NCBI RefSeq assembly: GCF_000214375.1
Contig: NC_015578.1
Location: forward strand, 1,674,001 to 1,738,000
Direction of reading: 5' to 3'
Source: Treponema primitia ZAS-2
GTDB lineage: Bacteria > Spirochaetota > Spirochaetia > Treponematales > Breznakiellaceae
Length of the DNA: 64,000 bases
The position numbers and the translations under genes are program-made. The notes under the pieces are model-generated. The model was not told the origin of the DNA. It saw only the letters and a program-made list of their open reading frames with translations, and ran no database searches. Below are positions 1 to 64,000 of the stretch, piece after piece (positions within the stretch are counted from its first letter, which is position 1; the number at the start of each line of letters is the position of its first letter).

Positions 1-1242
1 CTTATCCTTGGCGGCGCGGAAGTGACACTTTGGGAAATGGCCGCTCTTTACGGCGGCCTGGCCCGATCTGTGTACGCCCAGACGGACACCGGTGCGCGGG
101 GAACTTCGTTGCAAGTAGCAGCCGAAGGGCCAGTCTTTTTTCCGCCCCGGGTCTTTGCCTGGGAAACCGCCGCAAAAATCCGCCGCCCCGTGGCCTCGGC
201 TCAACAGGCCCTGTTCCCGGAAACTCGCGCTCCTGTGGCTGCGGCCCAGCGGCCCCTGTCCCCGGGCGCGGCTTGGCTCACCCTGGATGCCCTCACCTTT
301 GTTGTGCGTCCTGGCGAGGAAGCCCATTGGCAGGAGTATGCCGGGAGCCGGCGTATAGCCTGGAAGACCGGGACCAGCTTTGGGTTTCGGGACGCCTGGG
401 CCATCGGTGTAACCCCTCAATGGACCGTGGCGGTGTGGATAGGGAACGCCTCAGGGGAAGGCCGGGCAGAACTGCGGAGCGCCGTTACTTCCGCGCCGGT
501 ACTCTTTGAACTTTTCTCTGCCCTCGATTCGTGGCGAGGGTATGTACCCGAGTCCAATACCTCTAAAGAACAACCATACCCCAGCCGCTCTGCCTCCCTT
601 GCGAAGCAAGTTCTTGGGTTGGTTGATTCTGTACCTTCCGGCGAGGACTGGCTCTGGTTTCCCCAGCCGGCGGATGATTTGAAGTCCCAGGAAGTCTGCG
701 CATGGTCGGGCTATCCTGTGGGCCCCGACTGCGGCCCTGTCAAAACAGTATTACTGCCCCGGAACGCGCCGCCTCACCGGGCCTGCGAATATTGTCGTAC
801 CGTTGCCTTAAATGAGGCGGAGGATCGCCAGATACGGCCCGCCGGAAATGACGGCCGGCCGGTGGTCCTGAAAAAGCGCTTTGTCCTTCCCCCTGCGGAG
901 GAATGGTACTACCGGCGCTGGCGGGCGGATTACAAGCCCCTGCCCCCTCCTGAAAACGATGCTGGCCAACTGCCCCTAGCCCTGTTTAACCCCGAACCCT
1001 TCTCCCGTATCTTTGTGCCCCGGGAGTTGGACGGCAGGGAAGGCCGGGTGGTTTTCAGCGCCGCCCACCGTGAGGATTCCGCCCTCATCCACTGGCACCT
1101 GGACGGCGAGTACCTGGGCAGCACCAGGGTTTTCCACGAAATGGAGGCCCGCCCCGCCCCGGGCTTTCATACCCTTACCCTGGTGGACGGGGCGGGAAAT
1201 ACCCTGACGCGCCGCTTTGAGGTGATAGACAATGGCACATAA
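1..1242 (+). CDS. pbpC: Penicillin-binding protein 1C, C-terminal part (5' end outside window)
   Basis: The reading frame is open from base 1, so the gene starts upstream; about 413 codons are visible. They cover the end of the transpeptidase domain and the C-terminal extension. The KTGTS box (bases 364-378), followed by a GFRDAWAIGVTP stretch, is the third motif of the penicillin-binding transpeptidase and matches the PBP1C arrangement. The tail (about bases 980-1239) resembles the PBP1C C-terminal (BiPBP_C) domain, with a W-x-L-D-G-x-x-L motif. The enzyme would cross-link peptidoglycan at the outer face of the inner membrane. An in-frame 25-bp dispersed repeat (94-118) adds the residues ARGTSLQV in a linker. 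The N-terminal glycosyltransferase part and any upstream alpha-2-macroglobulin-like gene cannot be seen. Confidence 0.9.
   Translation, partial: LILGGAEVTLWEMAALYGGLARSVYAQTDTGARGTSLQVAAEGPVFFPPRVFAWETAAKIRRPVASAQQALFPETRAPVAAAQRPLSPGAAWLTLDALTFVVRPGEEAHWQEYAGSRRIAWKTGTSFGFRDAWAIGVTPQWTVAVWIGNASGEGRAELRSAVTSAPVLFELFSALDSWRGYVPESNTSKEQPYPSRSASLAKQVLGLVDSVPSGEDWLWFPQPADDLKSQEVCAWSGYPVGPDCGPVKTVLLPRNAPPHRACEYCRTVALNEAEDRQIRPAGNDGRPVVLKKRFVLPPAEEWYYRRWRADYKPLPPPENDAGQLPLALFNPEPFSRIFVPRELDGREGRVVFSAAHREDSALIHWHLDGEYLGSTRVFHEMEARPAPGFHTLTLVDGAGNTLTRRFEVIDNGT
94..118 (+). repeat. Dispersed short repeat, copy A (inside pbpC)
   Basis: A 25-bp sequence beginning GCGCGGGGAACTTCG and ending TTGCAAGTAG is found identically at 27999-28023. 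Diverged relatives occur at 33462-33482, 35419-35445, 47989-48009 and 59361-59383. Here it lies in frame in pbpC and encodes ARGTSLQV. ACTT and AAGT flank a six-base loop, so a small hairpin is possible. Confidence 0.6.
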
Positions 1243-1280
1243 TTTTTTGTTACTAAAAAAGTAAAAATATTTTGAGAGGA

Positions 1281-1309
1281 TTGCACAAATTTTCCGTATT
1301 GACTATGCT
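1281..1309 (+). promoter_or_regulatory. Sigma-70-type promoter for the SWM lipoprotein
   Basis: TTGCAC at 1281-1286 and TATGCT at 1304-1309 are separated by exactly 17 bp in the AT-rich gap after pbpC. The predicted transcript starts near 1316 and has a leader of about 70 nt. Confidence 0.55.
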
Positions 1310-1330
1310 ATTCCCATGCTTCCGGCAAGG

Positions 1331-1350
1331 GCAACTCCCAAGTGGGTTGC
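1331..1350 (+). other. Leader hairpin upstream of the SWM lipoprotein
   Basis: GCAACTC and GGGTTGC pair across a six-base loop (seven pairs, one wobble) inside the predicted 5' leader, 24 bp before the SD AAAGGAG. It could influence translation or mRNA stability; no riboswitch family was recognised. Confidence 0.35.
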
Positions 1351-1388
1351 AGTTGCTGGGACATAAAAACCGCAAAGGAGTTGTTCAC

Positions 1389-3158
1389 ATGAAGAATAAT
1401 AAGTTGATTGTAAGGGGAATGTTGGCAGTGTTACTGGCATCCGGTTTGGTTTTGTCGGGATGCGGTGATGACGGTTCAAACGATACACCATGGGCATACC
1501 TCCCTGACATCATCGCCCCAGTGGTAACAGGCGCTGTTATTGAAGATATCGAAAAAAATGTATTAAAAGTAAGCTTTAGCGAAGCGGTTACCGGGGTTTC
1601 AGCGGCGGACTGGACCGTTACCGGCAGCCCAAAAAATATAACCGTCAGCGGTGCTTCGGGCAGCGGCGCAAACTGGACGCTTACCCTGAGCCGCCTGGCA
1701 GTCAATGGCGAGAAGATTACCCTAGCCTATAGCGGAGCCACTGTTGTAGATGCGGTGGGAAACGCGCTTGCAGGGTTTACCGGCAATCCGGTAACCAACA
1801 ACGCGGCAATAGTAGGCAGCCCATACGACCATACCGAGCCTCTGTTGGCTACCGCAGTTATCGCGTACGATGCGCCAAATATACTTATTCTTACCTTTAG
1901 CGAACCGGTTATCGGGGTTTCAGCGGCGGGCTTTACCGTTACCGGTAGTCCCGCAAATATAACCATCAACCGCGCTTCGGGCAGCGGTACAATCTGGGCG
2001 CTTACCCTGAGCCGCCTGGTAGTCAATGGCGAGGCGATTACCCTCGCATATAACGGAAGCGCAATTAAAGACACGGCGACTTCACCTCCCAATGCGCTTG
2101 CGGCGTTTTCCGACAAAGCGGTAACTAACCAGTTCGAACAAGTCATCAGCCCATTTACGGGGTTATATACCAGTGGAAATAAGACTATAAGCTTTAGTGA
2201 TACAAATTGGGCCGTAAAAATTGGTGAAAATTGGTCTGATGGAAGTATCTATGTGGAGGGTATTATTAATGGTACTACTCCCCAATATGTTGTTAACGGA
2301 AATACTGCCACATGGACAGCAGTAGGAACAGGGTCAGGGCTGGGGGGAACTGCTACGCTCTCCGGCAATACCTTGACAGTATCAAGCGGCAACCCTGCCA
2401 TAAACGGCACATACACTAAACAAGCCGGCGGGCCATTCCGTATAAAGGTTACCGGAATTCCTTCAAATGTAATTTCATTAATATCACAATATAATCCTTC
2501 GGCCAAAATTCGAGTTGGTATAAGTGAGCCAGGTTCACTTATACCAACTGACATAGGACATGTAATCGCCGCCAGAGATACAGATCCGGCTGGCTGGGGT
2601 GATATTATAGACGGTGATTCCTATGAATGCTGGATGTACGGTGGAGTCGGTGCAAGGGTATATTATTTTGGCTCCCCCGGGTATTATGATATAAGGTTTC
2701 TTGCTGAGTCGCTTTCAGTCTACAAATATAGGTCTATGGTACCATTGCAGATAAATGAAACTAATATCATCCCGTATAGTTCGTTTACAAATTTTACTGT
2801 CAGCCCAAAAACATTTGTTATAACAGGCATAACAGAAGCGCAAAAAACAGTCGGGCAGAGCGGGTTTATGATTGGCGTGTTTCGTGGCGGAACCACACCC
2901 GAGCAAGCTATATCGCAAATAAATTTGGTTGTGGGATTTGATGGAAGCGGAGACAATTTTTCAATATCAGGAGGATCTGCGCCTTATACGGCAACAATTA
3001 ACAACCTGTATGCCGATTGGACCGGTATAAATACTTGTGACCTATATGCTATGCTGGGTTCCGGCGGCTCAATGAGTTATTATAGGAAGACAGGAGTAAT
3101 ATCTTCTTCGACATCAATAAATGTTAATATGGCAACTTTTGAACAAATAACATTTTAA
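1389..3158 (+). CDS. Secreted lipoprotein with two SWM/Ig-like repeats
   Basis: Start chosen at ATG 1389 because AAAGGAG lies eight bases upstream and a lipoprotein signal peptide follows; the longer frame from 1272 has no such support. Residues 1-24 form a hydrophobic signal ending in LSG before Cys25, a good lipobox, so the 589-aa product should be lipid-anchored. Residues of about 45-130 and 148-245 are two related repeats with the motif F-S-E-x-V-x-G-V-S-A-A, typical of SWM/Ig-like surface repeats in spirochaetes. The C-terminal half is Gly/Ser/Tyr-rich and was not recognised. A predicted promoter (1281) and a downstream terminator (3175-3226) suggest a monocistronic unit. Function unknown; surface or periplasmic lipoprotein is the safe call. 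Confidence 0.8.
   Translation: MKNNKLIVRGMLAVLLASGLVLSGCGDDGSNDTPWAYLPDIIAPVVTGAVIEDIEKNVLKVSFSEAVTGVSAADWTVTGSPKNITVSGASGSGANWTLTLSRLAVNGEKITLAYSGATVVDAVGNALAGFTGNPVTNNAAIVGSPYDHTEPLLATAVIAYDAPNILILTFSEPVIGVSAAGFTVTGSPANITINRASGSGTIWALTLSRLVVNGEAITLAYNGSAIKDTATSPPNALAAFSDKAVTNQFEQVISPFTGLYTSGNKTISFSDTNWAVKIGENWSDGSIYVEGIINGTTPQYVVNGNTATWTAVGTGSGLGGTATLSGNTLTVSSGNPAINGTYTKQAGGPFRIKVTGIPSNVISLISQYNPSAKIRVGISEPGSLIPTDIGHVIAARDTDPAGWGDIIDGDSYECWMYGGVGARVYYFGSPGYYDIRFLAESLSVYKYRSMVPLQINETNIIPYSSFTNFTVSPKTFVITGITEAQKTVGQSGFMIGVFRGGTTPEQAISQINLVVGFDGSGDNFSISGGSAPYTATINNLYADWTGINTCDLYAMLGSGGSMSYYRKTGVISSSTSINVNMATFEQITF
2514..2548 (+). repeat. Perfect 14-bp inverted repeat inside the lipoprotein gene
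   Basis: GTTGGTATAAGTGA (2514-2527) and its exact reverse complement (2535-2548) flank the seven-base loop GCCAGGT. The repeat lies in coding sequence, where it encodes VGISEPGSLIPT. Because of the symmetry, the opposite strand reads nearly the same peptide. Confidence 0.8.
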
Positions 3159-3174
3159 AACGTATTGATCCTGG

Positions 3175-3226
3175 GTCCCCTGATAACCAGCTTGCGCGAA
3201 GGCAGGTTCTCGGGGGACTGTTTTTT
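3175..3226 (+). terminator. Rho-independent terminator after the SWM lipoprotein
   Basis: GTCCCC at 3175-3180 pairs with GGGGAC at 3213-3218, with an inner AACC/GGTT pairing, and six T residues follow at 3221-3226. It lies between convergent genes. Confidence 0.6.
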
Positions 3227-3243
3227 ATGGCTGCCGGCAGTGT

Positions 3244-4263
3244 TCAGTACCGTACCGGTGCGGCTTTACCGCATTGAGCGCAGTAGTACTGCTTTCCGCT
3301 TTCGACATCCCTCAATACCAGCCCTCCACTGTCTACCCTGTAGCCTTGACGATTTATCAGTACTGCGCCGCAGTGTTGGCAGACAGTATCGTTGTGTTCA
3401 CCCCATATATTGCCGGTATACACAAAGGAAAGATATTCCCGGCCCATATGGGCAATTTCTGCCAGGGAGACAGGGTTAGTGGGAGGAGCGTTCCATTGAT
3501 AGTCAGGGTGGTAGGCAGAAAGGTGCCAGGGTATTTCACGGGAAAAGCCGGAGAGGAATTCCGCGCAGAGCCGGGTTTCTTCGGCGCCGTCATTCAGGCC
3601 CGGGATGATAAGGGTTGTCACCTCCAGGTGGATGCCTGAGCTGTAAGCGGTTTTTATAAATTCCAGGACCGTCCTAAGTTTTCCACCTAGTACCTTTGCG
3701 TAGGTTTCTTCGGAAAAACATTTCAGGTCTATGTTGGCGGCATCCGTGAGGGGCAGTATTTCTGCGGCCGCTTCGGTATTGATACAGCCGTTACTGACCA
3801 GGATATTGGCGATACCTTCTTCCCGGCAGAGGGTCATGCAGTCCAGGAGGAATTCAATGTGTATAAGAGGCTCGGAATAGGTGTATGCTATCTGGGTAAA
3901 GCCCCCCTTCCGGGCCCGGGACAGTATTTCTGTAGGGGAAAGGCGGCGGCCCGGGGCATCCGTACCCTGGGAAATGTGCCAGTTCTGGCAGAATGGACAG
4001 CGGAGGTTGCAGCCTGCAAAGCCCAGGGACAGGATAGAAGAGCCGGGCCTGAAATGGTAGAGGGGTTTTTTCTCAATCGGGTCCTCAGCCATGGCAGTGA
4101 TGAAACCGTAATAGGGGAGGTCGCCCTGGCCGTTGATGTTTTGCCTGACCCTGCATTGGCCGAAGGAACCCGGAGAGAGGACGCAATGCCGGGGACAGAG
4201 CCGGCATTCCAGGACCCTATCCCCGCTGTCGGTTTTTAGGGAAAAGAAAAGGGTTTTCCTCAA
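3244..4263 (-). CDS. amrS: AmmeMemoRadiSam system radical SAM enzyme
   Basis: A 339-aa radical SAM protein of the AmrS (PflA-like) family. The [4Fe-4S] cluster motif is CxxxCxxC at C85, C89 and C92 (GCNLRCPFC). An N-terminal Cys cluster (C20, C23, C27, C37) is characteristic of this family. A C-terminal zinc-ribbon-like pair of CxxC motifs (about residues 295-298 and 328-331) is an extension. The family co-occurs with MEMO and AMMECR1 proteins; its substrate is not established. The 5' end overlaps the upstream small gene by 4 bp (ATGA), so the two are probably co-transcribed. A MEMO homologue is present at 27186, about 23 kb away, but no AMMECR1 domain was seen in the window. Confidence 0.88.
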   Translation of the reverse strand: MRKTLFFSLKTDSGDRVLECRLCPRHCVLSPGSFGQCRVRQNINGQGDLPYYGFITAMAEDPIEKKPLYHFRPGSSILSLGFAGCNLRCPFCQNWHISQGTDAPGRRLSPTEILSRARKGGFTQIAYTYSEPLIHIEFLLDCMTLCREEGIANILVSNGCINTEAAAEILPLTDAANIDLKCFSEETYAKVLGGKLRTVLEFIKTAYSSGIHLEVTTLIIPGLNDGAEETRLCAEFLSGFSREIPWHLSAYHPDYQWNAPPTNPVSLAEIAHMGREYLSFVYTGNIWGEHNDTVCQHCGAVLINRQGYRVDSGGLVLRDVESGKQYYCAQCGKAAPVRY

Positions 4264-4637
4264 CGAGGCTGGGCCTCGAAGAAACGTTCCTTGAGATCCT
4301 TCGTCTTATTGGCAAAGTGGAGGGGATCGTCCACTTCAAAGGGCTCCAGGATCACCCCGTGGGCGCCTTTTCTGATCCACAATTTTGCCAAGGGTACCCC
4401 TTCACCAGATTCGGTAACCGCCGAGTGTATATTCTCCATATAGAGAATGTCCTCCAGTTTGAATTCAATGATCTTCGGGTTATCCCCTAATGGATCGTAG
4501 AGGAGGATGAATTTGTTCTTCTCCGATGGATGCTGCCGGGGATATCCCGTAAAGGGTACACTATCCTTGGGGGCGCCCCCTGTATATTTGGTTATTTCAT
4601 TGAGGGGTAATGTTTCCAGGTAGCTGATTATACTCAT
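4260..4637 (-). CDS. Small conserved-looking protein of unknown function
   Basis: A 125-aa soluble protein without signal peptide or membrane segment; I do not recognise the family. It is rich in charged residues and contains a segment with E-F-K-L-E-D-I-L-Y-M-E-N. Its ATG (4637) has an excellent SD (GGAGG six bases upstream). It overlaps amrS by 4 bp and so forms a two-gene unit with it. It diverges from nudC across about 95 bp. A link to the AmrS reaction is suggested only by this coupling. Confidence 0.65.
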   Translation of the reverse strand: MSIISYLETLPLNEITKYTGGAPKDSVPFTGYPRQHPSEKNKFILLYDPLGDNPKIIEFKLEDILYMENIHSAVTESGEGVPLAKLWIRKGAHGVILEPFEVDDPLHFANKTKDLKERFFEAQPR

Positions 4638-4732
4638 AGGTACCTCCGGCTATAACTATAAATCGGATGGTCTCCCTACGCAAGTTGTATAAAAGCCCTT
4701 TTTCAGGTACCATGAAAAAAATAGGGGGTTTT

Positions 4733-5566
4733 ATGACAGCGACTACCGGATCCCTGGGGGCCTTTGTGTTCCAGGGATCAAATCTGATTTTTCCTGACAA
4801 TATCGATATCTCGGCGGCCATTAACCCCCTGTCCCGGGATCTGGTTTTTGATGCCTTTGGCGGATCGGGTCTAACAAACCCAAGAAATTACTATGAAATT
4901 AAGACCGTAGATGGAACTGCTACAGTCACCGGTTTAATGCTGGAAATGGGTGATCTCCCCCCAGGTTGGAGGAGTCTTTCCATTCGGCAGGTCCTTGCGG
5001 AGGCGATCCATGGGCTGGTAACCGGGGATAGTGCTGGAGGGCTCTTGTTCCGCTCTTACCACCTCATGCAGTGGCGCCGGGATTCAGCCTATTGCGGCAG
5101 TTGCGGCAGTCTGAACAGCGATTCGTCTGAGGGGACGGCCCGGAACTGTCCGGTCTGCGGCAGGGTGGAATTCCCCCGCATATCCCCGGCGGTTATTGTG
5201 CTTATTACCAACGATAAAGACGAGGCCCTTCTGGCCCATAACGCCAATTTTAACAACGGGGTATACAGCCTTATCGCGGGCTTCGTAGAGGCTGGGGAAA
5301 ATCTGGAAACAACGATAAAACGGGAAGTAAAGGAAGAGGTGAATATTGAGGTGGACCGGATACGCTATGCAGCCTCCCAGCCCTGGCCTTTCCCCAATTC
5401 ACTGATGCTGGGATTTACCGCCCATTATACAGGAGGGGAGCTGAAACCCGATGGGACAGAAATCATTGATGCCCAATGGTTCAGCAAGGAGAGCATACCC
5501 ACCCTGCCTGGCCATGGATCGGTTGCCCGGTATATTATTAACCGCTGGCTAAAAGGAGAAACTTAA
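4733..5566 (+). CDS. nudC: NADH pyrophosphatase (Nudix hydrolase)
   Basis: The enzyme hydrolyses NAD(H)-type dinucleotides to mononucleotides, and homologues can decap NAD-capped RNA. With the start at ATG 4733 (AGGGGG six bases upstream) the protein has 277 aa, close to the family length. Four zinc-ribbon cysteines are visible at C121, C124, C139 and C142. The Nudix box spans about residues 183-203 (G-x5-E-x7-R-E-x2-E-E). The NudC signature SQPWPFPNS follows at 216-224. Upstream in-frame ATGs at 4667 and 4712 have poorer ribosome sites. The 3' end overlaps the convergent small gene by 4 bp. Confidence 0.93.
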   Translation: MTATTGSLGAFVFQGSNLIFPDNIDISAAINPLSRDLVFDAFGGSGLTNPRNYYEIKTVDGTATVTGLMLEMGDLPPGWRSLSIRQVLAEAIHGLVTGDSAGGLLFRSYHLMQWRRDSAYCGSCGSLNSDSSEGTARNCPVCGRVEFPRISPAVIVLITNDKDEALLAHNANFNNGVYSLIAGFVEAGENLETTIKREVKEEVNIEVDRIRYAASQPWPFPNSLMLGFTAHYTGGELKPDGTEIIDAQWFSKESIPTLPGHGSVARYIINRWLKGET

Positions 5567-5913
5567 CTCTTGGGCTCCGCTAAATCTATAGTTTCGTCAG
5601 TCCAGCCGCCTTCAAGGGCATGGGTCGAACGGATGTAAACGGTTGCCGCCTGATCCCTGGTCAGATTCAGTTTAGCATTGCTGGTAAAACGCTGAAGCGC
5701 CCCTTCGGCGTCCTTAAAAGCGACGCTGTTCGCTGCCTGAAGGACAAATATCAAATCCAGCTTAAACCGTTCGGTATTTTCTTTTTCTGTAACTTCACCG
5801 GCCTTCTGATAGTCCGGGATGCTGATCTCTTTATACGCAGTTTTGTCCAGGTTTTGGGCATAAACCGCATTAAAGGCGATAAACAAAACAAATGCTAGGG
5901 CAAAACGTTTCAT
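5563..5913 (-). CDS. Small secreted protein of unknown function
   Basis: A 116-aa protein with an N-terminal signal peptide (MKRFALAFVLFIAFNAVYAQ, cleavage probably after AYA). The mature part is charged and alpha-helix-prone; no domain was recognised. The SD AAGGAG lies before the ATG. It follows the TPR gene by 50 bp on the same strand and may be the last gene of the P83/100-hflKC-TPR block. Its stop overlaps the 3' end of nudC by 4 bp. Confidence 0.7.
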   Translation of the reverse strand: MKRFALAFVLFIAFNAVYAQNLDKTAYKEISIPDYQKAGEVTEKENTERFKLDLIFVLQAANSVAFKDAEGALQRFTSNAKLNLTRDQAATVYIRSTHALEGGWTDETIDLAEPKS

Positions 5914-5963
5914 ATAAATCTCCTTGAAATCATACTATAAACCATATTTGAAAACTATGCAAC

Positions 5964-7013
5964 TCACCTTTTATCGTATATTTCTCCGTACTTTGTGTTG
6001 ATCCGTACCGCCTGGTGGTAATCAATCTGCGCCTGGGCATATTCCCCCAGGTAGGAAAGGGCCTTGCCCCGGCTTATGTAGGCGGTGGCATAATTGGGGT
6101 TGATTTCGATGGCCCGGTTAAAGTCATCTATGGCCAGCCGGTATTCCCCGATATTAGCGTAGACCGCCCCCCGGTGCCTATAGGCCAGGGCCAGATTGGG
6201 GTTGAGCTTGATGGCTTCGTTATAATCCGCTATGGCCTTGCCGTAATCGCCTCTGTTGTTATAGGCTACACCCCGGTTACTGTAGGCCCTGGGAAGGTCC
6301 GGGCCGGCATTCAGGTTGATGGAGATGACCCGGTCGTAATCGACCTTTGCCCGATCAGGGTAGCCTACATCGTAGTAAATATTGCCCCGGTTGATCAGGG
6401 CTTCCACATAGTTAGGGTTGATCCGTATGGCCTGGTTGTAATCCGCCACTGCCTTATCGTACTCGCCCTTGTTGGCGTAGGCATCGCCCCGGCTGCCGAA
6501 GGCCTTGGCATAACCCGGTGAGAGGCGCACAGCCTGGTTAAAGTCCAGGATCGCCTGATCGTACTCTCCCTTGCGCAGGTGGATTTCCCCCCGGTTGCGG
6601 TAGGCCTTGGCGTAGTTGGGGTCCATGGTGATGGCCATGGTAAAATCATTCCGAGCCCGCTCATAGTCCCCGATTTCGGTGAAGAGCAGCCCCCGGTTGT
6701 TATAGGCAAAGGTGTAGTTCTGTTTGAGCCTGATAGCCTCGGTATAGTCCGCCATGGCCCAGGTGTATTCGCCCTTGATCACATAAACTACCCCCCGGTT
6801 ATTGTAAGCCTCCGCATAATAGGGGTTGAGCCGTATTGCCTGATTGTAATACCCAATGGCCCGGTCATATTCCTTCCGGTCCGCAAAAATGATGCCCCGG
6901 TTAAGGTACTCATCGTAATTGAGGCTGTCCGCGAAGGCCCCCTGATACGCGGAAAGGAGCAGCAACAGTGTCAAGGGGAACACTGCATTTGGAATAGTTT
7001 TTCTCCTGGTCAT
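5964..7013 (-). CDS. Exported tetratricopeptide-repeat protein
   Basis: Start set at ATG 7013, six bases after AAGGAGG; a longer frame from 7031 lacks an SD. Residues 1-29 form a signal peptide (MTRRKTIPNAVFPLTLLLLL, then SAYQGAFA). The rest is about nine 34-residue TPRs with the recurrent pattern A-x2-D-Y-x2-A-I-x-L-x-P and N-R-G/S-R-G helices. The protein probably acts as a periplasmic scaffold. It lies 29 bp downstream of hflC in the same orientation and may be translated from the same mRNA. Partners are not evident from sequence. Confidence 0.88.
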   Translation of the reverse strand: MTRRKTIPNAVFPLTLLLLLSAYQGAFADSLNYDEYLNRGIIFADRKEYDRAIGYYNQAIRLNPYYAEAYNNRGVVYVIKGEYTWAMADYTEAIRLKQNYTFAYNNRGLLFTEIGDYERARNDFTMAITMDPNYAKAYRNRGEIHLRKGEYDQAILDFNQAVRLSPGYAKAFGSRGDAYANKGEYDKAVADYNQAIRINPNYVEALINRGNIYYDVGYPDRAKVDYDRVISINLNAGPDLPRAYSNRGVAYNNRGDYGKAIADYNEAIKLNPNLALAYRHRGAVYANIGEYRLAIDDFNRAIEINPNYATAYISRGKALSYLGEYAQAQIDYHQAVRINTKYGEIYDKR

Positions 7014-7042
7014 AGAATCCTCCTTAAACATTTTCTATTCTG

Positions 7043-8023
7043 TTAGCGTCCCTGGGGTGAATAAAGGTATCTGAAATATTCCATATCCGTGGAAAGGGTC
7101 TTGTCAAATTTTGGGAGGGTACTCCGGTAGGATTCCACGGCTCGCCAGAAGTCGAAGAAGTTCCGGTCCCGGGAATAGGCTTCCGCATAGATACTCGCGG
7201 CTTCCGCGTCCGCAGTACCCCGGATGGTTTCTGCGGTTGCATAGGCTCCGGACAGAATGGACATCCGTTCATTTTCCATGCGTCCCATCCATTCGGCCTT
7301 TTTCCCTTCACCGTCGGACCGGAAGGCCTGGGCTATCTGGTTTCGTTCCTTGATCATCCGGGCGTAGACACTCTGGGTCAGCTCATCGGAATACCGGATC
7401 TGCCGGATTACCACATCGATAAGTTCAATGCCGTATTCGGGAACCATCTTCCGGGACCGTTCCAGGATTTCTTCCGCCAGGGCCCGGCGCCCCCGCTGTA
7501 TGGGTTCCCTGGACCCTGCGGACTGGATCAGTATGGGCAGATCGATCTGGGTGTTGTCCCCAATGCCCAGGCTGTCCGCATTGTCCGCCTGTTCCAGGAT
7601 GATGTTGGAATTCCGCACCGTTTCCCGGAGGTAATTTTCCGCAACCACGGTCCGTACTTCCGAATCAATAACCTCCGCCAGTTTTGAATAGGCCAGGTTG
7701 ATGCTTTTAATGGATTCGTAGAATTTCTGTGGGTCCGCAATTCTCCACCGGGCGGTGACATCCACCCAGATATACTGTTTTTCCCGGGTGGGCATGTTCT
7801 TCTGTTCTCCGTCCCAAGCCATGATTCGTTTGGGGTAGCGTACCACCTGATCAATAAAGGGTGTCTTTATGTGGAGCCCTGCATCGGTGATCACGTTCAC
7901 CAGCCTTCCCATCTGGACCACCACCGCCTGTTCCCCCTCATCTACCACGTAGATGGGGCCTGCCATGAGTATTCCTATCACCACCACTGCAATGATTATT
8001 AGTACCACCATTGATTTTTTCAT
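7043..8023 (-). CDS. hflC: HflC, SPFH-domain membrane protease modulator
   Basis: A 326-aa protein with one N-terminal membrane helix (about residues 5-25) followed by a prohibitin/SPFH (band 7) domain beginning IYVVDEGEQAVVVQMGR. A coiled-coil flotillin-like tail with E-A-E-A-x-A repeats follows. HflC pairs with HflK in a large membrane complex that controls the FtsH protease. The start overlaps the hflK stop (TAATG), a sign of translational coupling. Family assignment is clear from length, topology and pairing. Confidence 0.94.
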   Translation of the reverse strand: MKKSMVVLIIIAVVVIGILMAGPIYVVDEGEQAVVVQMGRLVNVITDAGLHIKTPFIDQVVRYPKRIMAWDGEQKNMPTREKQYIWVDVTARWRIADPQKFYESIKSINLAYSKLAEVIDSEVRTVVAENYLRETVRNSNIILEQADNADSLGIGDNTQIDLPILIQSAGSREPIQRGRRALAEEILERSRKMVPEYGIELIDVVIRQIRYSDELTQSVYARMIKERNQIAQAFRSDGEGKKAEWMGRMENERMSILSGAYATAETIRGTADAEAASIYAEAYSRDRNFFDFWRAVESYRSTLPKFDKTLSTDMEYFRYLYSPQGR

Positions 8024-8994
8024 TACCTTGCCCCTCCTGAAGAACGGGAAGCATTAAGATCCCGCAGGGGGAGGAAGTTGTTAAAATTCCGGTCGATGAT
8101 CACCGTTTCGGTATCATCCTTGAATACTTCTTCCATCATTTCATAGTAGAGCCGCTGCCGGGTAACATCCGGCGCCTTGCGGTATTCTTCGTATACCGAG
8201 TTAAACCGGGCTACATCGCCGTTCGCTTTGTTGATCCGTTCCGCCTCATAACCTTGGGCAATCTGGATGAGCCGGTCCGCCTCGCCCTTGGCCCGGGGTA
8301 TTTCGGCGTTGTAAGCCTGCTGGCCCTCGTTGATCAGCCGGTTCTGGTCCTGTTCGGCTTTGTTCACGTCGTCAAAGGCCTCCTGAACCCCTGCGGGGGG
8401 ATCGATATTCTGGAGTTTTACGGCGATCACGTCGATTCCCAGGCCGTAACCCCGGAAGGTCTCGTTCATAAAAGCTGCACCTTCGTTTTCAATGGTACTG
8501 CGCTGGCTTCCCATGATGTCCATAATTGGCCGATCCCCCACCAGCATATTGATCGCCGACCGGGACACATCCCGGATAGTTTCGGTGCGTTCCATTACAT
8601 TGAACACCCAGGCCATGGGGTCGGTGATTCGGTACTGGATGATCCACTCCACTTCAATGATATTGAGGTCCCCGGTGAGCATGGTAGATTCGTTGGTGAG
8701 GTTTGAGTAAGTGGAACTCACCCCGCTCCTCAGGGTCCTGAAACCAAACTGTTCGGTTTGTACAGTAGTAACGTTAACCAGGTACTGATGGTCTATGCCG
8801 AAGGGCAATTTAAAATGAAGCCCCGGCCCGTAGATGGCGTTGAACTTCCCGAACCGGGTAACCACAGCCTCTTCGGTCTGGTCCACGATATAAACACTGG
8901 TGCCCAAAAGGCTCACCACCACAATCCCCACCACAACGAGGATCACCGTCACGGGGTTCATAAATTTTGAAACCCCCGGGGTTACATTCTGCAT
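8023..8994 (-). CDS. hflK: HflK, SPFH-domain membrane protease modulator
   Basis: A 323-aa protein with an N-terminal membrane helix (about residues 14-35) and an SPFH domain starting VYIVDQTEEAVVTRFGK. The PPAGVQEAFDDVNKAEQD segment and following helices are typical of HflK. It forms a hetero-oligomer with HflC around FtsH. The SD GAGGAG before ATG 8994 is supplied by the last copy of the 60-bp tandem repeat, so repeat changes could touch translation. The gene is shorter than E. coli HflK because the Gly-rich N-terminus is absent. Confidence 0.93.
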   Translation of the reverse strand: MQNVTPGVSKFMNPVTVILVVVGIVVVSLLGTSVYIVDQTEEAVVTRFGKFNAIYGPGLHFKLPFGIDHQYLVNVTTVQTEQFGFRTLRSGVSSTYSNLTNESTMLTGDLNIIEVEWIIQYRITDPMAWVFNVMERTETIRDVSRSAINMLVGDRPIMDIMGSQRSTIENEGAAFMNETFRGYGLGIDVIAVKLQNIDPPAGVQEAFDDVNKAEQDQNRLINEGQQAYNAEIPRAKGEADRLIQIAQGYEAERINKANGDVARFNSVYEEYRKAPDVTRQRLYYEMMEEVFKDDTETVIIDRNFNNFLPLRDLNASRSSGGAR

Positions 8995-9000
8995 ATTGCT

Positions 9001-9180
9001 CTACTCCTCTAAAAAGGGCGGCGCAGCCGCCAGTCAATCGGAAGTGTTACGAAGTAACACCTACTCCTCTAAAAAGGGCGGCGCAGCCGCCAGTCAATCG
9101 GAAGTGTTACGAAGTAACACCTACTCCTCTAAAAAGGGCGGCGTAGCCGCCAGTCAATCGGAAGTGTTACGAAGTAACAC
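9001..9180. repeat. Three tandem 60-bp repeats between the P83/100 gene and hflK
   Basis: Units at 9001-9060, 9061-9120 and 9121-9180; the first two are identical and the third differs only by C to T at 9144, in a hairpin loop. Each unit has two perfect hairpins: GGCGGC/GCCGCC with a 3-nt loop, and GTGTTAC/GTAACAC with a GAA loop. Read in the direction of transcription (minus), the GC-rich hairpin is followed by CTTTTT and then AGAGGAG, so each unit looks like a weak terminator plus an SD. The array fills the whole space between the P83/100 stop and the hflK leader. Confidence 0.97.
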
Positions 9181-10755
9181 CTACTTCCTTTCGGTCAGGT
9201 CCTTTGCATTGAGAAGCACCGCCTGACCTTCGGTGTTCTGGGTAATAATAAGATCATCCTGGAAGGTTACGGTGGCAAAGGGATGCACCGTTACTGTTGA
9301 CCGGGCCTGTCGGGCCAGCTCCGTATTGTACCTGCCTAAGTAGAGGCCACCGGGCGCGGAGCTGATGGCGTAGATATCCTGCCCGTTTATCCAGAGGAGG
9401 CTCTGGGGGTGGATATCGTCTTCCCCCTGTTTAATCATTTCCAGGGTAGCGGGGCTGATCTCCACCAGCCGTATGGCGCCATTGCCCCGGTCCTCCCCGG
9501 CCACGGCCAGTATCTTTCCCTCCATGAGGGTGAAGGTCCGGGCGTTTATGCTGTTCAGCGCCGAGCTTTGCAATGTCGTTCCGGAATCGATCTGTAGTTT
9601 TACTATTCTTCCAAGGGCAGAGTTGGGGCTTTCCAGTTTTATCCCCAGAACACCCTGGGGCGCCTGGGCTGCTTGCTGATTGATGAGCCCCTGCTGATCC
9701 TGGGCTATGTCCTGCCGTTCCTGCTGGGCTTCGGCAGCCTTCTGTTCGGCGAACTCTTCGGTTTTTTCAGCTTCCTGGCGCTGCTCATCCAGTTCCTCTT
9801 CCTTCTGGGCGATCTCTTCATCCTTCTGGTCCGCCTCAGCCTCCCGGGTGTCCAGTTCCTTCTCTGCGGCCTCCGCTTCTTCGGGGCTAATCTTCCCCGC
9901 TTCCTGATCTTCTTTTAATTGCTGCCGGTCTTCGGCTATCTGCTGGCGTTCCTGCTGATTCTGCTGCCTATCCTCGGCTACCACTTTTTCATCATTGGCG
10001 ATGGCTTCCCGCTTGGCAGCGGCGGCTTGTTCCGCCTGTTCCGCCTCCCGTTCCTTGATGTCAACCATGCCCTGGCGCTGGGGTATGCCCTTGTCATCGT
10101 CCTGGCGCAGTTCGCCTATCACATCATTCTCTGTGAGGGTGGAGGTATCTATGGCGCTGAGGGATCCGGGCATGGCGGTTTGCAGGGGAATCACAATCAG
10201 GGAACGGCCGGGCCATTCGTCATATCGTGTGGAAAGCCCCGCCTTTTCCCGGGTCAGGTTCCCAATCACCGGAGTCTTATACCGGCGGGTAAAAAAGTCC
10301 CAGTTTCCCCGGAACACCGCATTGTAGATAGTGATATATTGGGCCAAAAGGGCGGCGTCCCGCTCGCTGTAATCGTAGGCCCCTTCAAGGTAGCCCTGGA
10401 TGATCAGCCGGAGATTGCGGATATGGTCCACCCCTGCATCAGGGCCCAGCCCCAGGATATCCGCATCAAGTTTGTCCCCCTCGGGATCGCTCACCGAGTG
10501 GATCACAAAATACCGGGCAGAAGTGCCAGTGGTGGAATCCCCGGCCCGTATGGCCTGGCCTGCGGTAAACCCGATATTCCGTATCTGGGCCCGGGTTTCT
10601 ATCCGGTCTTGGGGCCCTTCGTAGTTGATGAAGTTTATCGGCTCCTGGCTGGTGGACAGTTCCTCCGTATCGACCTGTGAAAAGAGGGGAGTACCGGAAC
10701 CCAGAATTAAAATAATGGAAAAGAAAAGCAGGTATCTGGCGCCGGGGGTCTTCAT
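9181..10755 (-). CDS. P83/100-family protein
   Basis: A 524-aa exported protein of the spirochaetal P83/100 antigen family. Start set at ATG 10755 because AAGGAG lies eight bases upstream and a signal peptide follows, ending about LFSQ. The N-terminal 200 residues hold the conserved family domain (NFINYEGP, later YDEWPGRSLIVIPL). Residues of about 240-370 are a long Glu/Gln/Ala/Lys-rich coiled coil. The C-terminal part resembles a beta-rich domain. The likely location is periplasmic or envelope-associated; function in this family is not established. Its stop abuts the 60-bp repeat array, and hflKC follow. Confidence 0.85.
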   Translation of the reverse strand: MKTPGARYLLFFSIILILGSGTPLFSQVDTEELSTSQEPINFINYEGPQDRIETRAQIRNIGFTAGQAIRAGDSTTGTSARYFVIHSVSDPEGDKLDADILGLGPDAGVDHIRNLRLIIQGYLEGAYDYSERDAALLAQYITIYNAVFRGNWDFFTRRYKTPVIGNLTREKAGLSTRYDEWPGRSLIVIPLQTAMPGSLSAIDTSTLTENDVIGELRQDDDKGIPQRQGMVDIKEREAEQAEQAAAAKREAIANDEKVVAEDRQQNQQERQQIAEDRQQLKEDQEAGKISPEEAEAAEKELDTREAEADQKDEEIAQKEEELDEQRQEAEKTEEFAEQKAAEAQQERQDIAQDQQGLINQQAAQAPQGVLGIKLESPNSALGRIVKLQIDSGTTLQSSALNSINARTFTLMEGKILAVAGEDRGNGAIRLVEISPATLEMIKQGEDDIHPQSLLWINGQDIYAISSAPGGLYLGRYNTELARQARSTVTVHPFATVTFQDDLIITQNTEGQAVLLNAKDLTERK

Positions 10756-10867
10756 GTGATTTCTCCTTAGGATAAACCTACTGTATAGTATGCCCGGAAA
10801 AAGCAATGTTTACAATGGGGAATGAGGAATTTAGCCCTAGGAAGCGGCGGCAAGGTTTATGATGTCT

Positions 10868-13237
10868 TTAGCTTAGAAGGTCTGCGGCGATCCAAAGCCA
10901 GCGGCCGGGAGGGGTGGTCCAGACTTCCCGGTAGGTGGCGATGTTTGCCTGGGGCCAATAGGGGAGGTCTTCGTTGCCCCGGGTTTGTACTCCCACGGGC
11001 ATTTCTCCTACAGTTTCTCCCAAAAGGGCCGTATATTGCTGCCCAAAATTACTGCCCTCTCCGTATATCAGGGATTGGCCAAAGGGATTTTTACCCAGGG
11101 TCCAATACAACTGCTCCCGGGCTATATTGAGCAGCGCATGGTCTTTAAAATAGTTCCCTAAAATAGATGCTGCCTTGCCCATGGAAAGATGAATAGCCGA
11201 ATTTCCCCGAAATGAAAACCATACGGGGAAACACCGGATGCAGTACTCTTTCCCCAGGGGTATTCCCTGTTTAAGCTGCTCCGCATAATTTTTTCGCTCC
11301 CCTTCGTAGTCCACCCGAGGATGGACACGCTCAAAGGCGTCCCGGTCGTCTATTTCGTCAGCCCTGTGTATACCCGCAGGGAGCATGCCATAGGGGGCCG
11401 TATAAGAGGTCAATGCCTTAAGGTAGTTTCCAAAGAGCTTTAAGCCTGCTTCCCAGAGAGCTTTATCCTCATGATCCGGCAAGGCCTTACAGGCTTCGGC
11501 CAGGGCCTGTACAAAGATCTGATCCCGGGCCTGGTGAGAAAAATGAACGATAGTTTTTTTTGTCTCATCCCGGTAGAAAAATCCTTTCAGGGGCGCCTGG
11601 GCTTCTCCGGTTTCCTGGCAGTCCAGGAGCTTTCGGGCAAATCCAAGCAGGGGTTCCAAAAAGGATGGGTCCCCGGAATTTTGGAACAGTAGGGCGGCGG
11701 CCCAGCACGCTGCGGCATAGTATTGAGAAAGTCCGGCAGATCCTGCGTGTTCCTGGGGTATCGGCGTTTCGACGCCAATTTCGTTAAAACGCTTTATGGC
11801 AAAAGCAAAGTCTTCTTTTGCAGCGTCCAGACATTTCCAGGACAGGGGCTGGTCTTTTTCGGCAAAGGCCGCCGCCGCCGTCGCTTCTACAGCGGACATG
11901 ATAAAATTTTCAAAAGAGTGGTTGTGGACCCCGGCCTCACAGTCATCCATGTTTCCTATCAAGCCATCGGTCCAGCGGCGTATCCCCGCATTGCTGGCCC
12001 GGTAGCCATCCCCAAAGCGCATCCTGAGGATAAAGTCCAGTCCCCAGTTGGCTTCTTCCATGAGCCGGTTATACAGAAAACTGTTTTTTGTTTTAAGCGC
12101 TTCGGCGGTCTGCAGCAGGGCATGCAGTATTTCTGCACTTTGAACCGTCTGCTGGGATACATCCGCGGCATCATGCCAGCCGCCCTGGTAGGGCAGGGTA
12201 AGTCCCCCATGTTTGGCCACCACATCGGCATGGCAGACGCCGTGCTTTCCTGATACGGGATAACCGCACCGTTCGCTGTATAGAAAATTTATCAGCTTCC
12301 AAATAGTATCTTCAAAGACTGTGTCCCCGATGCGGAAGGATGCAGTACGGGTATTGCCAAAACAGAGATAGTAAGTCCCCGGAGTTTCGACGGAACTAAA
12401 ATCCATGACCCCAAAGGCGCCATGGATATTTTCTACTCTGTCTATGGGACCGGAAAACACGGGTTTTTCAGTCTCCCCGTTAAATACCGTAAAATCGGCG
12501 GCCGTTGTTTGGGCAACAGCGGTTTTTGCGCCCCCGCAAAAATATCCGGAGGACGAAAATACCGCAGTTTCTTCGGCGCACTGCCACCCATGAACCACAT
12601 CGCATTGAACTTCCTGAAACTGAATATCCCGAAGTTCAAAAAAAAGTTCATCTCCCGTACTGAGTTCCTTTCCGTAGCGGTGGACCTCAAAAGAAATTTC
12701 TTCGATCCGGTCGTGGGCTATGGTGTCTATTTCCCATGCGCAGGTATTCCACTCAAAATTTTTAAGGTTTATGGCGTTAAAGCCTTCCCGGGAATAGACA
12801 TCGGGGATTTTTATTTTACCCGTGTTTACAAAGCCGACCCGCACAATGGGACTGTGCAGCCCCGGGCAGGCAGGACGGATTTGAAAATAAATGCGGTTGC
12901 CCCGGCTCAGGTCCCGGCCTCGGAGATCAAGCCGGGCAATGTAGGAACCAAAGGTGGCATAGTCTCCCGCCGCAGCGTCCATGGCCCGGACTTCTTTTCC
13001 GGGCCAATGATCCGAGCGGGCGCCGGTTTTGAGGGCCAGAGTACCATCGGCACCAATCCGGAATGTTCCTTCTCCATCAAAGGTCCAGGGCTTTTGATCT
13101 GTACCGTCCCAGAGGCTGATCCGGTGCAGAACCGGTTTTTTCAGGCTCCGGTATTCAACGGTTTTTTCAGCATCCGCCTCCAGGGGGTAATGCACATACA
13201 GGGATTCCTTGAGTTTTGTTTCAAATTGAATATCCAT
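10868..13237 (-). CDS. Glycoside hydrolase family 9 enzyme with N-terminal Ig-like domain
   Basis: A 789-aa protein. Residues 1-220 form an unassigned beta-rich region. About 225-310 is an Ig-like CelD_N domain (SSSGYFCGGAKTAVA). The remainder is a GH9 (alpha/alpha)6 catalytic domain. The nucleophile-activating motif reads GGWHDAADVS near residue 352, versus the usual GGWYDAGD. Near the C-terminus are GKNPFGQSL and PQANIATYREVW, whose Glu is the expected acid. GH9 covers endoglucanases, cellobiohydrolases and exo-glucosaminidases. No signal peptide is visible, so it probably acts in the cytoplasm on imported oligosaccharides. It is the last gene of the ABC-transporter operon, 9 bp after ridA. 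Confidence 0.85.
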   Translation of the reverse strand: MDIQFETKLKESLYVHYPLEADAEKTVEYRSLKKPVLHRISLWDGTDQKPWTFDGEGTFRIGADGTLALKTGARSDHWPGKEVRAMDAAAGDYATFGSYIARLDLRGRDLSRGNRIYFQIRPACPGLHSPIVRVGFVNTGKIKIPDVYSREGFNAINLKNFEWNTCAWEIDTIAHDRIEEISFEVHRYGKELSTGDELFFELRDIQFQEVQCDVVHGWQCAEETAVFSSSGYFCGGAKTAVAQTTAADFTVFNGETEKPVFSGPIDRVENIHGAFGVMDFSSVETPGTYYLCFGNTRTASFRIGDTVFEDTIWKLINFLYSERCGYPVSGKHGVCHADVVAKHGGLTLPYQGGWHDAADVSQQTVQSAEILHALLQTAEALKTKNSFLYNRLMEEANWGLDFILRMRFGDGYRASNAGIRRWTDGLIGNMDDCEAGVHNHSFENFIMSAVEATAAAAFAEKDQPLSWKCLDAAKEDFAFAIKRFNEIGVETPIPQEHAGSAGLSQYYAAACWAAALLFQNSGDPSFLEPLLGFARKLLDCQETGEAQAPLKGFFYRDETKKTIVHFSHQARDQIFVQALAEACKALPDHEDKALWEAGLKLFGNYLKALTSYTAPYGMLPAGIHRADEIDDRDAFERVHPRVDYEGERKNYAEQLKQGIPLGKEYCIRCFPVWFSFRGNSAIHLSMGKAASILGNYFKDHALLNIAREQLYWTLGKNPFGQSLIYGEGSNFGQQYTALLGETVGEMPVGVQTRGNEDLPYWPQANIATYREVWTTPPGRWLWIAADLLS

Positions 13238-13246
13238 ACCAGCCGC

Positions 13247-13708
13247 CTATAATTCTATTTCAAAGATGGCTTCGGTTTCTACCGGAATGTTTCCCGGCAG
13301 CGCATTAACGCCAATGGCAGACCTGGCGGGCAGCCCTATGGCAGGGCCAAAAAGATCCGACAAAAGCTGGGTGCCGCCATTGGCTACATCGGGCTGATTG
13401 TAAAAATCATCGGTTCCGGCCACCATGGTTAGTATCTTTACGCAGTTTTTTATTTTACCCAGATCGCCGATATTGGCCTCAAGGATTGCCAGTACATTTA
13501 ACATACAGTTACGGGCAAAGATTTGTCCCTGGGCAATATCAAAGTCACTGCCCAGTTTACCCTGAATAGGAACATCCAGCAGGGGACCGCAGCCTGAGAC
13601 ATATACCAGGCCCGACCCAAATTGTTTTACCTGTGCATAGACTCCCCCTTTAGGCGGTGCCTTGGGAAGAGTAATCTTTAATTCTTTCAGCCGTTCATAC
13701 ACACCCAT
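13247..13708 (-). CDS. RidA/YjgF-family enamine/imine deaminase-like protein
   Basis: A 153-aa protein of the YjgF/RidA family in its longer variant (comparable to the YjgF-like endoribonuclease Pfam group). The conserved Arg in LPARSAIGV (about R129) corresponds to the substrate-binding Arg of RidA, and the E-x-E-A-I-F-E tail fits. RidA hydrolyses reactive enamine/imine intermediates produced by PLP enzymes such as serine/threonine dehydratases. Here it is 36 bp downstream of a D-aminoacylase-like gene in an operon with a PLP enzyme, which fits a role in D-amino-acid deamination. Confidence 0.85.
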   Translation of the reverse strand: MGVYERLKELKITLPKAPPKGGVYAQVKQFGSGLVYVSGCGPLLDVPIQGKLGSDFDIAQGQIFARNCMLNVLAILEANIGDLGKIKNCVKILTMVAGTDDFYNQPDVANGGTQLLSDLFGPAIGLPARSAIGVNALPGNIPVETEAIFEIEL

Positions 13709-13744
13709 ATATCCATCCTTATTATTTTTATTCTCATTGCTTGA

Positions 13745-15349
13745 TTAAACCCCGCGGGAGAGCACTGAACCCGAATACTCTTCGGTTTTGTCCTGCCGCC
13801 AGGCTATAGTTCCATTTACCATTACCAGATCCATACCTGCTGCTTTCCGTAGGGGGTTAAGATAATCCCCCTGATCGGTAAAACACTCAGGTTTAAAAAT
13901 TGCTATGTCCGCATAATTGCCAGGGGCCAGTCTTCCCCGGTTTTTTATTCCCACCCGATCCGCGGCGAGGCCGGTCATCTTGTGTATTGCCTCCTTTAAG
14001 CTTAGAATTTTTCGTTCCCGGACGTATTCTCTCAAAAGTTTTGGAAAGGCGCCGGTCAGCCGGGGGTGGGGATGAGGGGTTCCGCCATAGAGGGAATCGG
14101 ATATCACCACGGTCCAGGGCAGCCGGGCTATGGTATCAACATCCTCCTGGTCCATGCTGAGAACAATTATCCCTGCCGTTTCTTGGTCCAACAAAAGATC
14201 GGCCAGTAAATCAGCGGCATCTTCATACCCTTCATTCCGAGCAGCCTCATCCATGGTTTTACCGAGATACTGTTCATGGTTTCCCCCTGAGAGGGAACTA
14301 AGGATGATCCGATCCCAGCCTATGCTGGTAACCATGTTATCCCATCCGGGGTGGTTTTTATACAGCTCTGCTTTTAAAAAATCCCTGCCCCCGGGAGCAG
14401 TCAATTGTGCCCGCAACGCTTCGGGTTTGTCCGCCTGAACTGTTGGGGGTAAAAGGGACAGTATGGTGGTGGACCCTCCGGTATAGGGATAAAAATCCGC
14501 TGCCACAGGCTGCCCCCGGGCGCGGGCCTGTTCGATACAGTCGATGGCTTTGAATATTGTTTTGCCCCAGTTCTGTATACCCGTAGCTTTTAAATGGCTG
14601 ATATTCAGCGGAATTTCAGCGTTTCCGGCAACTTGTATCATCTCTTCCACCGAGGCTGCCAGGCTGTCCCCTTCGCCCCGGATGTGGGTGCATAAGACGC
14701 CGCCCCGTTTGCCTGCTTCCCGAGCAAGACTTTCCAACTCTTCCCGGGACGAAAAATATTCAGGCTGGTACATGATGCCAAAGGAAAGCCCTAAGGCCCC
14801 GGCATCCATAGCCTGGGCAATAAAGGCTTTAGCCTTTTCCAGTTCCTTTGCGCTGAGGGGAGCGCGGGAAAACCCTTTCAGCGACGTTTCGATGGCCCCA
14901 GCGCCGGCAAGAAAAGCCATGTTGAGGGGCAGGGGCAGCTGTTTGAGTCCTGCGGTATAGGCTGCATAATCCGCAAGGGGCAGCCCATGGGGCACAGTCC
15001 CCAGTACCGGCCGTATATACCGGTACATTTCTTCTTTCCATCGGGGGTCAACTGGCAGGGGCGCCATACCGCAGTTTCCTACCACCGTGGTACTAATCCC
15101 CTGGGCAAGTTCAATCTGCCCAAAATCCTGGTCCGTAAAAACCGCTGCATCACAGTGGCGGTGGATATCAATAAAACCTGGACATACCACTTTCCCCCGG
15201 GCGTCTATCACCTGGGCGCCGGAATCCGGCAAATCAGGGCCCATGCGGGCAATGGTTTTACCCTCCACCAAAAGATCCGCTGTAAAGGGCTCGCCGCCGG
15301 TACCGTCATAGAGGAGGCCGCCCCGGATTAGGATTTTATTCTGGCCCAT
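13745..15349 (-). CDS. N-acyl-D-amino-acid deacylase-like amidohydrolase
   Basis: A 534-aa amidohydrolase of the D-aminoacylase/dihydroorotase-like type. The metal motif HxH is at H63 and H65 (GFIDIHRHCD). Other family elements are CTHIRGEGDSL, NISHLKATG and a C-terminal MTGLAADRVGIKNRG segment with P-G-x-Y-A-D-I-A-I-F. D-aminoacylases release a free D-amino acid from N-acyl derivatives; dipeptide or hydantoin specificity is an alternative. No signal peptide, so cytoplasmic. It sits 4 bp after the DSD/DTA-like gene and 36 bp before ridA, so the trio could form one D-amino-acid pathway. Confidence 0.87.
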   Translation of the reverse strand: MGQNKILIRGGLLYDGTGGEPFTADLLVEGKTIARMGPDLPDSGAQVIDARGKVVCPGFIDIHRHCDAAVFTDQDFGQIELAQGISTTVVGNCGMAPLPVDPRWKEEMYRYIRPVLGTVPHGLPLADYAAYTAGLKQLPLPLNMAFLAGAGAIETSLKGFSRAPLSAKELEKAKAFIAQAMDAGALGLSFGIMYQPEYFSSREELESLAREAGKRGGVLCTHIRGEGDSLAASVEEMIQVAGNAEIPLNISHLKATGIQNWGKTIFKAIDCIEQARARGQPVAADFYPYTGGSTTILSLLPPTVQADKPEALRAQLTAPGGRDFLKAELYKNHPGWDNMVTSIGWDRIILSSLSGGNHEQYLGKTMDEAARNEGYEDAADLLADLLLDQETAGIIVLSMDQEDVDTIARLPWTVVISDSLYGGTPHPHPRLTGAFPKLLREYVRERKILSLKEAIHKMTGLAADRVGIKNRGRLAPGNYADIAIFKPECFTDQGDYLNPLRKAAGMDLVMVNGTIAWRQDKTEEYSGSVLSRGV

Positions 15350-15353
15350 GGAT

Positions 15354-16469
15354 TTACACCACCATGCCCCGGGCTTCTACCCGCTGGAGGCGGAATTTTC
15401 CCGCCTCTTCCAAATACACCTGGTTATGCATGTTTATGGCGGTACACACATGCAGGGGAATCAGGGTAATACGCTGTCCTACCGAGAGCAGGGTTTTTCC
15501 GTTGACAGACCGAATAATGCCGTGTTCTTCATTCATACGATCAAGGAGCAGATCCTCCCGGCCTTCTACCCGGGCATAGGCGGTATACTGAAAGGGCGCC
15601 GTATGCAGGACCACATCGGTGGGAAAGCATTTGGTCCCGCCGTCAATAACCGCATAATCTTCCCGGGGACAGCTTACCACCGTTGCAACATAGCGTACCG
15701 CTATCTCGGATGGTTGGGCGACCTTTTCACTGCAGAGCATAAGGTCCTTAAAGATGTAGGTGCCCGGACGTATTTCATTTATCTTGCCGAGCCGGGCCAC
15801 CGCTGCTCCGGTGGGAGAAGAACCCCCTGAAATATCCGGGAGTTTTATTCCCAAAGCTTCTATCTTTTTAGCAGCCCTTTCCATGAGGCTGCTCTCTTCC
15901 TGAGCTGCCAGCTCATTTTCCTCCGTCGGCGTCCCCTGATAATTGAGGCCTTTAAACGTATAAATTCCCGTAAGCCGGAGCCCCGGCATTTTATATACCG
16001 CCTCCGCAAGCAGGGAAGCTTCTTCCAGGGGTATCCCGGTCCGCTTTGCCCCGGTATCAATTTCAAGCCGTACTTCCAGTTCCTGTCCGGCCTTGACTGC
16101 GGCCTGGCTGAGGGCAAGGGCGCCTTGCAGGCTGTCCACCGCCAGAATCAGCCGGGTAATCCGTCGGGCCAGGATCAGGGCCCGCTGGATGCGAAAGTCC
16201 CCTACCAGGGGGTAGGCGATAAAGATATCCTGTAGGCCTCCGTCAGCCATGACCTCCGCCTCGCTCACCTTGGCGCAGCATATTCCTGAGGCGCCCGCCT
16301 CGACCTGCATACGGGCAAAGAGGGGCATTTTATGGGTTTTAACATGGGGCCGCAGCCGACATCCCGCGGTATCGGCGATTTTTTGCATGGCCGTAATATT
16401 TTCCCGGACCTGTTCCATGTTTATTACAAGGCAGGGAGTTTCGAGCTGGGCTTGGGTAAGGGTCTCCAT
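15354..16469 (-). CDS. D-threonine aldolase / D-serine dehydratase-like PLP enzyme
   Basis: A 371-aa fold-type III PLP enzyme with an alanine-racemase-like N-terminal barrel. The PLP lysine is K44 in RPHVKTHK. The metal-site His and Cys (about H340 and C342, in IPLHVCTAIN) fit the D-threonine aldolase / eukaryotic-type D-serine dehydratase group. The product would be glycine plus aldehyde, or pyruvate/2-oxoacid plus ammonia; sequence alone does not separate the two. The gene lies 3 bp after the permease and 4 bp before the amidohydrolase. The presence of ridA favours dehydratase chemistry with an enamine product. Confidence 0.85.
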   Translation of the reverse strand: METLTQAQLETPCLVINMEQVRENITAMQKIADTAGCRLRPHVKTHKMPLFARMQVEAGASGICCAKVSEAEVMADGGLQDIFIAYPLVGDFRIQRALILARRITRLILAVDSLQGALALSQAAVKAGQELEVRLEIDTGAKRTGIPLEEASLLAEAVYKMPGLRLTGIYTFKGLNYQGTPTEENELAAQEESSLMERAAKKIEALGIKLPDISGGSSPTGAAVARLGKINEIRPGTYIFKDLMLCSEKVAQPSEIAVRYVATVVSCPREDYAVIDGGTKCFPTDVVLHTAPFQYTAYARVEGREDLLLDRMNEEHGIIRSVNGKTLLSVGQRITLIPLHVCTAINMHNQVYLEEAGKFRLQRVEARGMVV

Positions 16470-16472
16470 GTG

Positions 16473-17330
16473 TTATGCCTTTAAACCGCTGGTAGCGATT
16501 CCCTGTACAAAATACCGTTGGAAGAAAAGAAAAAACACAATCACCGGAATTACAAAGATCAGGGATGCTGCCATGAGCAGGGACCAGTCAACGGTATATT
16601 GGCTTAAAAATTGCTGCAGCCCCAAAGAAAGGGTTAGTTTTGACGGGTTGCTGATGTAGATAAGGGGGGCCAAATAATCGCTCCAGGCGTCCAAAAAGGC
16701 GTAGATCCCCACGGTAACCAGGGCCGGCCTGCAGAGCGGCAGGGCGATAAAGACATAGCGCTGCAGCTCATTGGCCCCGTCAATACGGGAGGCTTCCATA
16801 ATCGAATTGGGCACCCCGGCAAAAAATTGGCGTACAACGATGATGTAAAAGGCCTTGCCAAAAAAATTGGGAAGTATCAGGGGAACATAGGTATTGGTAA
16901 GATGCAGTTTCGAATAGATCCGGTAAAGGGGTATCATGGTCACCGTAAAGGGGATCATCATGGTGGCCAGTAAAAGACCGGAAATAATTTTACTGCCCCG
17001 CCATTTTATTTTTGCCAGGGAATAGGCCACCATGGGAGTAACAATAAGCTGCCCCAGCACGGAGAACAGGGTTATAAAGACAGTGTTACCCATGTACTTC
17101 CAATAGGGTATGGTTTGAATCGCCTTAGGAAAATTTTGAAACACCAGCTTTCTGGGCAGGAGCTGTACCGGCAGGGTAAACGCATCCTTGTTGGTTTTAA
17201 AAGCAGTGGTCAGCATGATAAGAAAGGGCGAAAAAAAGATAATGCAGAGAACTACCACTACCGCAAAAAAAATGACGGCGGTGATTTTCTTTTTAAGGAA
17301 TCCCTTGTTAAACAGCCGACCTTTTTTCAT
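16473..17330 (-). CDS. CUT1-type ABC sugar permease, MalG-like
   Basis: A 285-aa membrane protein with six predicted helices. It carries the EAA loop (EASRIDGANELQRYVFIALPLCRPALVTVGIYAFLDAW region) that docks the ATPase, typical of MalG/LacG/UgpE proteins. It pairs with the MalF-like gene one base upstream. The substrate is probably an oligosaccharide or glycoconjugate, from family and from the neighbouring GH9 gene. No ATPase gene is in the operon; CUT1 systems often share an MsmK/UgpC-type ATPase encoded elsewhere. Confidence 0.92.
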   Translation of the reverse strand: MKKGRLFNKGFLKKKITAVIFFAVVVVLCIIFFSPFLIMLTTAFKTNKDAFTLPVQLLPRKLVFQNFPKAIQTIPYWKYMGNTVFITLFSVLGQLIVTPMVAYSLAKIKWRGSKIISGLLLATMMIPFTVTMIPLYRIYSKLHLTNTYVPLILPNFFGKAFYIIVVRQFFAGVPNSIMEASRIDGANELQRYVFIALPLCRPALVTVGIYAFLDAWSDYLAPLIYISNPSKLTLSLGLQQFLSQYTVDWSLLMAASLIFVIPVIVFFLFFQRYFVQGIATSGLKA

Positions 17331-17331
17331 T

Positions 17332-18267
17332 TTATTCCACCCCCGCGTTTTGCGTCGCCCTTTTGGTTACTTTAATCATAACCATGGTGAGCAGGGATAC
17401 TACTATGAAGAGCAGCCATGCCATCGCAGAGGCTCTGCCCATTTTAAGAAACGAAAAGGCGTTATGGAAAATATAGAGGGGATACATCAGTATGGAGTTA
17501 CCCGGACCGCCTGATGCATAACCCGCCCCGGCGCCAGCACCGGTACTGGCGTTGGTGATAATATATACCTGCTGAAAATACTGAAAGGCGTTGATAAAAT
17601 TGAGAATAGCCTGATAGACGAGTACATGGGCTATGGACGGCAGGGTAATGTGAAAAAACCTGGATAGGGGACCAACGCCGTCAATCTCCGCCGATTCATA
17701 ATAACTGATGGGAACTTCTTCCAGCGCCGCCATACAGACCAGCATGGCGGTCCCGGTGGACCAGGAACCCATGAGCAGCAGGGCCGGTTTGGTATACCGC
17801 ATATCCATAAGCCATGCGGGCCCATGGATACCGAACCAGCCGAGGACATTGTTTATATACCCATAGGAGGCGTCGAACATCCAAATCCAAACCATGGTTG
17901 CCGCAATGGTGGGGATAATACAGGGTAAGAAAAAGATGGTTCGTACAAAGCCCCGCTGGCGAAACTTTCTCGTGACCACCGTGGCCAACAGCAATGCTAC
18001 AAGCAGATTGACCGGGGTAGATACAAAAGCCATAAAGAGGGTATTCATGAGGCTTTTATAAACCAGCTTATCATTGAGCACCGCAGTGTAATTTGCCAAC
18101 CCTACCCACTTGGGCGCCGTAACGGGATTAAACTCGGTAAAGCCATAATAAAAGGAAGCGGCCAGGGGATAGATACTTAAGCAGATAAAACCGATTATCC
18201 ACGGGAGGGCAAATAAAAACCCATTTCGTGTATTCCGTGCAGAATTTGACAATAGGATTTTTTGCAT
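17332..18267 (-). CDS. CUT1-type ABC sugar permease, MalF-like
   Basis: A 311-aa six-helix permease with the EAA motif (YESAEIDGVGPLSRFFHITLPSI) of the MalF/UgpA group. Start set at ATG 18267, since GAGG lies six bases upstream; a longer frame begins with TTG at 18300 without SD. The stop is followed by one base and then the MalG-like start. It is separated from the solute-binding protein gene by about 80 bp that contains a strong hairpin. Confidence 0.92.
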   Translation of the reverse strand: MQKILLSNSARNTRNGFLFALPWIIGFICLSIYPLAASFYYGFTEFNPVTAPKWVGLANYTAVLNDKLVYKSLMNTLFMAFVSTPVNLLVALLLATVVTRKFRQRGFVRTIFFLPCIIPTIAATMVWIWMFDASYGYINNVLGWFGIHGPAWLMDMRYTKPALLLMGSWSTGTAMLVCMAALEEVPISYYESAEIDGVGPLSRFFHITLPSIAHVLVYQAILNFINAFQYFQQVYIITNASTGAGAGAGYASGGPGNSILMYPLYIFHNAFSFLKMGRASAMAWLLFIVVSLLTMVMIKVTKRATQNAGVE

Positions 18268-18300
18268 GGTGACCTCACGTTTTACGTATTGCAGCCCCAA

Positions 18301-18333
18301 GCTCGCCCTGCAGACTCAGTCTGCGGGGTGAGC
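18301..18333. other. Long intercistronic hairpin between solute-binding protein and permease genes
   Basis: GCTC-GCCCT-GCAGACT and its partner AGTCTGC-GGGGT-GAGC form a 16-bp stem (two G-T pairs) about one central base. There is no T tract. By analogy with malE-malF spacers it may stabilise upstream mRNA so that more binding protein than permease is made; this is inference. Confidence 0.75.
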
Positions 18334-18347
18334 CTATGGAAACCGGA

Positions 18348-19622
18348 CTATTGCAGGGACTTTGCCTGATCCGCCAAAGCTGCCAAAGCTGCTTCGGGGG
18401 TCATCTGGCCTGCGTACACATAATCAAGATATTCATTTAACAGTGAAATATATTTGTTCAGATCACCGATCTGGGCGTACTGTATGCCCTTTTCCTGGCT
18501 CAGAGCCTCGATAAATTCGGGGAAGCCGGGCATGGCAAGAATTGCAGGATCGTTGTAGAGGGCTTTTAAGGCCGGGAGAACCCCGGTACCGGCGCAGATT
18601 ATTTTTGCACCCTCATAGCCGGAAAGCCATTTGATAAAATCCCAGCCGCCGTCTTTATTGGTCGCCGTAATGGGAATCGACGCAGAGTCGGTTTCATAGC
18701 GGCTTGAGCCCCGCAGTTCAGGATGGGCCTTAGTTCCCGGGACCAGGGTAAGGCCCCAGTTTACCGTGGAGTTGAAATTTTTCATCATCGTCGGCAGCCA
18801 GGCGCCGTCCAAACGGAAAAGCTGTTTTCCCGCAAAGAACATATCCTGTTCGGTATACCGGTTGGTATTGGCGGTTCCTATAAAAGACTGGACCTTGGTG
18901 ATGCCGTATAAATTGCGGTACCGCTGATTGTATGTAAGGCTCTCAATGGCGCCTGCCGACTGGGGGGTGAGGGTCTTGTTATCCGCCGCCCACCAGCGTC
19001 CGCCGAAACCATAGATCAATTCCTGTCGGGCCGAGGCCAGGGGGAAAAGGGGATAGCCCAGGACATCAATATTGCCGCTGGCGTCCAGTTTTGTGGCCTT
19101 AACCGCCATCTCATACATTTCTTCCACTGTTTTAGGGGGCTCGGAATAACCCGCCGCAGCCAGGATGTCCTTATTATAGAACATCTGAATAACATAGCCG
19201 TCCACAGGAAGCGCAAAGAGCCCACCGTCTATCGTATTGGCCGCAAGCGCCTGGTTTGAATAAATACCCAAATCAAGCTTATCCCGCTCCGCATAGGGCT
19301 GCAGGTTCTCAAGGAGGCGGTTGGCCTGAAAAGCAATCACAGCGGAATTGGAACCCTTGATAACATCCGGTGGTTCGTTGCTGGCAATGGCAACAATGAT
19401 TTTTTGCTGATCGTTGACGCTTAAGCCCCGGGCCTCGTATTTAGTCTGGGAAGTGTTGTACGCAGCGATGGCCTCTTCATAGACCAGGGCCTCGTCGCCG
19501 GTATTCCCATACCATACGGTCACAACTTTACGTTCCCCGCTGGCGGGTTTAGAAGCATTGCAGGCGACAAGAAGGCCCGCAATCGCCAAAATACAGAATG
19601 CCGAAAAATGCCATTTCTTCAT
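18348..19622 (-). CDS. ABC transporter extracellular solute-binding protein (lipoprotein)
   Basis: A 424-aa family-1 (MalE/UgpB-type) solute-binding protein. Start at ATG 19622 with a strong SD (GGAGGAG) five bases upstream. The lipobox is AGLLVAC with Cys21, so it is anchored in the membrane. The first domain holds VVTVWYGNTGDEALVYEEAI, a typical start of the family. It is the first gene of the seven-gene operon and has a clear promoter at 19649-19677. Ligand unknown; downstream genes suggest a sugar, possibly bearing D-amino-acid groups. Confidence 0.92.
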   Translation of the reverse strand: MKKWHFSAFCILAIAGLLVACNASKPASGERKVVTVWYGNTGDEALVYEEAIAAYNTSQTKYEARGLSVNDQQKIIVAIASNEPPDVIKGSNSAVIAFQANRLLENLQPYAERDKLDLGIYSNQALAANTIDGGLFALPVDGYVIQMFYNKDILAAAGYSEPPKTVEEMYEMAVKATKLDASGNIDVLGYPLFPLASARQELIYGFGGRWWAADNKTLTPQSAGAIESLTYNQRYRNLYGITKVQSFIGTANTNRYTEQDMFFAGKQLFRLDGAWLPTMMKNFNSTVNWGLTLVPGTKAHPELRGSSRYETDSASIPITATNKDGGWDFIKWLSGYEGAKIICAGTGVLPALKALYNDPAILAMPGFPEFIEALSQEKGIQYAQIGDLNKYISLLNEYLDYVYAGQMTPEAALAALADQAKSLQ

Positions 19623-19648
19623 AATTTCTCCTCCATAATGATAAGAAA

Positions 19649-19677
19649 ATTTTACCATGCAGTTTGTCAATTGTCAA
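19649..19677 (-). promoter_or_regulatory. Promoter and possible operator of the ABC/D-amino-acid operon
   Basis: On the minus strand TTGACA and TAAAAT are separated by 17 bp. The -35 region overlaps two direct copies of TTGTCAA (19664-19677, plus strand), and TTTGTC and GACAAA form a wider inverted repeat. The divergent DauR-like regulator could bind here; this is inference. Confidence 0.65.
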
Positions 19678-19797
19678 TGATTCGGACAAAAAAAACGGTT
19701 TTTTGCTAATTTATTATACTTTGTTAGATTTCTTCCTACTTTTTTGATCATTTTCAAACTAATTTTTAGGTTATTGATAGGATCGTAAAAAACCTAC

Positions 19798-19827
19798 TTG
19801 ACACCCCTCTTTTCCTGCGTTTATCGT
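19798..19827 (+). promoter_or_regulatory. Promoter of the DauR-like regulator
   Basis: TTGACA at 19798-19803 is followed after 17-18 bp by TTATCG/TATCGT. A GGGAG Shine-Dalgarno lies before ATG 19851. The remaining 19678-19797 stretch is AT-rich and without a gene. Confidence 0.45.
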
Positions 19828-19850
19828 AACAGGCAGTAGGGAGATGCACA

Positions 19851-20534
19851 ATGAACAGCCTGGAAGATGAACAACCCTTTTTAAAACAGCTCTTAACCCT
19901 CATTTCCGCACAGTTCGGCGACCGTTGCGAGGTGGTCCTCCACGACCTGACCCGGGATTACAACCATACCATTGTGGACATCCGTAACGGTGGGGTGACC
20001 AATCGGAAAATCGGCGGATGCGGCAGTAATTTGGGCCTCGAAGTGCTCAATGGCAGCGTAGAAGGTGGGGACCGTTTCAACTATGTCACCACAACTCCGG
20101 ACGGTAAAATCCTGCGGTCCTCTTCTATATATGTAAAAAATGATGATGGTAAGATCATTGCTTCAATCTGTATCAACCTGGACATTACGGAGTCCATACA
20201 ATTCGAAGGCTTTTTGCGCAAGTATAATCATTTTGAAGCGGGGCAGGGTGAATTTTTTGCCCAGGATGTCAACACGCTTTTGGACTATATGGTGCAGCAG
20301 GCACAACAACTCATGGGCAAGGACCCTAAAACGATGAACAAGGACGAACGGATAAGCTTTTTATCCTACCTCGATCAAAAGGGTGCGTTTCAGATATCCA
20401 AATCCAGCGTTAAAATATGCAAAGTCCTGGGGATAAGCAAATTTACCCTTTATAGCGATTTAGACACCATACGGGGCGCAGGCAATGCCGGGCAGATCCC
20501 CGTCTTTGACGAAGCCCTGGACGAACAGGCTTAG
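19851..20534 (+). CDS. DauR/YheO-type transcriptional regulator
   Basis: A 227-aa protein with an N-terminal YheO-like PAS domain (about residues 10-125, FGDRCEVVLHDL start) and a C-terminal HTH_22-type domain (about 165-215, ISKSSVKICKVLGISKFTLYSDL). DauR of Pseudomonas, from this family, represses D-arginine catabolism genes. Here it is divergent from an operon with three D-amino-acid-type genes, which supports it as the local regulator. Effector and sign of regulation are unknown. Confidence 0.87.
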   Translation: MNSLEDEQPFLKQLLTLISAQFGDRCEVVLHDLTRDYNHTIVDIRNGGVTNRKIGGCGSNLGLEVLNGSVEGGDRFNYVTTTPDGKILRSSSIYVKNDDGKIIASICINLDITESIQFEGFLRKYNHFEAGQGEFFAQDVNTLLDYMVQQAQQLMGKDPKTMNKDERISFLSYLDQKGAFQISKSSVKICKVLGISKFTLYSDLDTIRGAGNAGQIPVFDEALDEQA

Positions 20535-20609
20535 GGATATTTTCTTCTTCAGTATTTAGTCCCTTTGCTCGGTGGTTAAATTTGTATCTCCCGCGCCAAG
20601 CCCCGCACA

Positions 20610-20638
20610 TTGCATTTTTCCCCGTATTTTAGTATACT
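20610..20638 (+). promoter_or_regulatory. Promoter of rnz, leaderless layout
   Basis: TTGCAT (20610-20615) and TATACT (20633-20638) are 17 bp apart. The -10 box ends eight bases before the rnz ATG (20647) and there is no SD, so the transcript probably starts at or near the start codon. Confidence 0.6.
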
Positions 20639-20646
20639 CTTCCCTA

Positions 20647-21573
20647 ATGAACCTTGAAGCCTTTATCCTCGGTTCCGGCGGCATGATGCCCTTGCCGAAC
20701 CGTCATCTTACATCTGTGCTGTTGCGCCGCGAGGGGGAGCTCTTCCTGTTTGACGGGGGGGAGGGGACCCAGGTTTCCCTGAAGAGGCTCAACCTCCGGT
20801 GGAAGAAGATATCCGTCATATTTGTCAGCCATACCCACGCGGACCATGTGACAGGTATTCCAGGGCTGCTCATGCTCTCCTCCCAGGTGGACCGGGACGA
20901 CCCGCTCTACATTATCGGCCCCCCCCGGATTGCCGAATATATCGAGACCAGCCGCCGGGTGCTGGATATGTATATCAACTATGAAATCGTGGTAAAGGAA
21001 ATTACCGAGCCGGGCATTGTCTATCAGGGCGATGGTTTCCATGTCCGGGCATTTAACCTGCGACATACCAAGCCCTGTCTGGGCTATGTGCTTGAGGAAG
21101 ACCGGCGCCCCGGCATTTTTCACCCGGAAAAGGCGGATGCCCTGGGGGTGCCCCGGGGGCCCCTGTGGTCCCGGCTCCAGTCCGGGGAGACCGTGACTGC
21201 CGCGGACGGCAGGGAAGTGCGGCCTGAGGATGTGCTGGGGGAAACCCGGTCCGGGCGGAAATTTTCCTTTGTCACCGATTCCCTGGCCTTCCCGGAAATC
21301 GCCGATGAGGTGCACGGGTCGGACTTTTTTGTCTGCGAGGGGATGTTTGAGCGGGCCCTGGAAGAGAGCGCCCGGGAGAAAAAGCACATGACCGCCGAAC
21401 AGGCCGCCTACCTAGCAAAGGCGGCGGAGGTTAAAAAGATGGCCCTGATCCATTACAGCCCCCGCTACACGGACTACGATCTGAAACAGCTTCTCAAGGA
21501 AGCCCAGAATATATTTCCCGGGACTATCCTGACCCGGGACAGGATGGTATATCCAATTGAATATATCGATTAA
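20647..21573 (+). CDS. rnz: Ribonuclease Z
   Basis: A 308-aa metallo-beta-lactamase-fold tRNA 3' endonuclease. The zinc motif HTHADH lies in a VSHTHADHVTGIPGLL segment, with further ligands in FNLRHTKPCLGY, VTDS and ALIHYSPRY. Start set at ATG 20647, where the conserved N-terminus MNLEAFILGSGG begins; a frame from 20572 adds an unrelated 25 residues. RNase Z matures tRNA 3' ends. The gene is followed after 18 bp by an ABC exporter cluster. Confidence 0.93.
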   Translation: MNLEAFILGSGGMMPLPNRHLTSVLLRREGELFLFDGGEGTQVSLKRLNLRWKKISVIFVSHTHADHVTGIPGLLMLSSQVDRDDPLYIIGPPRIAEYIETSRRVLDMYINYEIVVKEITEPGIVYQGDGFHVRAFNLRHTKPCLGYVLEEDRRPGIFHPEKADALGVPRGPLWSRLQSGETVTAADGREVRPEDVLGETRSGRKFSFVTDSLAFPEIADEVHGSDFFVCEGMFERALEESAREKKHMTAEQAAYLAKAAEVKKMALIHYSPRYTDYDLKQLLKEAQNIFPGTILTRDRMVYPIEYID

Positions 21574-21591
21574 CTAAGGAGACTTGGCCCC

Positions 21592-22623
21592 ATGATTGAA
21601 GTGCATGGACTCACAAAACGGTACGGCCCGGTCGAAGCGGTAAAGGATGTTTCCTTTTCAGTAGGCAAAGACCAGGTCCTCGGATTTCTCGGCCCCAACG
21701 GGGCGGGGAAAACTACCATCATGAAGATCCTCACGGGTTACCATTTTCCGTCCGGGGGCAAAGCCCTGGTGGACGGGATTTCCGTGGAAGATGATCCGGT
21801 GGAGGTAAAAAAGCGTATAGGCTACCTCCCGGAAAGCGTGCCCCTCTACGGGGATTTGACCCCCACGGAGTACCTGGACTTTATCGCCCAGGCCCGGCTC
21901 ATCCCCAAGGAAGAGCGGAAACAGCGGCTAGAAAACACCCTGGACGCCTGCGGGCTCCAGCATGTCCGGTCCAAACGCATCGAAGAGCTTTCCAAGGGTT
22001 ATAAGCAGCGGGTGGGGCTTGCCCAGGCTATCATCCACGATCCGCCCATCCTGATCCTGGACGAGCCTACCTCAGGGCTGGACCCGAACCAGATTATCGA
22101 AATCCGCAGCCTCATAAAAACCCTGGGGAAAAGCAAAACAGTAATACTGTCAACCCACATACTCCAGGAAGTGGAAGCGGTTTGTTCCCAAGTGCTGATC
22201 ATCAACGAAGGCAGGATCGCTGCGCAAGGGAGCCCCGAGGAAATCGCCGGCACCATGAAGGGCGGTGATACCTGGGAGCTGACCCTGAAGGGGGCGGAAA
22301 TCGGGAGCCTCCCGGAGAAGTTCAGCCTCCTGGACCGGGAAGCGAAACCGGCCCTAGAAAGCCGGGAGGATGGCACGGTGGATATCTCCTTTTTCCTGCA
22401 ATCCTCCGCTATTCCGAAAGAAGAAGCCGGCCCGGAAAACCCTGCTTCCTCAGGGGGCGATGAGGGGGAGCGTATCTTTGATTGGGCGGTGTCCCAGGGA
22501 TTCAAGATCCTCAGGATGAACCGGAAACGGCTGAGCCTGGAGGATATATTTGTAAAACTTACCAATGAAGTTAGTAATACTGCGCATAACAGTAAGACTG
22601 ATAGTACGGGGGTCAAATCATGA
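21592..22623 (+). CDS. ABC transporter ATP-binding protein (GldA-like)
   Basis: A 343-aa ABC-2-type ATPase. Walker A is GPNGAGKTT, the signature LSKGYKQR and Walker B LILDEPTSGLDP are complete. The C-terminal ~100 residues are an extension of the kind found in GldA/CcmA-like proteins. It overlaps the permease gene by 4 bp (ATGA). With the following GldF- and GldG-like genes and the DUF4340 gene it forms one transporter operon. The cargo is unknown. Confidence 0.92.
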   Translation: MIEVHGLTKRYGPVEAVKDVSFSVGKDQVLGFLGPNGAGKTTIMKILTGYHFPSGGKALVDGISVEDDPVEVKKRIGYLPESVPLYGDLTPTEYLDFIAQARLIPKEERKQRLENTLDACGLQHVRSKRIEELSKGYKQRVGLAQAIIHDPPILILDEPTSGLDPNQIIEIRSLIKTLGKSKTVILSTHILQEVEAVCSQVLIINEGRIAAQGSPEEIAGTMKGGDTWELTLKGAEIGSLPEKFSLLDREAKPALESREDGTVDISFFLQSSAIPKEEAGPENPASSGGDEGERIFDWAVSQGFKILRMNRKRLSLEDIFVKLTNEVSNTAHNSKTDSTGVKS

Positions 22624-23354
22624 AGATTATATCCCAAAGGGCGCTGGCCCTGGCCCGGAAGGAACTCTACTCCCACTGCAATTCCCCGGCATTTTACGGG
22701 ATAGCGGTATTTTTCCTGCTCTTTACCTCGATCTGGCTTTTTTATATCCAGCGCTACTTTGCCATGGATATGGCTTCCCTGCGGGTGTATTTCGCCGCCT
22801 TTCCCCTGGCCTTTATCCTGGTCATTCCGGTGATCACCATGAAAAGCTGGGCGGAGGAACGGAAGCTGGGGAGCGTGGAACTGCTCCTGACCATGCCCTT
22901 TTCGGAATGGGAACTGGTGCTGGGGAAATTTATTTCCTCCCTTGCGGTAATGGCCTTCATCATAGTCCTCACCATTCCTGTTCCCCTGAGCCTGCTTCCC
23001 CTGGGCCGCTTTGATGGGGGGGTGATTTTCGGGGAGTACATAGGGAGCCTGCTCCTGGCATCTGCAGCCACCGCATTGGGGCTGCTCCTCTCCTCCCTTT
23101 CCAAGAACCAGGCCGGGGCATTCCTGGGCGGGGCGGTGGCTCTCATGGCGGTCATGCTGATCCAGCAGATTACCCAGAGCTTTGACCTGCCCCCTTGGCT
23201 TGCGGAGGGGATTAACTTTATTTCCCTGGCCTTTCACTTTGAAAGCTTTTCCAAGGGCCTCATCGATTCCCGAGATCTGGCCTTCTTTATCACAGCCACG
23301 GTACTGTTCCTCTTTCTCAATACCCGGGTTATCCTGTACCGGAAGTGGAGGTAG
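22620..23354 (+). CDS. ABC-2-type permease (GldF-like)
   Basis: A 244-aa protein with about six membrane helices. It contains TMKSWAEERKLGSVELLLTMP, a hallmark of GldF-type ABC-2 permeases. It is translationally coupled to the upstream ATPase gene and abuts the GldG-like gene. It would form the membrane channel of the exporter. Confidence 0.9.
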   Translation: MKIISQRALALARKELYSHCNSPAFYGIAVFFLLFTSIWLFYIQRYFAMDMASLRVYFAAFPLAFILVIPVITMKSWAEERKLGSVELLLTMPFSEWELVLGKFISSLAVMAFIIVLTIPVPLSLLPLGRFDGGVIFGEYIGSLLLASAATALGLLLSSLSKNQAGAFLGGAVALMAVMLIQQITQSFDLPPWLAEGINFISLAFHFESFSKGLIDSRDLAFFITATVLFLFLNTRVILYRKWR

Positions 23355-24983
23355 GTGATGACAAAAAAACAGCTTACCCTTATTACAATTCTTTCTGTTA
23401 TTGCCATGGTGTTAGTAATACTAATCAGCCGGCGTTTATGGTTCCGCCTGGATTTAACGGCGAATAAGGCCTACACTATTTCTGCGGTTTCCCGGAATCT
23501 TCATACCGAGATACCCGATCAGGTCCGCATTACCTATTACCTTTCGGACAAACTGGCCTCGGTGCATCCGGTGCCTGGGGAAATAGAGGATCTCCTGCGG
23601 GAATACGCTGCCTATTCCCGGGGCAAGATACGGCTCACCGTGCGGGACCCCGTGAAGGCGGGGCTGAACCGGGAAGTGGAAGCCCTGGGGATCATCTCCC
23701 AGCAAATGGAAATCGTGGAGCAGGATCAGGCAAATATCGCCGTGGTCTATTCGGGGATACTCATCGAATACCTGGATCAGGTGGATGTGATCCCCTTTGC
23801 CTTTAACCTGGGCACCCTGGAATACGATTTAACTTCCCGGATACGGACCCTGGTGCGGGGCACCGAGCGAGAAGCGGGTTTCCTGGTGGGCGATTCTGGC
23901 CGCCAGTGGTCCCGGGAGTACGCCATCGCGAACCAGGCCTTTGCCCAGTCGGGGTTCAGGGTGCGGGTTTTCAATGCCGGGGAGGAGATCCCCGATTCCC
24001 TGCCAGTGCTCTTCGTGCTGGGCGGGGTGGAGGACCTGGACGACTGGGCCCTGTACCGCATTGATCGGTATATCCAGGGGGGGGGCAAGGTCCTCTTTGC
24101 CCTGGAAGGGGTCTTTGTGGATCAGAACGGGGGCCTTGAAAGCCGGGTGATGATCGACAAGGGGCTTCAGGCCATGGTGTCCTTCTACGGCGCCACGGTA
24201 AAATCCGAACTGGCCATGGATGTATCCGCCCTGAGCCTCTCCTACCAGTCCGTGGACCCCTCGGGTTCCCGGGTGTACCGGATCATCCGCTATCCCCTGT
24301 GGATAGGCATCCTGAACCAGAATGGTAATCCCGACCACCCGGTTACCGCCACCTTTGGTGGGCTGGATGTCTACTGGGCGAGCCCCCTGGAACTGACCCC
24401 CCCTGAGGGTGTGGATGCGGTTCCCCTGTTCTACACCACCGCCGATGCCTGGTCCCAGACGAAGAACTATAGCGCCAACCCGGAAATGTCCTACCTCTTC
24501 CAGCAGGAAGCCGCAGAAACCCGGGGCCCCAAGATACTGGGGGCTAGTCTTTCGGGAAAATTCCCCAGCTGGTTTGCCGGGGTACCAAAGCCGGTACGGG
24601 AAGGCTCCGAAGAGGAGCTGCCCGATATGCCTTCGGAGGCTAAGGAATCCCGGATCATCGTTATAGGCGATTCGGACTTGGCCACCACCCTGATCCAGTA
24701 TACCCGGAGCGACCGGAATTTTGACCTGCTCATCAAGGCTGCGGACTGGCTGGGGAACGACGATGATATCATCGGCATACGGAACCGGCTCCCCCAGTCC
24801 GGGCGGCTGGACAAAATTACGGATCAGAGCGCGCGGGTTAAGGCCATGGCCTTTGCCCGGTATTTTAATGTTGTGTTCATCCCCCTGGCGGTAATTGCCC
24901 TGGGGATTTTCCGTTCGATACAGCGGCGCCGCTCCCTCAGGGCCGCTAACGTGAAAGGAAAGGAAACTCCCGATGCTGTATAA
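23355..24983 (+). CDS. GldG-like ABC transporter auxiliary protein
   Basis: A 542-aa protein with N- and C-terminal membrane helices (about residues 8-25 and 505-525) around a large extracytoplasmic domain. The segment FRLDLTANKAYTISAVSRNL is typical of GldG / PF09822-type proteins. Start GTG 23355 or ATG 23358; both follow the upstream stop directly. The role in transport is unknown. The 3' end overlaps the DUF4340 gene by 11 bp. Confidence 0.88.
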   Translation: MMTKKQLTLITILSVIAMVLVILISRRLWFRLDLTANKAYTISAVSRNLHTEIPDQVRITYYLSDKLASVHPVPGEIEDLLREYAAYSRGKIRLTVRDPVKAGLNREVEALGIISQQMEIVEQDQANIAVVYSGILIEYLDQVDVIPFAFNLGTLEYDLTSRIRTLVRGTEREAGFLVGDSGRQWSREYAIANQAFAQSGFRVRVFNAGEEIPDSLPVLFVLGGVEDLDDWALYRIDRYIQGGGKVLFALEGVFVDQNGGLESRVMIDKGLQAMVSFYGATVKSELAMDVSALSLSYQSVDPSGSRVYRIIRYPLWIGILNQNGNPDHPVTATFGGLDVYWASPLELTPPEGVDAVPLFYTTADAWSQTKNYSANPEMSYLFQQEAAETRGPKILGASLSGKFPSWFAGVPKPVREGSEEELPDMPSEAKESRIIVIGDSDLATTLIQYTRSDRNFDLLIKAADWLGNDDDIIGIRNRLPQSGRLDKITDQSARVKAMAFARYFNVVFIPLAVIALGIFRSIQRRRSLRAANVKGKETPDAV

Positions 24984-25953
24984 AAAGAAAGTTTTACTGC
25001 TTACTACTTTGGTAGGCTTTTTAGCCCTGGTCTATGCGCTCACCCTGTTCTTTGATCCCGAGCGGGTGAATTCCCGGAACGCTGCGTTCCTTTGGCTGGA
25101 TCCTAAATTCCGGGATCAGGCGGACAGTATAGAACTGTCCCGGCCCGGCGACTGGGCCAATCCCCAGCGCCTGGCCCGCCGGGGAAATGACTGGTTTGCC
25201 CTGCTTGGAGACGAAGAATTCCCCGCAAAAAGCTCCCGGGTGGATGATCTCCTCCGTGCCCTGAGCGTTCGCGCCGCCTACCCGGTGCGCGGTTCTGCCC
25301 CGGCGTCCCATGGCCCCATGGGGGTCGCCGAAAACAGCGCCGCCCGCATCCTGGTCAAAGGCGGGGCAGGGCTCCCCCTGCTGGATCTGCTCATAGGAGG
25401 CAGGGACGCTTCGGGGATGGAAGTCTATCTGCGGAAGAACGGCCAGAACGAGGTCCGATCCGGGCAGGACACCCTTTCCACTTACATCAACGGCGTGGGA
25501 AGTTCCTGGTACAATCTCAGGATTTTCCCCACCATCGATCAGTCCCTGGTGCAGCGCCTGACCCTTATCCCCCTGCCATCGGATGAAACCGGCGAACAGG
25601 GCCCATCCCTGGTGATTACCCGGAACGGCGGTGGCTGGAGCATAGCGGGGCTGGAAGACGGCACGGTGGATACCCAGAAAGTGGAGTCCTATATCAGGGG
25701 CGTCCTGGAGGCTGAGGGAGAGAATTTTGTGCCGAACCTGAAAGCTGCGTCGGCTTCCTTAAACGAGGGCCGCATTACCCTGGAACTGGGCAACCGCTCA
25801 ACCCTGACCCTCAGCGTCGGGTCCCTTCCGGACGCCGGCGAGGAGAAACGCCGGGCCGCTGCGGCTTCCGGGTCAAGCTATGTGTATACTTTGGCGGACT
25901 GGACCGTGACCAGGCTCTTCCGGGATAGCGCTTACTTTGTGAAACAGGAATAG
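24973..25953 (+). CDS. DUF4340-domain protein
   Basis: A 326-aa protein with one N-terminal membrane helix (about residues 6-24) and an extracytoplasmic DUF4340 domain, recognisable by G-x3-ARILVKG and V-x-S-Y-I-x-G motifs. Such proteins routinely close GldG-type ABC clusters. It overlaps the GldG-like gene and ends 1 bp before the convergent membrane-protein gene. Function unknown. Confidence 0.87.
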   Translation: MLYKKKVLLLTTLVGFLALVYALTLFFDPERVNSRNAAFLWLDPKFRDQADSIELSRPGDWANPQRLARRGNDWFALLGDEEFPAKSSRVDDLLRALSVRAAYPVRGSAPASHGPMGVAENSAARILVKGGAGLPLLDLLIGGRDASGMEVYLRKNGQNEVRSGQDTLSTYINGVGSSWYNLRIFPTIDQSLVQRLTLIPLPSDETGEQGPSLVITRNGGGWSIAGLEDGTVDTQKVESYIRGVLEAEGENFVPNLKAASASLNEGRITLELGNRSTLTLSVGSLPDAGEEKRRAAAASGSSYVYTLADWTVTRLFRDSAYFVKQE

Positions 25954-25954
25954 C

Positions 25955-27130
25955 CTAAGCCTTCTTCCCCCGGCTTTTGATATAAGCCCGGTATTTTTCA
26001 GGATCGCTCTTGAAAGCCACTATCGGGGAATCAGGCTCGGTTTGTGTCCTTTCCAGGGCTTTGGAAGCCTCAAGGATGAGCCGGTCAGCCGCTAAAGCCC
26101 GTCCTGTCCGGGCAGCCAGGCCTATGCGCAGGTCATTCCTGTGGGGGAATATCGCCGGCAGGCCGCTCAGAATCTGTTTGTGAAATTTGTCGGCTCTGGC
26201 AAAGCCGTCCTCAAGGCTGACATTGGGCAGGATCACCGCTATCCCCCGGGTGCCCCATTCAAAATTCAGGCCCGGGTTATTAAAAAACTGGATCACCAGG
26301 CCGGCGAATTTCCGGTATACCTGGTCATCGTCTCCTACACTGAAACCGGCGGTGAGGCTCAGCTCCAGAAGCACAAAGGTCAGATCCTCAGCGGTGGAGG
26401 AGCAGCGCCGCAGTTCCTCTTCCAGCCGACCCTTGGCGTCCTCTTCCTTTCCCGCTGCGCTTCGCGCCGGTTCCGGCTGGGGGCCGCCCTGTTCCGGTGG
26501 CGGCCCGGCTTTTTTGGAGGCCGATCCGGTTCTTGAAGAGGCAGGTTCCTTTTCCGCAGGAGCGTAGGCTTCCTGCATCTTGCGGTCCACCATGGCTGGC
26601 TGTTTTTTTATTCTCAGTGAATAGATTAACAGGGAAAGCCCGGATAAGACCAGGGCTGCAAAGATCATGAGCAGTGACTGTTTCAGGATATTCGTGAAAA
26701 TCGGGTAATTGATCTCCGTGGTGACCGCAGAAATGTTGGCGTTCCGAAAACCCATCCTGAGAGGGGAAAAATGGGGCTCCCGGGAAACGCCAAATCGGGA
26801 AATGAACCGGGGGCTATCCCCCACCCAGGTAATAACAGTGCTATTTTCCCGTTCATAGGTATATTCAACCCCATAGGGGCCGGTAATGATGACACCCAGG
26901 AGGGTTTCGGATCCTGCAACCGTGTCCCGAACCGCCTCAATAAAGGGCTCCTCCATAAATCCCAGTGCCCCTGCCGAAGAGGCGATATCCGCCAGATCGT
27001 AGAATTCCCGCTGGGCCACCACCCGGCGTTCGTTGATACTGGCAAAGATCCGGATAACGCCGGTTCCGATAGCCGCCGCATAGGCTGCGATGCTTATCAC
27101 CGCAATAATAGAAGTTACTTTTATCCGCAT
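25955..27130 (-). CDS. Membrane sensor-like protein with degenerate GGDEF-like domain
   Basis: A 391-aa protein with two membrane helices (about residues 8-30 and 155-178) around a periplasmic sensor-like domain. A Pro/Lys/Glu-rich linker is followed by a C-terminal domain (about 240-385) with the layout of a GGDEF domain: FVLLELS start, then a region where RGGDEF is replaced by GTRGIAVILP, and ILEASKALERT at the end. No GG(D/E)EF residues are left, so diguanylate cyclase activity is unlikely; a protein-protein signalling role is inferred. Leaderless-type -10 box before the ATG. Confidence 0.65.
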   Translation of the reverse strand: MRIKVTSIIAVISIAAYAAAIGTGVIRIFASINERRVVAQREFYDLADIASSAGALGFMEEPFIEAVRDTVAGSETLLGVIITGPYGVEYTYERENSTVITWVGDSPRFISRFGVSREPHFSPLRMGFRNANISAVTTEINYPIFTNILKQSLLMIFAALVLSGLSLLIYSLRIKKQPAMVDRKMQEAYAPAEKEPASSRTGSASKKAGPPPEQGGPQPEPARSAAGKEEDAKGRLEEELRRCSSTAEDLTFVLLELSLTAGFSVGDDDQVYRKFAGLVIQFFNNPGLNFEWGTRGIAVILPNVSLEDGFARADKFHKQILSGLPAIFPHRNDLRIGLAARTGRALAADRLILEASKALERTQTEPDSPIVAFKSDPEKYRAYIKSRGKKA

Positions 27131-27136
27131 AAAATT

Positions 27137-27179
27137 ATTATATACGTTTTTTTTATAACATGCTAGAATGGTATAGAAT
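27137..27179. promoter_or_regulatory. Divergent promoters for the GGDEF-like and MEMO genes
   Basis: Minus strand: TATAAT (27142-27137) six bases before ATG 27130. Plus strand: TAGAAT (27174-27179) six bases before ATG 27186. Neither gene has an SD. Upstream -35 boxes are weak and the two promoters overlap. Confidence 0.5.
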
Positions 27180-27185
27180 AAACGT

Positions 27186-28097
27186 ATGACTTTGAGAAAA
27201 CAACGCCTTCAGGCGGGCTGGTATCCCTTTTCCGCCTCTGGGGTGGCAGATTTTTTAGGGGGAATTTCCCTGGATGGGGAGCATTATCCCTCTGCTCCGG
27301 CGGCGGTGGCCCCCCACGCGGGTTGGTTCTATTCAGGGGCCATTGCGGCCAGGGCAGTTTTGTCCCTGGATAGGGATGCGGAAACTGTGGCCATCATCGG
27401 AGGCCACCTTCCCGCTGGTATGCCCCCCCTTATAGCCCAAGAGGACGCCCTGGAGACGCCCCTGGGGGAACTGCCTGTGGACCGGGAATTCGCCCTTGCC
27501 TTGGGCCGGGCCCTGGATTGCCGGGGGGACCGCTACACGGATAATACCGTGGAGGTCCTGCTTCCCATGGTTCACTATTTTTTCCCCCGGGCCCAGGCGC
27601 TTTGGCTCAGGCTCCCGGCTGAGGCGGCTTCCCTTGAGGCGGGTCGGGAGATTGCCCGGATAGCCAAAAAGATCGGGCGGCGGGTGGCGGTGCTAGGTTC
27701 CACGGACCTGACCCATTATGGGGAAAATTATGAATTCAGCCCCCGGGGCAAAGGGGAACAGGCCCTGGCTTGGGTCAGGGGTGTCAATGACCGGCGCTTT
27801 ATTGAGGCGGTTTTATCCGGGGATCCCCGGGCCGTCCTGGAAAGGGCCGAAGAGGAGCGTTCCGCCTGTTCAGCCGGTGCGGTCCTGGGGGCCATAGGCT
27901 TTGCCGGGGAAAGCGGTGCCCCTAAGGGTGAATTGCTGGCCTACGGTACCAGCGCCGATGCGCGGGGGACTCTCTGGCTAAAGCCGGCGTTGCAAGTAGC
28001 GCGGGGAACTTCGTTGCAAGTAGTGGATAGCGAAGCTTCCCGCATCGAGGTCCCCGATTCTTTTGTAGGCTACGGGGCTTTTTACTGGAGAAAATAA
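27186..28097 (+). CDS. MEMO-family protein (AmmeMemoRadiSam system protein B)
   Basis: A 303-aa MEMO1-family protein. The conserved vestibule residues are visible: His in APHAGWFYSGA, His in GGHLPAG, His in STDLTHYG and Cys in ACSAGAV (human Memo H49/H81/H192/C244 equivalents). The family is related to extradiol dioxygenases and binds metal; its bacterial role is unknown. The gene is 10 bp upstream of xylB in the same direction. Near its 3' end it carries one complete and one split copy of the dispersed repeat (27957-28023), coding for LQVARGTSLQV. Confidence 0.87.
   Translation: MTLRKQRLQAGWYPFSASGVADFLGGISLDGEHYPSAPAAVAPHAGWFYSGAIAARAVLSLDRDAETVAIIGGHLPAGMPPLIAQEDALETPLGELPVDREFALALGRALDCRGDRYTDNTVEVLLPMVHYFFPRAQALWLRLPAEAASLEAGREIARIAKKIGRRVAVLGSTDLTHYGENYEFSPRGKGEQALAWVRGVNDRRFIEAVLSGDPRAVLERAEEERSACSAGAVLGAIGFAGESGAPKGELLAYGTSADARGTLWLKPALQVARGTSLQVVDSEASRIEVPDSFVGYGAFYWRK
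27957..28023 (+). repeat. Dispersed repeat, copy B, one and a half copies
   Basis: 27999-28023 is identical to copy A (94-118). Just upstream, GCGCGGGGGACTCT at about 27959 and GTTGCAAGTAGC at 27989-28000 look like the two halves of another copy, split by 16 bp. The reading frame of the MEMO gene passes through. Confidence 0.65.
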
Positions 28098-28107
28098 GGG
28101 GGTGATA

Positions 28108-29598
28108 ATGATGAGGACAGTCGCGGGTATTGACATGGGTACCCAGAGTATCAAAGTTGTTTTGTACGACTGGAATGCAAAACGCATCATCGCTTCAAGC
28201 CATGAGCCGGTGGACCTGATCGCCTTGGACGATGGCACCCGGGAGCAGAAAACCGAGTGGTACGATGCGGTTCTTGAAAAATGTTTCTCCGCTTTTTCTG
28301 TAGAAGAAAAAAACAGTATTGCTGCCATAGGCGTTTCGGGGCACCAGCATGGCTTTGTACCCCTGGATGCGGATGGAAAAGCCCTATACAATGTAAAACT
28401 CTGGAACGATACCTCCACAGCTGAAGAATGCCGGATTATCACCGAAGCTGCCGGGGGGGATGATGCGGTGATCGCCGAAGTCTGTAACCTTATGCTGCCG
28501 GGCTTTACTGCACCCAAGATACTCTGGCTTAAACGGCATAAACCCGAAGCCTTTGCAAAGCTGCGCTATATTATGCTCCCCCACGATTACCTTAATTACC
28601 GTTTTACAGGGGAGTACAAGGCGGAGTGCGGGGATGCTTCCGGGATGGCCCTGTTTAACGGCGCCAAGCGGTGCTGGTCACAGAAAATATGCTCCATCAT
28701 CGATGAGCGGATCATCGGTCTGCTGCCGCCCCTTATCAGTTCCGATGAACCTAACGGGTTCGTCAATGCCGCTGCGGCGGAACGGTTTGGCATACCCCGG
28801 GGCATTCCTGTTTCCTCAGGGGGCGGGGACAATATGATGAGCGCCATAGGTACCGGCACAGTCCGTGACGGTTTTCTTTCCATGAGCCTGGGCACCTCCG
28901 GGACCCTGTACGGCTATTCCCAAACCCCCATCGCGGATCCCAAAAACGGGCTTTCGGGTTTCAATTCATCCACCGGTGGTTACCTCCCGCTCCTTTGCAC
29001 CATGAATTGCACAGTTGCTACCGAAGAAGTTAGGCGTCTTTTCAATTTGGATGTCCGGGAGCTTGACGCTCTGGCGGAAAAATCAAAACCCGGGGCGGAA
29101 GGAATAGTTTTTTTGCCTTTTTTTAACGGGGAGCGGACCCCGAACCTTCCCAACGGACGAGCCGATATCTGCGGCATTACCGCTACTAACTTTACCCGGG
29201 AAAACATAGCCCGTTCCGCCCTGGAAGCGGCAATTTTTGGTATGCGCTGCGGACTTGAGGCCTTTCAGGGGCTTGGATTCCGTCCTCAGGAGATCCGGAT
29301 AACCGGAGGGGGGAGCAAAAGTTCCGTGTGGCGGCAGATGGCTGCGGATATCATGAATATACCTGTAAAGCGGCCGGTCAATGCAGAATCAGCCGCCATG
29401 GGCGGGGCTATTCAGGCTCTCTGGTGCCTTCTTAAAAAAGAAGGAAAGGGGGTTGATATAGCGTTTCTAACCGATGAGCATGTTGATATCAGCGAGGCCG
29501 AAAGTATTAAGCCCGATAGTATAACTGTCGCCGCTTATAACAAGGCTTATGCTGAATACAATAAGTACCTTAAAGCGTTAAGCCCGATCTTTGTTTAG
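28108..29598 (+). CDS. xylB: Xylulokinase
   Basis: A 496-aa FGGY-family kinase that phosphorylates D-xylulose. Motifs: N-terminal GIDMGTQSIKVVLYD (ATP-phosphate loop), FSEL-equivalent region SGHQHGFVPLD, and C-terminal GGGSKSSVWRQMAADI (adenosine motif). ATG 28108 follows AGGGGG; ATG 28111 is also possible. It is followed after 42 bp by xylA, giving a xylose utilisation pair. Confidence 0.93.
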   Translation: MMRTVAGIDMGTQSIKVVLYDWNAKRIIASSHEPVDLIALDDGTREQKTEWYDAVLEKCFSAFSVEEKNSIAAIGVSGHQHGFVPLDADGKALYNVKLWNDTSTAEECRIITEAAGGDDAVIAEVCNLMLPGFTAPKILWLKRHKPEAFAKLRYIMLPHDYLNYRFTGEYKAECGDASGMALFNGAKRCWSQKICSIIDERIIGLLPPLISSDEPNGFVNAAAAERFGIPRGIPVSSGGGDNMMSAIGTGTVRDGFLSMSLGTSGTLYGYSQTPIADPKNGLSGFNSSTGGYLPLLCTMNCTVATEEVRRLFNLDVRELDALAEKSKPGAEGIVFLPFFNGERTPNLPNGRADICGITATNFTRENIARSALEAAIFGMRCGLEAFQGLGFRPQEIRITGGGSKSSVWRQMAADIMNIPVKRPVNAESAAMGGAIQALWCLLKKEGKGVDIAFLTDEHVDISEAESIKPDSITVAAYNKAYAEYNKYLKALSPIFV

Positions 29599-29640
29599 AT
29601 CGGCGCCCGCTTTACAAATATGTAGTAAGAGGAGCGAAGT

Positions 29641-30981
29641 ATGGCAAATTATTTTATCGGTAACAAAGAATTTTTCCCCGGAATAGGAAAAATTCCCTAT
29701 GAAGGAAGTGGGTCCAAAAACCCTCTGGCGTTCAAGTATTATGACGCTGAAAAAACGATACGGGGCAAAAAGCTGCGGGACTGGCTCAGATTTGCTATCG
29801 CCTATTGGCATAGTTTCTGTGCAGATGGTGCGGACCCATTTGGTGTGGGAACCCACATCTTTCCCTGGAATAGTTCTGCTGACCCCATGGAAAACGCAAA
29901 AAACAAAGCTGACGCGGCCTTTGAATTTTTTACCAAGATCAACGCTCCTTATTACTGCTGGCATGACCGGGATATTGCGCCGGAAGGAAAAGACCCGGAA
30001 GATTCTGCAAAAAATCTCAGCATCATTGTGGATGAACTTAAGAAACGGCAGGACGCCACTGGGGTAAAACTACTCTGGGGAACCGCTAATGTGTTTTCCA
30101 ATCCCCGTTTTATGAACGGTGCGGCAACCAATCCTGAATTTGCCGTGGTTACCCATGCGGCCAATCAGGTGAAAAACGCCATCGATGGTACCATAAAACT
30201 GGGCGGAGAAGGGTACACCTTCTGGGGAGGCCGGGAAGGCTATATGTCCCTGCTCAACACGGACATGAAACGTGAGAAGGAGCACCTCGCAGTGCTTCTG
30301 ACCATAGCCCGGGACTATGCCCGTAAACAGGGATTCAAGGGTTGTTTCTATATTGAGCCGAAACCTATGGAGCCCACCAAACACCAATACGATTTTGACT
30401 CCGAAACCGTCATTGGCTTCCTCAAAGCCCACGGCCTTGAAAAGGATTTCAAACTGAACATTGAGGCAAACCATGCAGAACTTGCAGGGCATGATTTCTA
30501 CCATGAACTTTCTGTTTGTGTGGATAACGATATGCTCGGCTCGGTGGATGCAAACCGGGGTGAGCCCCGTAATGGCTGGGACACGGATCAGTTCCCCAAC
30601 AGCGTTTATGAGACCAGTTTGGCCATGCTTGCTGTACTCCGCATGGGTGGATTCAAAACCGGTGGGCTTAACTTTGACGCCAAGATACGGCGCAATTCGG
30701 TTGATCCGGCAGATCTGTTTATTGCCCACATAGGCGGCATGGATACCTTTGCCTACGGCTTTGAAAAGGCTGTGGCGGTTCTTGACGACGGGCGCATCCC
30801 AGATTTGCTCAAGGCCCGCTATGCTTCCTTCGATTCCGGTGACGGTGCGAAGTTTGAAAAGGGTGGTTTTACCCTGGATAGCCTTGCTGCTCTGGCGAAG
30901 AACTACGATAAATCAGGCTGGACCAGCGGCAAACAGGAATACCTGGAGAATGTTCTGGGGGATATACTGCTTTCGAAATAG
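29641..30981 (+). CDS. xylA: Xylose isomerase
   Basis: A 446-aa class II xylose isomerase, interconverting D-xylose and D-xylulose. The metal- and substrate-binding segments are complete: [26 protein letters not shown] and [13 protein letters not shown]. The SD GAGGAG lies seven bases before the ATG. With xylB it gives entry to the pentose phosphate pathway; no xylose transporter or XylR is in the window. Confidence 0.97.
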
Positions 30982-30987
30982 TGTATA

Positions 30988-31028
30988 AGGTGTAGGGTGT
31001 AGGGTAGCAGGAACGGGACCCCCACACC
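30988..31028. terminator. Imperfect inverted repeat between convergent xylA and DUF115 gene
   Basis: GGTGTAGGGTGTAGGG (with a direct GGTGTAG duplication) can pair with CCCACACCCTCTACC downstream. There is no strong T tract. A bidirectional terminator is the likeliest role. Confidence 0.35.
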
Positions 31029-31030
31029 CT

Positions 31031-32710
31031 CTACCTCATACCCCATATCCCAAGAAGTTTTTCTAATTCCCCAACACAGTATTTCTTCACCGCATCAAAA
31101 AGCTCTGGAGTATCCAATTCAGGCGCACTTCGTTTTAATGCCGCCGCAGCTGGAAGTAAAGTAGTGAATATAATAGTCTCTTCCTTAGAAAGGCCGGTGA
31201 GAAAACTGTATACCGGTCCTTGGAGAAGGGGAAGGGCGTTTATGCCGGCCCGGTATTGGGCGAGGAATTCCAGTGCGCCCATGGCAGCCTTGCCTGAAGA
31301 AAAAAGCCGAAGTGTATCAGCAGTTCTGTTGTCCCCAGTGTTTGTTTCCAGTCTGATTGGCGCGCCCATGCCGGGAACGACGACAATACGGGCCTTCATG
31401 CTGCGAACTTTTTCTTCCAACCTGAGGCGGTACATGGCCATGGGTTTTGTCTCATAATACCAGGAATTATTTTCATCACCCTGCTTAAAGAGGGGAGTCC
31501 GGTAAAGGAAAGCAGAATGGAGTGCCTCCAGAGGAATGCAGCGATTCTGTTTGTTTTCAAAAAGGGAACGGATATAGGTTCCCCGGGCATAGCTTGTTCC
31601 CCGGGGATAGGAAAAGTCTGCGCCGTACAATTCAATATTCCGGGCGCATAGGTATTCTGCCAGGGATAGTGCGGCATAGGTGACATTGGCTCCCGAGGTA
31701 TCTACCTCCGGGATGGGTCGCCAGTAACGGGAGATATACCTGGTTAAGGGGTGGCCTCCGGAAAAGAAATAGGGCCTCGGTGAACGGGAGGCTACCAGGG
31801 GCGGGCTTGCCAGATCAAGAAAGAGCAGGGTTTGTTCGGGAAGCCCCGCCATAAAGTGATAGTAGCTGATATGCTGACAGTCAATGGAAACCACCGCATC
31901 CGGCGTAAGTCCCGCACTGATCAGGGCAGGGAGGGCTGTATCCGCAGCAATGATGAAGGGCCTATTTTTTCTTTCTGCCAACAATGGTATCTGGGCATCC
32001 AGGCTTGGGCCGGCGGCACATATAGCAACACTGTGCACTGGGGCGAGGGGAACTGTATTCTGTTCCGCCTGAGCAATATTCCTGATGATGTTGGAAAACC
32101 AACGTTTTCCGAAATAGGCCTGGACCGAATAATCCGCTGATACCATATCAATGGCGGACTTGATCGCTTCCCCTGCTTGGTTGAACAGGCCTTGACTGAA
32201 ATCAGCTCTGGTACGCAGGGGCAGCAGGCTTATGCCGCCGCAGATAACCGGTTTGTAACGGTCCAGGATGTACTGCTCCAGGGCTTCAGCTGAGGGGTCC
32301 ACCAAAAGCCTGAACCGTGGGTCGTTAAAGATGCCAATATACTCCCGGGAGCTTAACAGTTCTGCTACGCCGTGGATATCAAAATCTATCACTGTAATCC
32401 CTTCGATAGTTGTTTTTTCCAGAGCAGCTTCTATATGAAAGCCCCCTCCTAAACCGAAAATGATGAGGAAGCCCTCATTGCCCAGGGTGGAGATCAGTCG
32501 TTTTCCTTCTCTCCGGGGATCAACCAGCGAGTGCAGGGGATGGGCCGCCCCTGAGTTATCCACTAGGGCGGGAATGGATTCCCCTGACCGGGATTCAATG
32601 AATCTGTAGCGGCCCCTGGTGGTTTCCGCTCCTGAAAGGCGTGAGCAGAGGGCGGGATCAAACCTGGACAGGGCCAGCAGGTTCCTTTCAAAATAAAAAC
32701 CCTTATTCAT
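31031..32710 (-). CDS. DUF115 / Maf-like protein, paralogue 1
   Basis: A 559-aa protein of the DUF115 (PF01973, MAF_flag10/MptE-like) family, recognisable by VAICAAGPSLDAQIPLL and VSIDCQHISYYHF. Related Campylobacter/Clostridium Maf proteins transfer nonulosonic-type sugars to flagellin; archaeal members make a pterin. Start ATG 32710, which overlaps the upstream DUF115 gene by 8 bp. Treponeme flagellins are glycosylated, so flagellin glycosyltransferase is a reasonable inference. It is the last of four genes read leftward. Confidence 0.75.
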   Translation of the reverse strand: MNKGFYFERNLLALSRFDPALCSRLSGAETTRGRYRFIESRSGESIPALVDNSGAAHPLHSLVDPRREGKRLISTLGNEGFLIIFGLGGGFHIEAALEKTTIEGITVIDFDIHGVAELLSSREYIGIFNDPRFRLLVDPSAEALEQYILDRYKPVICGGISLLPLRTRADFSQGLFNQAGEAIKSAIDMVSADYSVQAYFGKRWFSNIIRNIAQAEQNTVPLAPVHSVAICAAGPSLDAQIPLLAERKNRPFIIAADTALPALISAGLTPDAVVSIDCQHISYYHFMAGLPEQTLLFLDLASPPLVASRSPRPYFFSGGHPLTRYISRYWRPIPEVDTSGANVTYAALSLAEYLCARNIELYGADFSYPRGTSYARGTYIRSLFENKQNRCIPLEALHSAFLYRTPLFKQGDENNSWYYETKPMAMYRLRLEEKVRSMKARIVVVPGMGAPIRLETNTGDNRTADTLRLFSSGKAAMGALEFLAQYRAGINALPLLQGPVYSFLTGLSKEETIIFTTLLPAAAALKRSAPELDTPELFDAVKKYCVGELEKLLGIWGMR

Positions 32711-34271
32711 AGCTGCCCCGCTTATTGTCACTGCTGGCTTCTATAAGCGCTTCCCTGATTGCTCCTGCGGAAGGCCGAGGATCGCCGTTTAAGAGCAGGG
32801 GACCCAGTTCCCTGACCAGGGTGTCCCGGCTTTCCGGAGAATCAAGGGATCGGAGCAGTAATTCTGCACCCTCCATGGATGCTGGAGAAACCGGCCTTTC
32901 GATAAATTCAGGAACAGAGAACCCTGGTACGCAATTCTGGCCGCTTTCAGATAAGCTCCCTTTCCTGAAATTTTCAAACACAGCGTTGTTGTTCCCCAGG
33001 GAAAAAATCCGGTCCGGACAGGTTTCTATCCTGCGGGCAAACCATTGGGCGTAGATACTCTGGCTTCCCGATGCGGCAATGGTGGAAGCCCTGAGGAAAC
33101 TCTGGGAATAAACCGGTTTCAGCCTGGACCCTTGTTCTTCAAGGAGCCGGTCAAAGCTGTAGGGGCGCGCATGGGTGCGTAAGCCTGAGTTAGCCAGATC
33201 CATACCGGCTATATACACCGGGCCGCGGGTAAGCATGAAGGCCAGATCCAGGGCAGTAGCGGTGACGGTTCCCCTCTGGGGAAGCTTTGCAAAGGGCAGG
33301 GCGGTATTTTCCAAAAGGAGATTCTGCCAAAGGGAGCCGTCGCTAATGGGAAGCCAGGGTAATGATTCAAACTGAGAGGGCAGGGCGGCGCTGAGGCTTG
33401 CGGTAAAAACAGGTCCGGCCCAGCCCTGGCAGCGATCCTGTTCACCCAAGAAGCTTCGCCGCTTGCAACAGAGTTCCCCGCGAAGGGCTTCGTAAAGGTG
33501 CAGCAAAGCCCAGTTTCCCCCGTCGGTGCTGAGAATAAGGTCAGGGATCAGGTCCGCCGCAAGGAGGGCTGATACAGAGGATGAGGCCGCCAGAATAAAT
33601 ACAGAGCCGTTTTTTTTACGTTCTTTTATAAGGGGGATGACCTCCTCTAAGCTGGGACCTGCACCGCATATCACCAGGGGCATGGAAAGGGTAGGGTATT
33701 GGGGAACCCTTTTCAAAAGCCTTATGTTTTTAAGGGTATTCATGAACCAGCGCCTGCCAAAGGCTGCTACAGTCCGCTTGTTGGCATCTACCCGTTTGAT
33801 AAATTCTGCGGTGTCCGCCAGAAGCCTGAGGTAGGCTTCTCCGAATGCAGCTTGGGATGGGCGCCATTCAACAACCGCCACCGAAGAAGCTTCCGTATCC
33901 GGTATATGGTTTTCCAGAAATTGCTGGACCGTTTCCGCAGAATCAGGCCCCCATACTGCATCAGCGGATCCGGTAACACCATTACTGCTGCATACTTCAC
34001 CGGTTGCGGCAGTAGCAATAGTGTTACGGGTAAAAAAAGCGGATATATGGAGGACCAGGATACAGGCCTGGGGGAATTTTTTTCGCAGGGCATGAACGGC
34101 ATAGTCCAGTCCGGGCTCCAGGAATATGAAGAACCGGACACCATCCCTGAAGTTGAGGGAATTAATATACCGCTCCGCCTCCACCAGGGGGTTGTACCGG
34201 GAATGTAAGACCAGATCTCCAATAAAGATAGTGGGGAAACCGCTTCCTGTAGGAGCAAGCCGTTCAAGCAT
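32703..34271 (-). CDS. DUF115 / Maf-like protein, paralogue 2
   Basis: A 522-aa DUF115 protein with the motif LVICGAGPSLEEVIPLI and LILSTDGGNWALLHL. It is diverged from its downstream neighbour but has the same domain order, so the pair arose by tandem duplication. Possible roles as for paralogue 1. It lies 1 bp after the 306-aa unknown gene. A diverged copy of the dispersed repeat (33462-33482) lies within it. Confidence 0.75.
   Translation of the reverse strand: MLERLAPTGSGFPTIFIGDLVLHSRYNPLVEAERYINSLNFRDGVRFFIFLEPGLDYAVHALRKKFPQACILVLHISAFFTRNTIATAATGEVCSSNGVTGSADAVWGPDSAETVQQFLENHIPDTEASSVAVVEWRPSQAAFGEAYLRLLADTAEFIKRVDANKRTVAAFGRRWFMNTLKNIRLLKRVPQYPTLSMPLVICGAGPSLEEVIPLIKERKKNGSVFILAASSSVSALLAADLIPDLILSTDGGNWALLHLYEALRGELCCKRRSFLGEQDRCQGWAGPVFTASLSAALPSQFESLPWLPISDGSLWQNLLLENTALPFAKLPQRGTVTATALDLAFMLTRGPVYIAGMDLANSGLRTHARPYSFDRLLEEQGSRLKPVYSQSFLRASTIAASGSQSIYAQWFARRIETCPDRIFSLGNNNAVFENFRKGSLSESGQNCVPGFSVPEFIERPVSPASMEGAELLLRSLDSPESRDTLVRELGPLLLNGDPRPSAGAIREALIEASSDNKRGSYE
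33462..33482 (-). repeat. Dispersed repeat, copy C
   Basis: Read on the minus strand it is CGCGGGGAACTCTGTTGCAAG, differing from copy A by the order of two bases in the middle. It is followed by GCGAAGCTTC, which also occurs next to copy B. Confidence 0.5.
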
Positions 34272-34272
34272 A

Positions 34273-35193
34273 TTACAGATAGGGCTGGATTAGCTCCAGG
34301 GCTTTTTCGGGAGTATCCGCTTCAAAGCAGGCTAGGACTTCGGTGTTAAGGCTTATGGAAAGCCGGTGGGCAATCAGTTCCCGGTCAGGAGGCATGGGCA
34401 GCAGCAGCAGGGCACGTCCTGAGGGGAGTAGGTTCGTCTCTCCCAGGGCTCCAAGTTTGAGCCGGAGCTCTGGGGCGAAGTCTTCCTTGCCCTTATCCGT
34501 TTTTTTCAGAACTATGCCCTGAAATTGGGGATTAACCTTTTGGTAGGCGTTAATTTTACTGCAAATCTCTTCTTTTGTCGAAATTTCCGGCGACTCTTCC
34601 ATCGGGATTTCCAGGTCAAATTCTGCCGCTGGAAGTTCCGCGGGAAGTGCCGCGGGGAGCTGCGCTGGAAGTGCCGCCGTTTGTTCAGGAGCTTTCTCTT
34701 GCAATAGATCTGACGCTGCTACAGGTGAAGTGAAAATAATTTTTGTGTCCTCAAGAATCAGAGCAATGCGCTCAGGGTTAAAACCGGCGTCGGGCTCTTC
34801 TGCTGCAAGGAGTAGGTTCAGTTTTGGCTCCCGGTTGTCCAGGGGGAATATCCAGAGCTTCATTCCGGGAATAAAAAATTTAAGTGCCAGGGATTCGGGG
34901 TTATTAATTTCAAAAAAACTTTGATGCCTGGCATCTATTTCTTCCGGTGCTAGTATTACTTTAGCAACTCCCATGCCCACAGAAACATAGCTGGTGTAGC
35001 CTTCTTTTTTCAATTCCAGGCATGCCCCTGACTTAAATGCGCCGTAACCCTTTAATAGGCTCAGGGCGGTGTAGGCGGAACTTCCTGTGGCCGATTTTTT
35101 CGATGAAAGCCGGAGAAGCCGGTCCTTCAGAGCAATTCCTGCATCATCTAATTTACTGGGCGAGCCACTGAGGGCTTTGCTTAAAAGACCCAT
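34273..35193 (-). CDS. Protein of unknown function in the DUF115 operon
   Basis: A 306-aa protein without signal peptide or clear membrane helix. The N-terminal 160 residues form one probable domain (GYTSYVSVGMGVAKVILAPEE). A Pro/Ala/Glu-rich linker with repeated LPA units (about 175-195) leads to a C-terminal alpha/beta part. The family was not recognised. It overlaps the acidic-protein gene by one base and abuts DUF115 paralogue 2, so all four are likely co-expressed. Confidence 0.7.
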   Translation of the reverse strand: MGLLSKALSGSPSKLDDAGIALKDRLLRLSSKKSATGSSAYTALSLLKGYGAFKSGACLELKKEGYTSYVSVGMGVAKVILAPEEIDARHQSFFEINNPESLALKFFIPGMKLWIFPLDNREPKLNLLLAAEEPDAGFNPERIALILEDTKIIFTSPVAASDLLQEKAPEQTAALPAQLPAALPAELPAAEFDLEIPMEESPEISTKEEICSKINAYQKVNPQFQGIVLKKTDKGKEDFAPELRLKLGALGETNLLPSGRALLLLPMPPDRELIAHRLSISLNTEVLACFEADTPEKALELIQPYL

Positions 35194-37295
35194 TAGCTAA
35201 TACCTAATTCCACGAAGAGTTTTTTGTAGGTATCAAAATATTCAGACTGGGCGAACTCTTCAATTTTTTCTTCCGGCAGGGATTCTAACAGTTTATCCAT
35301 ATAAACAAGGACATTTCGGAGTTCAGTTTTAATTGAAGATAAGATCCCCGTTCCCCCGGGAACGGGAATTTCCATGGAAGCTTCCTTCGGGATATCAGCA
35401 ACGAAAGTATCGTTTTCCGGTGCGGGGGACTCTGTTGCAAGTGGCTCATCTTCCAGGGTTATTTCAAGGGAATCGAGATCCTCAAGGAGGTCAATATTAT
35501 CTGTCGGATCCCCGGCGTCCGCATTTTCAGCGGAGCCGGGACCACTAAAATTTAGGTCGTCAAGCCCCTCTTCCTTGAAAAACTCATCTATCTCATCCAA
35601 TGGTAGATCCAGAGGTGGAAGATCCAATACAATCTTCGTACCCTCAGGAAGAGCCTGCTCAAGGTCGTCATCAATTTCCGGTTCCTCACCGGAGCTTTCA
35701 TCTGAAGTTTCATCAAACAGGGATATGGATTCAAAGGAATCATCGGTAATAACATTGTCCTGAACGTTTTCCTGTATGGGAAGATCCGCATCTTCACTGA
35801 TCATATCAAAATTCAGATCTGAATCGGGTAAATCCAGGGAAGATTCGTCAATGGCATCAGGAATATCATCAAAGGAGATTTCAGAAAAATCATCTCCCGG
35901 ATTAGTCTCCCGGGAAGATCCGTCTTCATTAACGGAAGTTTCATCCGGGGAAAGATCATCAAAGGAAACTTCCTCAAAAAGGTTCTCTTCAACTGCGGGA
36001 ATATCATCCATATTGTCCAGATCAATCAGGGAAAGGTTATCCAGGGAAGGTTCTTCCAGGGGAGTTTCCTTAATGCCATCGCTAAGATCAGGCTCATCTA
36101 TAATCGCATCCCTTAAATCCAACTGTTCCCCGTCCAAGGGCTCCTCTTCCAGGTAAGAGATGTCTTCCGGCGCCGGGGTCATGGGTTCAACCCCATCTTC
36201 CCTAAGGATCTTTAAGTCCTCTGTATCCTTTGCCTCAAAGTCCTCCGGAGAAGAATTTTCCAATTCTGAAAGATCCTCCGGGGAAAACTCCACCGCCGGA
36301 TTTTCAGTTCCGGAATCAGAAATTTTATTAAGGGGTCTGCCCAGGCCATCATAGATGAGTTCAGCGGAATCGTCTGCGGCCGACTGGGATGAAACATCCT
36401 CAGAAACATCCGAGGTATCCCCGTCTGATAATCCAAAGGGATCTTCTGATGATTCATCAGTATCGGAATCGGAGAATTTAACAAGAGGTCTGCCCAGGCC
36501 GTCATAGACGACATCACCTGAAAATTCTGCGGCACTTTCCGGGGTATTCACCGGCTGTTCCGGCTCCTCGGAGTAAGCATCGGATGAAAAATCCTCGGAA
36601 AGATCCGGAACATCCTCTTCTGATAATCCAAAAAAACCTTCTCCCGCAGGGGTAAGATCCTCTGATTCACTTAGATCGATTGGTTCTGAGGCGAGTGAAA
36701 AACCGAAATCTTCATTAGGGTTCGTGTTGGCGTCCGCCCCGGCTTCTTCGATAAAATCTGCGTTGTGGATAATATTATTCAGCTCATCTCCGGTAAGGGC
36801 TATTTTGTCATCGTCCTCTTCATCAAAGAATCCTCCATCCTCATCAAGGGTCTTGGTGGAAGCGCCAGCGGGCCTTTCGTTGTGGATAGCGGAAATCTCA
36901 TTTTTCAGGTTGGACAACTCTCCCTTGATTGACGACAGTTCTTCGGCAATCTTCATCAGGAGCTGGGTTGAAAGATCCGACGCCGCTGCTTTGTTTTCCA
37001 CCCGGGGAGGGGAATGCTCCTGGGAGTCCAAAGCGGGAAGCTGCTCCTCTTGGAAAGAAATTCCCACTTCATCCAGACCAAATTCATCATCCAGGGAGGA
37101 ATTCGGCAGTTCGTCAAATGAAATATCCCCATCGTCCCCTTCGCCATCCTGGGCAAGGCTGGGAAAGGGAAAATCAAGATCCGAAGGCATATCCTGGGGT
37201 TCCAGTTTTACCCATACGCCATACTGATCAAGCTCATTGGATGATCCAATTGTACCGCGATCATCATATATTGAAGGAATTTTTTCAGTTGCCAT
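35193..37295 (-). CDS. Large acidic repetitive protein
   Basis: A 700-aa, very Asp/Glu/Ser-rich protein. The N-terminus has a possible docking segment (YDDRGTIGSSNELDQYGVWVK). A coiled coil lies at about 125-150 (IAEELSSIKGELSNLKNEI). Two modules contain YDGLGRPL. The middle is low-complexity acidic sequence, and the C-terminal 60 residues look folded (LLESLPEEKIEEFAQSEYFDTY). ATG 37295 has GGGAG as SD. The similar N-terminal region suggests a cytoplasmic adaptor; function unknown. First gene of the DUF115 operon. Confidence 0.75.
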   Translation of the reverse strand: MATEKIPSIYDDRGTIGSSNELDQYGVWVKLEPQDMPSDLDFPFPSLAQDGEGDDGDISFDELPNSSLDDEFGLDEVGISFQEEQLPALDSQEHSPPRVENKAAASDLSTQLLMKIAEELSSIKGELSNLKNEISAIHNERPAGASTKTLDEDGGFFDEEDDDKIALTGDELNNIIHNADFIEEAGADANTNPNEDFGFSLASEPIDLSESEDLTPAGEGFFGLSEEDVPDLSEDFSSDAYSEEPEQPVNTPESAAEFSGDVVYDGLGRPLVKFSDSDTDESSEDPFGLSDGDTSDVSEDVSSQSAADDSAELIYDGLGRPLNKISDSGTENPAVEFSPEDLSELENSSPEDFEAKDTEDLKILREDGVEPMTPAPEDISYLEEEPLDGEQLDLRDAIIDEPDLSDGIKETPLEEPSLDNLSLIDLDNMDDIPAVEENLFEEVSFDDLSPDETSVNEDGSSRETNPGDDFSEISFDDIPDAIDESSLDLPDSDLNFDMISEDADLPIQENVQDNVITDDSFESISLFDETSDESSGEEPEIDDDLEQALPEGTKIVLDLPPLDLPLDEIDEFFKEEGLDDLNFSGPGSAENADAGDPTDNIDLLEDLDSLEITLEDEPLATESPAPENDTFVADIPKEASMEIPVPGGTGILSSIKTELRNVLVYMDKLLESLPEEKIEEFAQSEYFDTYKKLFVELGIS
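35419..35445 (+). repeat. Dispersed repeat, copy D
   Basis: GGTGCGGGGGACTCTG followed by TTGCAAGTGGC aligns along its length with copy A (91-119), with a few substitutions and a 2-base gap. It is antisense to the acidic-protein gene, where it encodes PLATESPAP. Confidence 0.45.
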
Positions 37296-37461
37296 AGCCC
37301 GCTCCCACTAATTTACACGTATATTATCCATTATCGTCAATTGCAAAATTTCTGTGAAGGATTTTTTAGGTAATCCCATTTATAAGAATGTTAGCGGCGC
37401 TTTTTCCGGTTGTCAATGGAGACGCCTCAAGAAATGGGGTAGAACAGCCGTTAATGTACTA

Positions 37462-37917
37462 ATGCGTATCTTGAAATACCTCATAGCAGTCTGGACAACC
37501 ATTGCAATCTATACGGTCTCGGCCTATCTCGTGGGGCCTACGGGTATTTTGGCCCTTAAACAGCTTTCTGTGGAACGGGACAAACAACAGTCGAATATTG
37601 AAGCCCTCAAGGAACTTAACCAGGAACTGGAAGGGACCATGAATGCCCTGAAGTACGATTCTGATACAATTATGGTTTATGCCCGGGAATTGGGGTACGG
37701 TACTGGGCCTGAACATTTTGTACGTATAGTAGGCCTGGGAGGTACCAGGAAACAGCGGGCCACCGCCGGGCAAATTACGGTTCCCCGGGCGCCGAATGCC
37801 ATTCCCGACAGGATACTCTGGTTTATTGCCATTTGTACCGGCGCCGCTTTGCTTGTTCTGCTGAGTATTACCGAATTTATCCAGGAGCGCCGTATACGCT
37901 GGCGATACTACAAGTAA
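37462..37917 (+). CDS. DivIC/FtsL-like septum-formation protein
   Basis: A 151-aa small membrane protein: N-terminal helix (about residues 5-25), coiled coil with LKQLSVERDKQQSNIEALKELNQEL, the DivIC-type DSDTIMVYARELGYGTGPEH region, then a second helix near the C-terminus. FtsB/DivIC proteins help assemble the septal complex; the extra C-terminal helix is unusual. Start uncertain: ATG 37462 gives the usual layout, while the frame is open to GTG 37354. Diverges from the acidic-protein gene. Confidence 0.65.
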   Translation: MRILKYLIAVWTTIAIYTVSAYLVGPTGILALKQLSVERDKQQSNIEALKELNQELEGTMNALKYDSDTIMVYARELGYGTGPEHFVRIVGLGGTRKQRATAGQITVPRAPNAIPDRILWFIAICTGAALLVLLSITEFIQERRIRWRYYK

Positions 37918-37932
37918 TAGCAATACAGAGGC

Positions 37933-38754
37933 CTAGCGGGTTGGCTTTGTCCATTCAGCTTCGCGGATAGATCCGGGACGCAATTCTATAATCCGGTTGT
38001 CCTCATACTCCACTTCGGTGGATGTTTTTATACCCCGTAAAACCGTGCCTTCCTCGTAAAGAAAGAGTTCCCACTGCCAGGGTTCTGCTTGGGCCTTCAA
38101 TTCCCGGGCAATATCAAAGGGGATGGGGTAGTAAAACCGTTCAGTGTTGGGGGAATTTTGAGTTACCTTCAGGGTATTTCCATCAATTCGGTAGACCAGG
38201 CTCATCTGGACGCCTGAAGAAAGGATAGCCCTGCCGGTTCCTCCCGGCTGGAGGCGGACTATCTCCACACCTGTATCTCCCCGCCAGGTCCCCAGAATTT
38301 TCCCTTCCGAAAGGGTTTCCTGGGGTATTTCCGTTTGAGGCGCCTCTTCATGGGCGGAAGGCCCCATGCCAACTGCGGGCGAAGGGTTCGTCATGGAAAA
38401 AGCCGTTTCCACCAGGGAACGGGCCTTCAGAGCCAAATCAGTGGTAGTTTTATAGGTGGACTTATAGTAGGCCCGTTCACCGGTACTGGTTTTGATAATG
38501 TCCAGGGACAGGATTGGACTGTCCTGATCCAGGATGATGCTTCCGGAGATTATATAATCCGGGGTGGTGAACCGCATCTCCAACTCTCCGATATCGCCCA
38601 CATAGGACTGTATCAGGGCTTCGATAAACCGGGATTCTTCCAAGCCCAAGCCCTCAATGGTAAAGGGCATAAGCTGGATTACAGGTTTATTTTCCTGGGC
38701 ATCCAGGGACCAGAGGAAGGGTATGAAACAAAAGGACAAAAGTATCCTTTTCAT
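37933..38754 (-). CDS. Exported protein of unknown function
   Basis: A 273-aa protein with an N-terminal signal peptide (MKRILLSFCFIPFLWSLDAQ). The N-terminal half (to about 115) resembles GNA1162/TolB-N-like folds with the text LMPFTIEGLGLEESRFIEALI, but the match is weak. The C-terminal half looks beta-rich (GTWRGDTGVEIVRLQPGGTGRAIL). The family is not recognised. A consensus promoter places the -10 box six bases from the ATG with no SD, so the mRNA may be leaderless. Confidence 0.75.
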   Translation of the reverse strand: MKRILLSFCFIPFLWSLDAQENKPVIQLMPFTIEGLGLEESRFIEALIQSYVGDIGELEMRFTTPDYIISGSIILDQDSPILSLDIIKTSTGERAYYKSTYKTTTDLALKARSLVETAFSMTNPSPAVGMGPSAHEEAPQTEIPQETLSEGKILGTWRGDTGVEIVRLQPGGTGRAILSSGVQMSLVYRIDGNTLKVTQNSPNTERFYYPIPFDIARELKAQAEPWQWELFLYEEGTVLRGIKTSTEVEYEDNRIIELRPGSIREAEWTKPTR

Positions 38755-38760
38755 TTTTTT

Positions 38761-38789
38761 ACTATAATATAAATTTCAACATTTTACAA
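38761..38789 (-). promoter_or_regulatory. Promoter of the exported protein gene, leaderless layout
   Basis: Minus strand TTGTAA and TATAGT, 17 bp apart; TATAGT ends six bases before the ATG (38754). The surrounding stretch (38755-38848) is AT-rich and holds no gene. Confidence 0.6.
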
Positions 38790-38848
38790 ATAATTACTAA
38801 AAAATCATAAAAAAGAGGGTTTTTTTTAAAAGGGGCGTAAAATCCAGA

Positions 38849-39310
38849 TTATTGCAGTTTTGTGCGGAATTCACGGGAAATTTCCCGCTTGATATCCCGT
38901 TCCCGGATATCCGCCCGTTTGTCATAGGTCTTTTTCCCCTTGCAGAGTCCAAGTTCCACCTTCACTCGGCCTTTTTTAAAGTAAAAAGAAAGGGGAATAA
39001 GGGTATACCCCTTTTCATCAACCTTTCGGGCTATGCGCTTAATTTCATCCCGATGGAGGAGGAGCCGTTTTTTCCGGTCCGGGTCGTGGTTAAAAATCGA
39101 GGAAAAAGGGTTCTCGGCGACCCGCAGGGAACGGACCCATACTTCGCCGTCTATCACCTCCGCCCAGGCGTCGGGAAAAGATATCTTGCTGTCCCGAAAG
39201 GACTTGACCTCCGTGCCAAGCAGCTCTATGCCGCATTCATAGCTGTCATCCACCGAGTAATCATGCCGGGCCCGGCGGTTTACGGCGATGATCTTAACCC
39301 CTTCGCTCAT
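38849..39310 (-). CDS. smpB: SsrA-binding protein SmpB
   Basis: A 153-aa SmpB, slightly N-terminal shorter than some. Key segments: N-R-R-A-R-H-D-Y, ECGIELLGTEVKSFR, and a basic C-terminal tail with K-T-Y-D-K-R (GKKTYDKRADIRERD). SmpB carries tmRNA to stalled ribosomes. The gene overlaps the PEGA/SUMF1 gene by 4 bp (ATGA). The ssrA gene itself was not seen in this window. Confidence 0.97.
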   Translation of the reverse strand: MSEGVKIIAVNRRARHDYSVDDSYECGIELLGTEVKSFRDSKISFPDAWAEVIDGEVWVRSLRVAENPFSSIFNHDPDRKKRLLLHRDEIKRIARKVDEKGYTLIPLSFYFKKGRVKVELGLCKGKKTYDKRADIRERDIKREISREFRTKLQ

Positions 39311-40875
39311 TGTGTCACCGCCTTAGGCGCCGCCAGAGGCGCGATTACCGGCCTGAAGGACACGAAAGCGGATGATGTGGCCGGCGCCAGGGATGCCCGG
39401 GTTTCCATACCTACCGATCCTGGGGGGTTTATCCAGGAACCGCCCTTCAGAGACCGTTCAGGGGAAGTGATGGTATTTCCCCCGGGGAGATAATTGAGGG
39501 GAGCATAATAATCAGCGCACCATTCCCATAGACCCCCGATCATATTCTGGGGTATTTCCAGAGAAGTTCCCCTTGGCAAAGCAGAATCCCCAGCGCCGAG
39601 CTTGGCGGCGTATTCCCATTCAGCTTCCGTGGGAAGCCGTACTTCCCATTCTCTTAACCCAGGGGGAAGTAGTGTGGTCAGCCACTGGCAGCAGGCGGCG
39701 GCGGCATACCAGGAGATTCCCGGCACGCCGGGCTTAGGGTAGGGGGGGTAGATCGGTTCTTCCAGGTAGCCTTCGGAGACTAAGCCTTCACTTATCAGGG
39801 TTTTGCGGTTTTCCCGTCCCCACCTGGGGGATGCCCGGAGAAAGTGTTCCCAAGTTTCGCTGTCAATTTCGGTGGTGGCGATATAGAAACTCCCCTGGGT
39901 AAGTTCCCGGGGAAAGGCGGTCCCCTGAATAAAGCTTCCCCCGGGGATTTCCCTGAAAGAGAGGGAGTCCAGGCGGAGGCTTGCCCCCAGGGGCCGGACA
40001 GGGGAAACCGGGGATTTGCCGGAAAGGGCTGCCGCAAAGGAGACCGCCTCCCGGTACCAGCCGGATCCTTCCACGCTACGGGCGCTTTCCGGGGACAGGG
40101 TTTCGGTAAGCCAGGGGGCGGCGCCTTCAAGTTCAGAAAGATAGCTCAGGATACCCGAGGCGGTTTCTGTAAAGGTAAGGGGGGAAGGGGAAAGCCCTCC
40201 ATTGCCGCTGAGGAACAGGGCCCGCAGCAGATCCCTCTGGGCCGCCTTGGTGGAGGCGTACCGGGCCGCTTCTTTGAGGATTTCGTCCATCCCTTCCCGG
40301 AGCAGGGGATCCGCCGCAGCGGGTCCTGAACGGTAGGCCCCTTCGGAAAGATCCCGGGGTATCTGATAGGCGGCGGTGGGTTCCCCGGTAAAGGACCATG
40401 CGGCATATTCCGAGGCTCCAATAAAAAGGGCTTCCAGGGGTAGAGTCGGCGCCAGGGTTTCTGCAATGGCGATACGATGGGGGAAAAGCCGGGAGCCGAG
40501 GATACGACCCGGCGCGTCAATGTCCAGTTTCCGGGAAACAAATCCCGGGAGGGTCAGCTCCACGGACCGGCTGCCCTGGCTAACAAAAACTTCGCAGGGG
40601 GTGGCCCCCAGGGTGATCCCGTCAATACGCACCGCCGCACCCCTGGGCTCGGAATCCAAAACCAGGAGGCTGCCCGGATTGGTAAGCCCGGGGAAGAGGA
40701 AGATGAAGAAAAGCAGCGCCAGGAGTATCAGTGTGAAAAGACCGGCCAGATAAACCCCAGGCCGTATACCCAGGATAGGCTCCAGATGGACCTGATCCTC
40801 CGGTACTTCCAAGGTTCCGGCTAAAGTCGGCGCTTCCCGCGAAAGAAGTTCCGTGGGGGTCTTTTTTCCGAACAT
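39307..40875 (-). CDS. Membrane-anchored PEGA and SUMF1/FGE-domain protein
   Basis: A 522-aa protein. A membrane helix (about residues 42-66) is followed by a PEGA domain (SEPRGAAVRIDGITLGATPCEV). A helical middle part follows. The C-terminal third is a formylglycine-generating-enzyme-like fold (SUMF1): GSFIQGTAFPRELTQGSFYIATTEID, WYAAAACCQWL, RLPTEAEWEYAAK and GLWEWCADYYA. No sulfatase is nearby, so a binding or scaffold role is as likely as formylglycine generation. Translationally coupled to smpB; has a consensus, leaderless-type promoter. Confidence 0.88.
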   Translation of the reverse strand: MFGKKTPTELLSREAPTLAGTLEVPEDQVHLEPILGIRPGVYLAGLFTLILLALLFFIFLFPGLTNPGSLLVLDSEPRGAAVRIDGITLGATPCEVFVSQGSRSVELTLPGFVSRKLDIDAPGRILGSRLFPHRIAIAETLAPTLPLEALFIGASEYAAWSFTGEPTAAYQIPRDLSEGAYRSGPAAADPLLREGMDEILKEAARYASTKAAQRDLLRALFLSGNGGLSPSPLTFTETASGILSYLSELEGAAPWLTETLSPESARSVEGSGWYREAVSFAAALSGKSPVSPVRPLGASLRLDSLSFREIPGGSFIQGTAFPRELTQGSFYIATTEIDSETWEHFLRASPRWGRENRKTLISEGLVSEGYLEEPIYPPYPKPGVPGISWYAAAACCQWLTTLLPPGLREWEVRLPTEAEWEYAAKLGAGDSALPRGTSLEIPQNMIGGLWEWCADYYAPLNYLPGGNTITSPERSLKGGSWINPPGSVGMETRASLAPATSSAFVSFRPVIAPLAAPKAVTQ

Positions 40876-40883
40876 ATCAGATG

Positions 40884-40934
40884 ATTATAGGGGCCCCTTC
40901 ATACCTTGTCAACGATGGCGCTTCATGGTATTTT
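40884..40934. promoter_or_regulatory. Divergent promoters sharing a -35 box
   Basis: Minus: TTGACA (40912-40907), 17 bp, TATAAT (40889-40884), ending eight bases before ATG 40875. Plus: TTGTCA (40906-40911), 17 bp, TATTTT (40929-40934), ending nine bases before ATG 40944. The -35 boxes are the same seven bases TTGTCAA read on both strands. No SD is present for either gene. Confidence 0.7.
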
Positions 40935-40943
40935 GCCTTATAT

Positions 40944-41930
40944 ATGGCTGACAACAGGGATTTTTTTGATCAACTCCAGGTATTCACCGAAGGCTGTTTA
41001 AGCCGCAGGCAGCGTAAGCGGCGGATCAGGAAGGAGAAATCCCGGGCAAAGAACCCCGTGCTGGACTGGATAGAGGCCTTTCTCTGGGCGGCGGGGGTGG
41101 TACTCCTGATCAACCAATACCTTTTCCAAGCATACCAGATCCCCTCGGGTTCCATGATCGATACCCTTTTAATTAAGGACCGGATCTTTGTCAATAAAAT
41201 AATCTACGGCCCGGAATTGCTTCCCGGGGTGTTCAAGCTGCCCAGCCCCATAAAACCCAAACGGAACGATGTGATTATCTTTGAAAACCCTTCCTATATA
41301 TCACGGGGCCCCGCCTTTGATATTGCCCAGCGCATTATCTATATGCTTACCCTCTCCATGGTGGACATCGACAAGGATGAATCCGGGGATCCGAAGGTTC
41401 ACTTCCTTATTAAACGGGCGGTAGGCATGGGGGGGGACCGGTTCATCACTGAAAACGGGGAACTGAATATCCGTTTTGCAGGGGAAGACCGGTGGATGCC
41501 CGAGCGGGAGTATAATGCGGGCCGGGGATTGAAGCATAAGCTGAGTCGGCTCATGGATGAAGACGCCTATCCGGCCCTAAAAGCCGCCGGGAGAGCCGCC
41601 GCCCTTATGGATCTGGGGCTGCCCGTTTCCGGAGAGCTTTCCGAGGCAGCGGCGGGGGTGAATAAGCTGCGCTACCCCGATTATCTGGCCCATGAGCGGG
41701 CCCGGCTGGAATTGATTCGGGGGGCCTATCCCCAGGAGAACCGCTACCGTACCCTCTTGGCTCGGCATACTCAGGGCTGGTATGTGCCTCCCGGTCGCAT
41801 ACTTCCCCTAGGGGATAACCGGGATAATTCCCGGGACGGTCGTTACTTTGGCCCGGTGCGGGAATCAAAAATTCTGGGAAAGGGTTCCCTTATTTATTGG
41901 CCCTTCCGGCGTATCGGACCCATACGCTAA
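40944..41930 (+). CDS. lepB: Signal peptidase I
   Basis: A 328-aa leader peptidase. One membrane helix (about 40-58) precedes the catalytic Ser70 in IPSGSMIDTL; Lys156 lies in FLIKRAVGMGGD, and the box GDNRDNSRDGRYFGPV is near the C-terminus. An insert of about 100 residues sits in the extracytoplasmic domain. ATG 40944 chosen by promoter position; a longer frame reaches 40881. First gene of a lepB - lepB-like - hemW unit. Confidence 0.94.
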   Translation: MADNRDFFDQLQVFTEGCLSRRQRKRRIRKEKSRAKNPVLDWIEAFLWAAGVVLLINQYLFQAYQIPSGSMIDTLLIKDRIFVNKIIYGPELLPGVFKLPSPIKPKRNDVIIFENPSYISRGPAFDIAQRIIYMLTLSMVDIDKDESGDPKVHFLIKRAVGMGGDRFITENGELNIRFAGEDRWMPEREYNAGRGLKHKLSRLMDEDAYPALKAAGRAAALMDLGLPVSGELSEAAAGVNKLRYPDYLAHERARLELIRGAYPQENRYRTLLARHTQGWYVPPGRILPLGDNRDNSRDGRYFGPVRESKILGKGSLIYWPFRRIGPIR

Positions 41931-41951
41931 TGTTTATGAGGAACCTGATAT

Positions 41952-42680
41952 ATGTTTAACAAATGGCGAAAATATTCCTACGCCGCCCAGAAGGATCAGC
42001 GGCATCAGATACGCTGGGTTCTGGTTTGGCTCCTGGCTTTTTTCGTTTTGTACTCCATGCTTACGGGCTTTTTTTTCTCCATGCGGGTTCTGGAAAATGA
42101 AACCATGCAGCCCGGCCTTCGTAGCGGGGACAGGTTTGTGCTTTCATCTTACAGGATCTATGCGTTTCTGGCCGAAAGGGACTGGATTGGCGGGGAGCTT
42201 CCTTTTAAGCGGGGCAATGTGGTTCTGGTGGATATGTCCCTGAGGGATGATCCGGGTATAGCCCGGAAAACCCTGGATGTATTGATCCGGTTTTTTACCC
42301 TTCAACGCCTGAGCCTCTTCAATCAAAAAGAACATTACTATATCAAGCGGGTCATAGGACTACCGGGGGATGAGATTTCCATGACCAATTTTGTGATCCG
42401 GGTAAGGCCCGCCGGGGGAAATTACGCCCTTACAGAATTTGAGTTATCCGACCGGCCCTATGTTCCCAATATACCCCAGGTTCCGGCCCTCTGGGATGAG
42501 TCGATTCCCTTTTCAGGCAACATGGATACCCGTATCCTTACCGAAGATGAGTGCTTTGTCCTTTCCGATGATCGCAGTAATACTAACGATTCCCGCACCT
42601 GGGGTCCCGTCCCGGTTGATCTGGTGGCGGGTAAGCTGCTCTTCCGCTACTGGCCTCTGACAAAACTGGGAAGGCCCTAG
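41952..42680 (+). CDS. Signal peptidase I paralogue with Ser to Thr substitution
   Basis: A 242-aa S26-family protein. The membrane helix is at about 21-41. The position of the catalytic Ser is Thr51 (ENETMQPGL, versus PSGSMxPTL), while Lys132 (YYIKRVIGLPGD) and the box DDRSNTNDSRTWGPV remain. A Thr nucleophile would be unusual; the enzyme may be slow, altered or inactive. SD GAGGAA lies before the ATG. It is 21 bp after lepB and 6 bp before hemW. Codon ACC was checked directly at the Thr position. Confidence 0.88.
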   Translation: MFNKWRKYSYAAQKDQRHQIRWVLVWLLAFFVLYSMLTGFFFSMRVLENETMQPGLRSGDRFVLSSYRIYAFLAERDWIGGELPFKRGNVVLVDMSLRDDPGIARKTLDVLIRFFTLQRLSLFNQKEHYYIKRVIGLPGDEISMTNFVIRVRPAGGNYALTEFELSDRPYVPNIPQVPALWDESIPFSGNMDTRILTEDECFVLSDDRSNTNDSRTWGPVPVDLVAGKLLFRYWPLTKLGRP

Positions 42681-42686
42681 GAAAAA

Positions 42687-43979
42687 ATGGGGGATCAGGA
42701 AGCGTCTCTGTACGTTCATGTTCCCTTCTGCGCCTCCTTCTGCGATTACTGTGATTTTTATTCTATCCTGACCAGCCCCGATGATGAACGGCTAAACCTG
42801 TATGTTGATGTGGTGCTGGAGGAAATACGGGGCCTTATTGCCCGCTTTAAGGTGGACAGGGTTCCTACGGTATATATTGGCGGGGGTACCCCCTCTGTTC
42901 TGGGTGCTTCAAGGCTGGATAGGCTTCTGGGTGGTATAGCAGGAATACTGCCCGGTATTCCTGCATCGGCAGGAAGGATTTCTGCTACAGAATGTACCCT
43001 GGAAGTGAACCCTGAGTCTGTCCGGGAAGACCTGCTGGAGGTATGCCGGGACCGGGGGGTTACCCGGCTGAGCGTGGGGGTCCAGAGTTTTTACGGCCCT
43101 TCCCGGCAGGCAGTACACCGGGCCGGTGAGTCCGGCCTTTTGGATGAACGGCTTTCCATGATAGCAGACTATTTTGGTGACAGTTTTACTGCGGATATTA
43201 TGTCAGGCCTTCCTTTTCAGGATGAAACAGTATTACTGCGGGATATTGAAAAGCTGGTTTCATACAGCCCGGGGCATATCTCTCTCTACAGTCTGACCCT
43301 GGAGGAAGGGACCCCCCTGGTGGCGCACCTGGCGGAATCTGCCGCCAAGTGCGCCGTCCCGGGCGCCGCTCTTGGCGCTGCCCCGGGAACCGCCGGGGGC
43401 ACTGTTTTTTTGCCCGACGGGGATGAGGCGGATCGGCTCTGGCTTTCCGGGAGGGATGCCCTGGAACAGGCGGGATATGCCCAGTACGAGGTGTCCAATT
43501 TTTCCCGGCCCGGCAGGGAGGGGCGGCACAATCTCCGGTACTGGCGCATGGAAAACTGGCTGGGCGCTGGCCCGGGTGCTTCCGGCACCCTGATTGACGA
43601 CGAAGAAGGCCGGGGTATACGGTACACCATTCCTGCGGATGCCGATACCTGGCTTGCGGGGGGCGCCGCCGCAGTGAATGAAATTCTGGACAGGCCCACC
43701 CTGATACAGGAAAGCCTACTCATGGGTTTCCGCTCCCTGGAAGGCCCGGACACTGCATTGTTTGAAAAGCGTTTTCATTGCAGCCTGGAAAGCCTGATCC
43801 TCCAAACCCTCCGCCGCTGGGAAAAGCGGGAGCTGCTCGCTCCTCTGAAAAGTTGGGAGAGACGGGAAGCCCTTGCCTTAACCAGGGAAGGGCTGCTGTT
43901 TCTCAATACCTTCCTTGCAGAGGCCTTCGCTGAGCTGGATCGCAGTTTGTTAAAGAAAGAGGGCTCTGATTCGGCTTAG
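42687..43979 (+). CDS. hemW: HemW-like radical SAM protein
   Basis: A 430-aa radical SAM protein of the HemW/HemN group. CxxxCxxC is at C15, C19 and C22 in FCASFCDYC, followed by the fourth-cysteine-like DF of this group. Other motifs: YIGGGTPSVL, ECTLEVNPESV and GVQSF. HemW proteins are heme chaperones rather than coproporphyrinogen dehydrogenases. An Ala/Gly-rich insert of about 20 residues (CAVPGAALGAAPGTAGGT) lies in the middle. SD AGGAAA before the ATG. Confidence 0.88.
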   Translation: MGDQEASLYVHVPFCASFCDYCDFYSILTSPDDERLNLYVDVVLEEIRGLIARFKVDRVPTVYIGGGTPSVLGASRLDRLLGGIAGILPGIPASAGRISATECTLEVNPESVREDLLEVCRDRGVTRLSVGVQSFYGPSRQAVHRAGESGLLDERLSMIADYFGDSFTADIMSGLPFQDETVLLRDIEKLVSYSPGHISLYSLTLEEGTPLVAHLAESAAKCAVPGAALGAAPGTAGGTVFLPDGDEADRLWLSGRDALEQAGYAQYEVSNFSRPGREGRHNLRYWRMENWLGAGPGASGTLIDDEEGRGIRYTIPADADTWLAGGAAAVNEILDRPTLIQESLLMGFRSLEGPDTALFEKRFHCSLESLILQTLRRWEKRELLAPLKSWERREALALTREGLLFLNTFLAEAFAELDRSLLKKEGSDSA

Positions 43980-44096
43980 TAGCGCGGGAAACCAGGTCTG
44001 TTTGGAGTCTATGCCATATATTATAATAAAAAGAAAGATAATAATACAGAAATAACTATTTATGTCATACTTATTGTACTTAATGAGGAATATTAG

Positions 44097-44312
44097 AAGT
44101 ATTCTGAACTGGTTCCCTATTTTAACGACGATCAAATATATATTTTCTGTAATAGAGATGATTATATTACATATCTAAAAAAGTATAATGATTGTTATTT
44201 TATCGTTGAAAATACTCTTATTGAATCAGGAGATATGAGCATTGACGCTTTTGGAGAATATGCGAAATATATAAACGAAGTGGGATTATTTACTTGTTAT
44301 AGAAAACAATAA
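44097..44312 (+). pseudogene. Possible remnant of an unrecognised gene
   Basis: A 72-codon open stretch in AT-rich DNA after hemW, with plausible protein composition (VPYFNDDQIYIFCNRDDY start) but no ATG until residue 47. An in-frame TAG at 44094-44096 separates it from further open codons upstream. Base composition differs from the neighbours. Possibly a decayed gene fragment; 43980-44096 otherwise shows only AT-rich DNA. Confidence 0.3.
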
Positions 44313-44332
44313 GGCCGCGCCAAGTAGAAATG

Positions 44333-44361
44333 AAAAAGAGGGAGTTTTGCAACTCCCTCTT
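44333..44361 (-). terminator. Rho-independent terminator of the repeat lipoprotein gene
   Basis: An 11-bp perfect stem (AAGAGGGAGTT/AACTCCCTCTT) with a four-base loop, followed on the minus strand by a T run (44337-44333). It lies about 30 bp beyond the lipoprotein stop. Confidence 0.85.
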
Positions 44362-44389
44362 AAAAGCAAGATCAGCTATCGTTACTTCG

Positions 44390-46558
44390 TCAGTTTAAAG
44401 ATTCGAAACTTGCATTCGTAGCATCAGCGCAGCCGTTGATAAACGCAACATTTTTTAGAAGTTTATATTTATGGTTATCGTAATCGTATTGATAAACAAT
44501 TGTAAAGGTTCCGGATCCTGCCCAGCTTCCGCTGTCACTGGGGCCGGGAGTTAAATCCAATGTTTGGCCGGGTTCTTTTACATGAAGTTCAAAGGTCTTT
44601 ACTGTTGTATCACGCCAACTTGAATAACCTTCATTATAGTAGGCCGCTACTGGTGTGGAATCATTGAAGACTGTTGTGTTGTTAGCAACAATAAATAATG
44701 AATATTCTATTGTTGGAAGGTCATCAGTGAATTTTAAGATACCCGGAATGATAAAATCCGCTAAGTCAACCGTAGCGCACCCGTTGACAAACTCAACATC
44801 CCTTAGAAGTTTATATTTACGGTTGGAATCGTGGAGATATTCATAAACAATTGTAAACGTTCCTGACCCTGCCCATCTTCCGTGGTCGTAGCTGGGAGTT
44901 AAACCTAATGTTTGGTCGGGTGCTAGTACATGAAGCTCAAAGGTCTTTGCCGTTGTATCACGCCAAGCTGCATAACGATTATTGTAGTAGGCGGCTACTG
45001 GTGTGGAATCATAGAAAGCGGTTGTGTTGTTAGCAACAATAAATAATAAATTTTCTACTGCTGGAAGGTCATCAGTGAATTTTAAGATACCCGGAATGGT
45101 AAAATCCGCTAAGTTAACCGTAGCGCACCCGTTGACAAACTCAACATCCCTTAGAAGTTTATAAGCAGAAGACGAGGTTTGATAAACGACTGTAAAGGTT
45201 CCGGACCCTGTCCATTTTTTGTGAGATTCACCAGTCATAGCTAAGGTCATTGTAGAATCTATATCATTGACGTGAAGCTCAAATGTTTTTTTAGTTGTAT
45301 TGCGCCAACCTGCATAATTTGTACTATAATAAGCTTCTATTGGTATATAATAATTGAATACTTCCGTATCATTAGCTACAACATACAGTGCTTTATATAC
45401 ATCTGTTGGAAGAGTGTCGGCAAATTCCAGGATACCGGAGATCGCAAAGTCAGCCAGGTTAACGGCAACGGACCCATTAACGAACGAAACATTTCTTAAA
45501 ATTCTGGGGTCTCCACTGGAAGCATTATAAAATAGCGTATATGTTCCATTTCCGTCCCATTTTGGATCCGATGAACTTGCATAGTCTTCTATTGTCAAAT
45601 TACTGCGGGTGTGCAGTTCAAATGTTTTTGAACTTGCATTTTTCCATCCCAGGTTGGATGAATAATAAGCCACCGCCGGCATTCCATTAGCTAAGGATGT
45701 TTGACTATTTTCGACAACATAAAAACCAGTAATATCAGGCAGGCTGTCGGTAAATGTCAGAATACCCTTCGGGCCGCTGCTTCCAGACGGATAATGAACC
45801 GTAACCGGATGATTAGTACTGTTAATGCCATCTTTTGTGATTTTGACTTTAACGTTTCCCGCTTTGCTTGTAGTAATCCCCAATTTCCAGCTTATTCCGC
45901 TTCCGGTCAAACTTCCCATCGCCGCTGTGCCGCCATTATTCGTTAAAGTAATATCGGTTCCAACTAATCCGGTAATTGCGCTTGCAAAAGTCAAAGTTAG
46001 TTCAGTAGTAGCCTGGGTATTTGCTGTTCCATCGGCAGTTACAGTAAAAGCAATGCCGTCACCATCGCCGTCACCATCGCCATCGCCGTCACCATCGCCA
46101 TCGCCGTCACCATCACCATCACCATCACCATCACCATCGCTGCCGCCTAATAATGCAAGCCATGATACCAAACTGCTATAAGCCACTGTCGCACTGCCGT
46201 TTACAAATGGGACATTTGCGCGTCCCGTGGCACTATTATCGTTGCCAATATAAATAAGATAATTACCGGTTCCGGTAAACGGAGTTTTATCCATGTTATA
46301 TAAGCTATAGGGGCTGGCGGTATCCGTGCTTCCGCCAAGCGGATTACTTGCCTTCAAAGCTGCTGTATTTTGAAACAAAGCGGCAGTTCCCGAAACTGTA
46401 CCGCCTGTAATTGTTAGAGTACCGGGGGTATCTCCGCCGTTGCTGTTGTCGCCCGTGCCGTCCGTACCGCCCGTACCGGTATCGCAGCCAAAAAATGAAA
46501 GGCTTAAAACCAGCAATAACAAGCCGAGAGTTCCAAATCCCCTGTTTTTCATTTTCAT
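44390..46558 (-). CDS. Repeat lipoprotein with an Asp-Gly tract
   Basis: A 722-aa protein with a lipobox (LSFFGC, Cys25), so probably a lipid-anchored surface or periplasmic protein. After a short N-terminal domain (to about 135) comes a tract of 14 Asp-Gly units, then an Ig-like domain (about 168-265). Four ~100-residue repeats follow, each with KTFELH and V-x-F-V/I-N-G motifs. The last two repeats are very similar, indicating recent duplication. The SD AAAGGGGG precedes ATG 46558; a good terminator follows. Function unknown. Confidence 0.85.
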   Translation of the reverse strand: MKMKNRGFGTLGLLLLVLSLSFFGCDTGTGGTDGTGDNSNGGDTPGTLTITGGTVSGTAALFQNTAALKASNPLGGSTDTASPYSLYNMDKTPFTGTGNYLIYIGNDNSATGRANVPFVNGSATVAYSSLVSWLALLGGSDGDGDGDGDGDGDGDGDGDGDGDGDGDGIAFTVTADGTANTQATTELTLTFASAITGLVGTDITLTNNGGTAAMGSLTGSGISWKLGITTSKAGNVKVKITKDGINSTNHPVTVHYPSGSSGPKGILTFTDSLPDITGFYVVENSQTSLANGMPAVAYYSSNLGWKNASSKTFELHTRSNLTIEDYASSSDPKWDGNGTYTLFYNASSGDPRILRNVSFVNGSVAVNLADFAISGILEFADTLPTDVYKALYVVANDTEVFNYYIPIEAYYSTNYAGWRNTTKKTFELHVNDIDSTMTLAMTGESHKKWTGSGTFTVVYQTSSSAYKLLRDVEFVNGCATVNLADFTIPGILKFTDDLPAVENLLFIVANNTTAFYDSTPVAAYYNNRYAAWRDTTAKTFELHVLAPDQTLGLTPSYDHGRWAGSGTFTIVYEYLHDSNRKYKLLRDVEFVNGCATVDLADFIIPGILKFTDDLPTIEYSLFIVANNTTVFNDSTPVAAYYNEGYSSWRDTTVKTFELHVKEPGQTLDLTPGPSDSGSWAGSGTFTIVYQYDYDNHKYKLLKNVAFINGCADATNASFESLN
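46058..46138. repeat. Hexanucleotide tract coding for (Asp-Gly)n
   Basis: Fourteen Asp and thirteen Gly codons alternate without interruption (minus strand GAY GGN). The steps are six bases, so slippage changes length without breaking the frame. Confidence 0.95.
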
Positions 46559-46589
46559 AAAAACCCCCTTTAAGATTTTTTTACAATTC

Positions 46590-46604
46590 TATGATTGCAT
46601 ACCA
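46590..46604. promoter_or_regulatory. Small inverted repeat upstream of the repeat lipoprotein
   Basis: CATAC and GTATG flank CAGGA in the upstream region of the lipoprotein gene. Possible operator or leader hairpin; the rest of 46559-46654 holds the SD and AT-rich DNA. Confidence 0.3.
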
Positions 46605-46654
46605 GGAGTATGGGACCTTGTTTTATTTGCTGTCATGAGTAGTTACGCACGAGT

Positions 46655-47290
46655 TTACATTTTTTGCAGTTCAAGCCGGGAGGAGACGCCGGTTTTCATG
46701 TAGACAAAGGACAGGATGTTTTCCACCGTGCGCACTTTTATGCCGAGTCCGGCGGCGATTTGCTTGTTGGAAAGGCCGTCCTTTACCAGGGTAAGGATCT
46801 GGGCTTCCCGTTTGGTAAGGAGGCTTAGGGCAGCGGCAATGGTATTCAGTTTCGGCTCCACTGATTTATCAATGTACATTTCCCCTCTCAGGACTGTATT
46901 TATGGCCTCTTCAAGTTCGGCTTCGTTCCGGCTTTTGCAGACATAGGCATAGACGCCCATGCTGATCGTGGTGTTCACATGGGAGTAGTCGGTGAAGTTG
47001 GTGTAGACCACGAACCTGGGGAGCTCAATCGGCGGATTTGCGGTACGGTTCCGCTCCTTCATCCAGGGAACGAGATCAAGTCCCCAGGCGTCTTCAAGCT
47101 GTATGTCAAGGAGTATTATATCGGGCTGGGGGGCGGTAGTTTTACCCGGCGTCAAAAACGCTTTTGCCTCGTTCAGGGTAGACGACGTTCCCAAAACACG
47201 CCAGCGCCCCGAAGCGCTAAAGTATGCCTCCAGGCCATTCCGCATAATGGGATGATCCTCTAGTATGAAAAGGTTCGGGAGAGTTTTCAT
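46655..47290 (-). CDS. NarL/LuxR-type response regulator
   Basis: A 211-aa regulator. Receiver domain: acidic D12, phosphoacceptor D62 (IILLDIQLED) and a typical Thr (VVYTNF). The C-terminal LuxR helix-turn-helix reads LLTKREAQILTLVKDGLSNKQIAAGLGIKVRTVE. ATG 47290 overlaps the kinase stop (ATGA), so translation is coupled; a longer frame has no support. Probably controlled by the adjacent histidine kinase; targets unknown. Confidence 0.92.
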   Translation of the reverse strand: MKTLPNLFILEDHPIMRNGLEAYFSASGRWRVLGTSSTLNEAKAFLTPGKTTAPQPDIILLDIQLEDAWGLDLVPWMKERNRTANPPIELPRFVVYTNFTDYSHVNTTISMGVYAYVCKSRNEAELEEAINTVLRGEMYIDKSVEPKLNTIAAALSLLTKREAQILTLVKDGLSNKQIAAGLGIKVRTVENILSFVYMKTGVSSRLELQKM

Positions 47291-48033
47291 GCCTGATCGT
47301 CCCCTTCGGGTACTTCGATGCAAACCATAAAGCCGTTGTCCTTTTCGCTGCGTACCGTAAAGGTGGCGCCTATGATGGCGGCTCGCTGACGCATGGTTCT
47401 CATGCCCAGGCCTCCCTGCGGTATGCCTGGGGAGAGCCCTGCGCCGTCATCGGAAACACAGAGCAGAATATTCCGGTTTTGCCGCCGGGCTATGAGGAAA
47501 GCCTTTTGAGCCCCCGAATGTTTTTCTATATTATTAAGGGCTTCCTGAACCATGCGGTACAGATGAAGCTGGTTTACCGCTTTTATCCCGCCAAGATCCA
47601 AACCTTCCTGAATATTGAGGACACATTCAATCCCGGTCTTTTTGCCGAATTTGGCCATAAGGCCGGAGAGGGAATCGATAAAGGAAAAGCGTTCAAAGTC
47701 GGGAGGCATAAGATCGGCGCAGATCTCCCTGATTTTATCGGCAGCAGGGCTAAAGCGGATTTCGGGAAGCACCGTGTCATGGAGTTCCCGGGATATGCGC
47801 TGCCGTTCCTGTTCCTGCCCCGCGATAATCAAATGGGAAAAAGCAAGGTTCTGCTCTTCCATCTGCTGCGCTTTTTTCATGGAAAAATAAAGATAGCAGA
47901 GAAGGAGTACGAGAACGGAGATAATACCCACAAAAAGCCAAAGCAGGCTGAAATAAGCAGTAAGTTCCGCGGATAAATCAGCCGCTTTCGCGGGGAACTG
48001 CGCAAGTGGTATGGACGGCGTACGTCCCGGCAT
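47287..48033 (-). CDS. Sensor histidine kinase of the NarL type, without large sensor domain
   Basis: A 248-aa kinase. One membrane helix at about residues 27-50, then a HisKA_3-type dimerisation region with phospho-His85 (RISRELHDTVLPEI) and a HATPase domain with N box (QEALNNIEKHS), DDGAGL and GGLGMRTMRQRA. Only ~25 residues precede the helix, so no extracytoplasmic sensor is present. ATG 48033 (SD GGAGG) chosen; other in-frame starts lie upstream to 48054. A copy of the dispersed repeat lies in the N-terminal coding part. Confidence 0.9.
   Translation of the reverse strand: MPGRTPSIPLAQFPAKAADLSAELTAYFSLLWLFVGIISVLVLLLCYLYFSMKKAQQMEEQNLAFSHLIIAGQEQERQRISRELHDTVLPEIRFSPAADKIREICADLMPPDFERFSFIDSLSGLMAKFGKKTGIECVLNIQEGLDLGGIKAVNQLHLYRMVQEALNNIEKHSGAQKAFLIARRQNRNILLCVSDDGAGLSPGIPQGGLGMRTMRQRAAIIGATFTVRSEKDNGFMVCIEVPEGDDQA
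47989..48009 (+). repeat. Dispersed repeat, copy E
   Basis: CGCGGGGAACTGCGCAAGTGG resembles copy A with a 3-base deletion. A partial inverted partner (AGTTCCGCG) lies 20 bp upstream. In the kinase it codes for PLAQFPAK. Confidence 0.4.
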
Positions 48034-48094
48034 CACGGTTCCTCCTGTCATCATAAGGTAGACGTGTTTCCTATTTTAAGGTTTTAATAGAAAT

Positions 48095-48823
48095 ATGAAA
48101 AGGGCTCAAAAAGAGGGTGTTCCCAATTCCCTTCCGCTTTGCTCCCGTGCACAGCAAGTCCCCGGGTTGATTTTTCTCTGTATCGCCGGGGCCCTGCTCA
48201 ATAATTTTTTCTACTGGTTTTTTGTACTCAAGGCGGGGATTCCCCTGTATCTGGACACCGCTCTAACCATCGCCCTTACATTCTACGGCGGCGCCTTTTG
48301 GGGAGTTCTGACCGGAGTCTTTACCAATCTTATTCTCCACTCAGTCTGGTTTGAGGGCTGGGGCAATTATCTTTTTATCATCTGCAACGCGGCGGTGGCC
48401 ATGATTACCGCCTTGTTCATCAGGCTTTTCCCCGTCGAATTAGGTTACCTCCCTGTCCACCGGGAAGCTCTGCCTGAGGGATTACCGCTCTTAAGGAGTC
48501 AGCGGATCAAAAATATTATGGACAGCGGGATTGTACTTATCATCCTTTCCTTTGTGCTCTGTGCTGCCATAAGTCTTTTGGGCGGCATAGTCGCCGCATG
48601 TATAAAGGTTTTCGCCGTCTCTTCCAATGGCGGCTTTGGGCCGGAACTGTTTTTCGCTCCCTTTTTAAGCCGGAAAAATCTGCCGGTTTTTATAGTAGAA
48701 GCCCTGTCCCGCATCCCCCTCAACATCATCGACAGGATTGTTACGGTTGCAGGCGGTTACGGCATCGCCTGTATTATTTCGTTTTTCAGAGATAGTGTTT
48801 TTCGATATGGTAAAGGCCGGTAA
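48095..48823 (+). CDS. Multi-helix membrane protein, ECF-S-like
   Basis: A 242-aa protein with about six membrane helices. The segment GIPLYLDTALTIALTFYGGAF, followed by WGVLTGVFTNLI, resembles substrate-binding (S) components of ECF-type vitamin transporters; sensor-type integral domains look similar. It diverges from a kinase lacking its own sensor, with 61 bp between the two starts. A role as sensor partner or transporter is inferred. No SD of note. Confidence 0.7.
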   Translation: MKRAQKEGVPNSLPLCSRAQQVPGLIFLCIAGALLNNFFYWFFVLKAGIPLYLDTALTIALTFYGGAFWGVLTGVFTNLILHSVWFEGWGNYLFIICNAAVAMITALFIRLFPVELGYLPVHREALPEGLPLLRSQRIKNIMDSGIVLIILSFVLCAAISLLGGIVAACIKVFAVSSNGGFGPELFFAPFLSRKNLPVFIVEALSRIPLNIIDRIVTVAGGYGIACIISFFRDSVFRYGKGR

Positions 48824-48882
48824 AATTCCTGAAAAACAGCCAGCGGTTTTTTTATTGCATATTCCCCATTTAAATATTTTTA

Positions 48883-48911
48883 TTGACATCTTAACATTTG
48901 TAGGGTATGCT
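48883..48911 (+). promoter_or_regulatory. Promoter of the RNA ligase gene
   Basis: TTGACA (48883-48888) and TATGCT (48906-48911) are 17 bp apart. The SD AGGAG lies before ATG 48933. The AT-rich gap 48824-48882 may hold a weak terminator (T run at 48847-48853). Confidence 0.65.
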
Positions 48912-48932
48912 TTTATCAGGAGCAAGTAATCC

Positions 48933-49937
48933 ATGCGTTCATTAGCCAGTGTTCAAAAAGTTGGAACCATTACCCCCATCGCGGATTCTGATTTTCTGGA
49001 GCTTGCCCATGTGATGGGCTGGCAGTGCGTCGTGAAGAAGGGCGAATTCAAACCCGGCGATTTGGCTGTGTATTTTGAAGTAGACAGTTTTTTACCCGAG
49101 GACGCTCGTTATGAATTTCTGCGCAAAACATCCTGGCGGGATAATGCTGATAACGGGCAGGGTTTTCGCATCAAAACTATAAAACTGCGCGGTCAATTAT
49201 CCCAGGGGCTGATCCTTCCCCTCTCTGGATTTCCGGAATTGGCGGGCTGTTCTGTGGGCGCTGATGTCACTGAGGTCCTCAATGTTAAAAAATGGTATGT
49301 TCCGGAAGTCGCCAATGCTACGGGGGTGATGATCGGCGACAGGCCTTACGGCATACCGGCTTCGGACGAGATACGTATTCAGTCGGCAACGGAGCTGTTG
49401 GAAAGCCTCGGTGGAGAGCCCTACTACATTACAACCAAAATGGACGGCACATCTTGTATTGTGTATTATATTGATGGAAAAATCGGCTGCTGCAGCAGAA
49501 ATCATGAGATAAAGGACGAAGAGACCGCGCTGTATTGGGCGCCGGTGTATCGCTATAGGCTAAAAGAAAAGCTTAAAGCCCTCGGCAAAAATGTAGTGCT
49601 AACCGGCGAGCTCTGCGGACCGAGTATACAAAAGAACAAACTACGCCTACCCCAATTGGAATGGTATGTGTTTGACTATAAAGAATGGGACAGCGGCGTT
49701 TACGTTTCTTATAAAGAAATGGTAGAAGCCTGCGCTGCACTGGGTGTTCCGACCGTGCCGCTTGAGGAAGAGGGCGAACACTTCTCATACACCTTGGAAA
49801 CGCTCCTGGGAAAAGCACGCGGCAAATATCCCAGCGGCCTGGACAAAGAGGGGATAGTCGTGCGCCATAGAGAATCGCCGCATCAGGTATCCTTCAAGGT
49901 ACTTAACAACGATGCGCTGCTCAAGGAGAAGGACTAA
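48933..49937 (+). CDS. ATP-dependent RNA ligase, Deinococcus Rnl (DRB0094) type
   Basis: A 334-aa protein. An N-terminal OB-like domain (MRSLASVQKVGTITPIADSD, then LAVYFEVDSFLP) precedes the nucleotidyltransferase domain. Motif I has the adenylated lysine K169 in TKMDGTS; motif IV reads EGIVVRH and motif V FKVLN. This layout is that of DraRnl (Rnl5), which seals nicked RNA/DNA hybrids with 3'-OH and 5'-P ends. A role in RNA repair is inferred. No partner such as a kinase-phosphatase is next to it. Confidence 0.88.
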   Translation: MRSLASVQKVGTITPIADSDFLELAHVMGWQCVVKKGEFKPGDLAVYFEVDSFLPEDARYEFLRKTSWRDNADNGQGFRIKTIKLRGQLSQGLILPLSGFPELAGCSVGADVTEVLNVKKWYVPEVANATGVMIGDRPYGIPASDEIRIQSATELLESLGGEPYYITTKMDGTSCIVYYIDGKIGCCSRNHEIKDEETALYWAPVYRYRLKEKLKALGKNVVLTGELCGPSIQKNKLRLPQLEWYVFDYKEWDSGVYVSYKEMVEACAALGVPTVPLEEEGEHFSYTLETLLGKARGKYPSGLDKEGIVVRHRESPHQVSFKVLNNDALLKEKD

Positions 49938-49960
49938 AGAGCCAAACCAGTTGTAAAATA

Positions 49961-50041
49961 ATGGAAAAAAATAAAAACGAATTTTTAATAAAATATTTAT
50001 TTTCAGAAGCTAATGAAATAATAAAATTATCTGGTCGTTAA
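49961..50041 (+). CDS. Very short open frame, doubtful
   Basis: A 26-codon frame (MEKNKNEFLIKYLFSEANEI start) in AT-rich DNA 23 bp after the RNA ligase. No SD. Could be a gene remnant or chance. Confidence 0.15.
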   Translation: MEKNKNEFLIKYLFSEANEIIKLSGR

Positions 50042-50058
50042 AAAGAGGAACCCGTTTT

Positions 50059-50575
50059 TTATACTTCGGTATTATCTGCGGCTCTGGAAGAAAGGGCTAT
50101 GTGGGGACTCGTGTCCGTATCTTCGTAATTGTCCATATCATAAAAAAGTTTGCCTTTTACTTCGCCGTGTTCGTTGATGTCGAAAATATCCGTATCCAGA
50201 ACCTTAAAGGGTTTCAGATAGATGCGTGAATGATATCAACAGGACTCCATACCCAATGTCCAGGCGGTTCCCTTTGCTCTGATGGATTAAATGACCACGC
50301 CCGCTTCCCTTGTGTGTTCATTTTGTCGTAATGGTACAAACCTATGTCGGAGCAGAAAACCGCATATATGGCAGGACCATCACAGGAGGGCTCCAGGGCA
50401 AGTATTTTAAGCGGTAATCCGTCTTTCCCCTGTATATCCAAGCTATTGCCGCATTGATGGAAGGAATAGGTAAATTTGTCAATGAGTGAACACTATCTCT
50501 GCCCCCGGATTGGGCATAAAAATGGGCCATCTTGAGGTTTTTAAGGAAATCCTTGAGAATAATAGGGCATAATGG
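50059..50575 (-). pseudogene. Frameshifted gene of unknown function
   Basis: Three consecutive minus-strand open segments in different frames join smoothly. Part 1 runs from about 50575 (MAHFYAQSGGRDSVHSLTNL). Part 2 is LKILALEPSCDGPAIYAVF to GHWVWSPVDIIHAS. Part 3 is YLKPFKVLDTDIFDINEHGE to a stop at 50059. At least two frameshifts, near 50430 and 50220. Part 1 is open a little upstream without a start, so the 5' end may also be lost. Family unknown. Confidence 0.6.
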
Positions 50576-50612
50576 TTGATTTATTACAGTTCCTGGGATA
50601 CCTTAATAGTAT

Positions 50613-51620
50613 ATGTCCATTTCCGCACCGGATTCAGAGGAATCCACGGGAAACTCCGGGACGCCGATACTTGGCTTGGATGACCATGAGGAACAGCTGG
50701 TCCGGGAAGTATTGGCTTATCTGGAGTCCCGGCATTGTGAAGATATTGAAGCAGCCCGCACCCGTATTTCCTGCCTTCGGGATCTAGGCCAGGTGATTTC
50801 CCGCTACCCTTCTATCAGGGAAAGCCAGATGGTCCGGGGGGAAATGCGGGATGAGGAAAAACTCATAGAAACCATCCGCGCCTTTGCCCATCCTTCCCGG
50901 CTGTTGCACAGCCCTACCCGGATTGTGGCAATCCGCAGTTACATGGTGGCTAAATCCCATGCCTTTACCATGCTGGCCATACTGGTTCAGGACAAATTGG
51001 AATTCTATGTACCGGTACGGCGTATTATCTTTTCAATTATCTGTACCCTGATGATCGAAGAGGTGTACTTTTCCTGTCTGAACGACAGTTCCTTTTCGGA
51101 AAAGATACGGTTCAGCCTGGCCGACGATCTGGTTACCCTCTGGGACAGTGGGGTTGATCCCCGGGCTATTGAGCACCTGCCTGCCCTGGAGGCCCTCTGG
51201 GCAGCCCGGGATGCGGCGCCCCCCAGTTTCGGCACCATGGACGGCGCCAGCGAGCTGGTGCGCATTTCCGGGGATCTTGGGGACGATTGGCATAAATTCC
51301 TGGTGAATAATATTGCGGGGGATGAAACCCTCCAGGCTCTAGAGGAATTTCTCTTTGGCTTGTCCTATGAGGAAATTCTGGAAGTCCGTTCCCGGCTGAT
51401 CCGTTTCGGGATCAGCGCGGTAAACAACGACGAGGTCCGCAGCTACCTGGGGAGCAACCCCGCATATACCATCGTCAATGACGCGGACCCCCGGTCAATC
51501 TACGATTTTTACGTTGATCGGCGGGATGCGGCCCAGCTCCGGAAACGGATCAACGCCCCGGGCCCCAAAAGAACATTGGAAGAAATTTATCTGAAACACC
51601 GCTTGGCAAAGGATGAATAG
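50613..51620 (+). CDS. Protein of unknown function
   Basis: A 335-aa soluble protein, mostly alpha-helical and acidic at the N-terminus. No signal peptide or membrane helix and no recognised motif. No SD is present; TTGATT (50576-50581), 17 bp and TACCTT (50599-50604) lie eight bases from the ATG and would fit another leaderless transcript. It converges with the deoxycytidylate deaminase gene. Possibly a spirochaete-specific protein. Confidence 0.72.
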   Translation: MSISAPDSEESTGNSGTPILGLDDHEEQLVREVLAYLESRHCEDIEAARTRISCLRDLGQVISRYPSIRESQMVRGEMRDEEKLIETIRAFAHPSRLLHSPTRIVAIRSYMVAKSHAFTMLAILVQDKLEFYVPVRRIIFSIICTLMIEEVYFSCLNDSSFSEKIRFSLADDLVTLWDSGVDPRAIEHLPALEALWAARDAAPPSFGTMDGASELVRISGDLGDDWHKFLVNNIAGDETLQALEEFLFGLSYEEILEVRSRLIRFGISAVNNDEVRSYLGSNPAYTIVNDADPRSIYDFYVDRRDAAQLRKRINAPGPKRTLEEIYLKHRLAKDE

Positions 51621-51703
51621 TTTTTCTCGCCCCTGGCGGAATGAGTTCTTTGGGCTGCGCAAGTGTGAACGTGATGGGCTCAGGGCCCAAGCGCCTGAAC
51701 TTC

Positions 51704-52195
51704 CTACTGCTGCTCGTATTGCTGAACTTCATCATGGATGTATTCCAGCTGTATCCCCACTGTTTTAAACATGGCTTCCGAATCTTTCCCGTCATGATAA
51801 CGGCGTTGGCAGACTACCCGGACTATGCCGCAGTTGATGATAAGCATGGCGCAGGTCCTGCAGGGGGTCATCCGGCAATACAGGGTTGCCCCTTCAATGG
51901 AGATGCCCCGTTTGGCGGCCTGGCAAATGGCGTTTTGCTCTGCGTGGACGGTCCTCACGCAGTGGGTGGTGACCGAGCCGTCTTCGTGGAGCGCCTTCTG
52001 GAACTGGTGCCCCACCTCATCGCAATGGGGCAGCCCGGCGGGGGCGCCTACATAGCCGGTAACCAGGATCTGGTGATCCTTGGCGATGACGCAGCCTGAA
52101 CGGCCCCGGTCACAGGTGGCCCGCTTGCTTATGGCATCGCAGACTTCCATAAAATATTCATCCCAGCTTGGGCGCTTATACTCCGATTCAGACAT
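51704..52195 (-). CDS. Deoxycytidylate deaminase (ComEB-like)
   Basis: A 163-aa zinc-dependent dCMP deaminase: zinc motif HAE in TVHAEQNAI, and PCRTC with the second and third zinc Cys. Converts dCMP to dUMP for thymidylate synthesis. Start at ATG 52195 (SD AGGAG); the open frame to 52240 would cross the promoter -35. A C-terminal tail of Gln/Glu ends the protein. No DNA-uptake genes are nearby. Confidence 0.92.
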   Translation of the reverse strand: MSESEYKRPSWDEYFMEVCDAISKRATCDRGRSGCVIAKDHQILVTGYVGAPAGLPHCDEVGHQFQKALHEDGSVTTHCVRTVHAEQNAICQAAKRGISIEGATLYCRMTPCRTCAMLIINCGIVRVVCQRRYHDGKDSEAMFKTVGIQLEYIHDEVQQYEQQ

Positions 52196-52211
52196 ATTTG
52201 CTCCTGGTTTC

Positions 52212-52240
52212 ATTGTATCAGGTATCAGCTGTATCGGCAA
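52212..52240 (-). promoter_or_regulatory. Promoter of the dCMP deaminase gene
   Basis: Minus strand TTGCCG and TACAAT, 17 bp apart. It decides for the downstream start at 52195. Confidence 0.55.
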
Positions 52241-52284
52241 TTCCCGGTTTATGATGGCTATAAAGGGATTACTGAGGCAGGGGC

Positions 52285-52549
52285 TTAGTCCGAATGCAGC
52301 ATAGTCTCCCGTAAAACGGCATTGATTCTGGTCTGATAGCCTTTGCCCTTTGACTTAAACCAATCAAGCACATCAGCGTCTATTTTAATTGACAGGGCAA
52401 CTTTTACGGGTTCGACTTTCCAATATTCAGAGTGCGCCCCCGGGCTCACCCTCTTCGGGAATGGGGAAAAGGGGAGGTTCAATGGAGTTCGCTCTATAGG
52501 CGACATGATCAAATGACTCTGGGTTTGTGGAACGAATAACGTACACCAT
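52285..52549 (-). pseudogene. BrnA-type antitoxin, frameshifted
   Basis: The C-terminal half (VKVALSIKIDADVLDWFKSK) is typical of BrnA antitoxins. The N-terminus fits best in another frame: ATG 52549 has a good SD (GAGGTG) and reads MVYVIRSTNPESFDH to a TGA at 52427. The frames meet in a run of C/G bases near 52437, so one indel is likely. A continuous frame starts with GTG 52557 but its first 40 residues are not BrnA-like. No BrnT toxin gene is beside it. Confidence 0.55.
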
Positions 52550-52592
52550 AAAAGCACCTCTTCCTTGGCTCCTGAAATTTAAACTTAATTTT

Positions 52593-53387
52593 TTAATATG
52601 TAATATGATTAAATTTTCTTTTTTTACCGCGTACTATAATTAATACGCTTAAAAAAAGCACTATGCTAATTATTTGCGATGTTGATAATAAAAACCATTT
52701 TCCACGCAAGTCATCACCACGCAAAAACTCAATAAAAAATCTCCCCGTTGAGTACATTAATAAATATATATACAGCATCTTGTCCTTAAACATACCTTTT
52801 TTTCTCAGTTTTGCCAATATCAAAAATAGGAAAACATTAAATAGCGCTTCTAAAAGCTGAACAGGGAATCGTTGTATCCCATTTGCTTCTTCTACAATAC
52901 CATGTTCAGTGGTAAATCCGATAGAGCTTTCAATCCCAAAGCAGCACCCCCCTAAAAAACAACCGATACGTCCAAAAAAATGGAATAACGGAATAGCCGG
53001 TGTAACAATATCCAGTAAATATTTCTTATTTTCATTTTTATTAATATATAAATGTCCTGCAAATATACCGCCGAGTAATCCCCCATAAAAGACACTGCCG
53101 CCAAAGATAACAAGAAGAGCATCAAAAATTATTTTTATGGAATTGAATTTTTCTAAATTATTTATCGCATAAATTATATAAGTATAATTTACTATACCAT
53201 ATAAGAGATGTCCGCCAATAAATACACCTATGGCAGAAAACAGAAGTAAGGATATTGTATCATTATCGTCATGTCCTGTTTTTCGCGTAGCTGTACAAGA
53301 ACAAATCCCTGTGGCGAAAATACCGCATAGAGCCATTATTTGATATAAACCTATGGTTTTGCCAAACAGTTCAAAATATGGGAGCAT
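52593..53387 (-). CDS. Prolipoprotein diacylglyceryl transferase-like protein
   Basis: A 264-aa membrane protein with about seven helices of the Lgt family. The signature reads GRIGCFLGGCCFG, versus GRIGNFINGE in classic Lgt; the Cys-rich form is found in paralogues of other phyla. A canonical lgt is probably elsewhere in the genome. The gene is distinctly AT-rich and sits with other AT-rich small genes, which suggests transfer. Start ATG 53387 with a weak SD. Confidence 0.82.
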   Translation of the reverse strand: MLPYFELFGKTIGLYQIMALCGIFATGICSCTATRKTGHDDNDTISLLLFSAIGVFIGGHLLYGIVNYTYIIYAINNLEKFNSIKIIFDALLVIFGGSVFYGGLLGGIFAGHLYINKNENKKYLLDIVTPAIPLFHFFGRIGCFLGGCCFGIESSIGFTTEHGIVEEANGIQRFPVQLLEALFNVFLFLILAKLRKKGMFKDKMLYIYLLMYSTGRFFIEFLRGDDLRGKWFLLSTSQIISIVLFLSVLIIVRGKKRKFNHITY

Positions 53388-53477
53388 ATTAACCTATTTT
53401 TCAGGCAGTACTAAAAACTGATCCAAATATTTTATAAACCATTCGGATCAGTTTGACAAAAAAGATTGACGGGACGC

Positions 53478-53756
53478 TTAGTAAAGATTACTAAACGCGT
53501 CAGCAGCGCTGCCGAGGGCGCTCACGCACATAACCGTACAGATAAGGCCAACTATCGAAATAACCAACCCGACAATGCTTAAAACCAATCCAGCTGTTGC
53601 AATTCCTGTTGGCTGACTATCTGCTGCCGCTTTTTTTCGACCTATTGCGCTGAGTACTATACCTAAAATACCAAATACCCAAGCAAAATAGTTTAACCCT
53701 GGAATCCAGCCGCCCACTGCGCTTAGAATCCCTAAAACCAGTCCCGCTACACCCAT
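53478..53756 (-). CDS. DUF4190-like small membrane protein
   Basis: A 92-aa protein with two glycine-rich hydrophobic stretches joined by a basic loop (AIGRKKAAADSQPTG), as in DUF4190 proteins. SD AAGGAG before ATG 53756. Function unknown. Followed by an AT-rich gap without genes. Confidence 0.75.
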   Translation of the reverse strand: MGVAGLVLGILSAVGGWIPGLNYFAWVFGILGIVLSAIGRKKAAADSQPTGIATAGLVLSIVGLVISIVGLICTVMCVSALGSAADAFSNLY

Positions 53757-53848
53757 ACGACATCTCCTTCTGTTCTATTTATGATATACAGCCATAGGGC
53801 TATACTTCCCAAGAAAAAATTGATCCAGATATTAGTGTACTATAATCT

Positions 53849-54280
53849 CTATAAAATCAGTGAAATTATTACAAACACGATAGCAACTCCTGACAGAATT
53901 ACACCTGCTAATGCTTTACCATTCTTTGTTTTAATGAATGAAATCAAGCCAAAGGTCAGACTAAGAATTATAAGGAATACCTCTGCTGGGATACCAGCGA
54001 TTGCCTCTTCGCTTGACATGATTCTTCTTATGAGTATAATAGGCAAAAAACTTTGAATTGTTGCCAATATTCCAAAAATAAGCGATGTGTTAGCAAACCC
54101 CTGTTTCTTTTTGATTTTTGGCGGAATCGGCAAAGAATTACCGATGGTCTGCGAATTCGGTGTTACGGAATTTACCGCAATTGGCTGATCAGGTATGCTC
54201 GCTATGCTTATCTGTTCTCCGCACTTGGAACAGAACTTCACACCTTCATCCAATTTTTCTCCACATTTTGAACAAAACAT
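53849..54280 (-). CDS. Zinc-ribbon membrane protein
   Basis: A 143-aa protein. The N-terminal zinc ribbon has two CxxC motifs (FCSKCGEKLDEGVKFCSKCG). A linker and three hydrophobic helices follow. Start ATG 54280, with AGGGGG upstream; a longer frame to 54301 is less likely. It resembles DUF4190-type and yip1-like zinc-ribbon proteins often near such lipoproteins. Function unknown. Confidence 0.78.
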   Translation of the reverse strand: MFCSKCGEKLDEGVKFCSKCGEQISIASIPDQPIAVNSVTPNSQTIGNSLPIPPKIKKKQGFANTSLIFGILATIQSFLPIILIRRIMSSEEAIAGIPAEVFLIILSLTFGLISFIKTKNGKALAGVILSGVAIVFVIISLIL

Positions 54281-54325
54281 ACGATCCCCCTTCCTGGGCA
54301 AAAAATTATTTTATTGGTAAAAAAA

Positions 54326-54898
54326 TCAGCCATTCAGCTTGCTCATATCCCAAAAATATTCCATAACACCGACAAAAAATCCTAATGTCTCACCATCAGA
54401 ATTTTGACTACCCGTAGATTTTTTTTCTGTTTTAGAACCGCTTATCAAGTTTACAAGATTGACATATCGGCAATAACTCATTTCTGACATATCATCAGAT
54501 ACAAAAGTTACAAGCAGACGCATCATTTTCATGTCATCTTTTTCAGGAACATGTAGAGTAACAAGAAGCTGGCCGGTAAATTCTTTTTCACTTGCCGTAG
54601 TCTTTTCAAGGGTAATTGTTGTCGGAATACCCTCAAGGGATGTAGCAAAAGTGGTTCCAGGGCTAAAAAGATTTCTTACTGTTGGATTAAGTGACGAGCC
54701 AAGTAAACTGAAATAGGCAATTTTATAATCTGCAGGGTATTTCCCAAAGGTTGTATCTTTCGATTCGGCTTTAACTTCTTGGATTACATTAGACGGTTGG
54801 GAACCAGCGTTTGCCGTTTCCTTCTTGCTACACCCTGCAAACACAATGGATATTCCCGCTAGAACCGCTAAAACCATAACTCCATAAGCCTTTTTCAT
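54326..54898 (-). CDS. Lipoprotein of unknown function
   Basis: A 190-aa protein with lipobox VFAGC (Cys23). The mature part is polar with a beta-rich centre and no recognised domain. SD AAAGGAG before the ATG. The leader carries two hairpins, and a promoter lies at 55015-55044. Two following minus-strand genes could be co-transcribed. Confidence 0.8.
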   Translation of the reverse strand: MKKAYGVMVLAVLAGISIVFAGCSKKETANAGSQPSNVIQEVKAESKDTTFGKYPADYKIAYFSLLGSSLNPTVRNLFSPGTTFATSLEGIPTTITLEKTTASEKEFTGQLLVTLHVPEKDDMKMMRLLVTFVSDDMSEMSYCRYVNLVNLISGSKTEKKSTGSQNSDGETLGFFVGVMEYFWDMSKLNG

Positions 54899-54921
54899 AT
54901 AAATTTCTCCTTTTTATCGTC

Positions 54922-54976
54922 CGGCGGATAACACCTGCCGCCGTTAAGCCCTTGAAATTCCGGTTCCAATAACCGG
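54922..54976. other. Two hairpins in the leader of the lipoprotein gene
   Basis: CGGCGG/CCGCCG (54922-54943) and CCGGTT/AACCGG (54960-54976) can each form a six-bp stem. They lie between promoter and SD and might affect expression. Confidence 0.4.
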
Positions 54977-55014
54977 TAAAGTATAGAATTTTTTATAACT
55001 ACCATATAGGAAGT

Positions 55015-55044
55015 ATAATAAAATACAAATAGGAAGTTGGTCAA
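55015..55044 (-). promoter_or_regulatory. Promoter of the lipoprotein gene
   Basis: Minus strand TTGACC and TATTAT, 18 bp apart. Confidence 0.5.
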
Positions 55045-55078
55045 TATCTCCTCTGTCAACTAAATTTGTATCAAGGCA

Positions 55079-55084
55079 TATAGT
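55079..55084 (+). promoter_or_regulatory. -10 box of the XRE regulator gene, leaderless layout
   Basis: TATAGT ends five bases before ATG 55090. No SD is present. A -35 box is not clear. Confidence 0.4.
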
Positions 55085-55089
55085 GGAAT

Positions 55090-55413
55090 ATGACAAGTAT
55101 TAGGGACATAGTGGCAAAAAATATGAAGGCGTACCGCAACGCTTTGGGGCTTTCACAGGCCAAACTAGCGGAAAAAGTAGACACCAGCACCCACTATATA
55201 GGCATGATTGAGACCAAAATCAAGTTTCCTTCCCCGGAAATGCTTGAACGGATTGCCAAAGCCTTGGAAATTGACACGATTGCCCTATTTTCCAAGGATA
55301 TTGACCTCCCTGAAACCATGAAAACCTACCGGAAAGTAGCTTTGAAAGACATTAAAGGGCTTTTGGTGCAGATTATCGATGAACAATTAGAGAATTTAAA
55401 TAAAAAACCGTAG
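55090..55413 (+). CDS. XRE-family transcriptional regulator
   Basis: A 107-aa protein with an N-terminal HTH_3 domain (about residues 8-65, GLSQAKLAEKVDTSTHYIGMIE) and a C-terminal helix. Such solitary regulators are common near mobile or acquired DNA. It is divergent from the AT-rich lipoprotein cluster. Target unknown. Confidence 0.9.
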   Translation: MTSIRDIVAKNMKAYRNALGLSQAKLAEKVDTSTHYIGMIETKIKFPSPEMLERIAKALEIDTIALFSKDIDLPETMKTYRKVALKDIKGLLVQIIDEQLENLNKKP

Positions 55414-55587
55414 ACGAATACCTATCAAGAGGCCTTATTAGCTAAAATCCTACTCCAAAACTGGTAAATTATGGCTAGAAATATTAAATTATGACTCAGC
55501 CCATTGCTAAACACAGTGTAAGGAATGCCTTAGCCCCTTGTTAACCATACCAGCAGTCAATACCTGTTTTCCATTGTTGACCCAAGC

Positions 55588-55710
55588 CTCCGGGCGGGGC
55601 GGGGATGCCTCTGGGGGCGTCTATGGAATTCCCTGCCGAAGGAGACCTACTGGGCTCCGGAGGCAGACTCAACATGTTAGCCCCCGGAGGTATCCCCGCC
55701 CCGCCCGGAG
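55588..55710. mobile_element. 123-bp inverted-repeat element (MITE-like candidate)
   Basis: A 31-bp arm (55588-55618) and its reverse complement with two mismatches (55680-55710) enclose 61 bp. The arms are very GC-rich (CTCCGGGCGGGGCGGGG start) in an otherwise AT-rich gap. The interior has weaker symmetry (CTGCC/GGCAG). It lies between convergent genes, has no T tract and carries no gene. It could be a MITE, a folded RNA or a structural repeat. Confidence 0.6.
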
Positions 55711-55726
55711 CATGAGCCGCCATTGC

Positions 55727-56356
55727 CTAAACAGCGAATTGAGTAAGCAACTCCGAATAGTACCGCTCTTCAATCCTATCCCTGGTAATCCCAATTTTGT
55801 CCAAAAATTCCAGCAGCCGGTTCCGGGCAGCGGCTACCGTTTCCGGTGAGTTATCCTCCGCCAGTATCTCTAGTTCGGCAAACCAACCCAGTTTGATTTC
55901 CGGAAGCGTTTTTCCGGGCGGCGGGTACACCGGGGGGTTGCCGGGGTTGAAGCCCTTGACCTGGCAAAGTTCCGTTGTAATGCCCTGCCAGGACCAGGCC
56001 CAGCCTTCTTTGAATTTTCGGGTTCCCGGGACCAAGCCCAGTCGGTTCAGAAGTTCCCCGAATGTATCCCCATCAGAAACGATGAATTCTCGTTCATCGT
56101 TTACTTCAATTCCGTCCCGAACTTCCTTGGACTTGTAGGTTACCAGAGTCTTGGCTTCCCTTTTGCCATCCTTCTGGGTAAAAGTTTCCCGCCTGACCCG
56201 TACCCCGGATTTTGGGAAACTCTCCGGCGGTACCGGGGTAATCCAATAACAATCATCCTTTTCAAAGAAAAGAGGCGTCCCGGCCAGGGAAGAAATCCTG
56301 TCCTTAACTGTTTCAAAATTTGATATCCCCGCTTTCAGCTCTATTTCCACAGCCAT
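55727..56356 (-). CDS. CYTH-domain protein (class IV adenylate cyclase / ThTPase-like)
   Basis: A 209-aa CYTH protein. The N-terminal ExExK motif is EIELK (VEIELKAGI). Further basic and acidic tunnel residues fit (R-V-R-R-E, T-L-V-T-Y-K). Class IV adenylate cyclases and triphosphatases share this fold; activity cannot be fixed from sequence. Start ATG 56356 with GGGGGG upstream; the frame extends upstream to 56470 without support. Confidence 0.85.
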   Translation of the reverse strand: MAVEIELKAGISNFETVKDRISSLAGTPLFFEKDDCYWITPVPPESFPKSGVRVRRETFTQKDGKREAKTLVTYKSKEVRDGIEVNDEREFIVSDGDTFGELLNRLGLVPGTRKFKEGWAWSWQGITTELCQVKGFNPGNPPVYPPPGKTLPEIKLGWFAELEILAEDNSPETVAAARNRLLEFLDKIGITRDRIEERYYSELLTQFAV

Positions 56357-56475
56357 AAAAGCCCCCCTATAAGGAAGTATATCTCTTTTTTGTTTCTTTA
56401 TTAGAAAAATTGTATTTTTTTTTATTAAAAGAAGAGTTTTATGGAAAAAAACTTGTCCTTTATCCAGCAAAAGGG

Positions 56476-56499
56476 TATATATTGCTTAGGTGGTATAAT
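56476..56499 (+). promoter_or_regulatory. Promoter region of the LysM gene
   Basis: TTGTCC (56453-56458) lies 17 bp before TATATA (56476-56481); a second -10-like TATAAT is at 56494-56499. One of these should serve the LysM gene. Confidence 0.4.
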
Positions 56500-56526
56500 A
56501 AAAAACGATAAAAATTCCGATACTGG

Positions 56527-57486
56527 ATGAATATGAAGGGTCGATATCGTTTTTTATGCCTAATATTAGTTGTGTCAGCAGCCCTGGCCGCTGCTGAAGA
56601 GACGATTCATATTGTTCAAAGGGGAGATACTATCTACTCTTTAGCCCGTACCTATGGTGTTAATTTTCAGGATATACTGGTTCTGAATGGGATTGATGAT
56701 GCCCGGAGAATTCAGATTGGTCAGCGTATCCGTATACCTGGCAGTTCCAGCCCGGACCTTAGCCGGATGGCACCCCAGGTCCAGAGTTTTCTGGAACACC
56801 GGGTTGTCCGGGGGGAGACCTTGTACGGCATATCCCGGCTTTACGGGTTATCCCTGCAAACCCTTCTTTCGGCCAACAACCTTTCGGAAAAGTACATGCT
56901 GAAAACCGGGGATACCCTGCGTATTCCCCAAAACGGCCCGGTCTTGGCGGCCCCTTCGGCGCCTGCTGTAACGCCGGCAAGGCCGCCGGTAGTGCAGCCG
57001 AGGGTGGATGAGCATTATATAGAATCGCCTTTGGATATTTCCCCTGGGAAGGCTGCCTTGCCGACGGTCACGGCTGCATCGGGCATAGACGGTGCCGAAA
57101 TTCGTTCCACCGTAAGCAAGCCTGTGGACAGTTCGGTGCGCTGGCCTATTGCGGCCCGGGAAATTGCCTATTTGAGCGGAAAACTGAACGGGGTGGTGCT
57201 CAAGGGGGAGCGTAACGAACCGGTCAGAAGCCTTACCACCGGGGTGGTAATATCCGCAGGCCCCTATCGGGGATTCGGTAAGGTGGCCATAGTCCAGATG
57301 ACAGGAGGTTATTGGTACGTTTATGGCGGTTGTGAAAATTTGACCGTACGAGAGGGCGATCGGGTTGCTCCGGGATCGGAATTGGGACGTCTGGGCATCG
57401 ACGCATTGTCGGATAACCCCCAGTTGTTCTTCCTGGTTTACCGGAATAATGTACCGGTGGATCCTGCCACCGCCCCCAGAAATTAG
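56527..57486 (+). CDS. LysM-domain protein with degenerate M23-like C-terminus (NlpD-like)
   Basis: A 319-aa exported protein. Signal peptide to about residue 24. Two LysM domains (about 28-72 and 91-137: IVQRGDTIYSLARTYG and HRVVRGETLYGISRLYG). The C-terminal part (about 225-315) follows the M23 fold, but the zinc residues are missing (YWYVYGG in place of Y-x-x-x-Y-x-H). Like EnvC/NlpD it may activate amidases rather than cut peptidoglycan. A sigma factor gene follows after 66 bp. Confidence 0.85.
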   Translation: MNMKGRYRFLCLILVVSAALAAAEETIHIVQRGDTIYSLARTYGVNFQDILVLNGIDDARRIQIGQRIRIPGSSSPDLSRMAPQVQSFLEHRVVRGETLYGISRLYGLSLQTLLSANNLSEKYMLKTGDTLRIPQNGPVLAAPSAPAVTPARPPVVQPRVDEHYIESPLDISPGKAALPTVTAASGIDGAEIRSTVSKPVDSSVRWPIAAREIAYLSGKLNGVVLKGERNEPVRSLTTGVVISAGPYRGFGKVAIVQMTGGYWYVYGGCENLTVREGDRVAPGSELGRLGIDALSDNPQLFFLVYRNNVPVDPATAPRN

Positions 57487-57501
57487 ACAAATTTTCACTT
57501 T

Positions 57502-57513
57502 CATATGAAATCA
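57502..57513. other. Palindrome between the LysM and sigma-factor genes
   Basis: TTTCATATGAAA, a perfect 12-bp palindrome just after the LysM stop. Possible operator or part of a weak hairpin. Confidence 0.25.
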
Positions 57514-57552
57514 GTTCAAAAAGAATAGATAAAACCTATTAAAGGTGTTAGT

Positions 57553-58626
57553 ATGACAAAAACAATAGTTAAAACAGCGACATTGGAACGGCTTGGGAAA
57601 GATGCAGGGGTTGCAGTTAAAAACCCTGGTGAGGGAGGACCGGAAAAAATCCGGAGCAAAAAAAGGATGCCAAATCCCGGTTTGCAAAAGCCCAAAAAGT
57701 CTAAAACCGTAAAAGAAACGGATCCTCTGGCCTTATATTTTAAGCAGATTTCAAAATTTCCCCTCCTGACGGTCCAGGAAGAACAGGCGATAGGTGAAAA
57801 AATTGTCAACATCCGAACACAAATACGTACCCTGGAAGATTCTTATTTGGATGAGGAAAAGGATCCGCCTTATAAGCAGGAACGGTCCCGGCTGGACGAG
57901 AGTCTCTTGCTTTACAAAAACCGGATGATCAACTCTAACCTGCGTCTAGTGGTTTCTATTGCCAAAAATTACCAGCACCGGGGTTTATCCCTGCTGGATC
58001 TGATCGACGAAGGCAATATCGGGCTTATTGAGGCAGTTGAGCGCTTTGATTATACCCGGGGCTGCCGTTTCTCCACCTACGGCACCTGGTGGATCAGGCA
58101 GGCTATCATTAAGAGCATCGCCGACAAGGGCCGGGTTATCCGTATCCCCATCCACATGCTGAATACTATAAAAAAATGTTACTTTGTGGCTAAACAACTG
58201 ACCCAGGATCTGGGCAGGGACCCCAGCGAAGAGGAACTTTCAGAATACTTAGGCGTGCCCGTGGGCAAGGTTAAAGAGATAGTCAAACTCTCCCAGGAAA
58301 CTACCAGTCTGGATACCATCGTGGACGACGGCAACCTTACCCGGCTGGCGGATCTTATCAAGGATGACACCATGGAGGAGCCTTTTGAGATTGTCTTTTC
58401 CATGACCCTCCAGGAAACTATGGGGGATATACTCACCCACCTTTCCGAACGGGAGATGAAGATCATCCAGCTCCGTTTCGGCCTGGCTGGCGAGGGGCCC
58501 CTGACCCTGGAAGAAACCGGGAAGCTCCTGGGGATAACCCGGGAACGGGTGCGGCAGATCCAGGAAAAAGCTACCTTTAAGCTGCGGAACCTTAAACAGC
58601 TCCACGAGTTACGGGGAAACCCCTAG
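57553..58626 (+). CDS. Sigma-70-family RNA polymerase sigma factor (group 1/2)
   Basis: A 357-aa sigma factor with regions 1.2 to 4. Region 1.2: DPLALYFKQISKFPLLT. Region 2: NLRLVVSIAKNY, LIDEGNIGLIEAVERFDYTRG, FSTYGTWWIRQAI. Region 4.2: LTLEETGKLLGITRERVRQIQ. Region 1.1 is absent and the length is short for RpoD, so a RpoS-like alternative factor is likely. The basic N-terminus is unusual. Downstream of an NlpD-like gene. Confidence 0.92.
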   Translation: MTKTIVKTATLERLGKDAGVAVKNPGEGGPEKIRSKKRMPNPGLQKPKKSKTVKETDPLALYFKQISKFPLLTVQEEQAIGEKIVNIRTQIRTLEDSYLDEEKDPPYKQERSRLDESLLLYKNRMINSNLRLVVSIAKNYQHRGLSLLDLIDEGNIGLIEAVERFDYTRGCRFSTYGTWWIRQAIIKSIADKGRVIRIPIHMLNTIKKCYFVAKQLTQDLGRDPSEEELSEYLGVPVGKVKEIVKLSQETTSLDTIVDDGNLTRLADLIKDDTMEEPFEIVFSMTLQETMGDILTHLSEREMKIIQLRFGLAGEGPLTLEETGKLLGITRERVRQIQEKATFKLRNLKQLHELRGNP

Positions 58627-58627
58627 T

Positions 58628-60586
58628 CTAGGTCCGCTGTACCCCACGGAATAGCTCTTCCCGGCTGATCTCCACCCAGATGGGGCGGCCGTGGGGGCAG
58701 CGGTGGATGGGCAGGGCCAGGGCTGCCTCGGCAAGTTCCCGGGCGCTGGTGTCGTCCAGGTAGTCTCCGTCCTTTACTGCGGCATGGCAGGAAAGGGTGG
58801 CGGCCCAGCGTTCGGCGATGTTTTCACCGGCGGTCCTGAGCTTGAGTATCTCCTCCACGGTTTCACCATCCCCCAATTGCCAGCCTGCGGGCAGGGCTTC
58901 AATGATCCACCTGCCTTCACCTTCGTTCCCAATGGAAATACCCAGCTTTTCAAGCTCCTCCCTGCGGGCGCTCAGGAATGTGTCATCATCTTCGCTTTCC
59001 GTGGAAAAGGGGATGGGCACCAGGAGTTCTTGGGCGAGTATGGGTTTGCTGAGGAAGCGGTCGTAGAGTATGCGCTCATGGGCGGCGTGTTGGTCAATGA
59101 CGAAAAGCCGGGCTCCCTTTTCGACAAGGAGGAAGAGCCCAAAAGCGCGTCCGGCAAGCCGCACGCGCAGTTCAGACGCCTTGCTTTCATCATAGACAGT
59201 CCCGGATTCCGCAACCATGCCCGAAGTGTCGGCCTCACCATAGATGGGCTCAGGTTCCACTGCCATATCCGCCTTTTCACCCCGGTTACGGCCCGGCAGG
59301 GGGGCAAAAGCCGGCGGCCGTTCCAGCAGGGCTTCCAGGGCCAAAGCAGAGGAGGCATGGGCGGGAAACTGCGTTGCAAATGGGGCCTGTCCCAGAAATG
59401 AGGCAGGGTCTCCCCGGTCAGCCCAGTTTTGCGGGGCCCGAGACCCAGGTCCGCCCTGGTAGGGCAGGGTCGGCTGATTTGCAACGGCATTGGCATCCGG
59501 CAGGTACGGGGCGGAGATGCCGGGGTTCAGGTGGTGCATAAAATTCCGCAGCGCCGAGCTGATGCAGTGGTGGATTTCCCCGGGGTCCTTAAAACGGGCC
59601 TCCCGTTTTGCCGGGTGGATGTTAAAATCCGCCAGTTCCGGATCGATGTCGATATACACCGCCCCTACCGGGTGGGTCCCATTGGGGAACCATCCCTGGA
59701 CACCGTATTCCAGGGCCTGGAGCAGGGAGAAATCCTGAATCCTCCGGCCATTGGCAAAAATATACTGCTGCCTCCGGTCGCTGCGGTGCAGTTCCGGGCC
59801 CCCCACCACAATAGTAACCCTGAACCCTTCGCCCTGGGCCGCGATCTCCTGGAGGAAGGCCCCTTCCCTGTTGTCCAGCAGAGCGTAGGCGAAGCGCTCT
59901 TTCCGGCTGGATACGGCGGGAAGAAAAAGTTTGAGCTTGCCGTCCTGGGTAAAGTGGAAATTCAGGGCCGGGAAGGCCAGGGCTTTTTCGAGGAATATCT
60001 GGCGGCAAAGGGCGGCTTCGCTGCCTTCCCGTTTGAGGAACCGCTTGCGGGCGGGGATGGTGTCGAAGAGCCCCAGGGCACGCACACTGGTCCCCTTGGT
60101 TCGGTGGAACTGTTCGATGTGGCAATCTCCGCCGCCGGGGCCCACGGTAAGCTGCCAGGCTTCCCTGCCGTCGATGCTGGTCAGTATTTCAAGCCGGGAA
60201 ACCGTTGCCACCGCTGCCAGGGCTTCCCCTCGGAAACCCAGGGTTTCGGCGGTTTTCAAATCCTCCATGGAACGGATCTTGCTGGTGGCGTGGGTCTGCC
60301 AGCAGATAGCCAGATCCTCCCGGCTCATGCCGGCCCCGTCGTCCAGCACTTCTGTGCGGCCTATGCCTCCCCCTTCAATGATCAGATCAATGGTGGCGCC
60401 ACCAGCATCTATGGCATTGTCCAGCAATTCCCTGACCAGGGCAGCCGGACGATCCACCACCTCCCCGGCGGCAATCTTCCGGGCTTCCTCCGGGGGGAGC
60501 ACCAGGATACGCCGGTCCTCCGGTACCGCTGCCTGCAACGCCGGCTTTAGTCGGAAAGTTCCCTGCGCATCGGCGTTTTCCGCCAT
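58628..60586 (-). CDS. mutL: DNA mismatch repair protein MutL
   Basis: A 652-aa MutL. The GHKL ATPase half has VRELLDNAIDAG, DDGAGM and GFRGEAL. A Pro/Ala/Gly-rich linker (about 375-440) carries a dispersed-repeat copy. In the C-terminal half the endonuclease motif reads DQHAAHERILYD (about 497-508), with the usual last Glu replaced by Asp. SCHAAVKDGD and CPHGRP zinc-site motifs are kept. Overlaps xseB at the start codon (TGATG). Confidence 0.95.
   Translation of the reverse strand: MAENADAQGTFRLKPALQAAVPEDRRILVLPPEEARKIAAGEVVDRPAALVRELLDNAIDAGGATIDLIIEGGGIGRTEVLDDGAGMSREDLAICWQTHATSKIRSMEDLKTAETLGFRGEALAAVATVSRLEILTSIDGREAWQLTVGPGGGDCHIEQFHRTKGTSVRALGLFDTIPARKRFLKREGSEAALCRQIFLEKALAFPALNFHFTQDGKLKLFLPAVSSRKERFAYALLDNREGAFLQEIAAQGEGFRVTIVVGGPELHRSDRRQQYIFANGRRIQDFSLLQALEYGVQGWFPNGTHPVGAVYIDIDPELADFNIHPAKREARFKDPGEIHHCISSALRNFMHHLNPGISAPYLPDANAVANQPTLPYQGGPGSRAPQNWADRGDPASFLGQAPFATQFPAHASSALALEALLERPPAFAPLPGRNRGEKADMAVEPEPIYGEADTSGMVAESGTVYDESKASELRVRLAGRAFGLFLLVEKGARLFVIDQHAAHERILYDRFLSKPILAQELLVPIPFSTESEDDDTFLSARREELEKLGISIGNEGEGRWIIEALPAGWQLGDGETVEEILKLRTAGENIAERWAATLSCHAAVKDGDYLDDTSARELAEAALALPIHRCPHGRPIWVEISREELFRGVQRT
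59361..59383 (+). repeat. Dispersed repeat, copy F (in mutL linker)
   Basis: GCGGGAAACTGCG followed by TTGCAAATGG is a diverged relative of copy A, antisense to mutL, where it encodes PFATQFPA. Confidence 0.4.
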
Positions 60587-60819
60587 CAGTCTCCCCCGTT
60601 AAACAGGTCCAGTTCCGGGGGTGTGTCTGCCTTGACTTCCGGGCCGTTCATCAGTACTTCGATACGGCTCTCCACCTTTTCCAGGTCCTTTTCCAGGGAC
60701 CTGGCCAGGCGTATCCCCTCTTCAAAGGCCTTCAGGGCATCGTCCAGGGGGAGCTCCGGTTTGCGGATATTGTCCCCCAGCTCTTCCAGCCGTTCCAGCC
60801 GTTCCTCAAAATTTTTCAC
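60586..60819 (-). CDS. xseB: Exodeoxyribonuclease VII small subunit
   Basis: A 77-aa helical protein, typical XseB with FEERLERLEELGDNI, L-x-L-D-D-A-L-K-A-F-E-E-G and a hydrophilic C-terminus. It works with XseA on single-stranded DNA. It lies 11 bp after xseA and overlaps mutL. Confidence 0.93.
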   Translation of the reverse strand: MKNFEERLERLEELGDNIRKPELPLDDALKAFEEGIRLARSLEKDLEKVESRIEVLMNGPEVKADTPPELDLFNGGD

Positions 60820-60830
60820 TCATATCCCCC

Positions 60831-62057
60831 TTAGCCTTCTGTTGTATTTGCCGCCGGAATCTCGACAGCCTCGGTGGTTGCGGTGATGATCCCTCTAAGG
60901 GGCCGTATGATAAGCCGGTCCCCGGGCCCGGTCTCCCGGGCATCCCGCAGCACCGCCCCGGTTTTTTCCCGGACCACCACCGAATATCCCCGTTCCATAA
61001 TAGCCTGAGGGTTAGCAGCTTCCAGGTTTATCAGAGCCCGTTCTGCCCGGCGGCGCATATCCCCGATTTTATCAGACAGGGCGGAAAGCAGGGCTTCCTT
61101 GGCATCGTCAAAGCGCAATAGCCGGGGTTGGAGCATGGCCCTGAACCGGTATTCCAGGTCCTCGGTACTAAAGGGCTTGATCAAAAGCCGAGCCCGTTCC
61201 AGCCGCCCTTCCATGGTTTCCTTCAGGTTTTTTGCGGATCGGCGCAGCTTTTCCAGAACCTCGGTCCGGCTGGAACTGACCAGTTCAGCCGCCGCCGAAG
61301 GGGTAGGGGCCCGGAGATCCGCCGCAAAGTCCGAGAGGGCCCAGTCTATCTCATGGCCCACGGCGCTCACCACGGGAATAGCCGAGCCGGCAATGGCCCG
61401 GACCACCGCCTCCTCCGAAAAGGGGAGCAGGTCTTCCAGGGAACCCCCGCCCCGTCCCACAATCAGCACATCCCCCAGCTTCCATTGGTTGGCCTGTTCA
61501 ATACGTCGGGCGATAATCGGGGCCGCCTCGGTTCCTTGCACTGGGGCAGGGAGAATAATCACCCGGATACTCCCAGCCCGGCGGGCCAGAATATTGAGGA
61601 TATCCCGCACCGCCGCCCCGGTGGGGGAGCTTATCACAGCTACCGTCTCCGGAAACCGGGGTATGGGCTTTTTCCGCCCCTCGTCAAAGAGCCCTTCCGC
61701 CGCCAGGGCCCGCTTCCGCTTTTCCAGGATCGCCAGAATATCCCCGGTCCCGGCCTCTTCCATTTCTTCGCAGATGATCTGGTAGCTGCCCCGCTGGGCA
61801 TAGACCGAAATGCTCCCCCGTACCCGGAGCAGCATCCCGTCCTTCGGCTCAAAGCCCAGGTAGCGCAGGCGGTTTTTGAACATCACTGCGGAAATGACCG
61901 CCCCGGAATCTTTCAGGGTAAAGTAAAGGTGTCCCGTGCTGGAAGGCCGGTAGTTGGAAAGCTCCCCCTCCACAACCACCGGCCCGAAGGAGTTTTCCAG
62001 GCATTGGCGTATCATTCCGGTGAGCTCGGACACTGAAAGTTTTTTATCCTGATCCAT
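60831..62057 (-). CDS. xseA: Exodeoxyribonuclease VII large subunit
   Basis: A 408-aa XseA. N-terminal OB domain (VSELTGMIRQCLE..VVVEGELSNYR), then the catalytic part with RGGGSLEDLLPFSEEAVVRAI and SAVGHEIDWALSDFAAD. Start at ATG 62057; the frame runs on to 62198 but the conserved sequence begins here. TATACT six bases before the ATG and no SD suggest a leaderless transcript. First gene of xseA-xseB-mutL. Confidence 0.95.
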   Translation of the reverse strand: MDQDKKLSVSELTGMIRQCLENSFGPVVVEGELSNYRPSSTGHLYFTLKDSGAVISAVMFKNRLRYLGFEPKDGMLLRVRGSISVYAQRGSYQIICEEMEEAGTGDILAILEKRKRALAAEGLFDEGRKKPIPRFPETVAVISSPTGAAVRDILNILARRAGSIRVIILPAPVQGTEAAPIIARRIEQANQWKLGDVLIVGRGGGSLEDLLPFSEEAVVRAIAGSAIPVVSAVGHEIDWALSDFAADLRAPTPSAAAELVSSSRTEVLEKLRRSAKNLKETMEGRLERARLLIKPFSTEDLEYRFRAMLQPRLLRFDDAKEALLSALSDKIGDMRRRAERALINLEAANPQAIMERGYSVVVREKTGAVLRDARETGPGDRLIIRPLRGIITATTEAVEIPAANTTEG

Positions 62058-62063
62058 GGGTTT

Positions 62064-62069
62064 AGTATA
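62064..62069 (-). promoter_or_regulatory. -10 box of xseA, leaderless layout
   Basis: Minus strand TATACT ends six bases before ATG 62057. The -35 region (near TGTGTT) is weak. Confidence 0.45.
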
Positions 62070-62256
62070 TAAAAAAATTAAAGAAAAACACATAGCCAGG
62101 GGGCTTGAGAAAAACCAGGAAAATTGAAGATTTGCTATAAAGATCGCAGAGGAGTCCGCAGAGTTCACACAAGTAAAATGAGGAAAATCCCCCTGCATTC
62201 CTCACTCCTTCCTTATCCGGTATTGTCCGCCCTGCTATTTGCCGATAAACAAAAGT

Positions 62257-63822
62257 ATGAATGCCCTCACGGTTTTGTACGGCGCCCGCTTGTCCGCTGA
62301 AGCTTTTGAGCCGGTTTTTGCCGGTAAGAGCGCCCTTTCTCTGGCTGTCGGCCGGGCCAAAAAATTTCCCGGAACCGGAAAGGTGCTGTTTTTGGGCGCT
62401 GTCGGGGACGGGCTGGCGGCGGGAGTTGAACCGGCGGAAACCCTGTTGCGGCCCGATTGGACCCTGCGGTCCCTGCTGGAAGAGCTTTCCATCCGGTCTG
62501 CGGGTTTTGACCTGATCTACTTTGCCTGGGCGGATTGCCCGCTGCTGGACCCGGCGCTTGCGGGGGCTCTGGCGGAGCGGCATCTGCGCTACGGGGCTGA
62601 GTACTCCTATGCGGACGGCTGGCCCTACGGCCTGGCTCCGGAACTCCTGTCACCGGGAACCGCGGGGATACTGGCTAAGCTTGTCGCTGATGATGACGGG
62701 CCGGTAGAGCGGGATGCCCTTTTTTCAGTCATACAAAAAGATATTAATGCCTTTGATATAGAAACTGAGATTTCTCCGGTGGATTTGCGCTACCACCGGC
62801 TGAGCCTGGCGGCGGATTCCCGGCGGAATCTGCTGCTCCTGTCCCGGCTTATGGAGGCGGGGCTCCAGGGCGCTTCCGATGCGGAGAGGGTTATCGCAAG
62901 CAGACCGGAACTGCTCCGCACCCTTCCGGCGTTTTACGGGATCCAGGTTTCAGGCCCCTGTCCCCAGGCTTGCTCCATCTGCCCTTACCCCCGGTTTGGC
63001 GGGGCGGGGAATGCGGTAACTGACCGGAAGGATTTTCTCGAACCGGATAGCTTCGCAAAACTTCTGGATAAGATCGCCGCTTTTTCCGGGGACGCGGTGA
63101 TCGATATTTCCCTCTGGGGGGAACTCTCCCTGCACCCGCAGCGGGAGAAGCTTATCCGCATGGTCCTTGCCAAGCCGGAACTTTCCTGCGTGATCGAAAG
63201 CTCGGGACTGGGCTGGAAAAAATCGGGCCTGGAAGCCCTAGCAGAGGCGGCCTCTGCTGCGGCGCCCCGGAAAAACCGTATGGAGCCCCTATCCTGGATA
63301 GTATCCCTGGATGCGGCGGACAGTAATCGGTACCGGGAAATCCGGGGGCCCGGCTATGCAGAGGCGACAGAGTGCGCAAAAACTCTGTCGGCCCTGTTTC
63401 CCGGGAATAGTTATGTACAGGCGGTGCGTATCAAGGGCGCCGAGGATGATACGGAACAGTTTTACCGGTCCTGGAAGGAAAGCGGGGCTGGGGTGATTAT
63501 CCAGAAATACGATGATTTTTGCGGGTTCCTCCCTAAGTTGCAGGCTTCGGACCTTTCCCCGGTACAGCGCCGGCCCTGCTGGCACCTTATGCGGGATATG
63601 GCGGTTCTCATTGACGGAAGGGTGCCCCTGTGCAGGGAAGTGCTGGGCGGAGGGCTGGAACTGGATCTGGGGAACGCCTTCACCGAGGACTTGGAAACAA
63701 TTTGGGACCGGGGGGCAGGTTTCTACCGGGAACAGGCCTCACCGGCGGGGACTGCTCCTGCGCTTGGGGAGTATAGGCAGCCATGTATGGGGTGTGATGA
63801 GTACTATACCTATAATTTTTAA
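62257..63822 (+). CDS. Spiro-SPASM radical SAM protein
   Basis: A 521-aa protein of the spiro-SPASM family, found in spirochaetes. The N-terminal ~200 residues resemble a nucleotidyltransferase fold (L-F-L-G-A-V-G, YFAWADCPLLDPAL). The radical SAM motif CxxxCxxC is at about C235, C239 and C242 (CPQACSICPYPRFGG). The C-terminal SPASM-type Cys residues are visible (RPCWHLMRDM, PLCREVLGGG, PCMGCDEYY). Substrate unknown. Start ATG 62257; an in-frame TTG at 62239 is an alternative. Overlaps the next gene. Confidence 0.85.
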   Translation: MNALTVLYGARLSAEAFEPVFAGKSALSLAVGRAKKFPGTGKVLFLGAVGDGLAAGVEPAETLLRPDWTLRSLLEELSIRSAGFDLIYFAWADCPLLDPALAGALAERHLRYGAEYSYADGWPYGLAPELLSPGTAGILAKLVADDDGPVERDALFSVIQKDINAFDIETEISPVDLRYHRLSLAADSRRNLLLLSRLMEAGLQGASDAERVIASRPELLRTLPAFYGIQVSGPCPQACSICPYPRFGGAGNAVTDRKDFLEPDSFAKLLDKIAAFSGDAVIDISLWGELSLHPQREKLIRMVLAKPELSCVIESSGLGWKKSGLEALAEAASAAAPRKNRMEPLSWIVSLDAADSNRYREIRGPGYAEATECAKTLSALFPGNSYVQAVRIKGAEDDTEQFYRSWKESGAGVIIQKYDDFCGFLPKLQASDLSPVQRRPCWHLMRDMAVLIDGRVPLCREVLGGGLELDLGNAFTEDLETIWDRGAGFYREQASPAGTAPALGEYRQPCMGCDEYYTYNF

Positions 63823-64000
63823 CGAATCCCTTCCCTCGTATACCGCTGTGGGGGGCTCAGTCCGGGGCGCTTCCACGGGAGTATCGGCGATACTCCTGAA
63901 CCGGGGGGGGCGCTATCCCCGGCGTACCCTCTTTAAAGAACTGGAAAAATCCGGGTTTGACTATATCATCTCCCTGGAGGGGCCCCATGACCGCTATGAT
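63797..64000 (+). CDS. 5' part of a gene running out of the window
   Basis: 68 codons from ATG 63797 to the window edge, beginning MSTIPIIFNESLPSYTAVGG. It overlaps the spiro-SPASM gene by 26 bp, which indicates tight coupling. Possibly a nucleotide-sugar or glycosyltransferase-type protein; too little sequence for a call. Confidence 0.55.
   Translation, partial: MSTIPIIFNESLPSYTAVGGSVRGASTGVSAILLNRGGRYPRRTLFKELEKSGFDYIISLEGPHDRYD

Follow-up and report, generated by a model that had tools for sequence, protein, structure and literature searches.

The genes hflK (a profile match to TIGR01933; 8023..8994) and hflC (TIGR01932; 7043..8023, overlapping the end of hflK) are found on the minus strand of the window, i.e., the whole 64,000-nucleotide stretch of the Treponema primitia ZAS-2 genome analyzed here, downstream of a P83/100 gene (PF05262; 9181..10806) on the same strand. 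The junction between P83/100 and hflK is occupied by three tandem 60-bp units (9001-9180), for which the minus strand is the sense strand, as it is for all features of the array described below. When TRF was applied to the window, it returned 9001-9185 with a period of 60, 3.1 copies, 99% matches and a score of 363. In transcription order, unit 1 (9121..9180) adjoins P83/100, whose TAG stop codon (9181-9183) abuts it, followed by unit 2 (9061..9120) and by unit 3 (9001..9060), which adjoins hflK. On direct reading, units 2 and 3 have the same sequence and unit 1 is one base off, the differing base being located in the loop of the second hairpin (sense GGCTACGCC vs GGCTGCGCC). Both approaches confirm the three near-identical units described in the initial annotation of this DNA.

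Each unit holds two hairpins, referred to as HP1 and HP2, in the sense layout GTGTTACTTCGTAACAC - TTCCGATTGACT - GGCGGCTRCGCCGCC - CTTTTTAGAGGAGTAG. HP1 (GTGTTAC-TTC-GTAACAC; 9164..9180 in unit 1, 9104-9120 and 9044-9060 in the others) is free of mismatches at all three units, where 0.05 matches per window would be expected by chance with up to three mismatches allowed. It is followed by the unpaired linker TTCCGATTGACT (9152..9163, 9092-9103 and 9032-9043), the CUUC of which is able to pair with a Shine-Dalgarno (SD) sequence on either side, and by HP2 (arms GGCGGC/GCCGCC; 9137..9151, 9077-9091 and 9017-9031), which reads GGCGGC-TRC-GCCGCC on the minus strand, with TAC as the loop in unit 1. 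Behind HP2 come CTTTTT and AGAGGAGTAG; the tail CTTTTTAGAGGAGTAG (9121..9136, 9061-9076 and 9001-9016) carries an SD-like AGGAG, as seen on direct reading. The hairpin GGCGGC/GCCGCC, the CTTTTT run and the SD noted earlier are thus all present, but HP1 had been overlooked. The AGGAG that closes unit 3 (9004..9008) is the present hflK SD, 9 nt from the ATG at 8994, as had been proposed. Another SD-like sequence, GGAAG (9184..9188), lies immediately upstream of the array and overlaps the 3' terminus of P83/100, at what congeners without the element indicate is the ancestral position of the hflK SD. An assembly artefact is unlikely to lie behind the array because the host genome is one contig of 4,059,867 bases and the same element, including arrays of two to three units, is found in many independently assembled genomes.

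A dispersed two-hairpin repeat family

The array is one member of a dispersed family of two-hairpin repeats in termite-gut treponemes. A second array in the same genome, with two copies and a period of 60, is found between a MazF-like and a pyridoxamine-oxidase-like gene and also ends in the SD of the next gene. Using a covariance model built from 91 copies (R2), 19 units were identified at 16 loci of the host genome. Three of these loci hold more than one unit, namely those before hflK (three), the PNPOx-like gene (two) and the gene for V-type ATPase subunit K (two, of differing types). Single units precede, among others, PEPCK, sensor-like, nitrogenase-like, etfA-like, rpsI, response regulator, hsp20, asd, LrgA-like and rplP genes, where the identities were in part assigned by profile searches.

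A narrower model built from 28 copies (R1) detected the element in 79 of the 200 genomes of the taxonomic family, representing 33 of 57 genera. With R2, 62 of 294 genomes of the order were positive, all of them within this same family, and no copies were found in the other families of the order. The 19-mer GTTACTTCGTAACACTTCC matches, among 85,000 species, solely metagenome-assembled genomes of Spirochaetia/Treponema. A phage origin was considered and rejected, the core 19-mer being absent from IMG/VR. Comparison with Rfam 15 (cmscan of 8000-10200, E values up to 10) gave no match on the array, the covariance models of Termite-flg and Termite-leu did not match it either, and a search of 18 further loci at gathering level returned tRNAs only. 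In the open-access literature, i.e., with subscription journals outside the search, no report was found of a repeat that inserts at SD sequences or of such a repeat in termite Treponema. The family is thus previously unlisted: it has no Rfam entry and none was found in the open-access literature.

Copies within one genome are no more similar to each other than to those of sister species, and similarity is greater within than between genera. Genome-specific homogenization, which would signal recent spread, was therefore rejected; similarity is set at the level of the genus, and spread inside a genome is in general not recent. The suggestion that selection or recent amplification keeps the three hflK units alike needs to be divided: their near identity looks like recent local amplification, and what is conserved in the long term is the hairpin pair, with its compensatory changes, together with the position of the SD.

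The structure of the unit is supported by covariation. Across 89 distinct copies, standard pairs are found in 97.3% of cells, and two-sided changes occur in 12 of the 13 pairs (6 of 7 in HP1 and 6 of 6 in HP2), i.e., in 223 cells as compared with 54 in shuffles, none of 500 shuffles being as high; these counts lean towards the model, to which the alignment had been fitted. When the partner is slid by one column, pairing falls to 32-39%. In the first 28 copies, which were chosen on HP1 alone, HP2 displays 18 two-sided cells where 4 are expected. The variation in HP1 is visible by eye (GTGTTAC/GTAACAC, GCGGAAC/GTTCCGC, GGGAACC/GGTTCCC, GCGCAAC/GTTGCGC and TTAACAC/GTGTTAA), and the conserved unpaired part of the family is the linker, TTC(C)GATTnAC. 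As read from these alignments, both stems are kept by compensatory changes at a constant leader position, and the unit is an element of about 45-60 nt composed of HP1, a CUUC(C)GAUUnAC linker and HP2, with an SD-like AGGAGT(A/T) on both sides. A leader peptide (GTG TTA CTT CGT AAC ACT TCC GAT TAA/TGA in many units) was also considered and rejected because changes in the loop alter residues, GCGTTAC copies lose the start codon and GATTTAAC copies break the frame.

HP2 seems to undergo modular exchange: a long variant (of GGCCTCCCCCGCGTAAGCGGGTTCTTGGCCGCC type) is common to different genera and unrelated genes (L045, L049 and L155). At the V-type ATPase subunit K gene of the host genome (G000:C1:1526488-1526644; L220, L229) the two tandem units are of differing sequence types, and HP2 of the first is enlarged by inverted repeats of GCGTTGCAAGTTGCGC type.

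Position and turnover of the units

The location of the element is nearly invariant. The 133 arrays collected from about 30 genomes (109 single, 20 double and 4 triple) were gathered with models that contain the SD, and in 128 of them the last SD is followed closely by the start codon of an open reading frame in sense orientation, the usual distance from AGGAGTA being 3-7 nt. A stricter rule (a frame of at least 60 amino acids preceded at short distance by an in-frame stop) is passed by 99 of the 133, compared with 4.9% of positions drawn at random from these loci. Because R1 and R2 include the SD, a further model, R3, was composed of HP1, the linker and the 5' arm of HP2 only, and the SD-free scan covered four genomes. 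In the host genome, R3 recovered the known loci at E<0.01 and found no copy elsewhere, which argues against a bias of the search models towards SD sequences as the cause of the pre-start position in this genome. One clear copy has no start codon behind it (L262, 1477-1570 on G072:C19; AGGAGTACTTCAATTTTTCG).

Orthologous sites with and without the element are found at several genes. Two congeners, G003 and G005, hold no units at the hflK site, as compared with three in the host genome. The empty sites read AAGGAGTAAT-ATG and AAAGGAAATAGT-GTG (in G003 AACAAGGAGTAAT-ATG, in G005 CAAAGGAAATAGT-GTG), and here the P83/100 stop codon and the hflK SD overlap. In the S10 operon, the rplB-rpsS junction is without units in the host genome (G000) and has one or two in G072-G075, while the rpsC-rplP junction displays the reciprocal distribution, with a unit in G000 and empty sites in G073-G075. 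The variation in copy number that had been anticipated is therefore found between species, both at hflK (zero in two congeners vs three) and at rplB-rpsS (zero, one or two). The subtype also differs between species at the shared sites fba, asd and etfA, arrays of mixed type are found (L132, L278), and in L147/L155 HP1 is retained and HP2 replaced. A different insertion resides at the hflK site of G001 (L182, G001:C99, ~2470-2600, minus strand): a long inverted repeat of ~130 nt (TTAACCACTAACGACACGAA...), flanked on both sides by AAGGAGTAG and unrelated to the two-hairpin units; an inverted repeat similar to it is located near 2010-2100 of L107.

The two ends of the arrays are related to each other. 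Of 130 arrays, 106 have an SD-like sequence (GGAG/AGGAG) 5' of the first HP1, compared with a frequency of 8.8% among control 15-mers. In 55 of 84 arrays, GGAG is followed by the same dinucleotide at the left and right ends, where permutation within genera gave 39.9 +/- 3.0 and did not reach this value in any of 2000 trials. Such matching is expected if each gain duplicates the SD. The SD-like flanks are thus correlated beyond chance over the whole family; at hflK they are not identical, and the left flank AAAGGAAGTAG and the unit end AGAGGAGTAG do not make up an exact duplication.

From these data we infer that units are gained by transposition or recombination. A unit would be gained immediately 3' of an existing SD, the SD being duplicated along with it, and the 3' copy would become the working SD, so that the gene would stay translatable. 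The SD repeats at both ends would then allow tandem gain as well as precise loss, by slippage or recombination.

Consequences for translation and competing explanations

In the mRNA, the unit would form a two-hairpin leader 6-10 nt ahead of the SD, which would hold the downstream start apart from the stop codon of the preceding gene and place competing SD sequences around a linker that may pair weakly with either of them. Pairing of CUUC with the GGAG before HP1 or after HP2 is predicted with probabilities of 0.27 and 0.25. With the start of the linker replaced, the SD is predicted to be slightly more accessible (0.540 compared with 0.474, p 0.001). The notion that the hairpins hold the SD unusually open was rejected, as the predicted accessibility is 0.47 in the element and 0.44 at ordinary SD sequences (p 0.43). 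Base pairing between the units of the triple array is likewise predicted (MFE z -3.0). Average SD accessibility, a slight effect of the linker and pairing between units together point to a modest effect, and the RNA may modestly alter how the downstream gene is translated or how far this translation is coupled to the gene upstream. At hflK, initiation would be parted from the upstream stop codon and slightly damped, with more damping the more units there are. Taken together, the interpretation that we consider probable is that each unit is inserted behind an existing SD and supplies a fresh one at its own end, and that the resulting RNA leader modestly changes translation or coupling to the gene upstream.

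The initial annotation had instead described the unit as a mini terminator followed by an SD, i.e., HP2 and CTTTTT would act together as an intrinsic terminator of low strength, and read-through from P83/100 into hflKC might depend on how many units are present. This description fits the hflK array, where all three units have a G+C-rich hairpin followed directly by a T run (a 6-bp all-GC stem, a 3-nt loop and CUUUUU), a terminator scan picked out exactly these three hairpins (six overlapping rows vs 0.5 in shuffles) and the copy number differs between species (3 vs 0); termination at the hflK units is therefore possible on the basis of their sequence. It does not describe the family, in which the element is HP1, linker, HP2 and SD. 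Only 50 of 161 units have a T4 run after HP2, those of the host genome being the three at hflK alone, while many units carry TAACATAGGAG, TACATTAAGGAG or CTAAATAGGAG in its place, which shows that termination is not what the family conserves. In addition, terminators within rplB-rpsS or rplM-rpsI would be costly, and both the pre-start position and HP1 would be left unexplained, so that a role of the unit number in setting read-through is distinctly unlikely. The strong covariation, the conserved single-stranded linker with its predicted complementarity to both SD sequences and the near-invariable position before the start could also mark a class of cis-regulatory RNA, an attenuator or a ligand- or protein-sensing leader, in which the CUUC linker switches between the two GGAG sequences to open or close the SD. 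The small effect of the linker on predicted SD accessibility is in line with such a switch. The average accessibility of the SD is not, and the downstream genes (hflK, PEPCK, etfA, V-ATPase K, rpsI, rplP, asd, hsp20, flgL, proA) do not share a common pathway. Sister species have moreover gained or lost the element at individual sites, tandem arrays occur frequently and one sequence type may replace another at a given site, all of which makes a sensor unlikely.

Another explanation relates to mobility, i.e., that the unit is a non-autonomous element derived from REP or IS200/IS605 sequences, and that a Y1 (HUH) transposase cutting beside GGAG/GAGTA mobilizes it in the form of single-stranded DNA. 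Two terminal hairpins, a GGAG-type motif at both ends and strand-specific insertion are consistent with this process, a palindrome is accompanied by a tetranucleotide of the GTAG/GGAG type (the SD-like motif noted above and, in the hflK units, GTAG), and three Y1_Tnp genes are present in the host genome. However, none of the Y1 genes found has a unit within 1.5 kb of it, and no Y1 was detected in 4 of 10 element-rich genomes (G010, G072, G102 and G147, which are 92-99% complete and hold 5-24 units each). Mobilization by Y1/RAYT is thus unsupported and the explanation, already weakened, is very unlikely; Y1/RAYT was the enzyme examined, and no mobilizing enzyme for the units was identified. We return to insertion behind the SD as the preferred interpretation.

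Dispersed repeats of bacteria usually avoid the few most important bases of a gene. The two-hairpin family sits on these bases, before genes for ribosomal proteins and energy metabolism, and ends with a working copy of the sequence that it displaces, such that each gene keeps its ribosome site, now with a folded RNA ahead of it. We tentatively suggest, at somewhat less than even odds, that the units represent a class of selfish or domesticated elements that target SD sequences, inserting behind them and duplicating or rebuilding them. If so, the element would reach essential genes (rpsI, rplP, rpsS) without stopping translation, and the hairpins together with the SD-complementary linker would constitute a portable cassette for tuning translation, the dose of which would change by tandem gain and loss between duplicated SD sequences. 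The natural series of zero to three copies at orthologous sites offers a test of how structured RNA before an SD affects the translation of an operon.

Relation to known repeats

The element is a dispersed, structured intergenic repeat, which is distinguished from the REP and MITE types considered here by its fixed location downstream of an apparently duplicated SD and directly ahead of a start codon. With REP, BIME and REPIN sequences and their RAYTs it shares short palindromes in intergenic regions, tandem or clustered occurrence, a GTAG/GGAG-type tag beside a hairpin and genus-specific types. It differs from them in that the units are always sense-oriented, almost always precede a start codon, end in an SD and contain two different hairpins joined by a fixed linker, and in that no RAYT is found near the units and several genomes rich in the element yielded no RAYT at all. 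BOX elements of Streptococcus pneumoniae (boxA-boxB-boxC) are likewise modular, structured and transcribed intergenic repeats beside unrelated genes, with a variable number of an internal unit; here, in contrast, the whole 60-bp unit is repeated, and each copy ends with an SD and abuts a start codon. To our knowledge, there is no sequence relation between BOX elements and the two-hairpin units. MITEs, ERIC and Correia elements are likewise short repeats without coding capacity that are present at some orthologous sites and absent from others, and their flanks are duplicated, as those of the two-hairpin units may be. In the family described here, the flank that appears to be duplicated is the SD itself, and on reading the units no MITE-type terminal inverted repeats were found, the ends being HP1 and the AU-rich tail after HP2.

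Rfam families RF01729 (Termite-flg) and RF01730 (Termite-leu) are, like the present units, structured RNA candidates from termite-gut bacteria, and the two-hairpin family is itself a candidate structured RNA or repeat family for Rfam and for the annotation of termite-gut spirochaete genomes. Termite-flg is unlike the units in being an element of ~106 nt with one place in the host genome, before a flagellin gene (L074; G000:C1:2326208-2326313 of the single-contig genome). Of 60 genomes sampled from the taxonomic family, 35 have a match above the cut-off of this motif, which is thus not confined to termite metagenome reads. The window holds two other tandem repeats, a 348-bp duplication at 44426-45163 (2.1 copies, 86% matches) and an array of a TCACCA hexamer, or 18-bp period, at 46059-46140 (4.6 copies of 18 bp).
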